From Clostridiaceae bacterium (lineage in GTDB: Bacteria; Bacillota; Clostridia; CAYPLH01; DUMO01): a DNA stretch of 44,067 bases. Position 1 is the first letter of the stretch; the number at the start of each line of letters is the position of its first letter. Of this stretch, positions 1 to 44,067 are shown in pieces. The notes beneath the pieces are model-generated. The model was not told the origin of the DNA and did not search any database. It was given only the letters and a program-made list of their open reading frames with translations. The stretch spans positions 1 through 44,067 of the forward strand of contig DUMO01000070.1 of the NCBI GenBank assembly GCA_012839865.1, given 5' to 3'. The position numbers were made by a program, and so were the translations under genes.

Positions 1-57
1 ATCTATTTTCCGGTGATGGCGTTTATTCTGCTTTGGTTGTTTTTTTTGCAAAACAAA

Positions 58-90
58 TAAAAAAAGCACTCCTGGTGCCCGGGTGCTTTA
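58..90 (-). terminator. Rho-independent terminator of the 253-aa membrane protein gene
   Basis: On the minus strand AAAGCAC (83-89) pairs with GTGCTTT (63-69) around a GC-rich loop. The stem is followed by a T-rich run read through 65-58. It lies about 26 bases beyond the stop codon of the gene at 116-877. Bases 1-57 hold no gene I can support. Confidence 0.75.
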
Positions 91-115
91 ATATTGATTC
101 AAAACTTTTCTCTTC

Positions 116-877
116 TCATTCTGCAGAGTGGCGTATTACTGCAACTTTGCGAGGTACCACCAAATCAGCGGTCTTTAGCTCATCTTCTTCGGAAATACGG
201 TATTTTACATCCATAATCTCAATAAATTCATCCGTGTATTCCTTCAAGACTCCGGTGTATTCAACAACCACATCTGATTTTGTCATTTCAAATATTACCA
301 GTTTGCCTATATGATGTTCAAGGAGAGGATCATAGGAAGTACCTACGAATCCTGTGAGTTCTTTTTGCACCTTGCTTACATATGCGTCATTTGATTGGAG
401 AAGTGTCCCTATATAAGGGCTTTTCTTTACCTGAGCAGTAATAAGGTTCAGCAAATCCAGCAGGGAATCCCTTACCGTCTTAAATATATTTATAGTTTTT
501 CTTTTCAATCTTCTTAAAAAGTTCGGATGGTAGGTTCTTTTAAGTTCCCATTCTCTTTTCAGTTTTGCCAGGCCGTCCAACTCATCATGGAATCTTATCA
601 GTGCCTGGATGTTTACATATTCATTCTTATAAAGCAGATAACTGTGTTTTTGATGAACCCCTTTTTCAGACGAGATATCATCAAAAATAAACTCCATTCC
701 GCTTATTTCAACTCTTGCTTTGCCATGTATTGTATTTTTATCTATAAGTTCCAAAATAACTTTATATCCGTCAAAATCGCTCAGGCACTTATCCCGCATT
801 CTTCCTTTAATAAAGGCCAGCAGGAAAGCAAAGAATACTATTATTGCAACAGTAGTGCCAAAACCCAAGTTTTGCAT
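116..877 (-). CDS. Single-pass membrane protein of unknown function (253 aa)
   Basis: I do not recognise this protein. It starts with ATG at 877 behind a GGGGGA Shine-Dalgarno with 7-base spacing. Residues about 8-24 form one strongly hydrophobic helix (VAIIVFFAFLLAFIKG) and basic residues follow it. The rest (about 230 residues) is soluble and mixed, with a basic stretch around residues 110-135 (KLKREWELKRTYHPNFLRRL). No signal-peptidase site or catalytic motif is visible, so I expect an N-terminally anchored protein with a cytoplasmic or wall-facing domain; orientation is uncertain. It is transcribed alone and ends in its own terminator. The next gene upstream, nifJ, is separated by 318 bases and has its own hairpin, so no operon link is evident. 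Confidence 0.75.
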   Translation of the reverse strand: MQNLGFGTTVAIIVFFAFLLAFIKGRMRDKCLSDFDGYKVILELIDKNTIHGKARVEISGMEFIFDDISSEKGVHQKHSYLLYKNEYVNIQALIRFHDELDGLAKLKREWELKRTYHPNFLRRLKRKTINIFKTVRDSLLDLLNLITAQVKKSPYIGTLLQSNDAYVSKVQKELTGFVGTSYDPLLEHHIGKLVIFEMTKSDVVVEYTGVLKEYTDEFIEIMDVKYRISEEDELKTADLVVPRKVAVIRHSAE

Positions 878-1064
878 TCAATTGTCCCCCATCACCAAAC
901 TGTTTGAAAAATTTACTCTCCAAAGGATTATACAAACCAATTTCATATGGAAATTTGATTGTTTTTATTCTACAATACAAGTTCCCATGCAGAATATACC
1001 TCAAGCAAAATATTTCTCAGTAAAATTTTACCGTTACAATACATTATATGCAAAGTTAATTAAT

Positions 1065-1091
1065 GAGCGGAGTAAAAAAATCACTCCGCCC
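1065..1091 (-). terminator. Hairpin downstream of nifJ, probable terminator
   Basis: GAGCGGAGT (1065-1073) and ACTCCGCCC (1083-1091) form a 9-bp stem with one G-T pair. The T-run lies inside the loop on the minus strand and not after the stem, so this is an atypical terminator. A second small hairpin, GCTGCAT/ATGCAGC, lies nearer nifJ at about 1120-1137. The remainder of 878-1195 shows no gene. Confidence 0.45.
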
Positions 1092-1195
1092 ATTTTCAGC
1101 TAACAAGCCACTGTTTTCATGCTGCATGCCTATGCAGCAACCTGGCATACCCATGCAACAATCTGTCATTTATATCACTTCCGCAAACTGTCAAA

Positions 1196-4100
1196 TTACT
1201 CTCCGGATGCAAGCTTCTTGTAAGTTTCATACCTTTCCTTTGCATCCCTTTCTGCTGCCTGGAACAGCTCATCGGCAACATCCGGGAATGTCTTCTTCAG
1301 GGATGAGTAGCGTACTTCGTCCTTGATGAAGTCCTGGAAGCTCTTTGTCGGTTCCTTGGAGTCAAGAATGAAGGGGTTCTTGCCCTGCTGCTTAAGCTCA
1401 GGAACATACCGCCACAGATGCCAGTAACCTGATTCAACAGCAAGTTTCTCTCTTGAAGGAGTCCTGGTCATGCCACCCTTGATACCATGGTTGATACATG
1501 GAGCATATGCAATTATCAAAGACGGTCCCTTATGAGCTTCAGCTTCCTGGATGGCTTTGACAAACTGATTCATATTTGCTCCGATAGCAACCTGTGCAAC
1601 ATATACATATCCATAGGTTGCTGCAATCAAACCAAGGTCCTTCTTCTTTATGCGTTTGCCGGAAGCAGCAAACTTGGCCACAGCTGCTGTAGGAGTACTC
1701 TTTGATGCCTGGCCGCCGGTATTGGAATATACTTCTGTATCAAATACAAGAATATTGACGTCCTCTCCCGATGCAAGAACATGGTCTAGTCCACCGTAAC
1801 CGATATCATATGCCCAACCGTCACCGCCGAGAATCCACTGGGATTTCTTTACAAAATAATCGCGGTTCATGTTGAGGTTGTCAATAATCCTTGCACATTC
1901 GTCACAGCAGGGCTTATAACTGTCTACTGCATCACAAAGAGCTTTGGAGGCTTTCTTTGAACCTTCTCCGTCATCCTTGCTGGCAATCCATTCCTCTGCA
2001 GCCGCTCTGAGGTTTTCAGGAATATCGAGAGTCAGCAAATTCTTAAGCTGCATCTCAATATTGTCGCGAATTTGCTTAACACCCAGGTACATACCCAAAC
2101 CGTATTCGGCATTGTCTTCGAAAAGTGAGTTTGCCCAGGCAGGTCCTTTGCCTTCCCTGTTGGTACAATATACTGTTGCAGGAGCAGAGCCGCCCCAGAT
2201 TGATGAACAACCGGTAGCATTTGCTATCATCATGCGGTCTCCAAAAAGCTGTGTAACAGCTTTGATGTAAGGAGTTTCACCGCAGCCTGCGCATGCTCCT
2301 GAGAATTCAATCAAAGGTTGAGCAAACTGGCTGTTCTTAACATTGTTCTTCGGTGCAAGATAATCCTTGTAGGTTACGTTCTTTTCAGCGTATTTCCAGT
2401 TTTCAGCTTCTGCCATCTGGCTGTCAAGAGGTTTCATAACCAAAGCTTTTTCTTTAGCCGGGCAAACATCTATACAGTTGTTGCAGCCATAGCAGTCCAG
2501 AACGGAAACCTGTATTCTGAATTCATGACCTTTAAAGGCAGGTCCGATGGCCGGTATCGTCTTGAAGCCCTCAGGTGCATTCTTCTTTTCATTTTCATCC
2601 AGCAGGAACGGACGAATTGCAGCATGAGGACATACAAAGGAACACTGATTGCACTGTATGCAATTTTCCGGCTGCCATTCAGGTACTGTAACAGCAATGC
2701 CGCGTTTTTCATAAGCAGAAGTACCGCTGGGGAATGTACCGTCCTCAATGCCTTTGAAAGCACTTACCGGAAGTTTGTCTCCCATCTGGGCATTCATGGG
2801 TTCCATTACCTTCCTTATAAATTCAGGCTTGCTCATATCCTCCTCAACCGGAGTATCCTGTGCATTTTTCCAGCTTTCCGGAACATTAACCTTCACCAGT
2901 GAATCTATTCCTCTGTCAACAGCGGCAAAGTTCATATCCAGAACTGCCTGTCCTTTTTTCCCATATGCATGTACAATTGAGTCTTTCAGATATTTGACCG
3001 CTTCATCTATGGGGATAACTTTTGCAATCTTGAAGAATGCAGCCTGCATAATCATGTTGATGTGGCTTCCCAAGCCGATTTCACGGGCAATATCCGTAGC
3101 ATTTATAATATAGAAATTTATATTGTCATTGGCAATTTTTCTCTTAAGGTCTCCGGGAAGCACTGCATCCAGTGCTTTTTCATCCCACTGGCAGTTAAGT
3201 ACAAAATCTCCACCCTTTTTGAGTCCTTCCAAAAGATCATATTTGCCTACATAAGCCTGGTTGTGGCATGCAATATAATCTGCTTCATCAATTAAATAAG
3301 TAGACCTGATTTTCTCTTTACCAAAACGAAGGTGTGATACTGTAACACCGCCGGATTTTTTGGAATCGTAGGAGAAATACCCTTGAGCATACAAACCGGT
3401 ATTGTCACCAATAATTTTGATGGCACTCTTGTTGGCACCAACAGTTCCGTCAGAGCCAAATCCCCAGAATTTGCAGCGAATGGTGTTCTCATCCTCGGTG
3501 TTGATGCTTTCCCCTACAGGCAGTGAACTGTTGGATACATCATCAACAATACCGATTGTGAAACGATCCTTCGGCTGTTCCTTCTTAAGGTTTTCAAATA
3601 CAGCCACAATCTGATTCGGTTTTGTATCTTTTGAACCCAAACCATAGCGTCCGCCAACAATAACAGGTTTGTTTTCACATCCATAATAGAGAGATTTTAC
3701 ATCAAGATACAACGGTTCTCCTGCTGAACCCGGTTCCTTGGTCCTGTCAAGAACTGCAATCTTCTTAACGGATTTGGGCATAACCTCAAAGAAGTATTTT
3801 GAAGAGAAAGGTCTGTATAGGTGCACTTTCAAAAGTCCGACCTTTTCACCCTTCTTGCGCAGGTAATCAACAACCTCTTCGCAGGTTTCAGTTACAGAAC
3901 CCATTGCAACTACAACATACTCGGCTTCAGGATCGCCATAGTAAACGAAGGGTTTATAGTTGCGTCCCGTCAAAGCTGAAATCTTCTTCATATAGTCAGC
4001 TACGATATCAGGAATTGCTTCATAGTATGGGTTGCAGGCCTCCCTTGCCTGGAAGAAAATATCCGGGTTTTGTGCAGTACCACGGGTAACCGGATGCTCC

Positions 4101-4729
4101 GGATTCAGCGCACGCTTTTTGAATGCTTTAACTGCTTCCCAATCCAGCAATTTGGCAAATTCCTCATAATCGATAACCTCAATTTTCTGAACCTCATGTG
4201 ACGTTCTGAACCCATCAAAGAAATTCAAAAAAGGAATCCGTCCCTTAATAGCTGATAGATGTGCTACACCCGACAAATCCGCTACTTCCTGAACACTTCC
4301 TTCAGCAAGCAACGCAAAACCTGTCTGGCGGGCAGCCATTACATCCGAATGGTCGCCAAAAATGGAAAGAGCATGAGACGCCAGAGCACGGGCAGAAACC
4401 TGAAATACTCCCGGGAGCAATTCTCCTGCAATTTTGTACATGTTCGGGATCATGAGAAGAAGTCCCTGAGATGCTGTATAAGTGGTTGTAAGGGCTCCAG
4501 CCTGCAAAGAACCGTGTACGGCTCCTGCTGCACCGGCTTCAGACTGCATCTCAACAATCTTTACTGGTTGACCGAAAATATTCTTCTGGCCATTGGCAGC
4601 CCATTCGTCGGTTAGCTCAGCCATAGGTGAAGACGGTGTTATGGGGTAAATAGCCGCGACCTCGGTAAAGGCATATGAGACATATGCCGCAGCGGTATTA
4701 CCATCCATAGTTTTCATTTTTTTAGCCAT
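1196..4729 (-). CDS. nifJ: Pyruvate:ferredoxin (flavodoxin) oxidoreductase, single-chain
   Basis: This enzyme oxidises pyruvate and CoA to acetyl-CoA and CO2 in the cytoplasm and reduces ferredoxin. It is the main pyruvate-oxidising enzyme of anaerobic clostridia. The 1177-aa chain has the full one-piece PFOR order: an N-terminal TPP-pyrimidine domain with ITPSSPMAE and VEMQSEAGAAGAVHG (residues about 1-80), the transketolase-C-like and gamma domains, then two 4Fe-4S clusters (CIQCNQCSFVCP at about 690 and CYGCNNCIDVCP at about 747). Next come GACAGCGETPY at about 815 for the proximal cluster and the TPP-diphosphate domain with GDGWAYDIGYGG at about 970. ATG at 4729 is chosen over the in-frame GTG at 4738 because AAGGAG lies 8 bases before the ATG but abuts the GTG. 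Length matches the usual ~1170-1200 aa. The gene is monocistronic. Confidence 0.97.
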   Translation of the reverse strand: MAKKMKTMDGNTAAAYVSYAFTEVAAIYPITPSSPMAELTDEWAANGQKNIFGQPVKIVEMQSEAGAAGAVHGSLQAGALTTTYTASQGLLLMIPNMYKIAGELLPGVFQVSARALASHALSIFGDHSDVMAARQTGFALLAEGSVQEVADLSGVAHLSAIKGRIPFLNFFDGFRTSHEVQKIEVIDYEEFAKLLDWEAVKAFKKRALNPEHPVTRGTAQNPDIFFQAREACNPYYEAIPDIVADYMKKISALTGRNYKPFVYYGDPEAEYVVVAMGSVTETCEEVVDYLRKKGEKVGLLKVHLYRPFSSKYFFEVMPKSVKKIAVLDRTKEPGSAGEPLYLDVKSLYYGCENKPVIVGGRYGLGSKDTKPNQIVAVFENLKKEQPKDRFTIGIVDDVSNSSLPVGESINTEDENTIRCKFWGFGSDGTVGANKSAIKIIGDNTGLYAQGYFSYDSKKSGGVTVSHLRFGKEKIRSTYLIDEADYIACHNQAYVGKYDLLEGLKKGGDFVLNCQWDEKALDAVLPGDLKRKIANDNINFYIINATDIAREIGLGSHINMIMQAAFFKIAKVIPIDEAVKYLKDSIVHAYGKKGQAVLDMNFAAVDRGIDSLVKVNVPESWKNAQDTPVEEDMSKPEFIRKVMEPMNAQMGDKLPVSAFKGIEDGTFPSGTSAYEKRGIAVTVPEWQPENCIQCNQCSFVCPHAAIRPFLLDENEKKNAPEGFKTIPAIGPAFKGHEFRIQVSVLDCYGCNNCIDVCPAKEKALVMKPLDSQMAEAENWKYAEKNVTYKDYLAPKNNVKNSQFAQPLIEFSGACAGCGETPYIKAVTQLFGDRMMIANATGCSSIWGGSAPATVYCTNREGKGPAWANSLFEDNAEYGLGMYLGVKQIRDNIEMQLKNLLTLDIPENLRAAAEEWIASKDDGEGSKKASKALCDAVDSYKPCCDECARIIDNLNMNRDYFVKKSQWILGGDGWAYDIGYGGLDHVLASGEDVNILVFDTEVYSNTGGQASKSTPTAAVAKFAASGKRIKKKDLGLIAATYGYVYVAQVAIGANMNQFVKAIQEAEAHKGPSLIIAYAPCINHGIKGGMTRTPSREKLAVESGYWHLWRYVPELKQQGKNPFILDSKEPTKSFQDFIKDEVRYSSLKKTFPDVADELFQAAERDAKERYETYKKLASGE

Positions 4730-4754
4730 ATTTTTCACTCCTTGTTTTTATACG

Positions 4755-4777
4755 ATAATGTACTTTGTATACATTAT
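4755..4777. promoter_or_regulatory. Perfect inverted repeat in the nifJ leader
   Basis: ATAATGTA (4755-4762) and TACATTAT (4770-4777) are perfect inverted 8-mers with a 7-base spacer. They lie between the candidate promoter and the start codon of nifJ. It could be an operator or an RNA hairpin. It does not match the Rex consensus (TTGTTAA-N4-TTAACAA). Confidence 0.35.
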
Positions 4778-4811
4778 GGCGTGTACCAAACACTATTTAT
4801 TAAACGAGTTC

Positions 4812-4839
4812 ATTATATCATACTTTCGACAAGTAACAA
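4812..4839 (-). promoter_or_regulatory. Candidate sigma-A promoter of nifJ
   Basis: On the minus strand TTGTTA (4834-4839) and TATAAT (4812-4817) are separated by 16 bases. This gives an untranslated leader of about 75 bases before the ATG at 4729. Confidence 0.55.
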
Positions 4840-4986
4840 AGCAAAAAATAAGAAGTCATGTTCAAATAATTAAAACTCATTACGCAACTGAGGAGCTAAA
4901 TTCAATGAACAATAGCCTTTAGAGATGTAACAAAATTTTTTCAAATTCATATTATGTATACTAAAAAAGCAATTAGGGGGAGTACC

Positions 4987-5822
4987 ATGAAAAAAATACT
5001 TGCCGGTTTTTTAATCGCATTCATTCTCATCTTTATCAGCGGAATGGCACTGGCTGCAAGTGTAACACCGCAGTTGATTGATGGTAATGATATTGACAAA
5101 GCAGATGAAATAACACCTGAAGGATGTATATTCTACTCCTTTGGCAATAATGAAGACCCTGGAACTTATACGGTCAGATTTGATTGTGAAGGCAATGTGG
5201 ATCCGAACGGGAGTCTGATTTTTTCAATAACAATCGGCACACGGCCTGGAGATTCATTTACTTCGGTTCTGTCCTGGGAAAGCAACTTCGAGGTCTATGC
5301 CGTTACTGTCAAGGGTGGACCCAATTCAACCTCTATGTATATGATACCGCAACCAATGACACATACCTGGTTGCACCTGATGTAGCCAGCGGAAGGCCTG
5401 CTGATGTAAGCCATACTTCATTGATATTCTGTCCGGGCCAATGCCCGACACCGACACCTACTCCGACGCCCACGCCGACGCTGACGCCTACGCCGACACC
5501 TACGCCAACACCTACACACACGCCGACACCGACGCCCACACCGACACCGACACCTACACCTACGCCGACACCAACAATACCGCCGCCGACACCTACGCCA
5601 AAACCTCCGAAACCGGATTGTCCGGTAATATGCCTGTGCATTTTATTTGCGATAATTACATTCATTCTTGGACTTTTAATCGGGCTTTTAATATGCAAGC
5701 TCCTGAAGAAAAAGCACAAGCCTTGCGATGGTGATAATAATCATGGCAAGAAAGACAAGGGCAAGAAAAAGGGCGATCACGGCAAGAAAAAAGATGACGG
5801 CAATATAAATATTATATTCTAG
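4987..5822 (+). pseudogene. Surface-anchored Thr-Pro-linker membrane protein, split by a one-base frameshift
   Basis: ATG at 4987 follows GGGGGAG with 6-base spacing. The first frame gives a signal peptide (MKKILAGFLIAFILIFISGMALA) and a beta-type domain to VKGGPN, then runs out of register and stops at 5385. The downstream frame, open from before 5325 to 5822, continues naturally: FNLYVYDTATNDTYLVAP, a SHTSLIFC motif, a (TP)n linker (about 5445-5605), one TM helix (VICLCILFAIITFILGLLIG) and a Lys/Asp/Gly-rich cytoplasmic tail. Inserting one T in AATTC near 5325 joins them into a 278-aa type I membrane protein. The extracellular part resembles domains with a VKGG...YxYD...SHxxFC pattern in bacterial surface proteins; that resemblance is from memory. 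It is a real frameshift or a sequencing error. No slippery heptamer is present. The function is unknown. Confidence 0.7.
5452..5605 (+). repeat. Thr-Pro-encoding low-complexity tract
   Basis: This is a near-perfect hexanucleotide-like array of ACx-CCx codons encoding alternating Thr and Pro, with one His interruption. It forms the flexible wall-spanning linker of the surface protein. Such tracts are prone to length change. The opposite strand shows a spurious Val/Gly open frame. Confidence 0.85.
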
Positions 5823-5878
5823 CAAGAAGGTTTATCTCCGGAATACCGGAATTTCCCCTCCTGCAAACATTTAAAAAA

Positions 5879-5925
5879 CTTAAGCAGTCTTCCGCTGGAA
5901 GACTGCTTAAGTCCTTTTTATTTTT
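5879..5925. terminator. Bidirectional Rho-independent terminator between convergent genes
   Basis: CTTAAGCAGTCTTCC (5879-5893) and GGAAGACTGCTTAAG (5897-5911) form a perfect 15-bp stem with a 3-base loop. A T-rich run follows on the plus strand, and a TTTTTT run follows on the minus strand (5873-5878 read in reverse). It can stop both the surface-protein gene and topA. Confidence 0.9.
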
Positions 5926-5962
5926 TAACATGAAATTTTTTGCTGCAATAACCAATAGGAGT

Positions 5963-8062
5963 CTACTTATCTCCTTTTTCATAATCACACTTGATGCATT
6001 GGATTACAGGTCTCTTTTTTACAAACTTCTTAACCATAAAGCTGCCGCATTTCGGGCAATTCTCCCCTGCCGGCAAGTCCCATGACATGAAATCACATTT
6101 GGGGTTGTTTTCGCACCCGATATACTTTCTGCCTTTTTTGGTCTTCTTTATAATAACCTTACCACCGCATTTGGGACAATCCACTCCGGCTTCTTCAAGA
6201 ATAGGCTTTGCATTCCTGCATTCAGGGAATCCGGGACATGCCAGGAACTTTCCAAACCTGCCCATTTTGATTACCATGTTGCGCCCGCACTTTTCACACT
6301 TGATATCAGTCTCTTCAACAGGAAGTTCAACCTTTTCAAGCTTGGATTCAGCTTCCTTGAGCACATCCTCAAAAGCAGGATAAAATTCCCTCATCATTTG
6401 CACCCAGTCTTTATGGCCTTCCTCCACGTCGTCCAGGTCCTTCTCCATTCTGGCAGTAAAATCAACGTCAACAATGTCCTTGAAATACTCTTTCATAATA
6501 TCTGTCACGATTTTACCAAGTTCTGTGGGATAGAGTATCTTTTTGTCTTTTTCCACATATCCCCTTGATATAATTGTTGTTATTACAGGCGCATATGTGC
6601 TTGGCCTCCCTATTCCTTTTTCCTCCAGGGCCTTAACAAGGCTTGCTTCTGTATATCTCGGAGGGGGTTGGGTAAAATGCTGCTGGGGAGAAATTTCTTT
6701 AAGATCCAGTACTTCTCCTTCTTTTAAATCAGGTATGTTTGTGTTTTCATCTTCCGAAGCATTTTTGTTTGCATAATCCGCTTCCTCGTCCCTGCCTTCA
6801 ATATATATAGACATAAAACCCGGGAATTTCAGCTTCGAGCCGTTGGACTTGAAAATATAACCATTTGCTTCAATATCCACGCTTACCGTATCATAAACCG
6901 CCGAAGCCATCTGGCTGGCTATAAACCTTTCCCATATCAGTTTGTACAGCTTGTATTGGTCTCTGTTAAGAGAATCCTTCAGGGAATCGGGCTCCAGGTT
7001 TACATAAGTTGGTCTGATTGCTTCGTGGGCATCCTGAGCAGCCGACTTATTGGTATAAACATTGGGTTTGGCTGGCAAATTCTCCTGGCCGTATCTTTTC
7101 TTTATTAAATCAAGTGCTTCCTTCTGAGCTTCATTGGACACTCTGACAGAGTCGGTACGTATATATGTCACAAGACCTACGGTGCCCTTTTCTTTTACAT
7201 CAACGCCTTCATACAACTGCTGTGCCACCATCATGGTTTTGCGGGTTGGAAAACCAAGTTTTCTTGAGGCTTCCTGCTGAAGGGTGCTGGTGGTAAACGG
7301 TGGTGAAGGCGATTTTTTCTTTTCGCTTTTTTTGATGTTCTTAACAATATATTTTGCATTCTCAAGTGCTCTAAGAATTTCATCAACCTGTCCCTTGTTC
7401 TCAAGTTCTATTTTTGACTTATCCCTGCCATAAAACTTTGATTCAAATGTATGCCTGGATTTTACCTTGGATAAAATGGCATTAATGCTCCAATACTCTT
7501 CAGGGATAAACTTCTCAATTTCCTCCTCCCTGTCCACTATGAGCCTGGTGGCTACAGACTGAACCCTGCCGGCGCTCAAACCTTTTCTTACCTTTTTCCA
7601 CAAAAGGGGGCTTATTTTGTATCCGACAATTCTGTCCAGAACCCTTCGGGCTTGCTGTGCATCAACCAGGTCCAAATTAATTTCTCTCGGATTATTTATA
7701 GCGTTTTTTACTGCATTTTGCGTAATCTCGTTGAAAGTTATCCTGCACTTTTCCTTGTCATCAATACCAAGCAGTTGGGCAAGGTGCCATGAAATAGCTT
7801 CCCCTTCACGGTCAGGGTCAGTTGCAAGATATATTTTGTCTGAGTTTTTTGCTTCTTTTTTCAGTTTGCTTATAAGGTCTCCCTTACCTCGAATTGTAAT
7901 GTATTTAGGTTCAAAGTTATTTTCTATGTCTACACCAATCTGGCTTTTCGGAAGGTCCCGTATATGCCCGTTTGATGCTTCTATCTTGTATCCCCGGCCC
8001 AAAAACCTGCCAATAGTCTTCGCCTTGGCCGGTGATTCCACAATTACCAAATTATTTGCCAT
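5963..8062 (-). CDS. topA: DNA topoisomerase I (type IA)
   Basis: This 699-aa enzyme relaxes negatively supercoiled DNA by a transient 5'-phosphotyrosine. The TOPRIM domain opens the chain (NLVIVESPAKAKTI at residues 4-17, with DPDREGEAISW at 82-92). The catalytic Tyr300 lies in GLVTYIRTDS. The toroid follows (GIGRPSTYAPVI). The C-terminus carries three four-cysteine zinc fingers (CEKC...CPGFPEC, CPKC...CENNPKC, CPKC...CIKC). ATG at 8062 has GGAGGG in front. It is the last gene of the yifB-dprA-topA row, an arrangement common in Firmicutes. A 271-base gap separates it from dprA, so it probably also has its own promoter. Confidence 0.97.
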   Translation of the reverse strand: MANNLVIVESPAKAKTIGRFLGRGYKIEASNGHIRDLPKSQIGVDIENNFEPKYITIRGKGDLISKLKKEAKNSDKIYLATDPDREGEAISWHLAQLLGIDDKEKCRITFNEITQNAVKNAINNPREINLDLVDAQQARRVLDRIVGYKISPLLWKKVRKGLSAGRVQSVATRLIVDREEEIEKFIPEEYWSINAILSKVKSRHTFESKFYGRDKSKIELENKGQVDEILRALENAKYIVKNIKKSEKKKSPSPPFTTSTLQQEASRKLGFPTRKTMMVAQQLYEGVDVKEKGTVGLVTYIRTDSVRVSNEAQKEALDLIKKRYGQENLPAKPNVYTNKSAAQDAHEAIRPTYVNLEPDSLKDSLNRDQYKLYKLIWERFIASQMASAVYDTVSVDIEANGYIFKSNGSKLKFPGFMSIYIEGRDEEADYANKNASEDENTNIPDLKEGEVLDLKEISPQQHFTQPPPRYTEASLVKALEEKGIGRPSTYAPVITTIISRGYVEKDKKILYPTELGKIVTDIMKEYFKDIVDVDFTARMEKDLDDVEEGHKDWVQMMREFYPAFEDVLKEAESKLEKVELPVEETDIKCEKCGRNMVIKMGRFGKFLACPGFPECRNAKPILEEAGVDCPKCGGKVIIKKTKKGRKYIGCENNPKCDFMSWDLPAGENCPKCGSFMVKKFVKKRPVIQCIKCDYEKGDK

Positions 8063-8161
8063 TTTTATCCCTCCGCAAGAAGTTTGCTTTATATATGTAT
8101 ATGGCTTGCCCTTATTATGTTATGGTGCAAGTTACTGAAATATTAATTGCATGATTAATAC

Positions 8162-8198
8162 CCGGTGAGCTCACCGGTTAAACTTGCAAAAACAAGTT
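8162..8198. promoter_or_regulatory. Perfect 16-bp palindrome plus adjacent hairpin upstream of topA
   Basis: CCGGTGAGCTCACCGG (8162-8177) is a perfect palindrome about 100 bases before the topA start. Three bases later AACTTG/CAAGTT (8181-8198) makes a small hairpin with a 6-base loop. It may be an operator or part of a terminator/attenuator in the dprA-topA gap (8063-8333). There is no good T-run. The rest of the gap shows no gene. Confidence 0.35.
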
Positions 8199-8333
8199 GC
8201 AGATGTCGATTCTGCAGTATATACTGCCCGCTAAGCTGCTTCAACCAATTCCTTGCGTAGCATTACATGCAATACTGTTAAAAAATTTAACAACAATTAT
8301 ATTAACACAAAAAAAAATAAAATACAGCCAGAA

Positions 8334-9434
8334 TTATTTTTTTAACCTGTATATATTCCCCGGCATCTGTTCCACCAAGCCTTTCAACTCCATCATGATT
8401 ACCAGCGAATTGAGGGTGTTTATGCTTATTCCCGTCAATTCTGAAATATCATCGATATGGAGTTCTTCGTATTTTAAAATATCTAAAATTTTTCTTTCAT
8501 CCTTTCCGATATTGCTGATGATATTACTCTTCCCTGAAATATTAATTTTTCTTTTAATATTTTCAATATAAGAAATTTCCTCAAGAATGTCATCAGCGCA
8601 TGTGACCATTTTTGCTCCTTCCTTGATTAAATTGTTGGTTCCCTTGCTGTTCCATCTGTTTATATTCCCCGGAACAGCAAACACTTCCCTGCCTTGCTCG
8701 AGGGCATAATCTGCCGTAATCAGGGAACCGCTTTTTTCTCCGGCTTCGATTACCGCTACCCCCAATGAAAGGCCGCTGATAATCCTGTTTCGTGCCGGAA
8801 AGTTGTAGTTTAGGGGCTGGGTTCCTACGGTATATTCTGAAATAACAGCACCGCTTTTTATTATTTGCTCCATCAGGTTGGAATTTTCTTTTGGATAAAC
8901 CGTGTCAAGACCGCAGCCAAAAACTGCAATGGTTCTTCCTCCGGCTTTTATCGCCCCGTAATGGGCATGGGAATCAATCCCCCTGGCCATTCCACTTACA
9001 ACTGTGATACCTGCCTGGGCAAGCTCAAAAGCAATGTTTTCAGCCATCTCCAGCCCATAACAGGTGGCCCGTCTTGAGCCCACAATTCCAATGCAATGTT
9101 CATCCGGTATCAGCTTGCCCCTCACATACAATACCACCGGTGGGTCGTATGTGTTTTTAAGGCACTCAGGGTATATCTCGCTTTTGAAGGTAATTATTTC
9201 AATTTTGTTATATAAAGTCGCTTTGTAAACCACTCCTGCTTCTTCACGGTTTTCCGGTGAAATTATCTGCTTTATGTTATTGCCTGTCAAAAAAGGAGCC
9301 AGCTTAAGTTCAGGTATAGTGGCATTCCATACGTTTTCCGCATCTTTAAAAAAATCTATCAGCATTTTGCGTTTAACCGGAGAAACCCCCGGAAGCATGC
9401 TCAGCCACACCCATGGTAATAAATTATTTTTCAT
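8334..9434 (-). CDS. dprA: DNA-processing protein DprA (Smf)
   Basis: DprA binds incoming single-stranded DNA and loads RecA during natural transformation. The 366-aa protein has an N-terminal helical domain (PWVWLSMLPGVSP...). A Rossmann-like DprA core follows with GIVGSRRATCYG, VSGMARGIDSHAHYGA, VFGCGLDTVYP, NFPARNRIISGLS, SGSLITADYALEQGREVFAVPG and GTNNLIKEGA. The C-terminus is a winged helix (residues about 305-366). ATG at 9434 is preferred over the in-frame ATG at 9452 because AAGGAG lies 7 bases before it, inside the longer frame. It sits downstream of yifB in the same direction. Whether the host is naturally competent cannot be told from this window. Confidence 0.95.
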   Translation of the reverse strand: MKNNLLPWVWLSMLPGVSPVKRKMLIDFFKDAENVWNATIPELKLAPFLTGNNIKQIISPENREEAGVVYKATLYNKIEIITFKSEIYPECLKNTYDPPVVLYVRGKLIPDEHCIGIVGSRRATCYGLEMAENIAFELAQAGITVVSGMARGIDSHAHYGAIKAGGRTIAVFGCGLDTVYPKENSNLMEQIIKSGAVISEYTVGTQPLNYNFPARNRIISGLSLGVAVIEAGEKSGSLITADYALEQGREVFAVPGNINRWNSKGTNNLIKEGAKMVTCADDILEEISYIENIKRKINISGKSNIISNIGKDERKILDILKYEELHIDDISELTGISINTLNSLVIMMELKGLVEQMPGNIYRLKK

Positions 9435-9561
9435 TTTTTTACTCCTTGCCATTTAGCATGGAAATCGTTTTTACAAATTTTGATACCCGCCATATGATTC
9501 ACAATCCGGAAGCAGCTGTCAGACTCGTTTAATAATACTGTTTCAAACACTATGCTGTCCG

Positions 9562-11103
9562 TCACAATCCTGCAGCTCTTCGATTCCTGTCAAGGCTTCT
9601 GTATTGTATTGCTTCTGCAACATGTCTTTCACAAATCTGTTCACTTTTATCCATGTCTGCTATTGTCCTTGCCACCTTAAGTATTCGGCTGTGGGCTCTG
9701 GCACTCAAACCCAGTTTTGTAAAGGCTCTCTCCAGCAGTTTCTTGCCTTTGGAGTCAGGCCGGCAGAACATCTCAATGTGTGAAGGCTTAAGCTGGGAAT
9801 TGGAATATATATTAAGGTTTTTATACCTTTCAAGCTGTATTTTCCGGGCTTCGTTCACTCTTTTTCTTATATCGGAGGATTTTTCTCCACTTTTGGTGCT
9901 TTGCAATTCTTTATAGTTAACAGGAGGAACTTCAATTTGAATGTCGATCCTGTCGAGGAGAGGCCCGCTCAGCCTTCCCAGGTATTTTTCAATATCATTT
10001 TGAGTACAGGTGCATTGCTTTGCAGGATCCAGATAATAGCCGCACTTGCAGGGATTCATTGCAGCCAGTAGAAGAAAGTTTGAAGGATAAGTAAGGGTGG
10101 CATTTACCCTGGATATTGTCACATAGCCATCCTCGAGGGGTTGACGCATTACTTCCAGTGCAGACTTGCTGAATTCCGGCAGCTCATCCACAAAGAGAAC
10201 TCCAAAATGAGCCAGGCTTATTTCCCCGGGTTTTGGGATTTTCCCCCCACCAGTCAAACTAATGTCGGAAATGGTATGATGGGGGCTTCTGAAAGGCCTT
10301 TTGGTAACAAGGGACACTCCCTCTGGCAAAACCCCTGCAACACTGTGTATCTTTGTAACCTCAATCGATTCCTCCAGCACCATGTCCGGCAAGATACCCG
10401 GCATTCTCCTGGCAAGCATTGTTTTACCACAGCCGGGGGAACCTATAAGAAGACAATTATGGCCGCCGGAGGCAGCAATCTCCAGGGCTCGTTTCACATT
10501 TGCATGACCTTTCACATCTGAAAAATCCTCATATTCCTCCAGGCTATGTTGAAACAGGGCTTCAACATCAATTTCATGGGCGGTAATTTTTTTCCTGCCG
10601 GCAATATGGTTACATATCTCTTTTATGTTTTTTACAGGAAGAATATCAATGCCCTTTATGACTGCAGCTTCATTTGCATTAACAGAGGGTAAAAACAGGC
10701 TTTTAGTTCCTGTGCCCAGAGCGCAGGATGCCACATTCAATGCGCCATTTATACCTTTTATGTCTCCGTTGAGGGAAAGTTCGCCGATAAACATGCAATC
10801 ATTGTATTCCCGGGAAGGCAGCTGTCCGGTTGCCGCCAGAATCCCCAGGGCTATGGGCAGATCATATGAAGAACCTTCTTTTCTTAAGTCCGCCGGGGCA
10901 AGATTCACGGTAATTCTTCCTATAGGAAACTCAAAGCCCGAATTTTTTATGGCGGCCCTTACCCTTTCTTTTGACTCCTTGACGGCAGTCCCGCCCAAAC
11001 CGACTATATCAAAAGAAGGCAGGCCATTGCTTATGTCGGTTTCAACTTCCACTTTGAATCCATCAATTCCAACAATTCCGCAACTGGTTATTTTGGAAAT
11101 CAT
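9562..11103 (-). CDS. comM: YifB/ComM family magnesium-chelatase-like AAA+ ATPase
   Basis: The 513-aa protein has an N-terminal Lon-protease-like ChlI domain (residues 1-170), a central AAA+ module with Walker A GSPGCGKT (221-228) and Walker B VLFVDELPEF (about 303-312), and a C-terminal Mg-chelatase helical domain ending in the SLDRNRR motif. Four cysteines (CKCGYYLDPAKQCTC) in the AAA+ module are typical of the family. ComM in Gram-negative bacteria is a branch-migration helicase for integrating transforming DNA. That role is transferred by family here. It begins the yifB-dprA-topA row. Its upstream neighbour is a decayed gene closed by a terminator, so it is transcribed independently. Confidence 0.93.
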   Translation of the reverse strand: MISKITSCGIVGIDGFKVEVETDISNGLPSFDIVGLGGTAVKESKERVRAAIKNSGFEFPIGRITVNLAPADLRKEGSSYDLPIALGILAATGQLPSREYNDCMFIGELSLNGDIKGINGALNVASCALGTGTKSLFLPSVNANEAAVIKGIDILPVKNIKEICNHIAGRKKITAHEIDVEALFQHSLEEYEDFSDVKGHANVKRALEIAASGGHNCLLIGSPGCGKTMLARRMPGILPDMVLEESIEVTKIHSVAGVLPEGVSLVTKRPFRSPHHTISDISLTGGGKIPKPGEISLAHFGVLFVDELPEFSKSALEVMRQPLEDGYVTISRVNATLTYPSNFLLLAAMNPCKCGYYLDPAKQCTCTQNDIEKYLGRLSGPLLDRIDIQIEVPPVNYKELQSTKSGEKSSDIRKRVNEARKIQLERYKNLNIYSNSQLKPSHIEMFCRPDSKGKKLLERAFTKLGLSARAHSRILKVARTIADMDKSEQICERHVAEAIQYRSLDRNRRAAGL

Positions 11104-11242
11104 AATATTTTGTGCCTCACATATGTATATTTTTGTATTTGTTGCACTCTGTCAACCATTATACATATGTAGCTGCCAAAATTCAACATGTTTTTTCTTA
11201 AATCCATGTCAATTAAGAAATGGTTCCCCTTCAGTGGAAATG

Positions 11243-11304
11243 TTAAAAAAAATCTCCCTGATACAAAAATATGGCATTAGCCATAAATTTATCAGAGAGA
11301 TTTT
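11243..11304 (-). terminator. Nested-stem terminator after the acyltransferase relic
   Basis: On the minus strand a 13-bp stem with one mismatch (11290-11302 with 11251-11263) encloses an inner ATGGC/GCCAT hairpin and is followed by eight T residues (11250-11243). It separates the acyltransferase relic from yifB. Confidence 0.8.
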
Positions 11305-11365
11305 AAACTTTCCAAAGTCATTACAGTTTGCCGCTTTGCAAAATACACCTCTTAAACCGTCTATC

Positions 11366-12081
11366 TTATGAATTGATACCACAGCTTTTATCTTCAGTGG
11401 CGGAAGCCTTTGGAGCTTCTGCTATACCGAGATAACCTGAGAAGGGTACAAAACTTAAACAATGCACAAAAATCAGTGTTGCCGTCAGGGTAGCGAGAAA
11501 TAGTGCAGTAATCCCTCCCGGCACACTCCACAAATTAGTGAATCCTACAATTCCCGGATATGCCCTGAGGAGTTTTAAAAATATAATATGACTTAAGTAT
11601 ATTCCGAAGGAGTGATTGGAAAACCACAATACCTGTTCATATATCCTGAGCATGAATACATTGCTCAACAGTGAATAAAAGAACACAAAACTAATTACTC
11701 CGTAGAACAAAACAGTAGGCTTGACTGAAGACTCATAGGTGTTGCTCAGCCTTAACCAAACCTGGCAGACAACACCTGGCTTATATCATTCTTTGCATCA
11801 TAAATCAGATATATCAATGTCCATAAAATAAACGGAACAACAATTTTGACAAACCTTTTTCGCACAAAAACCATATAGTTTATCCTGCCCTTTTCATAAT
11901 GCGAGTAGAAGATTGCTGCTCCCGACAAAATGAAAAAAACCGGAATTGCAAACCTCATGCTTTGGTTTATTATATATGCAATATCATTGGATAACGTATA
12001 TGTACTGGAAACATGAATTGCTATAACCGCCAGTGTGGCTATCACCCTTATATAATCCAGGGCTTTTATTCTTGCCGGCAT
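11366..12081 (-). pseudogene. Acyltransferase-3 (OafA/WecH-like) membrane protein, internally deleted and frameshifted
   Basis: The 5' part (12081 to 11752) encodes a typical acyltransferase-3 N-terminus: IKALDYIRVIATLAVIAIHV with the family His, the MRFAIPVFFILSGAAIF helix and a third helix FVKIVVPFILWTLIYLIY. It ends ...SQVLSARFG. The 3' part, in another frame, continues WLRLSNTYESS... with helices FYGVISFVFFYSLL, FGIYLSHIIFLKLL and a last helix, and stops at 11366. Together they make about 235 residues where the family has about 330-370, so roughly 100 residues (the middle helices) are missing and the frame is broken near 11760. Start ATG 12081 has AGAGGAAG in front. Intact members transfer acyl groups to cell-surface glycans. 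This copy should be inactive. Confidence 0.75.
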
Positions 12082-12137
12082 GACATACTTCCTCTTTTTT
12101 GGTTCATGCATCAACTGTTTCAGCCGTCTGTCATTAT

Positions 12138-12170
12138 AAAGATACCGGCAAGGTTATTGCCGGTATCTTT
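12138..12170 (-). terminator. Terminator of hflK-hflC
   Basis: AAAGATACCGGCAA (12138-12151) and TTGCCGGTATCTTT (12157-12170) form a perfect 14-bp stem with a 5-base loop. It lies 12 bases beyond the hflC stop. The T-run is short (TCTTTAT). Confidence 0.75.
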
Positions 12171-12182
12171 TGAATAATGTCC

Positions 12183-13157
12183 CTATTCAATTCCAAAAAG
12201 ATATTTTGCAAAGGGGCTGTCGGAATCAATTACAATTGTTGTATTCCCACTGAGAGTCTTTTTGTATGCCTCAAGGGTTCTCCAGAACTCGTAAAATTCA
12301 GGGTCTTTGTTGTATGCTTCTGCATAAATGGCGAGGGCTTCAGCATCACCTTCACCTCTGATTCTTTCTGCCTGCTCGTATGCCTGGGCTTCAATTATGG
12401 TACACTGTTTATCAGCATTGGAGCGTATTTTTTGTGCCTCCTCCTGGCCTTCAGACCGGTATGTCCGGGCAGCCCTTTCCCTTTCGGTTCTCATCCTGTT
12501 GAATATGTTGTTGTAGGTTTCCTGGGGCAGGTCTGTTCTTTTGATTCTTATGTCAACCACCCTTACCCCAAACTCCTGCATATGTTCATTTGATTCCACC
12601 ACGGTTCTTTTAAGCATATCCTCCACATATTGTTTATCGCCAATAACAACATGGGCGTTTACTTTTCCGATTTCTTCATTGAGCTTGGAGTACAAAATGT
12701 CCTCAATCCTCGATTGAGCGCTTATCTGGTTAAGGTCCGCGGCAGCAAACAATGCGGGATTGTCGATTTCCCAAATTACATAGTTGTCAAGAACCAACTG
12801 TTTTTTGTCCAGTGTGGTGACCTCCCGGGCATCCGTATCGTAAACAAGCTTCAAATCGGTATAATATTTAACCTTTTGTATAAAAGGTATTTTGAAAAAG
12901 ATACCTTTTCCGGTTATTACATCAATGCCCTTAACTTCTTCTTTCAGCTTTGCGTCGCCTTCGCCGACAACTATCCTGATGATTTTGTTAAACTGGGTTA
13001 CAACTGCCTGCTCCCTCTCATCAACTGAAAAAAAGCAAAGGTTGAACAATATGGAAAGCAAAATCACACAGCCTATAACAATTGCTGCGACCTTGAAAAC
13101 TCCCTTGTACTTGTTCATATCAAAGTTTTTGTAGTTCACGGTATTGTCAATATTCAT
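12183..13157 (-). CDS. hflC: HflC-type SPFH/band-7 membrane protein
   Basis: HflC with HflK forms a large membrane cage that modulates the FtsH protease in Gram-negative bacteria. The clostridial role is less studied. The 324-aa protein has a cytoplasmic N-terminus, one TM helix at about residues 22-42 (VAAIVIGCVILLSILFNLCF), the band-7 domain (VDEREQAVVTQFNKI to about residue 210) and a C-terminal coiled coil (RTERERAARTYRSEGQEEAQ, ...GEGDAEALAIYAEAYNKDPEFYEF). The last stretch (EFWRTLEAYK...) is characteristic of HflC. ATG 13157 has AGGAGGGG with 6-base spacing. It follows hflK by 14 bases in one operon. No ftsH is in the window. Confidence 0.9.
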   Translation of the reverse strand: MNIDNTVNYKNFDMNKYKGVFKVAAIVIGCVILLSILFNLCFFSVDEREQAVVTQFNKIIRIVVGEGDAKLKEEVKGIDVITGKGIFFKIPFIQKVKYYTDLKLVYDTDAREVTTLDKKQLVLDNYVIWEIDNPALFAAADLNQISAQSRIEDILYSKLNEEIGKVNAHVVIGDKQYVEDMLKRTVVESNEHMQEFGVRVVDIRIKRTDLPQETYNNIFNRMRTERERAARTYRSEGQEEAQKIRSNADKQCTIIEAQAYEQAERIRGEGDAEALAIYAEAYNKDPEFYEFWRTLEAYKKTLSGNTTIVIDSDSPFAKYLFGIE

Positions 13158-13171
13158 TCTCGTCCCCTCCT

Positions 13172-14110
13172 TTACTGGTTTTTCAGAGATTCAAGCGGCA
13201 GGAACTTGATTGTGCCGCTGTCACCATCGACTATATACTTGTTAAGACCCGGAAGTATTTTTTCCATCATCTCAAGGTACATACGGGTTCTTGTTACTTC
13301 TTCACCCATCTTATAGCGCTCAAGTATCTGCACAAAGTTGGCAACATCACCTCTTGCCTCGGCTATTCTCTTTTCCTTGTATGCTTCAGCTTCGTTGATT
13401 ATCTGGGCCGCATTACCCCTGGCCTTTGGCAGGACTTCATTGGCATAGCTTTCTGCTTCGTTTATATAACTGTTTTTATCTTCCCTTGCATTTGTAACAT
13501 CCTTAAATGCATCGTCCACTTCTTCAGGAGCACTTACATCCTGAAACTGAACTGCAGTAATTGTAATACCCATATTGTAACTGTCGCAGATTTCCTGAAG
13601 GTCAGCTTTTATTTCGCTCTGAATTCCTGATTTGTTGTCTGTCAGAACTTCATCCAAAATATGGTTTGCCACAACCCTTCTGATGGCCGACTCAGCAGCT
13701 GCCAAAAGAGTTTTGTTCTGATCACGTACATTAAAAAGATAATCCTTAATATCCTTTATTCTATACTGAACTACAGTTTCTACATCCACCAGGTTTTCAT
13801 CCCCTGTAATCATCATTGACTGTTGCGGGTTGTCTTTATACGACGGGCTCCTGTTAAAACCACCCTCATCAACGGTTATAAACCCGATTTCTATTCTTCT
13901 GGGCTCAACCACATTAAGTATCTCAACCTGGTCAATTGGATAAGGCATATGCCAGTTAAGACCAGCTTCAGTTATAGTGTCAATGTACTTCCCAAATCTC
14001 AAAACAACAGCCTGCTCACCGGACTGAACTGTGTAAAACCCGGATGCAAACCATATTCCGGCAATAACCAAAGCGACAAGAAGCGCAACTGCACCTGTAA
14101 TTTTCTTCAT
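13172..14110 (-). CDS. hflK: HflK-type SPFH/band-7 membrane protein
   Basis: This 312-aa partner of HflC has one TM helix at residues about 5-25 (GAVALLVALVIAGIWFASGF). The band-7 domain runs from VQSGEQAVVLRFGKY to VSAPEEVDDAFKDV, followed by an Ala/Glu-rich coiled coil (NEAESYANEVLPKARG..., EAEAYKEKRIAEARGD) and the HflK-like end RMYLEMMEKILPG. ATG 14110 is chosen because a weak GTGGGG lies just upstream and the helix then sits at the usual position; the frame extends upstream to 14203 without support. It is the first gene of the hflK-hflC operon. Confidence 0.9.
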   Translation of the reverse strand: MKKITGAVALLVALVIAGIWFASGFYTVQSGEQAVVLRFGKYIDTITEAGLNWHMPYPIDQVEILNVVEPRRIEIGFITVDEGGFNRSPSYKDNPQQSMMITGDENLVDVETVVQYRIKDIKDYLFNVRDQNKTLLAAAESAIRRVVANHILDEVLTDNKSGIQSEIKADLQEICDSYNMGITITAVQFQDVSAPEEVDDAFKDVTNAREDKNSYINEAESYANEVLPKARGNAAQIINEAEAYKEKRIAEARGDVANFVQILERYKMGEEVTRTRMYLEMMEKILPGLNKYIVDGDSGTIKFLPLESLKNQ

Positions 14111-14207
14111 ACATGACCCCACTTTCTCTTTTTTTTTTATTGCAGAGTGCTGAAGCCAAATGAAAAAAGCTTGTTTAAATAACAGCATCCTGCAATTTTT
14201 CATATAA

Positions 14208-14237
14208 ATTATAACAAAATGGCAGAAGTTAACTCAA
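14208..14237 (-). promoter_or_regulatory. Candidate sigma-A promoter of hflK-hflC
   Basis: On the minus strand TTGAGT (14232-14237) and TATAAT (14208-14213) are 18 bases apart, about 98 bases upstream of the chosen hflK start. Confidence 0.5.
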
Positions 14238-14257
14238 TGGTTTTTGCAAATAAATAC

Positions 14258-14303
14258 GGGGACCAGGGGGACGGTTCCCTCTTGGTCCCCTTCCCCCTGG
14301 TCC
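14258..14303. repeat. GGGACGGTTC-type hairpin repeat, copy 1
   Basis: GGGGACCA (14258-14265) pairs with TGGTCCCC (14283-14290), and pairing continues inward to a loop containing ACGGTTC. An overlapping alternative pairs GGACCAGGGGGA (14260-14271) with TCCCCCTGGTCC (14292-14303). The core GGGACGGTTC recurs at 31864-31873 in a hairpin of different stem sequence. This is consistent with a REP/BIME-like family. No transposase is adjacent. Confidence 0.55.
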
Positions 14304-14391
14304 TCATCCCTGTCTTACAAACAATTGTAACAGTTTTTTAACACCTGAATATTATAGATACGTAGGCAATTTGTTAAAGGGAGGTTTTGCT

Positions 14392-14535
14392 ATGCCGGAC
14401 GGATTAAGCAGCATTCCGGTTTATGATGACCGGGGCAAAAACGTAGGAGGAATTTTTGGGGACAACGCAGAAATCCTGTTTTTCATCCTTGTATTTCTGT
14501 TCTTGTTTTTTAATGGTTTTAACAAGAAATGTTAA
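14392..14535 (+). CDS. Small single-pass membrane peptide (47 aa)
   Basis: The peptide is MPDGLSSIPVYDD..., a polar Gly-rich start (RGKNVGGIFGDNAE), then a strongly hydrophobic helix (ILFFILVFLFLFFNGF) and NKKC. ATG 14392 follows GGGAGG with 7-base spacing, the best evidence that it is translated. The layout (a short acidic/Gly head and a C-terminal Phe/Leu helix) recalls small sporulation-associated membrane peptides of Firmicutes such as the YjcZ type, but I cannot assign it. It lies alone on the plus strand between the divergent hflK promoter region and nrdR, inside a stretch that otherwise looks empty. Confidence 0.6.
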   Translation: MPDGLSSIPVYDDRGKNVGGIFGDNAEILFFILVFLFLFFNGFNKKC

Positions 14536-14560
14536 TGTGACCTAAAACTTTTCAAAGTTC

Positions 14561-14640
14561 GGGAGCCTGCAGAAGTTTAATTTTTTGAATAATAAAAAAA
14601 TAAATCCAGACCAAATCTACTTAATCAGGCTCCCTTGTTT
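14561..14640 (+). terminator. Long-loop terminator-like hairpin after the 47-aa peptide
   Basis: GGGAGCCTG (14561-14569) and CAGGCTCCC (14626-14634) are perfect 9-bp complements with a 56-base AT-rich loop, followed by TTGTTTTTT on the plus strand. The long loop is unusual. It lies between the convergent small gene and nrdR. Confidence 0.45.
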
Positions 14641-14641
14641 T

Positions 14642-15097
14642 TTACTTTTCCTTTATCAGTTTTTTGACTTCATCCATAAAAGTGTTTATATCCTTGAACT
14701 GTCTGTACACTGAAGCAAAGCGCACATAAGCAACCTCATCAAGATCCTTCAGTTTTTCCATTATCATCTCACCTATTTCGTGGGTTGAAATTTCTCTTTT
14801 TTGCGAAGAATATACATAACTCTCGATTTCATCAGCTACCCTTTCCAGGTCGCTTATGGAAACAGGTCTTTTTTCGCAGGCTTTAATCATACCCTTAAGA
14901 ATTTTGTCCCTGTTGAAGACTTCTCTGGACTTGTCTTTTTTCACAACCATAACTGCTATGTTTTCAATTTTTTCGTATGTAGTGTATCTTCTATTGCATT
15001 TTAAGCATTCTCTTCTTCTCCGGATTGCAGAACCCTCATCAGTTGGCCTGGAGTCAATTACTTTATCCTCCATATGCCCGCAATATGGACATTTCAT
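14642..15097 (-). CDS. nrdR: Transcriptional repressor NrdR
   Basis: NrdR represses ribonucleotide reductase genes when dATP is bound. The 151-aa length is typical. It has an N-terminal zinc ribbon ([15 protein letters not shown] at residues 3-17, with [12 protein letters not shown] at 31-42) and an ATP-cone ([28 protein letters not shown], residues about 53-80). It ends the row spoIIGA-sigE-sigG-ylmC-nrdR, a common order in Clostridia. No ribonucleotide reductase gene is in the window. Confidence 0.95.
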
Positions 15098-15292
15098 CCT
15101 ATGTGCCCCCCAATATCGTATTCCAATTAAATATTATTGGTATATAAAGTTCCTATATTATCTTATCGTCCATAATTTTAAAAAAATAAAGCGGCTGTTT
15201 GTGTTGTTGTCCATATTATAACATATAAAAACTCAAGACCGCAACAAAGGCTATGCCGACGGCATTCTCCCCCACCGGCCGGTTGCAAAGTG

Positions 15293-15556
15293 CTAGTCAA
15301 AGTACTTTCGCAGGAAGCGTTCGTCCACATCCACCAGAATAATATCTTCGCCTATTTTCCTGATTTTTTCCCATGGAATCAAAATTTCGTTTTCGCTTCC
15401 TATAATACCGAAAATTTTGTTGCTGGTAGGAATAACTATAGCTTCAACTCTACCATCAATAAAGTTGATTTCCACATCACTGACAAACCCCAGCCTTCTT
15501 CCGTCGCTTAAATTTATTACTTCCTTGTTCCTGAACTCCGAAGAACGATTCAGCAT
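15293..15556 (-). CDS. ylmC: YlmC/YmxH family PRC-barrel protein (sporulation-associated)
   Basis: This 87-aa PRC-barrel protein shows RNKEVINLSDGRRLGFVSDVEIN, then DGRVEAIVIPT and ENEILIPWEKIRKIGEDIILVDVD, the usual YlmC/YmxH pattern. ATG 15556 is chosen over the upstream in-frame start at 15601 because GGTGG lies about 6 bases before it and homologues begin near this point. Its position between sigG and nrdR is the conserved clostridial one. The molecular function is not established; members are often linked to spore formation. Confidence 0.88.
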   Translation of the reverse strand: MLNRSSEFRNKEVINLSDGRRLGFVSDVEINFIDGRVEAIVIPTSNKIFGIIGSENEILIPWEKIRKIGEDIILVDVDERFLRKYFD

Positions 15557-15742
15557 AACACACCACCCATTCCTTTCAGGTTGGCATTTAAGCACAGTCA
15601 TAATAATATATATGCCGGCACAGGTGGAATATGGCTGAACCTTTGGAAAAAAAGAAACTATCGGCAGGTGTATCGTCTTTATAAGTTACACATATGGTTT
15701 GAAAGGTATATCGAATAAAGGAGGTAAAATCCGTATTTATAA

Positions 15743-16516
15743 TTATATATACTTGCGCATATGGGCCAGTGCAGTCTTTTCCAGCCTGGAAACCTGGGCC
15801 TGGGAAATTCCTATTTCTTCAGCTACCTCCATCTGTGTTCTTCCCTGAAAGAATCTTAAATTCAAAATCAGTTTTTCCCTGTCGTTAAGTTTCCGCATTG
15901 CTTCCTTCAATGCAATCCCTTCCAGCCAGTTTTCATCCTTGTTCTTATCGTCGCTTACCTGGTCCATAACATATATGGCATCTCCCCCGTCGTGGTATAC
16001 GGATTCAAACAGGGAAACAGGATCCTGGATGGCATCCAGGGCAAAGACAACCTCCTCCTTTGGCAGGTTGAGCTCTTTGGCAATTTCAGAAATGGTAGGT
16101 TCCTTTGAGTTCAAATTTGTCAGCCGCTCCTTGGCCTGAAGGGCTTTGTATGCAATGTCTCTTAAAGAACGGCTTACACGGATGGAGTTGTTGTCCCTTA
16201 AATACCTTCTTATTTCGCCAATTATCATTGGTACCGCATAGGTGGAAAATTTAACATTATGTGAAGTATCAAAATTATCAATCGCTTTAATTAAACCAAT
16301 ACAACCTACTTGAAACAGGTCGTCCACGTATTCTCCTCTATTGTTGAATCTTTGAATTACACTCAATACAAGGCGCAGATTGCCCTTAATGAATTCTTCC
16401 CTCGCCGAGTCATCACCTTTATGAATTCTTTCAAACAATTTCATTTTTTCTTCATTGCTTAAAACCGGCAGTTTGGCAGTATTAACACCGCATATTTCAA
16501 CTTTATTTACCAGCAT
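15743..16516 (-). CDS. sigG: RNA polymerase sporulation sigma factor sigma-G (late forespore)
   Basis: This 257-aa sigma-70 family protein directs late forespore transcription. It carries the sigma-G N-terminus (NKVEICGVNTAKLPVLSNEE), region 2 (GNLRLVLSVIQRFNNRGEYVD, then DLFQVGCIGLIKAIDNFD and FSTYAVPMIIGEIRRYLRDN), region 3 and region 4 (LNDREKLILNLRFFQGRTQ, with EVAEEIGISQAQVSRLEK). ATG 16516 has GGGAGG with 7-base spacing. It follows sigE by 187 bases, room for its own sigma-G-dependent promoter, though I saw no convincing match. In Bacillus it is also read through from the spoIIG promoter. Confidence 0.97.
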   Translation of the reverse strand: MLVNKVEICGVNTAKLPVLSNEEKMKLFERIHKGDDSAREEFIKGNLRLVLSVIQRFNNRGEYVDDLFQVGCIGLIKAIDNFDTSHNVKFSTYAVPMIIGEIRRYLRDNNSIRVSRSLRDIAYKALQAKERLTNLNSKEPTISEIAKELNLPKEEVVFALDAIQDPVSLFESVYHDGGDAIYVMDQVSDDKNKDENWLEGIALKEAMRKLNDREKLILNLRFFQGRTQMEVAEEIGISQAQVSRLEKTALAHMRKYI

Positions 16517-16648
16517 AAAACAACCTCCCCGGCAACTTTACTGTCAATATTCATTATTGCCACGAAGGTCATTTTTATACTGTAAGCATATTAAAAAAAA
16601 TTTCGTCAAATCCCCTTGACAAGCCTTGTACCAAAGGCAATTCAACCC

Positions 16649-16722
16649 TTTTCAGGCACTTTTGTTTTAAACCGTTATGCTGATTTTTTCAGGCACTTTT
16701 GTTTTACACCATTCTGCTGATT
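16649..16722 (-). repeat. 37-bp tandem duplication covering the 3' end of sigE
   Basis: The 37-base segments 16649-16685 and 16686-16722 match at 34 of 37 positions. The second copy contains the last codons and stop of sigE. The first lies just downstream in the sigE-sigG gap. Confidence 0.85.
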
Positions 16723-17441
16723 TCCTTTCGAAGCCTGCTGATAATTCTCTTCTCAAGCCTGGAAATATATGATTGAGATATTCCCAGCATGTCTGCAACT
16801 TCCTTCTGGGTCTTTTCTTCTCCGTTGTTGCAAAGGCCAAATCGGAGCTCCATTATTTTTTTCTCCCGGTTTGAGAGCTTTTTCATCGCAATTTCAAGGA
16901 GTTCCTTATCCACCTCATCTTCAATGCTTCTATATATAAGGTCATTGTCCGTTCCTAAGATGTCAGAGAGTAAAAGTTCGTTCCCATCCCAATCAATATT
17001 CAGGGGTTCATCTATTGAAATTTCATTTTTCAGCCGGTTATTTCTCCTAAGATACATAAGTATCTCATTTTCAATGCAGCGTGAGGCATAAGTGGCAAGT
17101 TTGATATTCTTGGCCGGATTAAATGTATTTATTGCTTTTATAAGTCCGATGGTGCCAATTGATATCAAATCTTCAACGCCAACGCCGGTATTTTCAAATT
17201 TTCTGGCTATATAAACCACAAGCCGGAGATTTCTTTCAATCAGTACTTTTTTTACGCCAAATTCATTTCTCCCCAGCTTATCCAAAAGATATGCCTCTTC
17301 TTCATTGCTGAGGGGCGGCGGCAGGGCTTCACTTCCGCCAATATAGTCTATATGGGTCCTGGGTAGTTTTCCGAACCTTTTTAAGATATTAAGGTATTTT
17401 ACCCGTATCATTAATCTTATTTTTTTTAAAAAAATTTTCAT
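16704..17441 (-). CDS. sigE: RNA polymerase sporulation sigma factor sigma-E precursor (early mother cell)
   Basis: This is pro-sigma-E, 245 aa. It starts at ATG 17441 with AAGGAG 8 bases upstream; a longer frame to 17474 lacks an RBS. The first ~30 residues ([20 protein letters not shown]...) are the basic, hydrophobic pro-sequence that holds the factor at the membrane. The cleavage region is [18 protein letters not shown], as in Bacillus. Region 2 follows ([20 protein letters not shown], with [19 protein letters not shown] and [17 protein letters not shown]), then region 4 ([15 protein letters not shown], with [18 protein letters not shown]). SpoIIGA, encoded upstream, is the expected processing protease. 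Confidence 0.97.
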
Positions 17442-17549
17442 AAACCTGTCTCCTTCCGTTGTTACAGTAAACAATCCGGTGTTTTTTTGCCTTATGCTGT
17501 TTTCCGGTTTTTCCTGCCTGTAAATCAGCCCGCTGTCCCCGGCCTTAGG

Positions 17550-17711
17550 TTAAATCACATGCCTTCTTCCCATACAACCCCTTTGTATCTTCCGGTAAAC
17601 CATCTGCAATATAAAATATTGCATGTTTTCTTCTCATGCAGCCTTGTGCAACTTTTCGAAAATTATCTGCCATTTTCCCCTGCAAAATATTGCATGCCGG
17701 CTTATCATGCA
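17550..17711 (-). repeat. Degenerate ~65-71 bp tandem repeats between spoIIGA and sigE
   Basis: Three related blocks are read on the minus strand at about 17711-17680, 17640-17604 and 17577-17552. Each begins with TGYATGRKAAG-like sequence followed by CATG; the first two then share GCAATATTTT and a GCAG. Downstream parts (GGCAGATAATTTTCG against TGCAGATGGTTTACC) also align. The first copy overlaps the spoIIGA stop codon. They occupy most of the 263-base gap before sigE. The open frame through them (17545-17727) has no RBS. Confidence 0.55.
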
Positions 17712-18604
17712 ACCAGGTCAGGGCCAAGAAGCGCTTTATACTTCTCGTCTTTTGAAAGGTTCTTATTGTATATTCCGACTACTACATCCTTCACCCCCTT
17801 TTCATCCTTATTCCTTCCAATTACTATATAATCAGGCTTAAATCCAATCAACATGCCGTTTTCCTTCCCGATGGAATTGAAAGGAATAAGTCTGAATCTT
17901 TTATACCATTTGGATCCTGCTACAATAGAGGTGACAGAGCCTAAATCGTTTTCTTTCGCTGAAATGAAAATTTCTTTTATTTCTTCCGGCAGTATAGGCG
18001 CAATTGCACTGAATTCCACTATAACCACCGGCATATTGGTCAAAGGATCATGCAGAAAATTTCCGGTGTCCACCAGGGCGGACAAATCAATTACCCGGTT
18101 CTCAAAGGCAATTTTTATAGGTACAAAAAGCTCTTCCCTCACAAATTTATATTGAATGATCTCCCAGAATATCCTGGTAATAATTGCCACTGTAATTATC
18201 GATAAAACAACTATCGACCATTTTGAGCCTGTAAAAACATAAAATACTCCGCTTTTGACAAAACCGCTTGTATTGTTGAAATATATAAAGGCAAATGCCG
18301 CTCCGGCAAATATAAACGTGGATATATAGAAAACCGCAAGTATTTTAAGGAACCTGACAGGTTTTTCGGGAGCAAAGGTTACTGCAATTATCAATAATGA
18401 AAGTATAACCTTTGCAAAAGTTGTATAATATAACCTTATGTCAGGAAACAATACCAGAACAACTACATATAATGCTCCTATAAGGGCTCCTGAAAACAAC
18501 CGGAGGTTGGATGCCCTGCATTTTGAAAACTTTGATGTTAGCAAAAGTATAAAGTAGTTGATAACCAGATTTTCCAGAAAAAGAACATCTAAATAAACCT
18601 CCAA
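17705..18604 (-). CDS. spoIIGA: Sporulation sigma-E factor-processing peptidase SpoIIGA
   Basis: This membrane aspartic protease cleaves pro-sigma-E in the mother cell after a signal from the forespore. The ~299-aa protein has an N-terminal half of about five TM helices (EVYLDVLFLENLVINYFILL, LFSGALIGALYVVVLVLF, ILAVFYISTFIFAGAAFAF and others). The cytoplasmic half carries the catalytic DTG motif in LSALVDTGNFLHDPLT. I favour a TTG start at 18604 (EVYLDVLFLEN...), with GGGGG about 6 bases upstream. The in-frame ATG at 18640 has no Shine-Dalgarno, and family members usually begin close to this helix. It is the first gene of the spoIIGA-sigE unit. Confidence 0.93.
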   Translation of the reverse strand: MEVYLDVLFLENLVINYFILLLTSKFSKCRASNLRLFSGALIGALYVVVLVLFPDIRLYYTTFAKVILSLLIIAVTFAPEKPVRFLKILAVFYISTFIFAGAAFAFIYFNNTSGFVKSGVFYVFTGSKWSIVVLSIITVAIITRIFWEIIQYKFVREELFVPIKIAFENRVIDLSALVDTGNFLHDPLTNMPVVIVEFSAIAPILPEEIKEIFISAKENDLGSVTSIVAGSKWYKRFRLIPFNSIGKENGMLIGFKPDYIVIGRNKDEKGVKDVVVGIYNKNLSKDEKYKALLGPDLVA

Positions 18605-18673
18605 AACAATCCCCCGCAATAAAAGGCACTTCCTCAACATTACATATATTCATATGCATGCATGTTTATGTTT

Positions 18674-18706
18674 ATTATAAAGCATGTCACCTGAAAAATT
18701 TGTCAA
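18674..18706 (-). promoter_or_regulatory. spoIIG-type promoter with an overlong spacer (Spo0A-dependent type)
   Basis: On the minus strand a perfect TTGACA (18701-18706) and a perfect TATAAT (18674-18679) are separated by 21 bases. An overlong spacer of this kind (22 bases) is the hallmark of the Bacillus subtilis spoIIG promoter, which sigma-A polymerase uses only with Spo0A~P. A TGTCAGAA 0A-box-like sequence lies upstream near 18730. Confidence 0.6.
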
Positions 18707-18778
18707 ACCAAAAGAGTTGAAAATAAAAGATTCTGACAAAAAACATGTTGTTGATAAATAATAAATGAAATGTATATT

Positions 18779-19996
18779 CTACAATATTTCATGCAGCCTT
18801 GCAGAAGTAGTTACAATAGCTTTGCTTTTCAATTCATTATATAAAGTAAGGGCTTTGCCTTCGGTGTAATCCCGGATTTCCGGCGGTTCATCCTCTATTA
18901 TGACAAGCCTTTTTGCATTGAGGGCTGCTTCAAGGTTTTTAATATTGCTGTTTCCAAAGGGCATATTGGATATTATGGTAAATTCACTTTCTTTGATTAA
19001 TGCGACATTACTTTGGTATATTTCTTCTGATATTTCACAGAAGGGATCGCATTTTATGCATTTTATCCCAAAAACTTCGGCAAATCTCAAATCACTGTCA
19101 CCGCTCCACAAAACGCCCGATGATATTGTATAACCCCTTTCAAACAAATAACGCATTACTCCCGATGCAGAACCGCCACCACCTATTACATGCACCGTAC
19201 CCTTTTTTTCACCATTTCTTTTGCTGATATAAAAATCCATTTGCCCGGTAATACTGTTCCTATATATAATGGCATTGACCCCGTAAGCCGATTTCAGGTT
19301 TTCCGCCGTAAGCACCTCTGCTGGCTTTCCATCAGCCAGTATTATGCCATCCTTCATGAGTATCAGCCGGTTGCAGTACCTTGCGGCAATTTTCAGGTCA
19401 TGAACTGCTGCAATTACTGTTTTTCCATTGCCGGAAAGTTCCCGGGCATAATCGAATATCTGCTCCTGATATGCAATGTCAAGGCTTGCTGTCGGCTCAT
19501 CCAGCAAAATTATTCCGGTTTCCTGGGTCAGGGTTTTTGCAAACAAAACCCTCTGTCTTTCACCGCCCGAAACATTGGTTATCTTTCTTTCGGAAAGCTC
19601 CAGTGTTTCAGTCAGTTTCATATACCTTCTTGCTATTTCATAATCTTCCAGGCTTTCACCCTTCAGTCTTCCGTTGTGGGGGTACCTGCCCATTAAGACA
19701 ACATCAATAACCTGAAATGGAAATGTAATTAAAGTATCCTGATGCATTAGGGATATTTCCCTTGCTATTTTTCTTCCGTCAAGTTTTGAAATCTCACAGC
19801 CTTTAACTTTAATGGAGCCCTCTGCTTTGTTTATTCCGTTTATACACTTTAAAAGGGTCGATTTGCCTGCGCCATTTGGACCTATCAAGCCGATGAATTC
19901 GCCCTTTTCAACCTTCAAGTCAATATTCTTCAGTATTTTCCTCTCATCTATGGAAAAGGACAAACCTTTTATTTCAAGAACCATTCTTTCACCCAT
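18779..19996 (-). CDS. btuD: Corrinoid/Fe-complex ABC transporter ATPase with an unusual C-terminal extension
   Basis: Residues 1 to about 255 form a BtuD/FecE-type ATPase: Walker A GPNGAGKST, signature NVSGGERQRV, Walker B GIILLDEPTA and switch His in AAVHDLK. Residues about 270-405 are an added domain absent from short BtuD proteins. It opens with a nucleotide-binding-like Gly-rich turn (VHVIGGGGSASGVMRYLFE), has a Cys cluster (IKCIKCDPFCEIS) and ends ARLHEIL. I infer a Rossmann-like regulatory or corrinoid-related domain. It is not CbiZ by the motifs I can see. ATG 19996 overlaps the btuC stop (TGATG), indicating translational coupling. The cobalamin riboswitch upstream of btuF assigns the operon to corrinoids. 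Confidence 0.88.
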   Translation of the reverse strand: MGERMVLEIKGLSFSIDERKILKNIDLKVEKGEFIGLIGPNGAGKSTLLKCINGINKAEGSIKVKGCEISKLDGRKIAREISLMHQDTLITFPFQVIDVVLMGRYPHNGRLKGESLEDYEIARRYMKLTETLELSERKITNVSGGERQRVLFAKTLTQETGIILLDEPTASLDIAYQEQIFDYARELSGNGKTVIAAVHDLKIAARYCNRLILMKDGIILADGKPAEVLTAENLKSAYGVNAIIYRNSITGQMDFYISKRNGEKKGTVHVIGGGGSASGVMRYLFERGYTISSGVLWSGDSDLRFAEVFGIKCIKCDPFCEISEEIYQSNVALIKESEFTIISNMPFGNSNIKNLEAALNAKRLVIIEDEPPEIRDYTEGKALTLYNELKSKAIVTTSARLHEIL

Positions 19997-21075
19997 CAAA
20001 GCAGATTGCCCCCTTTTCGCGCCATAATCAGAAGATAAAGAAAATAGGGGGCTCCCACAAGGGAAGTTATGATTCCTGCATTTACCTCAACAGGGAACAT
20101 TACCCTTCCAATAATATCGCAAAGAATAAGGAATACTGATCCCCCGAAAAAACTTGCGGGTAAAAGAACCCTGTGATCCGGTCCCAGTATAAGCCGCATT
20201 ATATGGGGTACAATCAACCCTACAAAACTGATGTTGCCGCCTACACTGATGGCTGAAGCCGTTGCAGCGGATGCAAGAAAAAGAAGCCCTCTTCTTGCTT
20301 TTACAGGGTCGAGGCCAAGGGATTGGGCTTCTTCCTCCCCAAGAAGCAAAATATTCAGGTCCTTGCTGAAGAACATCATTATCAGAACACATATAATAAC
20401 CGGTAAAGCTATCAGCTTTACATGTTCCCATCTTCTGTCATTCAATCCCCCAATGGACCAAAAAAGGAACTCCTTGATTTGATTCTGCTGATGAAGGGAC
20501 ATCAATATCATTGAAGTAACGGATGAAATGAATGTACCCACCGCTATGCCAGCCAATACAAGCGTCAGAACAGGAACCTTTTTATCCCGGGCTGCCAGAA
20601 GGTATATGACCAGAGCGGTAATTGCGGCGCCAAAAGCAGCCAGTACCGGCATAAAGTAAAGGCTTTTCACCGTTAATCCCAGGGCAACGGCAGTTACCGC
20701 ACCAAGGCTTGCACCACTTGACACGCCTATAAGCCCAGGGTCTGCCATGGGATTTCTGAACATCCCCTGCATGGCGGTACCTGAAGCAGCCAATGCACCT
20801 CCCACTAAAACTGCTGTTATTACCCTTGGGAATCTTACATTGAAAATAATGGCTTCGTGCCCGTAACTAAACTCAATGTTTTTCAATAATCCCCACTTTT
20901 TAAGAATTATTCTTACAGTATCGGAAAAAGGTATATACACGTCCCCCACCGCTGTTGCAACTACAACGGAAGCTGCGAGCAGCAAAAGCATTACCGGCAG
21001 TATGCTCATCAATTTTTTACCTTGGGTCTCGGCATTACGATTATTTTTTTCTGCTGAGGAAAGATTCCTGTTCAT
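19996..21075 (-). CDS. btuC: Corrinoid ABC transporter permease BtuC
   Basis: This 359-aa FecCD/BtuC-family permease forms a homodimeric membrane channel with about ten TM helices. Recognisable stretches are DVYIPFSDTVRII, RFPRVITAVLVGGALAASGTA with MQGMFRNPMADPGLIGVSSGASLGA, VLAGIAVGTFISS, and the C-terminal GNISFVGLIVPHIMR with GPDHRVLLPAS, which includes the ATPase-coupling region. ATG 21075 follows GGGTGG with 7-base spacing. It is 75 bases downstream of btuF and overlaps btuD, so all three are one operon. The sequence alone cannot separate cobalamin from siderophore or haem transport; the riboswitch decides it. Confidence 0.93.
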   Translation of the reverse strand: MNRNLSSAEKNNRNAETQGKKLMSILPVMLLLLAASVVVATAVGDVYIPFSDTVRIILKKWGLLKNIEFSYGHEAIIFNVRFPRVITAVLVGGALAASGTAMQGMFRNPMADPGLIGVSSGASLGAVTAVALGLTVKSLYFMPVLAAFGAAITALVIYLLAARDKKVPVLTLVLAGIAVGTFISSVTSMILMSLHQQNQIKEFLFWSIGGLNDRRWEHVKLIALPVIICVLIMMFFSKDLNILLLGEEEAQSLGLDPVKARRGLLFLASAATASAISVGGNISFVGLIVPHIMRLILGPDHRVLLPASFFGGSVFLILCDIIGRVMFPVEVNAGIITSLVGAPYFLYLLIMARKGGNLL

Positions 21076-21150
21076 AATTCAAACCACCCTGATTGGCAAA
21101 TTTTATGGTAAAGGTCAGGATAAGCAGCAAGCTGTATTTCTTCCCGGTCC

Positions 21151-22200
21151 TTACTCGAATAGTTCCGGATAGGCAGCTTTGGCTGCATCCTCTATCCCAA
21201 GAACCATGTACTGGGATGTGCTGGTCATGTGTTTGTCTTCCAGAATATAAACCCTGCCGTTCTTGATGGCACTGACATCTTTAAGGCTTGCGTCACTTAA
21301 AAAGCTCTTCCTGAATTCCTCCGGATCATATGCATTGTCATAGGACCAGGCCGGTAAGAAAATGATATCCGGATTCCACATGATTATATTCTCTTTTGAA
21401 ACCTGGGGCCACCCCTCAAGACCTGCCTCGGTAGCGACATTTATCAGTCCAGCCCGCCTTACGATATCATCGGAGGATGTTCCCTTTGCATATGTGCACC
21501 AAAAGGCATCGCAAACAAGAACTCTCTTTTTGTCGCTTTCCTTTATCGACCCTACTTTATCTTCGACAGCTTTCAGCTTCTCATCCATCCAGGCAATTAC
21601 TTCCATGCCTTTTTCAACTTCACCAACTACTACAGACACTTCTCTTATAATGCTCTTTACCTGTTCAATATCATTGGCTGTACCCATTGTATATACTGTA
21701 ATGTTTGCATCCCTTAACTGCTGTATAAAAGCCTTGTCCGTCCAGGTTGGCACTATTACCAGATCCGGAGCAAGAGCTATGGTTTTTTCTGTATCAGACT
21801 GGGTGAGGGTTGTCGGAATTGCTCCGGCCTTGTCCGCAACATTTGATATCACATTGTCCTTGGCCAAATGTGTAATGGCGACAATACTTTCGGTATCCAC
21901 CAGTGAAAATAGCATTTCATCACTTACCAGTGAAATGGAAGCAATTCTTTGGGGTTTTTCCTTTATAGTCATTTCGGTGCCGTTGGCATCGGTTATGACC
22001 AATGGGAAATTGCCGTCCTTGCTGTTATCTTCCAATTCACCGTTCTTACCATTGTTATTGCCATCTTGCCCCTGAGCTGCTGTGGATGTACCGGTTTGTC
22101 CCTGCTTCTGTATATCTGAAACGCCGGATTTCCTGCATCCTGTTAAAATACCGGCTGCTGCGATTAAAATTATCATCATCACTGCAATATGCTTTTTCAT
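21151..22200 (-). CDS. btuF: Corrinoid ABC transporter substrate-binding lipoprotein BtuF
   Basis: This 349-aa lipoprotein captures the corrinoid outside the membrane. The signal peptide ends in a lipobox (MKKHIAVMMIILIAAAGILTGC, lipidated Cys22). A Gln/Asn/Gly-rich flexible tether follows (residues about 23-65). The periplasmic-binding fold of the BtuF/FhuD type then shows QRIASISLVSDEMLFSLVD, IVAITHLAKD, LAPDLVIVPTWTD and NPDIIFLPAW. ATG 22200 follows AGGAGG with 8-base spacing. It is first in the btuFCD operon, directly behind a cobalamin riboswitch and terminator. Confidence 0.93.
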   Translation of the reverse strand: MKKHIAVMMIILIAAAGILTGCRKSGVSDIQKQGQTGTSTAAQGQDGNNNGKNGELEDNSKDGNFPLVITDANGTEMTIKEKPQRIASISLVSDEMLFSLVDTESIVAITHLAKDNVISNVADKAGAIPTTLTQSDTEKTIALAPDLVIVPTWTDKAFIQQLRDANITVYTMGTANDIEQVKSIIREVSVVVGEVEKGMEVIAWMDEKLKAVEDKVGSIKESDKKRVLVCDAFWCTYAKGTSSDDIVRRAGLINVATEAGLEGWPQVSKENIIMWNPDIIFLPAWSYDNAYDPEEFRKSFLSDASLKDVSAIKNGRVYILEDKHMTSTSQYMVLGIEDAAKAAYPELFE

Positions 22201-22412
22201 ATGTTTTTTCCTCCTGATTTTAAACAGTATGTTACCAAATAATTCTTCCCATTAGTTGTTTGACGCAGTCATTTGTATATTGATTATTAAATAGACTGTG
22301 GCGGATTTTTAAACATTTATCTTGAAATTTTTCATCATTGATAAATCGGATATATTATAAGCCTTAAAAATCCACGTTCCGATTCTAATATCAAGTTTCG
22401 CCCATACAAAAT

Positions 22413-22449
22413 AAAAACCTCTTAACCCGTACAATACATAGTCAAGAGG
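22413..22449 (-). terminator. Riboswitch expression-platform terminator upstream of btuF
   Basis: CCTCTTGAC (22449-22441 on the minus strand) pairs with GTTAAGAGG (22426-22418), followed by TTTTTATTTT. It lies between the riboswitch aptamer and btuF, as expected for B12-induced transcription termination. The remaining leader (22201-22412) shows nothing else I can name. Confidence 0.8.
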
Positions 22450-22514
22450 AATCTTCCATGGAAGCAAGATTGAACACCTGCAACACCCCCTATCGTCCGT
22501 AGAGTTATTGTGCT

Positions 22515-22690
22515 TAAGATAAAGGCAGGTCTTCTGGCTCTAGCCTCATCACCCTTCTTCCCTTCCCGGATTACTGATCCAGTGGCTTTCAAGAAGGACT
22601 CTTCTATTACAGCGGCGGGACCGCGCAGGATTTGCACCTGCTTCCCTATTATTCAGCCGGAATGCACCCGGCATCAACCTCTATCCTTCA
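22515..22690 (-). ncRNA. Cobalamin (B12) riboswitch
   Basis: Read on the minus strand, the leader carries the family's conserved elements in order: a 5' helix with GCCGGGTGCATTCCGGC, the GGTGCAAATCCTGCGC core, GGTCCCGCCGCTGTAA, and the B12 box AGCCAGAAGACCTGCC (22539-22524). A terminator follows downstream. With adenosylcobalamin bound it should switch off btuFCD. Confidence 0.95.
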
Positions 22691-22720
22691 TTATTAAGTT
22701 TTACATAACTTCTATTTAAT

Positions 22721-22749
22721 ATAATAACTCATCAACCTGCATTTTGCAA
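22721..22749 (-). promoter_or_regulatory. Candidate sigma-A promoter of the riboswitch-btuFCD unit
   Basis: On the minus strand TTGCAA (22744-22749) and TATTAT (22721-22726) are 17 bases apart. Transcription would start about 20-30 bases before the aptamer. Confidence 0.5.
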
Positions 22750-22927
22750 CAGCTGCCCTTTACCCGGGCGGTGTCAGCTTGCTGCAGGTTAAAACCCAAT
22801 TGCAAGCTAACTGGAATAAGTAACTGCTTTATCTATATTTTCAGTATTTTCAGTAAACCATGACAGTCCGCTGACAAGCTTTATCAAAATAATAAAATAA
22901 AAATTTTGATTATTCAGATGTATAAAT

Positions 22928-23725
22928 TTATATATACTTTGCAATAACAACCCGAATGCGGCCTTTTCCTGTTCTGCCGCCAACCTGCTGTAAAATGGCC
23001 TTCCCCAAACCTCTGACTGAAATACAGTCACCTTCGTTTACCTGTTTATCACTTTTATTGCACTCAAGATGATTTAAGGAAACCTTTCCGGCTTTTATTG
23101 CTTCAGCAGCCTTTTCACGGCTGATTGAAAAACCAGATGAAACTATGCAGTCAAGCCGCAGGGAAGATACCGTATCGTTCATTATTTTAAATTTTGCTTC
23201 AGGTGCATGAATTTGGTTGAGAGGTATAACCGACACTTCAAGTTTTGCTCTTCCCGCGGAACTGAAATTAGTTTCAAGGTAGGTTAATACTTCCTTCATA
23301 ACAATAATGTCGCAGCTTTCACCGTCAACCAAAATGTCTCCAATCATTTCTCTTTTTAGTCCCGTTCCCAGGATACCGCCAAGAATATCCCTGTGGGTAA
23401 GGGAGTTTGCAAGTGGATATTTTGCACGTATGCATGCAAGCGGATTTATATCATTACCGGTTATATCTTCCGGTCTGATATAATCCGGCAGAAATATCAA
23501 AACTGTACGTTGTGCTCCTTTATATCCCCCATAAAAAACATGGGCAGGATTCCCGCATTCTTTTATCAGCAATTCTGCTGCAGCCCTTTGGTGTTCGTTA
23601 AGAAACTGGGTCATCGTAAGAACATTTTTCTGCTGTGCCTTGTTCATTTTATCAATAACCTGCACCAATATGAGTTTAACTTCCGGGTTCGAGGTATATT
23701 TATCTGCAATTTCATTCTTGAACAT
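22928..23725 (-). CDS. ylmH: YlmH/RqcP-type S4-domain RNA-binding protein
   Basis: This 265-aa protein has the YlmH pattern: an N-terminal helical region (TMTQFLNEHQRAAAELLI), a central domain with PLACIRAKYPLANSLTHRDILGG then LKREMIGDILVDGESCDIIV, and a C-terminal S4 domain (LRLDCIVSSGFSISREKAAE, GKVSLNHLECNKSDKQVNEGD). In Bacillus, YlmH (RqcP2) binds stalled 50S subunits and supports C-terminal poly-Ala tailing in ribosome quality control. It usually sits in the ylm/divIVA division cluster. Here it is next to murJ instead. Start ATG 23725 has AAAGGAA upstream. An AT-rich inverted repeat (ATCAAAAT/ATTTTGAT, 22883-22910) follows the stop. Confidence 0.93.
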   Translation of the reverse strand: MFKNEIADKYTSNPEVKLILVQVIDKMNKAQQKNVLTMTQFLNEHQRAAAELLIKECGNPAHVFYGGYKGAQRTVLIFLPDYIRPEDITGNDINPLACIRAKYPLANSLTHRDILGGILGTGLKREMIGDILVDGESCDIIVMKEVLTYLETNFSSAGRAKLEVSVIPLNQIHAPEAKFKIMNDTVSSLRLDCIVSSGFSISREKAAEAIKAGKVSLNHLECNKSDKQVNEGDCISVRGLGKAILQQVGGRTGKGRIRVVIAKYI

Positions 23726-23774
23726 GTATGAATTCCTTTATACCACTGTATTTTTCTCTTGCCGGTGCGGCAAC

Positions 23775-25379
23775 CTACTTCTCTGTCCGGGCAACATCCA
23801 GAGTCTTGGTATTCCGGGACAACTTTTTCAGTTTGTCAACAGTAAACCCCAGAATCATTTTCGCTTCATCAACCCGCATCAGCAGCGTTAAAACATAATA
23901 TACCAATGCCCCCAGGACTACCACGGCAAAAAGGTACACAAGCTGCACCGGTTTTGAATACATACCGGTAGGTATAATGCTGTTAATAACATTTAACAAC
24001 AATCCCATTGCAACAGAAGCCGGCGTTGCTTTCAGCATGAAACCTGCCATGCGTTCAAGATATATTCCATTCAGCTTTATATCCAGAAGGACTAAAAGCA
24101 GTATTGCGCAGAAAGTGCTTGATAAAGCATATGACAATGCCATCCCGGAAACATTGAGAGGGGAATTATTGAGAAAAAAGACATTAAGCCCATAGTTTAC
24201 AAATATGGTTGCCGCTCCTATGTAAAGAGGGGTCTTTGTATCATTCACCGCATAAAATGCCCTGTTCAGTATTGTTACCATTGACTGTGTTATGAGGGCT
24301 ATGGAAAAAAACATAAGTGCGCTGGCGGAAACAGCAATATCCTTGTCACCAAGCTGTTCGGTAAACTGAAATATTGTGCGCACTATTGGCTCCCGTAATA
24401 CAATAATCCCAACAGCCGAAGGCAAAGCCAAAAATAAAACCGTCCTTATGCCTCTGGCCAAAGTCTCCTTGTAATAATCAATTTCCTTGACGGCATACTT
24501 GGCTGCAAGGGTCGGCAAAAGTGCAATGCCTATTCCCTGGGCAAAAATTCCATATGGCATCTGCCAGGTCCTGTCAGCCATGTTGAAAGCTACAACACTA
24601 CCCTCTGAAAAAGCTGTGGTAAAGGCAGCTGATATTATAACATTTATCTGGGAAATAGATGAAGATATCAGGGATGGTATGGCCAGAGAAAAAAGTTTCC
24701 TGAATCCCGGATGGTTGAGATACAGCTTGAACCTGAAATACTTCAGGTTTTTCAATGCAAAGCTCAACTGAAACAGAAAATATATCAAAGAACTGAACAT
24801 AACGCCATACGCAACGGTTTCCACTCCAAATTTGCTCAAAAGCAAAATACTCAGGGCACTGCCAACGTTATAAATTGAAGGTCCATAAGCCGCAGCTGCA
24901 AACCTGTGATAGGAATTCAGTATCCCGTTGGTTATACCCGCAAGCATTAAAAACGCCACCGAGGGAAACAAAATTCTGCTGAGCTCTATCGTAAGGTCAG
25001 ATGCTTCCTCTCCAAATCCCCATGCCATAAATGGCACAATTTTATCTGCAAAAACAATACCGGTAAGACATGCAACCGACATGACAATAAATACAATATT
25101 GATAAAAGTCCCGGCGGCCTTCCAGCCCTCTTCTTCCCTTCCCTTTTCTATATAACCCGACAATATTGGAATCAGTGCTGCTGCAATAGCTCCGCCCACA
25201 ACCATGTCATACATCAGGCCGGTTATCCTGAAAGCCATGTTATAGGCATCACCTATTTTGTTTGCACCTAATATATTTGGAACCAGGACTTCTCTTAAGA
25301 AACCTGTCAACCGGCTCACAACAATTGAAGACATAACTATTGCCGCTGCACCGGCAACTCTTGTCTTTGGTTTTTCCAA
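23775..25379 (-). CDS. murJ: Lipid II flippase MurJ (MviN)
   Basis: This 534-aa polytopic protein of the MOP superfamily flips undecaprenyl-linked peptidoglycan precursor across the membrane. It has about 14 TM helices. Family motifs are VVSRLTGFLREVLVPNILG at the N-terminus, RILFPSVAFLMLAGITNGILNS, NVGSALSILLLSKFG, AFNMADRTWQMPYGIFAQGIGIALLP and FYAVNDTKTPLYIG. The start is TTG at 25379, with a strong AAGGAGG 9 bases upstream and no nearby ATG in frame. It lies upstream of ylmH (49-base gap) and downstream of cinA (161-base gap without features), all on the minus strand. Confidence 0.94.
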   Translation of the reverse strand: MEKPKTRVAGAAAIVMSSIVVSRLTGFLREVLVPNILGANKIGDAYNMAFRITGLMYDMVVGGAIAAALIPILSGYIEKGREEEGWKAAGTFINIVFIVMSVACLTGIVFADKIVPFMAWGFGEEASDLTIELSRILFPSVAFLMLAGITNGILNSYHRFAAAAYGPSIYNVGSALSILLLSKFGVETVAYGVMFSSLIYFLFQLSFALKNLKYFRFKLYLNHPGFRKLFSLAIPSLISSSISQINVIISAAFTTAFSEGSVVAFNMADRTWQMPYGIFAQGIGIALLPTLAAKYAVKEIDYYKETLARGIRTVLFLALPSAVGIIVLREPIVRTIFQFTEQLGDKDIAVSASALMFFSIALITQSMVTILNRAFYAVNDTKTPLYIGAATIFVNYGLNVFFLNNSPLNVSGMALSYALSSTFCAILLLVLLDIKLNGIYLERMAGFMLKATPASVAMGLLLNVINSIIPTGMYSKPVQLVYLFAVVVLGALVYYVLTLLMRVDEAKMILGFTVDKLKKLSRNTKTLDVARTEK

Positions 25380-25540
25380 TTTGTTTATCCTCCTTAAGTT
25401 TTCAACAAGTCCGTTGCATACATTATATCATTATAATAATGTATGACGTAACTTCCGGTGAAAAAGGTTGCAGCAGGATTTTTAACTCTGCAGCAATATT
25501 TGGGGATGAAGATGGCATCATCGATAAGTTCAAGAAAACG

Positions 25541-26776
25541 TCAGCGGTCCATTGCATATCTTCTTATCATGTCAAGGGCATGCAGGCAGGCTACTCTTTG
25601 AACCCGGTTCCTGTCGCCCCGGATTCTCAATTCCCTGCAATCAGTATTGCCAGGCGTCGCCAAACCAACGTAAACAAGGCCGACAGGCTTTTCTGCTGTT
25701 GCACCGCCGGGGCCGGCTATCCCTGTTATTGAAACTCCAAGTTCGGTTTCTGCTTTTTCACGGATTCCGACAGCCATCTCCAGAGCAGTCTGTCTGCTTA
25801 CTGCACCATACCTTTCTATTGTTTCCAGCTTTACATAAAGTTCATCAATTTTTGATCTGTTGCTGTAGGTAACAACCGCCCGCTCAAATACCTGGGATAT
25901 GCCAGGCATGGAGGTTAATAGTGCTGAAAGGTTCCCTCCGCTGCAGGATTCTGCCAATGCCAGGGTTATACCTTTTTTCATCAGGAGGTTTGCCACTACT
26001 TCCTCCATGGTTTCATCCTCAACCGTAAAGACCGCCTGGCCGAGCCTCTCCTTTATGCTTTCTATCACAGGAGACAAACGGGCTTCAGGAATTTCATCAT
26101 TATCACACCTTAATGAAACACGCAATGTAACAATATCACTTCCTGCATAAGGTGCAATAGTCGGATTTGACTGCCGGTCAATAAGGTCGATAATGGCCTT
26201 TTCAACTGATGACTCTCCTATCCCGAAAACCTTGACATATTTTGAGACAATTCTGCAATTGGTCCTGCTGTAAAAGTAAGGTATCACATATTTCTCAAAC
26301 ATTGGTTTCATTTCTGACGGAGGACCCGGAAGCATGAAAACAACCTTTCCATTATCCTCAATATAACAGCCGGGGGCAGTTCCCTCGGAGTTTTCCATAA
26401 TGACTGAGTTTTCCGGAAAATAAGCCTGCTTTAAGTTGCTTTCCACCATCGGCCTGTTCATGTTCTTAAAATAAGTTTTTATTTTATTTAAGCAATTTTC
26501 ATTTACTATCAGTTTCCTACCGAATATTTCCGAGACGGTTTCTTTTGTCAAATCATCACGGGTTGGACCCAATCCACCGGTAATGATTATGGCATCTGAA
26601 CGCTTAAGGGCCAGCGTCAGGCATTCTTTGATCCTGTTCGGATTATCTCCCACAACGCTGTGAAAATATACATTGACTCCGGTATCATTTAATCTTCTGG
26701 AAATATACTGAGCATTGGTATTGGAAATTTGACCCATCAACAATTCGGTCCCAACAGCCAGGATTTCAGCTATCAT
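25541..26776 (-). CDS. cinA: CinA: competence/damage-inducible protein with MoCF-like and nicotinamide-nucleotide amidase domains
   Basis: The 411-aa protein has the two-domain CinA layout. Residues 1 to about 170 are MoCF-like (AEILAVGTELLMGQISNTNA, IITGGLGPTRDDLTKE, LPGPPSEMKPMFEKYV). Residues about 255-411 are the CinA/PncC amidase domain (KKGITLALAESCSGGNLSAL, EMAVGIREKAETELGVSITGIAGP). CinA proteins take part in NMN recycling, and in streptococci cinA is competence-induced and next to recA. Here no recA is adjacent. ATG 26776 has AAGGAG about 12 bases upstream, a rather long spacing. Confidence 0.94.
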   Translation of the reverse strand: MIAEILAVGTELLMGQISNTNAQYISRRLNDTGVNVYFHSVVGDNPNRIKECLTLALKRSDAIIITGGLGPTRDDLTKETVSEIFGRKLIVNENCLNKIKTYFKNMNRPMVESNLKQAYFPENSVIMENSEGTAPGCYIEDNGKVVFMLPGPPSEMKPMFEKYVIPYFYSRTNCRIVSKYVKVFGIGESSVEKAIIDLIDRQSNPTIAPYAGSDIVTLRVSLRCDNDEIPEARLSPVIESIKERLGQAVFTVEDETMEEVVANLLMKKGITLALAESCSGGNLSALLTSMPGISQVFERAVVTYSNRSKIDELYVKLETIERYGAVSRQTALEMAVGIREKAETELGVSITGIAGPGGATAEKPVGLVYVGLATPGNTDCRELRIRGDRNRVQRVACLHALDMIRRYAMDR

Positions 26777-27093
26777 AAAAAATTACATCTCCTTGTTTTT
26801 GAATGAATGCTTTATGAGAAGATAGAACTATTATAACAGTTTTCATTAAATATAATCAAACTCCAATTGGAACAGGTTTAGACTCCGTCAGTTAATCACA
26901 AACAACCATCAGCCCGGCTTTACTTCTTATAGACAATGGTCCGGTTTTTCCCGCTGTTTTTAAAGGACCGGTTAAATACAATTGTGAATAAACCTGTTGC
27001 AGACATGTCCCTTTGACAGCATATGCACAGCGGCACCTACCGTAATTGTTCAAATATAACCAAAAATTTAACATAAATTTTACTAATCCTTGA

Positions 27094-27121
27094 TTGAAAT
27101 TTCCTTCTTTTGGTCTATAAT
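27094..27121 (+). promoter_or_regulatory. Candidate sigma-A promoter of the moxR operon
   Basis: TTGAAA (27094-27099) and a perfect TATAAT (27116-27121) are 16 bases apart, about 180 bases before moxR. The rest of the 527-base divergent gap (26777-27303) shows no gene; a small open frame on the minus strand (26892-27074) has no RBS. Confidence 0.55.
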
Positions 27122-27303
27122 AAATATTAAAGACATACCAAAAATTACATTAATTTTTTGTACAAGCCTTCAGACTCCGGTACCTTACAATAGGAAAATA
27201 TCTATAAACAAGGCTTTGACAGGCAGTTTTCCGGTCAGGTGATAAATTTTCCCTGGCTGCTTGCCTAAGTGAAACAATCCAACTTCTGACGGGGTGATGT
27301 AAG

Positions 27304-28245
27304 ATGCAAGATTCGGTAAAAATCCTCAAATCAATTTTGTACAATGTAGAAAAGGTTATTGTCGGAAAAAGACATGCAATTGAACTGGTTATAATAGCTC
27401 TTATATGCGATGGACATGTCCTTATAGAAGATGTTCCCGGGGTGGGAAAAACAAGCCTTGTATCAGCGCTGGCAAAGTCCATTAATGCCAGCTTTTCACG
27501 CATACAGTTTACACCGGACATTCTTCCCTCCGATATAAGCGGCTTTTCAGTCTATAACCAGAAAACAGGAGAATTTGAATTCCGTCCGGGTGCAATTATG
27601 AGCCAGTTGATTCTTGCAGACGAGATTAACAGGACCTCCCCCAAAACCCAGTCCAGCCTTCTTGAGGCAATGGAAGAAAAACAGGTTACGGTGGATGGTA
27701 TAACTTACAAATTACCTCGGCCTTTCATGGTTCTGGCTACCCAAAACCCAGTAGAGTATCTTGGTACGTATCCTCTTCCAGAGGCACAGCTTGACAGGTT
27801 CTTTTTGAAAATAACACTGGGTTATCCAAGGTCAAACGATGAAAGCTTCATACTCAAACGTTTTCTGCTTGAAAGCCCCCTTGATACTCTTGAGCCTGTT
27901 GCAGACAGCCAGGATATATTGGATATTCAGAAGGAAGTCAGGAAAGTTCATGTGGATTCCAGTTTGTATGACTACATAGTTGAAATTGCCAGCGAGACAA
28001 GGAAGCATTCAGATATTGTTCTGGGGGCGAGTCCAAGGGGTTCCCTTTACCTTTTGCGTGCAGCCCAGGGATGGGCCTTTTATAACGGACGGGATTATGT
28101 AATCCCTGATGATATCAAGCGCATGGCAGCTCCTGTTCTTGCACACAGAATTATTCTCAAACAGGAGGCGAGTCTGAAGAAGACAACATCTGAGGATATT
28201 CTTGAATCAATTATGTACGAGACTGATGTTCCTGTGGTGTCCTGA
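27304..28245 (+). CDS. MoxR family AAA+ ATPase
   Basis: The 313-aa protein is a MoxR-type AAA+ chaperone-like ATPase. It has Walker A VPGVGKT (residues 44-50), IQFTPDILPSDISG, FRPGAIMSQLILADEINR with the Walker B Asp-Glu, TQSSLLEAMEEKQVTVDG, sensor-1 ATQNPVEYLGTYPLPEAQLDRF, and the C-terminal lid with GASPRGSLYLLRAAQ. GGGGTGAT precedes the ATG. MoxR, DUF58 and transglutaminase genes in a row are a widespread conserved module; MoxR is thought to remodel or activate a client, but the client is usually unknown. The DUF58 gene starts one base after this stop. Confidence 0.93.
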   Translation: MQDSVKILKSILYNVEKVIVGKRHAIELVIIALICDGHVLIEDVPGVGKTSLVSALAKSINASFSRIQFTPDILPSDISGFSVYNQKTGEFEFRPGAIMSQLILADEINRTSPKTQSSLLEAMEEKQVTVDGITYKLPRPFMVLATQNPVEYLGTYPLPEAQLDRFFLKITLGYPRSNDESFILKRFLLESPLDTLEPVADSQDILDIQKEVRKVHVDSSLYDYIVEIASETRKHSDIVLGASPRGSLYLLRAAQGWAFYNGRDYVIPDDIKRMAAPVLAHRIILKQEASLKKTTSEDILESIMYETDVPVVS

Positions 28246-28246
28246 T

Positions 28247-29446
28247 ATGAAAAGAAACCGTATTCTCTATTTTGTGCTTTTATTTCTTACATTGTTTTTT
28301 ATTTACTTTTATGGTGGCAAGGTCCCTTACACCATGTTTTATCTTTTATTGGTCCTCCCGGTGGTATCCATTGGATATGCCGCAATTGTCTTTTTCAGGT
28401 TCAAGGTGCACCAGGAGCTGGACAAAAAATATGCAACCAAGGGCGATACCGTAAACTTTATAGTAACTGCAAGCAACGACGATTTTTTTCTATATCCCTA
28501 TATCAAGCTCAATTTTTCAGGGCAAAACAATATATTTCAAAATCAGCTTGAGACAATGTCCTTTTCCCTGAAGCCCTTTGAAAGCAAAATATTCAGTACC
28601 GGGCTTCTGCTCAAATACAGGGGATGTTATTCCATAGGCATTGACTCTTTTGAAGTGGAGGATTTTTTAGGTTTAATAAACCTGAAACATAAATTTCGCA
28701 AGCTAAAGCAAATAACCGTTCTGCCCAGGATTGTAAGGATAAACAAACTAGGCATAAGTACAAACCTAATGTCGGAATCCTCAGCCAAACTGAACGGTAC
28801 CTTCAAAGACATTACCTCCATGACCGATGCCAGAAAATATGTTTACGGAGACCCCTTTAAAAGCATACACTGGAAACTGACCGCAAAGATGGACTCCCTT
28901 ATGGTCAAAAACATGGAAAGCACCCTTATGGCGGACGCCATATTTTTCCTGGACGTAAAAAAATGTTCCGAATCACAGGATGAAAATATCATTATAGAGG
29001 ACAAGCTGATTGAGGTGCTTGTATCCTGCCTTAACTATTGTCTTTCAAACTGGATTCATGTTAATCTTGTCTATTTCAACAATGAATTAGTTGAACTGGA
29101 GGGCAGAAACCCAAACGATTTCAAAAAAATCTATAATGCAATTTCACTTTTAAATTTCAACAACCAGGTTGAAATGAAGGATGTTTTAAAATTGTACCTG
29201 GGCCGTGGCATAAAAAGGTCCAGCATTTTTGTTTTTACTTCCAACCTTGATTATGAGCTTTTTGACGAAATATCAAAAGCAGTGAAATCAAACTTTGAAG
29301 TTACAATAGTTTATATTTCGCCCGAAAAGGCAACAGGTGTCCCTGACAAGGCAGCCGAAGATATATTGTCTTTCCTGCCTGAACTGGGTATAAATGCTTA
29401 CAGGATAAATATTAATGATAATGTTTTTGAGTTTGCGGAGCGGTAA
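28247..29446 (+). CDS. DUF58-domain membrane protein
   Basis: This 399-aa protein has two TM helices in the first 55 residues (ILYFVLLFLTLFFIYFYG; MFYLLLVLPVVSIGYAAIVFF). A beta-rich region follows (residues about 60-170), then the DUF58/VWA-like domain with the signature DARKYVYGDPFKSIHWKLTA (about 200-219) and FFLDVKK. ATG 28247 follows the moxR stop by one base, and a longer frame to 28202 overlaps moxR. The stop at 29446 is 3 bases before the transglutaminase start. The function is unknown; DUF58 proteins accompany MoxR ATPases and may be their membrane clients. Confidence 0.9.
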   Translation: MKRNRILYFVLLFLTLFFIYFYGGKVPYTMFYLLLVLPVVSIGYAAIVFFRFKVHQELDKKYATKGDTVNFIVTASNDDFFLYPYIKLNFSGQNNIFQNQLETMSFSLKPFESKIFSTGLLLKYRGCYSIGIDSFEVEDFLGLINLKHKFRKLKQITVLPRIVRINKLGISTNLMSESSAKLNGTFKDITSMTDARKYVYGDPFKSIHWKLTAKMDSLMVKNMESTLMADAIFFLDVKKCSESQDENIIIEDKLIEVLVSCLNYCLSNWIHVNLVYFNNELVELEGRNPNDFKKIYNAISLLNFNNQVEMKDVLKLYLGRGIKRSSIFVFTSNLDYELFDEISKAVKSNFEVTIVYISPEKATGVPDKAAEDILSFLPELGINAYRININDNVFEFAER

Positions 29447-29449
29447 AAT

Positions 29450-31846
29450 ATGAAAGATACGGGTACAATCTTATCCAAAGCTACAAATTTAATATTGTCC
29501 ATTGCTTTCAGCTTCAGTATGGTTTATGCGCTCACCACGACATTGGCTTTTGCCTTCAAGCCTTTTGAAATAATTATTTACATAGCAATTATCCATCTGG
29601 TGCTTGCCATGATGTTCAGGAACCGGTTTTCCATGGCTATTGCAGGGATAACTTTTGGAATCATCCTTTTTGTATTTCTCATTTTTTTGCTCTTCGGGAA
29701 CAACTTTGCAAGGTTGATAAACTGGGTAAGAGGATATGCCAGCTGGTTCACAGGGTATATCAGCGGAATCGAGGCGATAAGCAATACCCTGGCGCTTTTT
29801 ACGGCTTTGCTGATTTGCATTGGAATTTCTGTCTGGACATTCTTCTTTTCATATAAGGCATACAACTTTTACGTGCTTCTAACATCAGGCTCCCTGCTGT
29901 TTGTAATCCAGCATATGCTGAAATATTACACAAGCGACCTTTCTTTTTATCTGTTCCTGCTTTTGATTGTAATATATTACTTTATCTACATATATAACAG
30001 AAAAATCAGGACTGAACCCGGCAAGTACGTTGAACCCCATGTTTTTACCTTAAATGTTCTTTTCGTCTCTGCCCTTGTCTTCACAATATCCGTACTGATT
30101 CCCAAACAGGAATATCCGATTCAATGGCCCTGGCTTGATAAAAAGATCACTACATTCTACAACAGGATTACAGCACCTACCTACGAATTTTTTTCACTGG
30201 CATCAACCGGTTTCGGGGAAGATGAAGTTTCATTGGGTGGAAAGGTCTCCAAAGACCAGACACATACCCTTACTGTTGATTCCCCCAGGGCAGTTTATTT
30301 AAAGGGTGCCGTACTGGATACCTACACAGGAAGTTCCTGGCAGAATTCGGATTCGGATTACCAGGATTTTGGCAAGATTGACAATGGAGTAAAAATGGAT
30401 TTGCTTGAGCTTGTTGTTGCCGGTATGTTATCCCGGGACAATAATTTTATTGAAAAGTATTTTTATATTGATGAAATAAAAATCACTTATGAAAAAATCA
30501 GGACAAAAACCTTGTTCTTCCCCCTCAAGACAATTGAATTAAGCCAGGATGCGACCGAAAATAATGAGATATTTGTCACCCGAAATGATGCAATATTTTT
30601 GAATAAATACCTTTCCTACGGTTCTTCCTACTCATTGACTGCTTATACACCGAAATACAATGATAAGGAATTTCAAAATATGATGCGGAAAAGCTACAGG
30701 GGCTTTTACAGCGATTTACTGGCACAAAACAAAAATTACGATATCAAAATAAATACGTACAACAATTTTAGCAACAGAAACAGCCTTCCAAAACCGGACG
30801 AGAATTTATACGGTATAATCGAAGCGTTAAAGAGCAATGCGGATGAAATTTATGAAAGATATTTGACTCTTCCCAAGGACCTGCCCAGAAGGGTACACGA
30901 CCTTGCAAGAAGAATCACATCAAATATATACAGCAATTATGATATAGCAAAGTCCATCGAAAAATACCTGTCACAAATGTACCGGTATACGCTGGAACCT
31001 GAAAAATCGGAACCCGGGCAGGATTTTGTGGATTATTTCCTGTTTGAATCAAGGGAAGGCTACTGCACATACTTTGCCACTTCGATGGTTGTACTTGCAA
31101 GGGCAGTCGGGCTTCCTGCACGATATGTGGAAGGTTACATGCTTCCACGCATTCCTGAGTCAGGCATAACTTACAGGGTTACAAATGAAAATGCCCATGC
31201 CTGGGCTGAAATATACTTCGAGGGTTTCGGGTGGCTTGCCTTTGAACCTACTGCGCCTTTCATATCAAATTTTTATACTGATTATTATACCGGCACCGTA
31301 ACCTCTGAATATTCATATGAAGACTTTATTGAAGAATACATCGATGAATATATTAATGAATTTGACCAAATTTCTAAAAATGAGTCAAACAATGAAACCG
31401 ATACTTCTTCACCGGATGGAAACAACCTTCTTTTGACCATAATCATTTTAATCGCCATAACAGCCTTTATTGCAATATACTTGGGAATTGCCGTACTGCG
31501 CGTAAACTTGAGGATTTACAGATTTGGAAAAATGGAGCCCGGTAAAAGTGTTCGGTCCATGTACCATTTTTACCTCCAGGTACTGGACTTTCAGGACCTG
31601 GGAAGAAAACCCGGCGAGACACCGTACCAATATGCTGAACGTATCGATGGCTCCCTGGTATTTCCCAATATTAAGTTTTCTGCAATTACAGAAATATTTG
31701 TCAAAGCCCGTTACAGCAAAAAAGCAATCACTGAGAAAGAAAGGTCCGAGCTTTTGGAGTTTTACAAGGATTTAATATATGAAACCAAAGATAATATTGG
31801 TGTTATCCGGTACCTGGCGGCTAGATACCTGCTGGGCCAGTTTTGA
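29450..31846 (+). CDS. Multi-pass membrane transglutaminase-like protein (TgpA type)
   Basis: This 798-aa protein has about six N-terminal TM helices (residues about 15-220), an extracellular region, a papain-like transglutaminase core, another TM helix near 665-685 (LLTIIILIAITAFIAIYLGI) and a cytoplasmic DUF4129-like tail (GETPYQYAERID). Catalytic residues visible are Cys539 (EGYCTYFATSMVVLARAVG) and His583 (NENAHAWAEIYF). The usual third-position Asp in F-D-P-T is Glu599 here (WLAFEPT). It completes the moxR-DUF58-transglutaminase operon, which ends 9 bases before a hairpin. Activity could be transglutaminase or protease on surface substrates; this is inferred from family. Confidence 0.92.
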   Translation: MKDTGTILSKATNLILSIAFSFSMVYALTTTLAFAFKPFEIIIYIAIIHLVLAMMFRNRFSMAIAGITFGIILFVFLIFLLFGNNFARLINWVRGYASWFTGYISGIEAISNTLALFTALLICIGISVWTFFFSYKAYNFYVLLTSGSLLFVIQHMLKYYTSDLSFYLFLLLIVIYYFIYIYNRKIRTEPGKYVEPHVFTLNVLFVSALVFTISVLIPKQEYPIQWPWLDKKITTFYNRITAPTYEFFSLASTGFGEDEVSLGGKVSKDQTHTLTVDSPRAVYLKGAVLDTYTGSSWQNSDSDYQDFGKIDNGVKMDLLELVVAGMLSRDNNFIEKYFYIDEIKITYEKIRTKTLFFPLKTIELSQDATENNEIFVTRNDAIFLNKYLSYGSSYSLTAYTPKYNDKEFQNMMRKSYRGFYSDLLAQNKNYDIKINTYNNFSNRNSLPKPDENLYGIIEALKSNADEIYERYLTLPKDLPRRVHDLARRITSNIYSNYDIAKSIEKYLSQMYRYTLEPEKSEPGQDFVDYFLFESREGYCTYFATSMVVLARAVGLPARYVEGYMLPRIPESGITYRVTNENAHAWAEIYFEGFGWLAFEPTAPFISNFYTDYYTGTVTSEYSYEDFIEEYIDEYINEFDQISKNESNNETDTSSPDGNNLLLTIIILIAITAFIAIYLGIAVLRVNLRIYRFGKMEPGKSVRSMYHFYLQVLDFQDLGRKPGETPYQYAERIDGSLVFPNIKFSAITEIFVKARYSKKAITEKERSELLEFYKDLIYETKDNIGVIRYLAARYLLGQF

Positions 31847-31853
31847 GGGGACC

Positions 31854-31886
31854 AATAAGACAGGGGACGGTTCTCTGTCTTATTTT
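31854..31886 (+). terminator. GGGACGGTTC-type hairpin, copy 2, probable terminator of the moxR operon
   Basis: AATAAGACAG (31854-31863) and CTGTCTTATT (31875-31884) are perfect complements around a loop containing GGGGACGGTT, followed by TTTTC. It matches the GGGACGGTTC core of the hairpin at 14258. It lies between the transglutaminase stop and the truncated murA end. Confidence 0.65.
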
Positions 31887-32263
31887 CACATTGTCGCTAG
31901 TGGCAATAGACTTACACATCCACCCGGATAGCTTATTGTCACTTTTCCGCAGCGAGCCAGCATAGGTCCCAGGAATATAATTGAGGACCTCATTTCAGAT
32001 GCAAGTTTATCCGGTATTTTCTGGCTATGCAATGTAGAAGAATCTACAACAACCGTATCATCGAATACATCAACCTTACAGCCTAACTCCCTTAGAATTC
32101 TTATCATAATATGTACATCTCTTAATTTGGGACAATTTCTGATAACACTGATATCACCATTAAGAACTGTCGCTGCCAGTATCGGCAGTACTGCATTTTT
32201 TGAACCTTGTATATCCAGTTCGCCTTCTATTTTATGTCCACCGTTAATGACTAATTTATCCAA
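31886..32263 (-). pseudogene. murA: 5' fragment of murA (UDP-GlcNAc 1-carboxyvinyltransferase)
   Basis: The 125 residues from a TTG start (32263, with GGAGGTG 7 bases upstream) match the MurA N-terminus: DKLVINGGHKIEGELDIQGS with KNAVLPILAATVL, CPKLRDVHIMIRILRELGC, ASEMRSSIIFLGPMLARCGK and YPGGC. That last Cys corresponds to the catalytic Cys115 of Escherichia coli MurA. Homology ends at this Cys codon (31916-31918). The following SLLPLATM is unrelated, and the stop comes at 31886. About 290 residues of the ~418-aa enzyme are missing. The break lies within about 30 bases of the copy-2 hairpin. The fragment cannot be an active enzyme, so a complete murA should exist elsewhere. Confidence 0.88.
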
Positions 32264-32444
32264 AAAAAACACCTCCACAATTTCCAGGCCATAATATATT
32301 TTATGCCAGGCAAGTGAAAGTGTTACAGACCGCAAAGAGCCGCATGGAAGGCGAATATTCACATTTTTATTTTCACATTTTAATACATTTTGAATAAGGT
32401 TTCAATAAATCATACCCATAGGTTAAAGATATGAGCATCAACCC

Positions 32445-33554
32445 TTATATTCTTTTATAATCCGCATGTCTTGATATGTTTAAGAGAATTCCCACATCCG
32501 TCAGGAGCAGGATCAGGGAAGTACCTCCGTAACTGAAAAACGGAAGAGGCATTCCGGTAACGGGAACTGAGGAGGTTACAACTGCAAAGTTGATTATTAC
32601 CTGGACTGCCACAAGGGCTGTTATTCCTATTGCAACCAGGCTTCCAAACAAGTCAGGAGCATTGACGGCAATCTTTACCCCTCTCCAGATAAAAATAAGG
32701 AAAAGCAGCATAACCACAAGCACACCTATAAATCCCAATTCTTCGGCTACTACCGAGAGGATGAAGTCATTATACGGCTCCGGAAGGTATAGAAACTTTT
32801 GAAGGCTTTTACCCAGCCCACGGCCAAAGAAACCTCCGGACCCTATGGCATAAAGAGATTGAACAGCCTGCCAGCCATCCCCGGTAGGGTCGGCAAAAGG
32901 ATTAAGGAATGACAATGCCCTTTCTCTCATATAATCAACAAAGATGATGACTGAAGCAAGAGCTGCAACAACAGGCACCGATAGCATTACAAAGTGTTTT
33001 ATTTTCGCGCCTGCACAGAAAAGCAAAATTGCTGAAACCAAAATTACTATTATGGCGCAGGAAAAATGCGGTTCCATCAGCAAAAGCACCGCTATTGCAC
33101 CAACTACAAGCAAGTAAGGCAATAGTCCCTTAAAAAAGTATTTTAACTGGTCCTTCCTGCTGGATAGACTGTATGAAAAGAAAAGAATCAAAGATATTTT
33201 CATAAACTCGGAGGGTTGTATTGATTGCCCGGCTAAAACAAACCATCTCCTTGATTTGTTAAAAACCCTGCCTATTCCGGGTATCAGGACCAATACCAAC
33301 AGCCCGATGCTGATTACGAAGAAATATGGTGACAATTTTGCAAGTTTCCGGTAATCAAAATTCGCCATTACAAACATGGCAAACAGCCCGATGGGCAGAT
33401 ATTGAAGCTGCTTTTTCAAAAAATGATATGTATCACCGTTCATGTAGTTGTAAGCATAGGGAGCACTGGCACTGAAAACCATGATAGTCCCAAAAGCAAG
33501 CAATATTAAAACAGTCATCAAGACCCAGAAATCCACCGGTTTTTGCTTTTTCAT
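32445..33554 (-). CDS. ftsW: FtsW/SpoVE family SEDS peptidoglycan glycosyltransferase
   Basis: This 369-aa SEDS protein has ten predicted TM helices. It polymerises lipid II with a class B PBP, here most plausibly SpoVD. Motifs are FGTIMVFSASAPYAY, NKSRRWFVLAGQSIQPSEFMKIS, the long external loop with GDGWQAVQSLYAIGSGGFFGRGLG, FLYLPEPYNDFILSVVAEELG (including the conserved Asp) and the C-terminal GMPLPFFSYGGTS. ATG 33554 has GGGAGG with 6-base spacing. It follows mraY in the division and wall cluster. The protein could be the vegetative FtsW, the sporulation SpoVE, or both. The 181-base gap to murA' (32264-32444) holds nothing I recognise. Confidence 0.94.
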   Translation of the reverse strand: MKKQKPVDFWVLMTVLILLAFGTIMVFSASAPYAYNYMNGDTYHFLKKQLQYLPIGLFAMFVMANFDYRKLAKLSPYFFVISIGLLVLVLIPGIGRVFNKSRRWFVLAGQSIQPSEFMKISLILFFSYSLSSRKDQLKYFFKGLLPYLLVVGAIAVLLLMEPHFSCAIIVILVSAILLFCAGAKIKHFVMLSVPVVAALASVIIFVDYMRERALSFLNPFADPTGDGWQAVQSLYAIGSGGFFGRGLGKSLQKFLYLPEPYNDFILSVVAEELGFIGVLVVMLLFLIFIWRGVKIAVNAPDLFGSLVAIGITALVAVQVIINFAVVTSSVPVTGMPLPFFSYGGTSLILLLTDVGILLNISRHADYKRI

Positions 33555-33637
33555 AATTGTCCTCCCGAATCCGGTTCAGTTAAACCCGGAAGATAAAGAA
33601 ATATGCAGACTCTTTAAAGTAAAAACATCTGCAATGT

Positions 33638-34627
33638 TTAATAAAATCTGAAACGCAGAGCAAACATCCCCACCAGACAAAGAATTACGGTAACCAGCCA
33701 GAAAACCGTTACGACTTTTGTTTCTTTCCAGCCCAAAAGCTCAAAATGATGATGAATGGGTGCCATCTTAAAGATTCTCTTTCCTCTCAGCTTAAAAGAA
33801 GCTACCTGCAATATGTCGGAAAGGGATTCCAAAACATAAATTCCCCCGACAATTACAATCATAAGCGGCATTTTCATCATTATCGCAGCTGAAGCCACAG
33901 CACCTCCCAAAGCAAGGGAGCCTGTATCCCCCATAAACACCTTTGCCGGATGAATGTTGAAAGCCAGAAAGCCAAGGCATCCTCCTGCTATCATTGAACT
34001 GAAAACCTTTACATGTTCCCATTCGCTCCTGGTCATGGCCACCAGGGTAAAAAACACCATAACTATCAGGGTTACTCCTGCACAAAGCCCGTCAACGCCA
34101 TCAGTCAGGTTTACCGAATTGGTTGTGGCATAAAGTACAATCATGAGAAACAGCATGTAAACTACGGGATGAAGCTCATATTCGATACCTGCAAAGGGAA
34201 TATACGTTGAAGTTCCCATCTCCGTAAAAAATGTGACGTATATCACATATATTGCAGATACCAAAAGAAGCCCGATTGTTTTTTGTGATGCATACAAGCC
34301 ATCCTTGCGCCTTTTTACCACTTTAATGTAGTCATCCAGAAAACCGATGGCTCCATAACCCAATACTGCAAGCAGCATGGGTATCATCTTTGGGTATGTA
34401 CCTGAGTAAAACAAAGTCATCAATATAAAAGGTATAATAAATATTATTCCGCCAATGGTCGGCGTATTCTGCTTTTTTAAATGAGTTGACGGGCCGTCAT
34501 TCCTCACAGTCTGGCCAGCCTTCAATTTGCGCAAAGCCCCAATTGCAAAAGGTCCAACTAAAAGCGCAAGAAGAAAAGTCAGAACAAAAACCACAACCTG
34601 AATAGAAACATTAAATGGTAAATCCAA
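33638..34627 (-). CDS. mraY: Phospho-N-acetylmuramoyl-pentapeptide transferase MraY
   Basis: MraY transfers phospho-MurNAc-pentapeptide from UDP to undecaprenyl phosphate, making lipid I. This 329-aa protein has about ten TM helices and the family motifs NDGPSTHLKKQNTPTIGG, FLDDYIKV with the Asp98-Asp99 pair, the NSVNLTDGVDGLCAG loop, GFLAFNIHPAKVFMGDTGSL and MAPIHHHFELLGWKE (the HHH motif). The start is TTG at 34627 with AGGGGGA upstream. It is 27 bases from murF and in one operon with it. Confidence 0.96.
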   Translation of the reverse strand: MDLPFNVSIQVVVFVLTFLLALLVGPFAIGALRKLKAGQTVRNDGPSTHLKKQNTPTIGGIIFIIPFILMTLFYSGTYPKMIPMLLAVLGYGAIGFLDDYIKVVKRRKDGLYASQKTIGLLLVSAIYVIYVTFFTEMGTSTYIPFAGIEYELHPVVYMLFLMIVLYATTNSVNLTDGVDGLCAGVTLIVMVFFTLVAMTRSEWEHVKVFSSMIAGGCLGFLAFNIHPAKVFMGDTGSLALGGAVASAAIMMKMPLMIVIVGGIYVLESLSDILQVASFKLRGKRIFKMAPIHHHFELLGWKETKVVTVFWLVTVILCLVGMFALRFRFY

Positions 34628-34654
34628 AGTATTTCCCCCTATTTTTTCTCTCCG

Positions 34655-36064
34655 TTAGAAGCCATTCACTTCTGATTGAGTTTTGGGCTCCAGCGCAAGC
34701 AAATGGTTTACAATCTCCTCCATTTTCATGCCTCGGGATCCTTTGACCAGCAGATAATCTCCCGGGCGGACGAAATTATTGAGAAACTCATTTACCTCCC
34801 CATTGCTTTCAAAAGTATATACTCTCTCTTCCGGAATACCGGCATAAAGGGCTCCCAAAAAGATTCCCCGGGCATTTTCCCCGACAGTTAAAACATAATC
34901 AATATTCTTCTGTACGGTAAGCTTTCCTATATCCTTATGGGCCTCAAAAGCCCAGTCCCCCATTTCCAGCATATCCCCCAGTATGGCAACGGTTCTTGCA
35001 TTTCCGGATATATCCTTCAATACTTCAATCGCAGCTTCCATGGATTGAGGGCTTGCATTGTAAACATCATCAATTATTTTTATGCCTTTTCCTGAAACAA
35101 TATTGAGACGCATATTACCTGGAGAATATTGAGAAATACCGGCTTGTATGGACTCAATATCCATTCCTGTTTCCATTCCGACGGCAATTGCCGCCAAAGC
35201 GCAATATACATTGTGTATTCCGGGAACCGGTATGTGGAACCTGTATTCCTTGTTGTTCAGCTTTATATCAAAATATGTACCGTTTTCTCCCGCTTTTGTT
35301 ATATTATATGCATAGTAGTCATTAACTTCTTCTATTCCGAAATACTTTGTCTTGAAGCTTAAGAGGTCTTTAAGACCATAAAGCAGTTTGTCATCTCCGT
35401 TTAAAATAACCGTGCCCTCAGGAGGAAGTCCTTCCAGAATCTCCAATTTTGCCTTCAGTATATTCTGCCTGGAGCCAAACCTTTCGATATGGGAAACACC
35501 GATGTTGGTAATGATTGCAATATCAGGGGAGCAAATGTTGGTGAGGTAGCTTATATCGCCAAAATTTCTTGTCCCCATTTCCACTACTCCGATTTGATGA
35601 AAACTGTCCAGTGAAACAAGTGTAAGCGGCAATCCGATTTCGTTGTTGAAATTCTCCCTTGACTTCAATACATTATACTTTGTTCCCAAAACTGAGGCTA
35701 CCATTTCCTTTGTGCTTGTTTTGCCTACACTGCCTGTAATAGCTATAATTGGTACAGAAAACTTTTTTCTGATAGTCCGGGCAATATCTCCCAGAGCTTT
35801 TACAGTGTCCTCAACCTTGATAATTATTTTACCCTCCACAGGGCTGATATCCTTTTGAGCAATACATCCGACGGCACCTTTTTGGAATACCGAATCAATA
35901 AAGTCATGACCGTCAAACCTTTCTCCTGTTAATGCCACAAAAAGGTCTCCCTCGGAAATTTTCCTTGAGTCGGTTGAGATGCCGGTGATTTTACTTTTCA
36001 GGTCCCCGCTTATAAGGGTGCCCTTTACAATATCAACCAACTCAGAACATCCTATCTCATACAT
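34655..36064 (-). CDS. murF: UDP-N-acetylmuramoyl-tripeptide--D-alanyl-D-alanine ligase MurF
   Basis: MurF adds D-Ala-D-Ala to the UDP-MurNAc-tripeptide using ATP. The 469-aa protein has the three Mur-ligase domains: an N-terminal UMP-binding domain (GISTDSRKISEGDLFVALTG with ERFDGHDFI), a central ATPase (IAITGSVGKTSTKEMVASVLG, NNEIGLPLTLV, AIITNIGVSHIERFGS) and a C-terminal domain (IIDDVYNASPQSMEAAIEVL, AILGDMLEMGD, VKGSRGMKMEEIV). ATG 36064 has AGAGGTG 7 bases upstream. Only 6 bases separate it from the murE stop, so the two are co-translated from one mRNA. Confidence 0.97.
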   Translation of the reverse strand: MYEIGCSELVDIVKGTLISGDLKSKITGISTDSRKISEGDLFVALTGERFDGHDFIDSVFQKGAVGCIAQKDISPVEGKIIIKVEDTVKALGDIARTIRKKFSVPIIAITGSVGKTSTKEMVASVLGTKYNVLKSRENFNNEIGLPLTLVSLDSFHQIGVVEMGTRNFGDISYLTNICSPDIAIITNIGVSHIERFGSRQNILKAKLEILEGLPPEGTVILNGDDKLLYGLKDLLSFKTKYFGIEEVNDYYAYNITKAGENGTYFDIKLNNKEYRFHIPVPGIHNVYCALAAIAVGMETGMDIESIQAGISQYSPGNMRLNIVSGKGIKIIDDVYNASPQSMEAAIEVLKDISGNARTVAILGDMLEMGDWAFEAHKDIGKLTVQKNIDYVLTVGENARGIFLGALYAGIPEERVYTFESNGEVNEFLNNFVRPGDYLLVKGSRGMKMEEIVNHLLALEPKTQSEVNGF

Positions 36065-36070
36065 ATCTTA

Positions 36071-37516
36071 TCACCTCTTTAATATCTCCCTTACAACTTC
36101 GCGATCATCGAAGTGTATGGTTTTATCCTTGAACTGTTGATAAGTCTCATGTCCTTTCCCGGCTATCACAATAACATCACCGGACCTGGCATTGTCCAGT
36201 GCATATCTGATGCCTTCATAACGGTCAATTATCTTTATGTATTCTCCATTTGTCCTTCTAATACCTTCTTCTATTTCTTTAATTATGTCTTCCGGGTCTT
36301 CGGTTCTCGGATTATCGGAAGTAATAACAGTAAAGTCGGCCATTCTCCCGGAAATTTCGCCCATTGGGATTCTTCTTCCCGCCCTGTTTCCACCGCAGCC
36401 AAAGACGCAAACAAGCCTGCCCGGGGTAAATTCCCTGACGGTGGTCAACAGATTTTCCAGGCTTGCGGCATTATGGGCATAATCAACTATTACGGTGAAA
36501 TCCCTTCCGGTTTCCACTACTTCCAGCCTTCCCGGTACTTTTATGTCGGCAAGTCCCCTCTTTATTGCATTCATTGGGACATTCAGAAGGCAACATGCAC
36601 CAATGGCTGCCAGGGCATTGTAAACATTAAACTTGCCAGGAATCCCCACTTTTATAAAATCGCTGCTCCAGGGCGTTTTGACAGTAAATTCAACACTTTC
36701 GGTGCCGGATTTTATATCCGTTGCCCTAAAGTCTGCATTTGATTCAATACCATACGTATAAACTTCACACCCGGCATCATCAACCAACCGTTTGCCATAC
36801 GAACTATCGATATTAACAAGACCTTTTCTGCACATGCTAAACAGTTTGGCCTTGGCTTTATAATAGTCTTCCATACTGTGATGAAGTTCATTTTCTCCTA
36901 TATGGTCAAAATATAAATTGGTAAATACTCCAATATCATATTGGCTGCAGCTTACCCGGTGCAGCTCCAGCCCATGGGACGATACCTCCATGACAACGCT
37001 TGAGACTCCCTTGTCCCTCATTTGGGCAAACAGGGACTGCAAATCATGGGACTCAGGAGTTGTCCTTTCCCCGTAAAGCACCTCGTCTCCAATCATGTTA
37101 TGTATGGTTCCAATAAGCCCGGTTTTTTGTCCTGCAGCTTCAAGTATGGCCTTTATCATGAATGTGGTGGATGTTTTTCCCTTTGTGCCGGTTACACCGA
37201 TAAGGCTGAACTTTTCGGAGGGTTTTCCAAAAAACAAATGGGAAACATGGGCAAGGCCATATCTGGTATCCTTAATCTTAACAACCGTAACATCCTCCGG
37301 AACTTCAACGTCTTTCTGAACCAGAAGAGCCTTTGTTCCATTGTTTATGGCAGATGGAATATATTTGTGTCCGTCGGTGGTAAAGCCTTCTATGCAGACA
37401 AACAGGGACCCGTTCTTTGCTTTGCGCGAATCATAAGCAATGTCATGTATTTCAATGTTCAAATCTCCCTTTGACGATTCAATTTCAAGTCCGCTTACAA
37501 GTTCCTTTAAAATCAT
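36071..37516 (-). CDS. murE: UDP-MurNAc-L-Ala-D-Glu--meso-diaminopimelate ligase MurE
   Basis: MurE adds the third stem-peptide residue. The 481-aa protein has an N-terminal domain (DIAYDSRKAKNGSLFVCIEG with FTTDGHKYI), the ATPase domain (GVTGTKGKTSTTFMIKAILE; TTPESHDLQSLFAQM; VMEVSSHGLELHRV) and a C-terminal domain with VDYAHNAASLENLL, VFGCGGNRAGRRIPMGEI and TSDNPRTEDP. The DNPR motif is diagnostic for meso-diaminopimelate specificity in place of lysine. This predicts a DAP-type cell wall. ATG 37516 has AAGGAAGGG upstream. It lies between spoVD and murF. Confidence 0.97.
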   Translation of the reverse strand: MILKELVSGLEIESSKGDLNIEIHDIAYDSRKAKNGSLFVCIEGFTTDGHKYIPSAINNGTKALLVQKDVEVPEDVTVVKIKDTRYGLAHVSHLFFGKPSEKFSLIGVTGTKGKTSTTFMIKAILEAAGQKTGLIGTIHNMIGDEVLYGERTTPESHDLQSLFAQMRDKGVSSVVMEVSSHGLELHRVSCSQYDIGVFTNLYFDHIGENELHHSMEDYYKAKAKLFSMCRKGLVNIDSSYGKRLVDDAGCEVYTYGIESNADFRATDIKSGTESVEFTVKTPWSSDFIKVGIPGKFNVYNALAAIGACCLLNVPMNAIKRGLADIKVPGRLEVVETGRDFTVIVDYAHNAASLENLLTTVREFTPGRLVCVFGCGGNRAGRRIPMGEISGRMADFTVITSDNPRTEDPEDIIKEIEEGIRRTNGEYIKIIDRYEGIRYALDNARSGDVIVIAGKGHETYQQFKDKTIHFDDREVVREILKR

Positions 37517-37604
37517 CTTAAGCTTCCCTTCCTTATCTCAATATTTTTCCTTCAAAAGAAAGCTCCATTAAATTACATACATATATAATTGCCACGGCTG
37601 AGAC

Positions 37605-39776
37605 TTACCATACTGTATTTTCAAAATACAGGAAATCTACTTCAATTATCGTACCCTCATCCACAAAGGTGCCTGGCTCAATATTTTGCTTGTGAGCTAT
37701 GCCTACACCGTTCACCTTGATATTCAGGCCAAGGCTGTTAAGGGTTTCAGTGGCTTCACTTATAGTCTTGTTTGCAAGATCCGGAACCTGTACTTTTCTG
37801 TCTTCAGGCGGGTTGTAGGTATACACTATAACCACTGAATCTTCATACAGGCTTGCACCGGGTTTGGGAGTCTGATCCTTTACAAGGTTTCCTCCACTTC
37901 CGTCATTCTTGACAATAGCCTTCAGCTTGACACCCGACAATGCAATTTTAGCTTCTTCAACAGTCTTGTTTCTAAGGTCGGGTACTATTACAACATTCTT
38001 CATCATTTCCTGATCCTGCTCGGTATATCTGCGTTCCACACCCAGATAATTTAATGTATCTTCAATCAACTGCCCCGCTACCGGAGCTGCAATGGTACCT
38101 CCGTAATAAGAAAAGCCAGTGGGATTATCAAGAATGACAAGAACGGTTATAACCGGATTGTCTGCAGGAGCAATTGCAGCAAAAGATGCAATGTATCTGC
38201 CGGGTGTGGTGGTAACGGATGTTCCTGTTTTTCCGGCCACCCTGTAACCTTTCACGTACGCATTTTTACCGGTGCCTTCCGATACCACGCCTTCCAGTAT
38301 TTCCAGCACCGTCTCCGCTGTCTGCCTTGATATAACCTGCCTTATTACTTCAGGCTCATATCTCATCATGACATTTCCTTCATTATCAACCAATTCCTTA
38401 ACAAGATGCGGGCGAATCAGCTTGCCTCCGTTGGCTATTGCAGAATATGCCGTAATAAGCTGTATCGGGGTTATCATAAACCGTTGGCCGAAGGATGAAA
38501 CAGCCATATCAATTTCCTTCGGATTTGTATGATGGACCGGAGTGCCTTCCGGCAGTTCAATCCCGGTGTTGTCATAAAACCCGAAGGCTTTCATGTAACT
38601 ATAGAACTTGTTAAGCCCCAAATCCAAAGCCAGCTTTACAAACACCGGGTTGCAGGAATTGTATACAGCCTCATAAAAGGGCTGGGTGCCATGGGCATTT
38701 GGTTTCCAGCAGTCAATATTCCGTCCGGCAAGAGTCATGGTTCTGTCTGTGACAATAGTATTGGGAGTGATAACCCCCTCCTCAATTCCTGCTGCCGTTG
38801 TTATGGCCTTAAAGGTTGAGCCGGGCTCATAGGCCTCAGAAACTGCTTTATTTTTCCATATGGTGCTCCAAAGGGTAAGCACATCTTCATTTGTGTAGCC
38901 GCTCCAGGTTGACGGGTCCACCCCGGGAGGAGCCTCCCTTGGATTGTTTAAATCAAAATCGGGCTTTGAAACCATTGCAAGTATTTCTCCATTTCTGGGA
39001 TCCATAACAATGGCGGCAGCCCCTCCGATAACCTTGTAATCCGCTATAGCGCTTTCCAATGCCTTCTCAGCAAAGTACTGTATTGTTTCATCTATTGTAA
39101 GTATGATATTCCACCCGTCCCTGGGGGCGATATGCTTTTCTTCACTCAAAGGGATTTCCCTGTTTAGCCCGTCTACTTCGGATATTATTTTACCGGGCAC
39201 GCCTTTAAGATACTTGTCAAAAACGGCTTCTATCCCGAACATGCCCACATTGTCAGTCCTGGTGATGCCAATTACGTGAGCGGCAAGGGATCTGTTGGGA
39301 TAATATCTTTTGGAGTCTTCATCCACGTATATCCCTGTCAGGTTGTTTGAATCCCGCCACTTTCTTACCGCATCACCAACCTCTTTGTCGACTTTCTGCT
39401 TTACAAATTCAAAACCGGTGTTCCTGCTTATTATGGTTAAAACCTTGTAAGGTTCCATATCGAGGAGCTCAGCCAATTTGTTTGCAATTTCTTCCAAGGT
39501 TATACCGGTGTTTTTCAAAAGTTCCTGGGGATTTACCGAGACTGTTTCAACAGAAGCGCTGATGGCAAGTTCTTTTCCGTTTCTATCATATATCGTACCT
39601 CTTCGGGGATTAATTATCCGGCCCATGTTTTGCTGAACATAAGCTTCTTTGCGCAAAAAATCGCCCTGAATAAATTGTATGTATCCAATTCTGACCAGCA
39701 GGGCAAATATCAAAAACGAAAAAACAATCAGAACAACGAGCAGCCTTTTCTTAACAATCAAATTCACTCTGGACAA
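37605..39776 (-). CDS. spoVD: Class B penicillin-binding protein SpoVD (PBP2/FtsI type) with two PASTA domains
   Basis: This 723-aa transpeptidase cross-links peptidoglycan with its SEDS partner, in SpoVD's case for the spore cortex. It has an N-terminal TM anchor (residues about 12-32) and the dimerisation region (NPRRGTIYDRNGKELAIS). The catalytic domain has STFK (Ser320-Lys323), SCN (374-376) and KTGTS (516-520). Two C-terminal PASTA repeats follow (VPDLRNKTVEEAKIALSG; VPDLANKTISEATETLNS), residues about 605-715. PASTA repeats place it with SpoVD/PBP2x-type enzymes. The start is TTG 39776 with GGGGGG 8 bases upstream. The 251-base gap to ftsL (39777-40027) holds a TTGACA without a good -10 box. 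Confidence 0.93.
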   Translation of the reverse strand: MSRVNLIVKKRLLVVLIVFSFLIFALLVRIGYIQFIQGDFLRKEAYVQQNMGRIINPRRGTIYDRNGKELAISASVETVSVNPQELLKNTGITLEEIANKLAELLDMEPYKVLTIISRNTGFEFVKQKVDKEVGDAVRKWRDSNNLTGIYVDEDSKRYYPNRSLAAHVIGITRTDNVGMFGIEAVFDKYLKGVPGKIISEVDGLNREIPLSEEKHIAPRDGWNIILTIDETIQYFAEKALESAIADYKVIGGAAAIVMDPRNGEILAMVSKPDFDLNNPREAPPGVDPSTWSGYTNEDVLTLWSTIWKNKAVSEAYEPGSTFKAITTAAGIEEGVITPNTIVTDRTMTLAGRNIDCWKPNAHGTQPFYEAVYNSCNPVFVKLALDLGLNKFYSYMKAFGFYDNTGIELPEGTPVHHTNPKEIDMAVSSFGQRFMITPIQLITAYSAIANGGKLIRPHLVKELVDNEGNVMMRYEPEVIRQVISRQTAETVLEILEGVVSEGTGKNAYVKGYRVAGKTGTSVTTTPGRYIASFAAIAPADNPVITVLVILDNPTGFSYYGGTIAAPVAGQLIEDTLNYLGVERRYTEQDQEMMKNVVIVPDLRNKTVEEAKIALSGVKLKAIVKNDGSGGNLVKDQTPKPGASLYEDSVVIVYTYNPPEDRKVQVPDLANKTISEATETLNSLGLNIKVNGVGIAHKQNIEPGTFVDEGTIIEVDFLYFENTVW

Positions 39777-40027
39777 AACATTAACCCCCCGATTAATAAT
39801 ACAGTATTTTTTAAAAAAAGGCCATATAAAATTAATAACCGTTCTTTATACACAAAAAAGACACCTGACTATTGCGGCTGATGTTGCAAATTAGCAATTA
39901 TGTCAAAAAACTTTGATCAGCCCTGAGTGCCTTTTACAGTTTAACCATTCTCATATCATGCTGCTTTAACTTTATATGCTGTTTTCTTTCATCCTATACC
40001 GGTATTTATCTTAAGCTCAGCTGATAC

Positions 40028-40519
40028 CTAGTACAGCCACCGAACAAGGTTTTCAAGTCTTGTCAGTAAAAAAGAGAAGAATGTATTGGTTTTCTTATTC
40101 TTTTGCTCTATATTCTCAGCCACCTGAATATAATCGTTTCTTGTAACGTTCAGCCGGACTATCTGATGTTTTTCAGGCTTGCGCATCCCCAGTTCCGTTT
40201 CAGCAATCTGACGGATTCTTTCAAGGTCCATACCTTTGGCAATTTCAACAGTTGCCCTTATATTTTCATTTTTTATATTTTCATACTCTTTATATGCCTT
40301 GTTCAGCTTGTAATTTATATCGGTTATCAGTGCATAACGGTACATTAATAAGGCAAATGCCGAAAAAACCATAAAAATACAAAATAAAATTTTAATTTTG
40401 ACTTTGGTGTTGGCACGGGCTTTACTCTTAGCTTTCAAAACTTGATTGTGTTCATACACATCATATTCAATTTTCCTGACTGAAGTACCGTCTATGTAGC
40501 TTTTCTCTGTCCTTATCAA
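40028..40519 (-). CDS. ftsL: FtsL-like septum-formation protein
   Basis: This 163-aa bitopic protein has a basic cytoplasmic N-terminus (residues 1-43) and one TM helix (IKILFCIFMVFSAFALLMYRYAL, about 43-65). A coiled coil follows (DINYKLNKAYKEYENIKNEN...), ending in the FtsL/DivIC-like ERIRQIAETELGMRKPEKHQIV. Its place between rsmH and a class B PBP gene is the standard ftsL position. FtsL binds the FtsB/DivIC and FtsQ/DivIB partners and activates the FtsW-PBP pair. A C-terminal extension (about residues 130-163) ends LTRLENLVRWLY. The start is TTG 40519 with AGAGGTG upstream. Identification rests on topology and context more than on strict conservation. Confidence 0.82.
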   Translation of the reverse strand: MIRTEKSYIDGTSVRKIEYDVYEHNQVLKAKSKARANTKVKIKILFCIFMVFSAFALLMYRYALITDINYKLNKAYKEYENIKNENIRATVEIAKGMDLERIRQIAETELGMRKPEKHQIVRLNVTRNDYIQVAENIEQKNKKTNTFFSFLLTRLENLVRWLY

Positions 40520-40581
40520 TTGTATTCACCTCTTGAGGGTTTTATTCCACCAACAATTGACGTTGCAGAAAGACAACAAAC

Positions 40582-40621
40582 CCGAAGGCTGATAAATAAT
40601 AAGACATCCTGCAGCCTTCGG
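40582..40621 (-). terminator. Hairpin upstream of ftsL, terminator-like
   Basis: CCGAAGGCTG (40582-40591) and CAGCCTTCGG (40612-40621) form a perfect 10-bp stem with a 20-base loop. The T-run after it on the minus strand is weak (GGGTTTGTTG). It could attenuate transcription between rsmH and ftsL. Confidence 0.45.
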
Positions 40622-40956
40622 TTGATTTGGAGAATTATTTGAGCATTTTTCGTTTGTCTTTTGTTGTCTTTTCTTTTTTTGATTCTTTTTCTTTAGTACC
40701 TGCTTCTTTTTTTCCTTTGTCTTTTGTTTCTTTGATTTTTAAATTTTTTCTTTAGTTGATGTTTTTTACTTTCCCTTTTATACCGGGATTTCGCTTTTTA
40801 ACTTGTCTTTTGTAATTTGTCTTGATTTTTCTTTTGTAACTTGTAATGATTTTTTATCTTTAGGTTTTAGTTGAACTTACTTTGCCAGAATAAACTTGAA
40901 AATTTTATCTTTTGTGTATTATCCTTTTTTCATTTGTACATTAATATAAAAATGCT
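40622..40956 (-). other. Lys-codon-rich, A-rich stretch without an intact gene (possible gene relic)
   Basis: This gap between rsmH and the ftsL leader is strongly A-rich on the minus strand. It contains two start-less open segments that read as Lys/Glu/Thr-rich peptide: ...KPKDKKSLQVTKEKS... ending IPV-stop near 40780, and ...KETKDKGKKEAGTKEKES... ending RKML-Lys-stop near 40640, in different frames. The 11-mer TTGTCTTTTGT (plus strand) occurs exactly at 40654, 40717 and 40803. It may be a decayed gene for a Lys-rich protein or simply low-complexity DNA. Confidence 0.4.
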
Positions 40957-41898
40957 TTATATTTTTTCTATTACTCTTAACTTTGCACTTCTTGACCGCG
41001 GATTTTCCTCAACTTCAATTTCTCCCGGCGTTATAGGCTTTCTGGTAATCAATACGGCAGCCGGTTTCTTGTTGCAGATACATACCGGAAATTCGGGAGG
41101 GCATGTACACGGTTTTGCCAGTCTGCTAAACTCCTCTTTTACAATTCTGTCTTCCAGGGAGTGAAAGCTGATAATGCAAAACCGTCCGCCTTTATTCAAA
41201 ACTTCCGCTCCGTCAATGATTACCTTTTTCAGAGCCCCAAGCTCATCGTTAACTGCAATTCTTATTGCCTGAAAAGTCCTCTTTGCCGGATGAGGTCCCG
41301 TCCTTCTGGCCTGAGCCGGTATGGCTGATTTTATAATACCCGCCAGTTCTCCTGTCGTTTCAATAAGCTTTGTCTCTCTGGCCTTTACTATAAATCCTGC
41401 TATCCTGGAAGCCCATCTTTCTTCACCATAACCGCTGATTATTTTAAGCAGGTCATGATAAGAATATCCGTTTATAATATCTTTTGCAGTGATGTGCTGC
41501 CCTTTGTCCATTCTCATGTCAAGAGGTGCATCCTTCATGTAGGAAAAACCTCTTTCGCTTTCATCCAACTGATGGGACGAAACACCGATGTCAAGCAATA
41601 TCCCGTCTACACCCTTTATTCCGTTCCTGTTTAAAATGTCTTTTATATTTCTAAAATTTGAATGAACAAGTATTAATTCTGCCTGTCCGCCAACACTGCG
41701 GAGTCTGGCTTCCGCGGCCCGAAGGGCCTCCAAATCCTGATCTATGCCAAGAAGCACTCCGTTTTTATCAAGTTTTTTAAATATTTCGAGTGAGTGGCCG
41801 CCTCCACCCATTGTACCGTCAATGTAAATTCCGTCTGGTTTAATGTTGAGGCTCTCCACACATTCTTCCAGCATTACCGGCGTGTGCATAAAATCCAT
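40957..41898 (-). CDS. rsmH: 16S rRNA m4C1402 methyltransferase RsmH (MraW)
   Basis: RsmH N4-methylates C1402 of 16S rRNA using SAM. The 313-aa protein shows [20 protein letters not shown], the SAM site [84 protein letters not shown] and the end [20 protein letters not shown] with RSAKLRV. All are family signatures. It lies 5 bases after the mraZ stop, the second gene of the mraZ operon. Confidence 0.97.
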
Positions 41899-41903
41899 TT
41901 TTC

Positions 41904-42332
41904 CTATACTCCCAACATTGCCATTTTTTCAGCAATATTTGCAGTAATCTGATTACCGCCGCTGCTTTCATCCCATTTTTTCTTATCCCAGATTTCTATT
42001 CTGGTGGAGACTCCTATAACATAGATGTCTTTGTCAAATCCTGCATAGTCTCTTAAATTTTGGGGTATTAATATTCTTCCCTGCTTGTCCATTTCACATT
42101 CAGCGGCTCCTGCAAAAAAGAACCTTACAAAAGTCCTTACATCAGCATCAGTAAATGGCAGTTGTCTGAGCTTTTCCGCAATCCTTTCAAACTCAGCCTG
42201 AGAGTACCCAAACAGACATTCATCCAGACCTTTGGTTAAAATGAACTTTTCACCAAGCTCTTCCCTGAATTTTGATGGTATGATCACCCTTCCTTTAGGA
42301 TCAAGGGTATGTTGGAACTCACCACAAAACAA
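41904..42332 (-). CDS. mraZ: Transcriptional regulator MraZ
   Basis: MraZ is the first gene of the division and wall cluster and a DNA-binding repressor of its own promoter. The 142-aa protein has two SpoVT/AbrB-like halves: [20 protein letters not shown] with FREEL, and [20 protein letters not shown]. These hold the DxKGR and DxxGR motifs. The start is TTG 42332 with AGAGGTG 6 bases upstream; the nearby ATG is out of frame and stops at once. Three 10-bp repeats upstream are its likely operator. Confidence 0.95.
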
Positions 42333-42356
42333 TCATTTCACCTCTGAGTCTGGTAC

Positions 42357-42386
42357 TGTCCACCACTTCACTCCATTTCTCACCAC
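42357..42386 (-). promoter_or_regulatory. MraZ-box array (three 10-bp direct repeats)
   Basis: On the minus strand GTGGTGAGAA, ATGGAGTGAA and GTGGTGGACA are immediately consecutive with an exact 10-base period (42386 to 42357). They lie 25-54 bases before the mraZ start. Tandem GTGG/TGGG-type repeats at helical period are the known MraZ-binding pattern in other bacteria. Confidence 0.75.
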
Positions 42387-42396
42387 TTCTAAACAA

Positions 42397-42425
42397 ATTT
42401 TATACTATAAAAGTAAATTAATCAA
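42397..42425 (-). promoter_or_regulatory. Candidate sigma-A promoter of the mraZ operon
   Basis: On the minus strand TTGATT (42420-42425) and TAAAAT (42397-42402) are 17 bases apart, just upstream of the MraZ boxes. A bound MraZ oligomer would cover the start of transcription. The remaining gap 42426-42600 shows nothing notable. Confidence 0.5.
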
Positions 42426-42609
42426 GTATTTTTTTATTTTTTTATGAAAAATCTCAGAGTCTGGTTATCATTCAAAGCATTATACTCTCCGGTTAAAAGA
42501 TAACAGTGAAAATGAAACATATGGAGGACAGATCTAAAAGGGAAAACTGAAATGAAATGTGTGTAAATATAAAAGTAGAAAATAAAAAAATGAAACGTAT
42601 AAAGAACAG

Positions 42610-42668
42610 GGCTATTTGCGAAGCAAATCCAGCCAAAAGCTAGCGGGGCTCGATGCCCTCGAGCTTTT
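42610..42668. repeat. Composite double hairpin downstream of rodA
   Basis: Two adjacent stem-loops are present. The first is GGCT-ATTTGC-GAA-GCAAAT-AGCC type (42610-42634). The second is AAAAGCT...AGCTTTT (42635-42668), enclosing a GC-rich imperfect stem. On the minus strand they lie 38 bases beyond the rodA stop and could end its transcript, but no long T-run follows. The compact two-hairpin design suggests a dispersed repeat. Confidence 0.45.
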
Positions 42669-42705
42669 CTAATAACAATTGCCTTTATTTTGTTAAAAAA
42701 CCATC

Positions 42706-43845
42706 CTATTCATCTTCAAACAGGGCTTTTTTCCTTCGCATGGATACGCTCAGAACTACTCCTATGGCAATAAAGCTGGCCAGTAGGGATGTTCCTCCCT
42801 GACTTATAAACGGCAGGGGAATTCCGGTAACAGGCAGAAGTCCTATACTCATGCCGGTATTTTCAATAAAATGAAAAGCATACATACCGCAAATTCCTGA
42901 CACTACATAGGAACCAAATTTGTCTCTTGCAGTTTTGGCGATATATAAACAACGTATAATGATAAGGGTTAACAGCAGCACAACAGCTACCGATCCGATA
43001 AAGCCCAATTCCTCACCTATTACTGAGAAAATAAAGTCTGATTCCTTGACGGGCACGCTTGCGCTTTGGGTCAGAGTACCCTGGAAAAGTCCTTGTCCGT
43101 ATAATCTGCCTGACCCGATGGCCATGATGGATCTTAAAACATTGAATGTATAGGTGGTGGATCCTGATTCCGGCTTGAAAAGGCCGATAATTCGGTTTTT
43201 CTGGTAATCCTCCAGTAAATAAAACCAACTGAGCAGAAAAACAGGAATTGAGGACAAAAATCCAATTGCAATATATTTATAAGACAAACCGGCTACATAA
43301 ACCATAATGCAGAAAATAAATATAAAAACCAAAGCTGTTCCCATATCGGGCTGAAGCAATACAAGACCTATCGGTATTGCCGCAAAAACAGCCAGCAATG
43401 CAATTGGTTTGATTTTTTCCTCAGATTCGTTTATTTTTTCAAGATAATAGGCAACTACAAACACAAATGAAATCTTGGCCAGTTCGGAGGGTTGAACGGT
43501 AATACCTGCAATGTTCAGCCAGCTCTTGCTTCCAAATTGCTCACCGGTACCGAATATTAAAACCAAAACAAGGAGCATCAGACTCCCCAGGTAAAGAATA
43601 AACGAAAAGTTTTTATAGTACTGATAATCAATGCTGCTTAAAACCAGGGCGGCAACAATGCCCAGCACCATTGCCGCCACCTGAACCATGGCCATTCTTG
43701 ACCCATCGGCTCCGTTAGGCATTACAAGACTTGCGCTTTTCACAACCACAATGCCGATTCCCGATAAAATCAAAACAGCAAAAAATAAGAAATAATCAAA
43801 ATGTTTTACAAGGTTCACACCTTGGAATTTTTCCACCGAATACAT
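42706..43845 (-). CDS. rodA: RodA family SEDS peptidoglycan glycosyltransferase (elongation)
   Basis: This 379-aa SEDS protein has about ten TM helices. It polymerises lipid II for side-wall growth with a class B PBP. It differs from the FtsW copy at 32445 in the signature regions: SKSWLNIAGITVQPSELAKIS, LLQPDMGTALVFIF, QNRIIGLFKPE-type loop (YQKNRIIGLFKPES), SVPVKESDFIFSVIGEELG and GIPLPFISQGGTSLLAS. The last two favour RodA over FtsW. ATG 43845 has AGGGGGA 6 bases upstream. It starts 25 bases after the stop of the acidic repeat-protein gene, so the two are probably co-transcribed. Confidence 0.92.
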   Translation of the reverse strand: MYSVEKFQGVNLVKHFDYFLFFAVLILSGIGIVVVKSASLVMPNGADGSRMAMVQVAAMVLGIVAALVLSSIDYQYYKNFSFILYLGSLMLLVLVLIFGTGEQFGSKSWLNIAGITVQPSELAKISFVFVVAYYLEKINESEEKIKPIALLAVFAAIPIGLVLLQPDMGTALVFIFIFCIMVYVAGLSYKYIAIGFLSSIPVFLLSWFYLLEDYQKNRIIGLFKPESGSTTYTFNVLRSIMAIGSGRLYGQGLFQGTLTQSASVPVKESDFIFSVIGEELGFIGSVAVVLLLTLIIIRCLYIAKTARDKFGSYVVSGICGMYAFHFIENTGMSIGLLPVTGIPLPFISQGGTSLLASFIAIGVVLSVSMRRKKALFEDE

Positions 43846-43870
43846 ATATTCCCCCTGTCAGCAAAGATTA

Positions 43871-44067
43871 TCAGGAAACTTCACTTTCATCAGCTTCTAC
43901 AGTGTTTTCAGCATTTCCTGTTTCACTTGTATCTGCTTCACCGGCATCCTCAGAGTCTCCCTTTTCACTTTCACCGGCTCCACTGATATCTTCAGAGTCC
44001 CCTGTTTCACTTGCATCTGCTTCACCGGCATCTTCAGAGTCTCCTGCTTCACTTTCACCGGCTTCAC
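43871..44067 (-). CDS. C-terminal part of an acidic 14-residue-repeat protein (gene runs off the window)
   Basis: The minus-strand frame entering at the window edge is open to TGA at 43871. It encodes about 65 residues made of Glu, Asp, Ser, Ala, Gly and Thr only, with a 14-residue period: GDSEDAGEADASET, GDSEDISGAGESEK, GDSEDAGEADTSET, then a degenerate GNAENTVEADESEVS end. The matching 42-base DNA repeats are well conserved. I cannot name the protein because its N-terminal part lies outside. The tail is likely disordered and highly negative. It sits directly upstream of rodA in the same direction, suggesting co-expression with a wall-elongation gene. Confidence 0.65.
   Translation of the reverse strand, partial: EAGESEAGDSEDAGEADASETGDSEDISGAGESEKGDSEDAGEADTSETGNAENTVEADESEVS

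Follow-up and report, generated by a model that had tools for sequence, protein, structure and literature searches.

A likely Spo0A-dependent promoter of the spoIIGA-sigE operon in a clostridial genome, with a displaced −35-like hexamer that is most plausibly a reversed 0A box

Analysis of the region upstream of spoIIGA in a 44,067-nt stretch of a Clostridiaceae bacterium genome (contig DUMO01000070.1; this whole stretch is called the window, and coordinates refer to it) revealed what is very probably a Spo0A~P-dependent σA-type promoter of the spoIIGA-sigE operon, in which the seemingly perfect −35 element would be mainly a Spo0A site. The hexamer TTGACA, read directly from the sequence at 18706-18701, and TATAAT at 18679-18674, which matches the σA −10 consensus, both lie on the minus strand and are separated by a 21-nt spacer (18680-18700, minus strand), in agreement with the original prediction. 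TTGACA is enclosed by a reversed 0A box, TTTGACAAA (18699-18707, minus strand), assigned on its conservation and as the exact reverse complement of TTTGTCAAA. Facing this box, an upstream 0A box, TTTGTCAGA, is located at 18740-18732 (minus strand), with its TGTC starting 32 nt before the hexamer; the 0A-like stretch at this place was also read as TTTGTCAGAA (18740-18731, minus strand). The spacer starts with AATTTTT (T run at 18694-18698), which resembles a stretch conserved in relatives, the remaining spacer not being conserved. Transcription is predicted to start near 18667, about 7 nt below the −10 hexamer.

An ABC-transporter ATPase gene (18779-19999) and spoIIGA flank the promoter, which is followed, on the minus strand, by spoIIGA (17705-18640), sigE, encoding the sporulation sigma factor SigE (16704-17474), and sigG, encoding the sporulation sigma factor SigG (15743-16516). 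The earlier assignment of spoIIGA was borne out by a match to TIGR02854 (242 bits vs a cut-off of 210), and the two sigma factor genes were identified by curated models above cut-off. The ABC ATPase has 406 residues, and its best model, PRK09536 (corrinoid transporter ATPase), scored 334 bits, below the cut-off of 537. Since the SpoIIGA profile match leaves out the beginning of the longest frame and sets in at residue 15, the true start of SpoIIGA is probably the TTG at 18604-18602, behind GGGGGA (18615-18610), and not the ATG at 18640; a start at this TTG would put about 60 nt of leader between the predicted transcription start and the gene. A palindromic run, ATGCATGCAT, was found within the predicted leader, at positions 18640-18668 of the window.

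All the sequence features of a Spo0A~P-activated σA promoter of the spoIIG and spoIIE type were found for this site: its location, the −10 hexamer, the displaced hexamer, the overlapping and upstream 0A boxes, and genes for Spo0A and SigA in the same genome, the Spo0A match reaching 407 bits with a DNA-binding domain that aligns with 1fc3 and 1lq1 (E ~1e-53). The hexamers lie 21 nt apart, and not 16-18 nt as in an ordinary σA promoter. Between 18800 and 18604 on the minus strand, no −35/−10 pair above 9 of 12 was present at 15-19 nt, and the two σH patterns tried gave no σH-like site upstream of spoIIGA. The missing −35 at 16-18 nt was dropped as independent evidence, since the reversed box and the T run fill that stretch and the occupation by the box explains part of the absence.

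Judging the site by match counts was likewise rejected. The window holds nine hexamer pairs with up to two mismatches (8.06 expected) and 45 0A-like sites with up to one mismatch (43.25 expected), both at chance level, and its only exact TTGACA-N21-TATAAT pair is the one at spoIIG. In the whole genome two exact 21-nt pairs were found, as in the backward control; the second of them, which has a further TATAAT at a distance of 16 nt, was set aside as an ordinary promoter. Perfect hexamer pairs 12-26 nt apart numbered 79 in the genome, 29 of them at 17 nt, as in ordinary promoters. As exact pairs equal the control and pairs in the window match expectation, the site does not stand out by number; its significance comes from where it lies and from how well it is conserved.

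The family and order of the genome under study hold no other genome, so the class was used for comparison. The sample consisted of 200 distinct regions upstream of spoIIGA, 74 from public genomes and 126 from the same class, our own included. Six of the 80 public loci, which lacked a spoIIGA start, were left out (L021, L026, L032, L046, L050 and L054), as were three class genomes in which the upstream stretch or start was missing or the frame was broken (G092, G118 and G239); two extra copies of the locus in the window and four duplicates were also removed. The class loci were drawn, approximately by score, from 130 of the 211 genomes with a match, our own among them, a choice that favours high-scoring SpoIIGA matches. 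Four loci cut to 67-155 nt (L014, L045, L060 and L107) were scored as misses.

The arrangement NNGACA-N21-TATAAT, with at most one mismatch in the −10 hexamer, was present in 134 of these 200 regions, where dinucleotide shuffles predict 1.85, and the same rule gave a single region at 20 nt and seven at 22 nt. With the first part relaxed to NN[GT]ACA, a 21-nt pair was found in 166 of the 200 regions, compared with 4, 10, 3, 4, 11 and 5 at 17, 18, 19, 20, 22 and 23 nt, respectively. The conservation of hexamers and spacing expected by the original prediction was thus observed. The 21-nt pair occurs in 101 of 126 class loci (35 of 41 families, leaving six with no such locus) and in 65 of 74 public loci; relatives are not independent, and one-vote-per-family tallies correct for relatedness only in part. 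Among the genera showing it are Ruminiclostridium (R. hungatei), Alkaliphilus, Sporomusa and Paenibacillus. Under the NN[GT]ACA rule 34 regions lack the 21-nt pair, four of them being truncated and nine having 22 nt.

Spacings of 22 nt instead of 21 were seen in several families (L090, L091, L053, L185, L196, L200 and the two Bacillus loci L080 and L082), so that the change by one base has probably occurred repeatedly. A further observation concerns eight mostly Pelotomaculum-like loci (L030, L033, L035, L036, L037, L048, L053 and L078), which carry a second pair about 79-99 nt before spoIIGA, below the 21/22-nt pair. In it, TTGTCA or CTGTCA (in one case TTGTAA, in another TTGTTA) precedes a TATAAT-like hexamer by 20 nt, and it may represent another start that has a 0A-like box in forward orientation. 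One of these loci, L048, comes from a record titled Deltaproteobacteria bacterium that has sigE-spoIIGA, possibly on a misbinned contig.

The same geometry was found at a second sporulation gene. A search of our own genome with the pattern derived from spoIIG gave no mismatch at spoIIG and at one site in the spo0A region, and one mismatch at two further sites, one of which lies ahead of spoIIE (ATGACA-N21-TATAAT, with 172 nt between the end of the −10 hexamer and the spoIIE model match). Matches with up to three mismatches numbered 416 vs 500 in the backward control, so only the best matches are informative. The zero-mismatch site in the spo0A region (C53:90795) was rejected as a third promoter of this kind: it is oriented away from spo0A, and part of it is the beginning of a TGTCGAA box directed towards this gene. 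The other one-mismatch site (C66:61599) falls within the reading frame of an ABC transporter and was taken as chance. In the spo0A region (contig C53; L214:1390-1660), spoIVB adjoins spo0A, and the TGTCGAA box lies about 100 nt upstream, facing spo0A.

For spoIIE, 71 of 261 regions were sampled, comprising the 30 best-scoring ones, 40 chosen for family spread and our own genome. The 21-nt NN[GT]ACA/TATAAT pair was present in 59 of the 71 regions, and each other spacing between 14 and 27 nt in 0 to 5 of them; 34 of 43 families have the pair, which leaves 12 regions and nine families without any such locus. The pattern came from spoIIG alone, and the spoIIE result is therefore not built in.

Conservation extends to the box facing the hexamer. 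A TGTC starting 33 or 32 nt before the hexamer was found in 34 of 163 spoIIG and 37 of 58 spoIIE loci (14 of 35 and 22 of 34 families, respectively) vs 0.58 and 0.36 per position at any other place, and is absent from 129 of the 163 spoIIG loci. The upstream 0A-like site of the original prediction therefore stands at a favoured distance, −32 being enriched among relatives. In our own genome the spoIIG and spoIIE promoters both have TGTC at −32, and they were the only ones with this upstream box among 29 pattern matches examined (all four with up to one mismatch and 25 of the 37 with two; one locus at a contig end was left out). The spoIIE promoters thus resemble those of spoIIG in both spacing and facing box, and differ in keeping the box more often and in having A after GACA in 83% vs 44% of loci (weighted). 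A reversed GACA at −31/−30 was observed in 19 of 163 spoIIG loci, many of them from Paenibacillus, and in no spoIIE locus. A C stands at −6, 10 nt above that of the box, in 67% of spoIIG (137 loci) and 77% of spoIIE sites (29 loci), both weighted, and would fit a weak second box in tandem; the window lacks such a box, with T and not C at −6.

To what extent the hexamer is a −35 element or a 0A box was judged from its variable positions. Several selection rules had ACA built in, and complete conservation of ACA under them is by construction; the fair tests are therefore a scan in which all six positions count alike (at least four of six matching TTGACA) and a comparison of one-mismatch hexamers. 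The scan matched 173 of 200 spoIIG regions at 21 nt, other spacings giving 23 to 51, and 63 of 71 spoIIE regions. Mismatches at positions 1 to 6 numbered 80, 64, 34, 4, 4 and 0 in the 173 spoIIG loci and 39, 13, 3, 1, 3 and 0 in spoIIE. Among hexamers with a single mismatch, the corresponding values were 47, 20, 14, 1, 2 and 0 for 84 spoIIG sites and 32, 6, 1, 0, 0 and 0 for 39 spoIIE sites, vs 3, 0, 13, 5, 13 and 10 for 44 ordinary −35 hexamers of 17-nt promoters in our own genome, hand-counted among the 100 matches listed of 1053, a part of which are due to chance (627 in the backward control). The mismatch hence falls within TT in 67 of 84 spoIIG and 38 of 39 spoIIE sites vs 3 of the 44 ordinary hexamers among the matches listed (Fisher p = 3e-16 and 6e-19, respectively). 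Counting each family once gives 14 of 20 for spoIIG (p = 4e-7) and 21 of 22 for spoIIE (p = 5e-13), against the same ordinary set among the matches listed.

Other features point in the same direction. The exact TTGACA is found in only 40 of 166 spoIIG and 14 of 59 spoIIE sites; the original argument from two perfect hexamers is thus not supported as worded, since relatives keep the first of them in the form of a reversed 0A box and not of a −35. A pyrimidine occupies position 2 in 98% of spoIIG and 95% of spoIIE sites, family-voted, and the flanks fit the reversed 0A consensus, the spoIIG sites often having T before and nA after (tnYGACAnA). In C. difficile, Spo0A requires G2, C4 and G5 of TGTCGAA (PMC3485338), and these fall on hexamer positions 5, 3 and 2. 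TTGACA is thus best understood as a −35 look-alike that is conserved mainly for its role in a reversed 0A box. Since T at position 1 exceeds background (53% in spoIIG and 45% in spoIIE, family-voted, vs ~33%), the hexamer could retain some −35 role. In this genome, sigma could also contact it before Spo0A arrives.

We propose that σA RNA polymerase would hold the −10 hexamer while sigma region 4 would find no proper −35. Spo0A~P on the reversed box would then sit against region 4 and fix its position some 4 bp below the hexamer, a displacement that would turn the 21-nt gap into an effective 17 nt if the value reported for B. subtilis applies, and the facing upstream box may load or steady Spo0A. 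The operon would therefore be off until Spo0A~P is high. The activator dependence originally predicted from the spacing is accordingly kept as the likeliest reading of the site. A different account, in line with the original prediction, gives the hexamer a double role, TTGACA being a true −35 that is bound first and from which Spo0A~P shifts region 4 by 4 bp. The perfect TTGACA of this site, the exact hexamers in some relatives and the excess of T at position 1 agree with it, and so does work in B. subtilis by Kumar and Moran in 2008, in which a tethered nuclease reportedly placed sigma region 4 on the −35-like element before Spo0A acts and from which a 4-bp displacement is said to follow. The variable TT and fixed ACA of the relatives are, however, the opposite of what ordinary −35 hexamers of this genome show among the matches listed, and common homologous hexamers are ATGACA, TAGACA, ACGACA, GCGACA and TCTACA; we therefore regard this account as possible but rather doubtful. 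A bolder form of the preferred reading, to which we give about even chances, holds that across Bacillota the "−35" of spoIIG and spoIIE is no sigma element at all. A rigid composite operator (facing TGTC at −33/−32, reversed GACA, exactly 21 nt, TATAAT) would make Spo0A~P the sole dock for region 4. If so, polymerase pre-binding and "repositioning" would be a lineage-specific extra where the 0A box happens to read TTGACA.

Two further explanations were considered. Transcription of the operon from an ordinary σA or σH promoter at another place, the hexamer pair being a coincidence, would suit the chance-level number of perfect 21-nt pairs in the genome, but the search of 18800-18604 with the patterns used left no candidate, the 21-nt spacing is kept in most relatives, and the promoter mapped before spoIIGA in C. 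difficile has hexamers of the same kind (PMC3789822); we consider it very improbable. Good hexamers with a long spacer between them are also what would be expected of a MerR-type promoter, where an activator inside the spacer twists the −35 and −10 elements into register. Spacers of MerR promoters are nevertheless 19-20 nt long, not 21, and in the spoIIG alignment only the box-proximal part is conserved, positions 13-24 holding at most 0.15 bits each, which argues that no operator is kept inside the spacer; we regard this explanation as the least probable.

Among the closest known systems is spoIIG of B. subtilis, where the spacer is 22 nt, a 0A box overlaps a −35-like hexamer too far from the −10, and the upstream Spo0A site is more distant. 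The site in the window shares with it the operon, the σA −10 and the 0A box over a displaced −35-like hexamer, and differs in its 21-nt spacer and in having the facing box as close as 32 nt to the hexamer. The resemblance to a Bacillus promoter that was originally noted is supported by the Bacillus loci of our sample, with 22 nt (L080 and L082), and by a Siminovitchia locus (L073) with 21 nt.

In the literature, spoIIGA is described as a σA and Spo0A target (PMC3416734, PMC3789822) and B. subtilis spoIIE as being under σA and Spo0A control (PMC3416734), and Spo0A~P is stated to act at B. subtilis spoIIG after closed-complex formation (earlier work cited in PMC12090719). For C. difficile, published work describes a mapped σA promoter with GTGACA and TATAAT before spoIIGA, a 240-fold decrease of sigE expression in a spo0A mutant (PMC3789822), and low-affinity but specific in vitro binding of the Spo0A DNA-binding domain to spoIIGA and spoIIE DNA (PMC3485338). 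The promoter in the window is thus like that of C. difficile in its −10 hexamer, and unlike it in reading TTGACA in place of GTGACA.

Spo0A~P-activated σA promoters of spoIIG and spoIIE are already known, and the site described here adds a member. In the open-licence literature, outside which most subscription journals lie, we found no report of a near-invariant 21-nt spacing over many families, of a facing box at −33/−32 common to spoIIG and spoIIE, or of evidence that selection holds the hexamer mainly as a 0A box. What is new, as judged from sequence comparison, is the tight 21-nt geometry together with the facing box. The two accounts of the hexamer make different predictions: a repositioning model predicts that TT matters, and under the 0A reading nothing but the spacing and the GACA core should count. 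The 0A-box geometry also offers a frame for the methylation site at C. difficile spoIIE, which overlaps in part with a Spo0A motif predicted close to the −35 (PMC13395437). The spoIIG and spoIIE promoters are among those by which Spo0A commits the cell to sporulation, and the near-invariant 21-nt geometry provides a simple rule by which Spo0A-activated σA promoters can be sought and tested in unculturable species.
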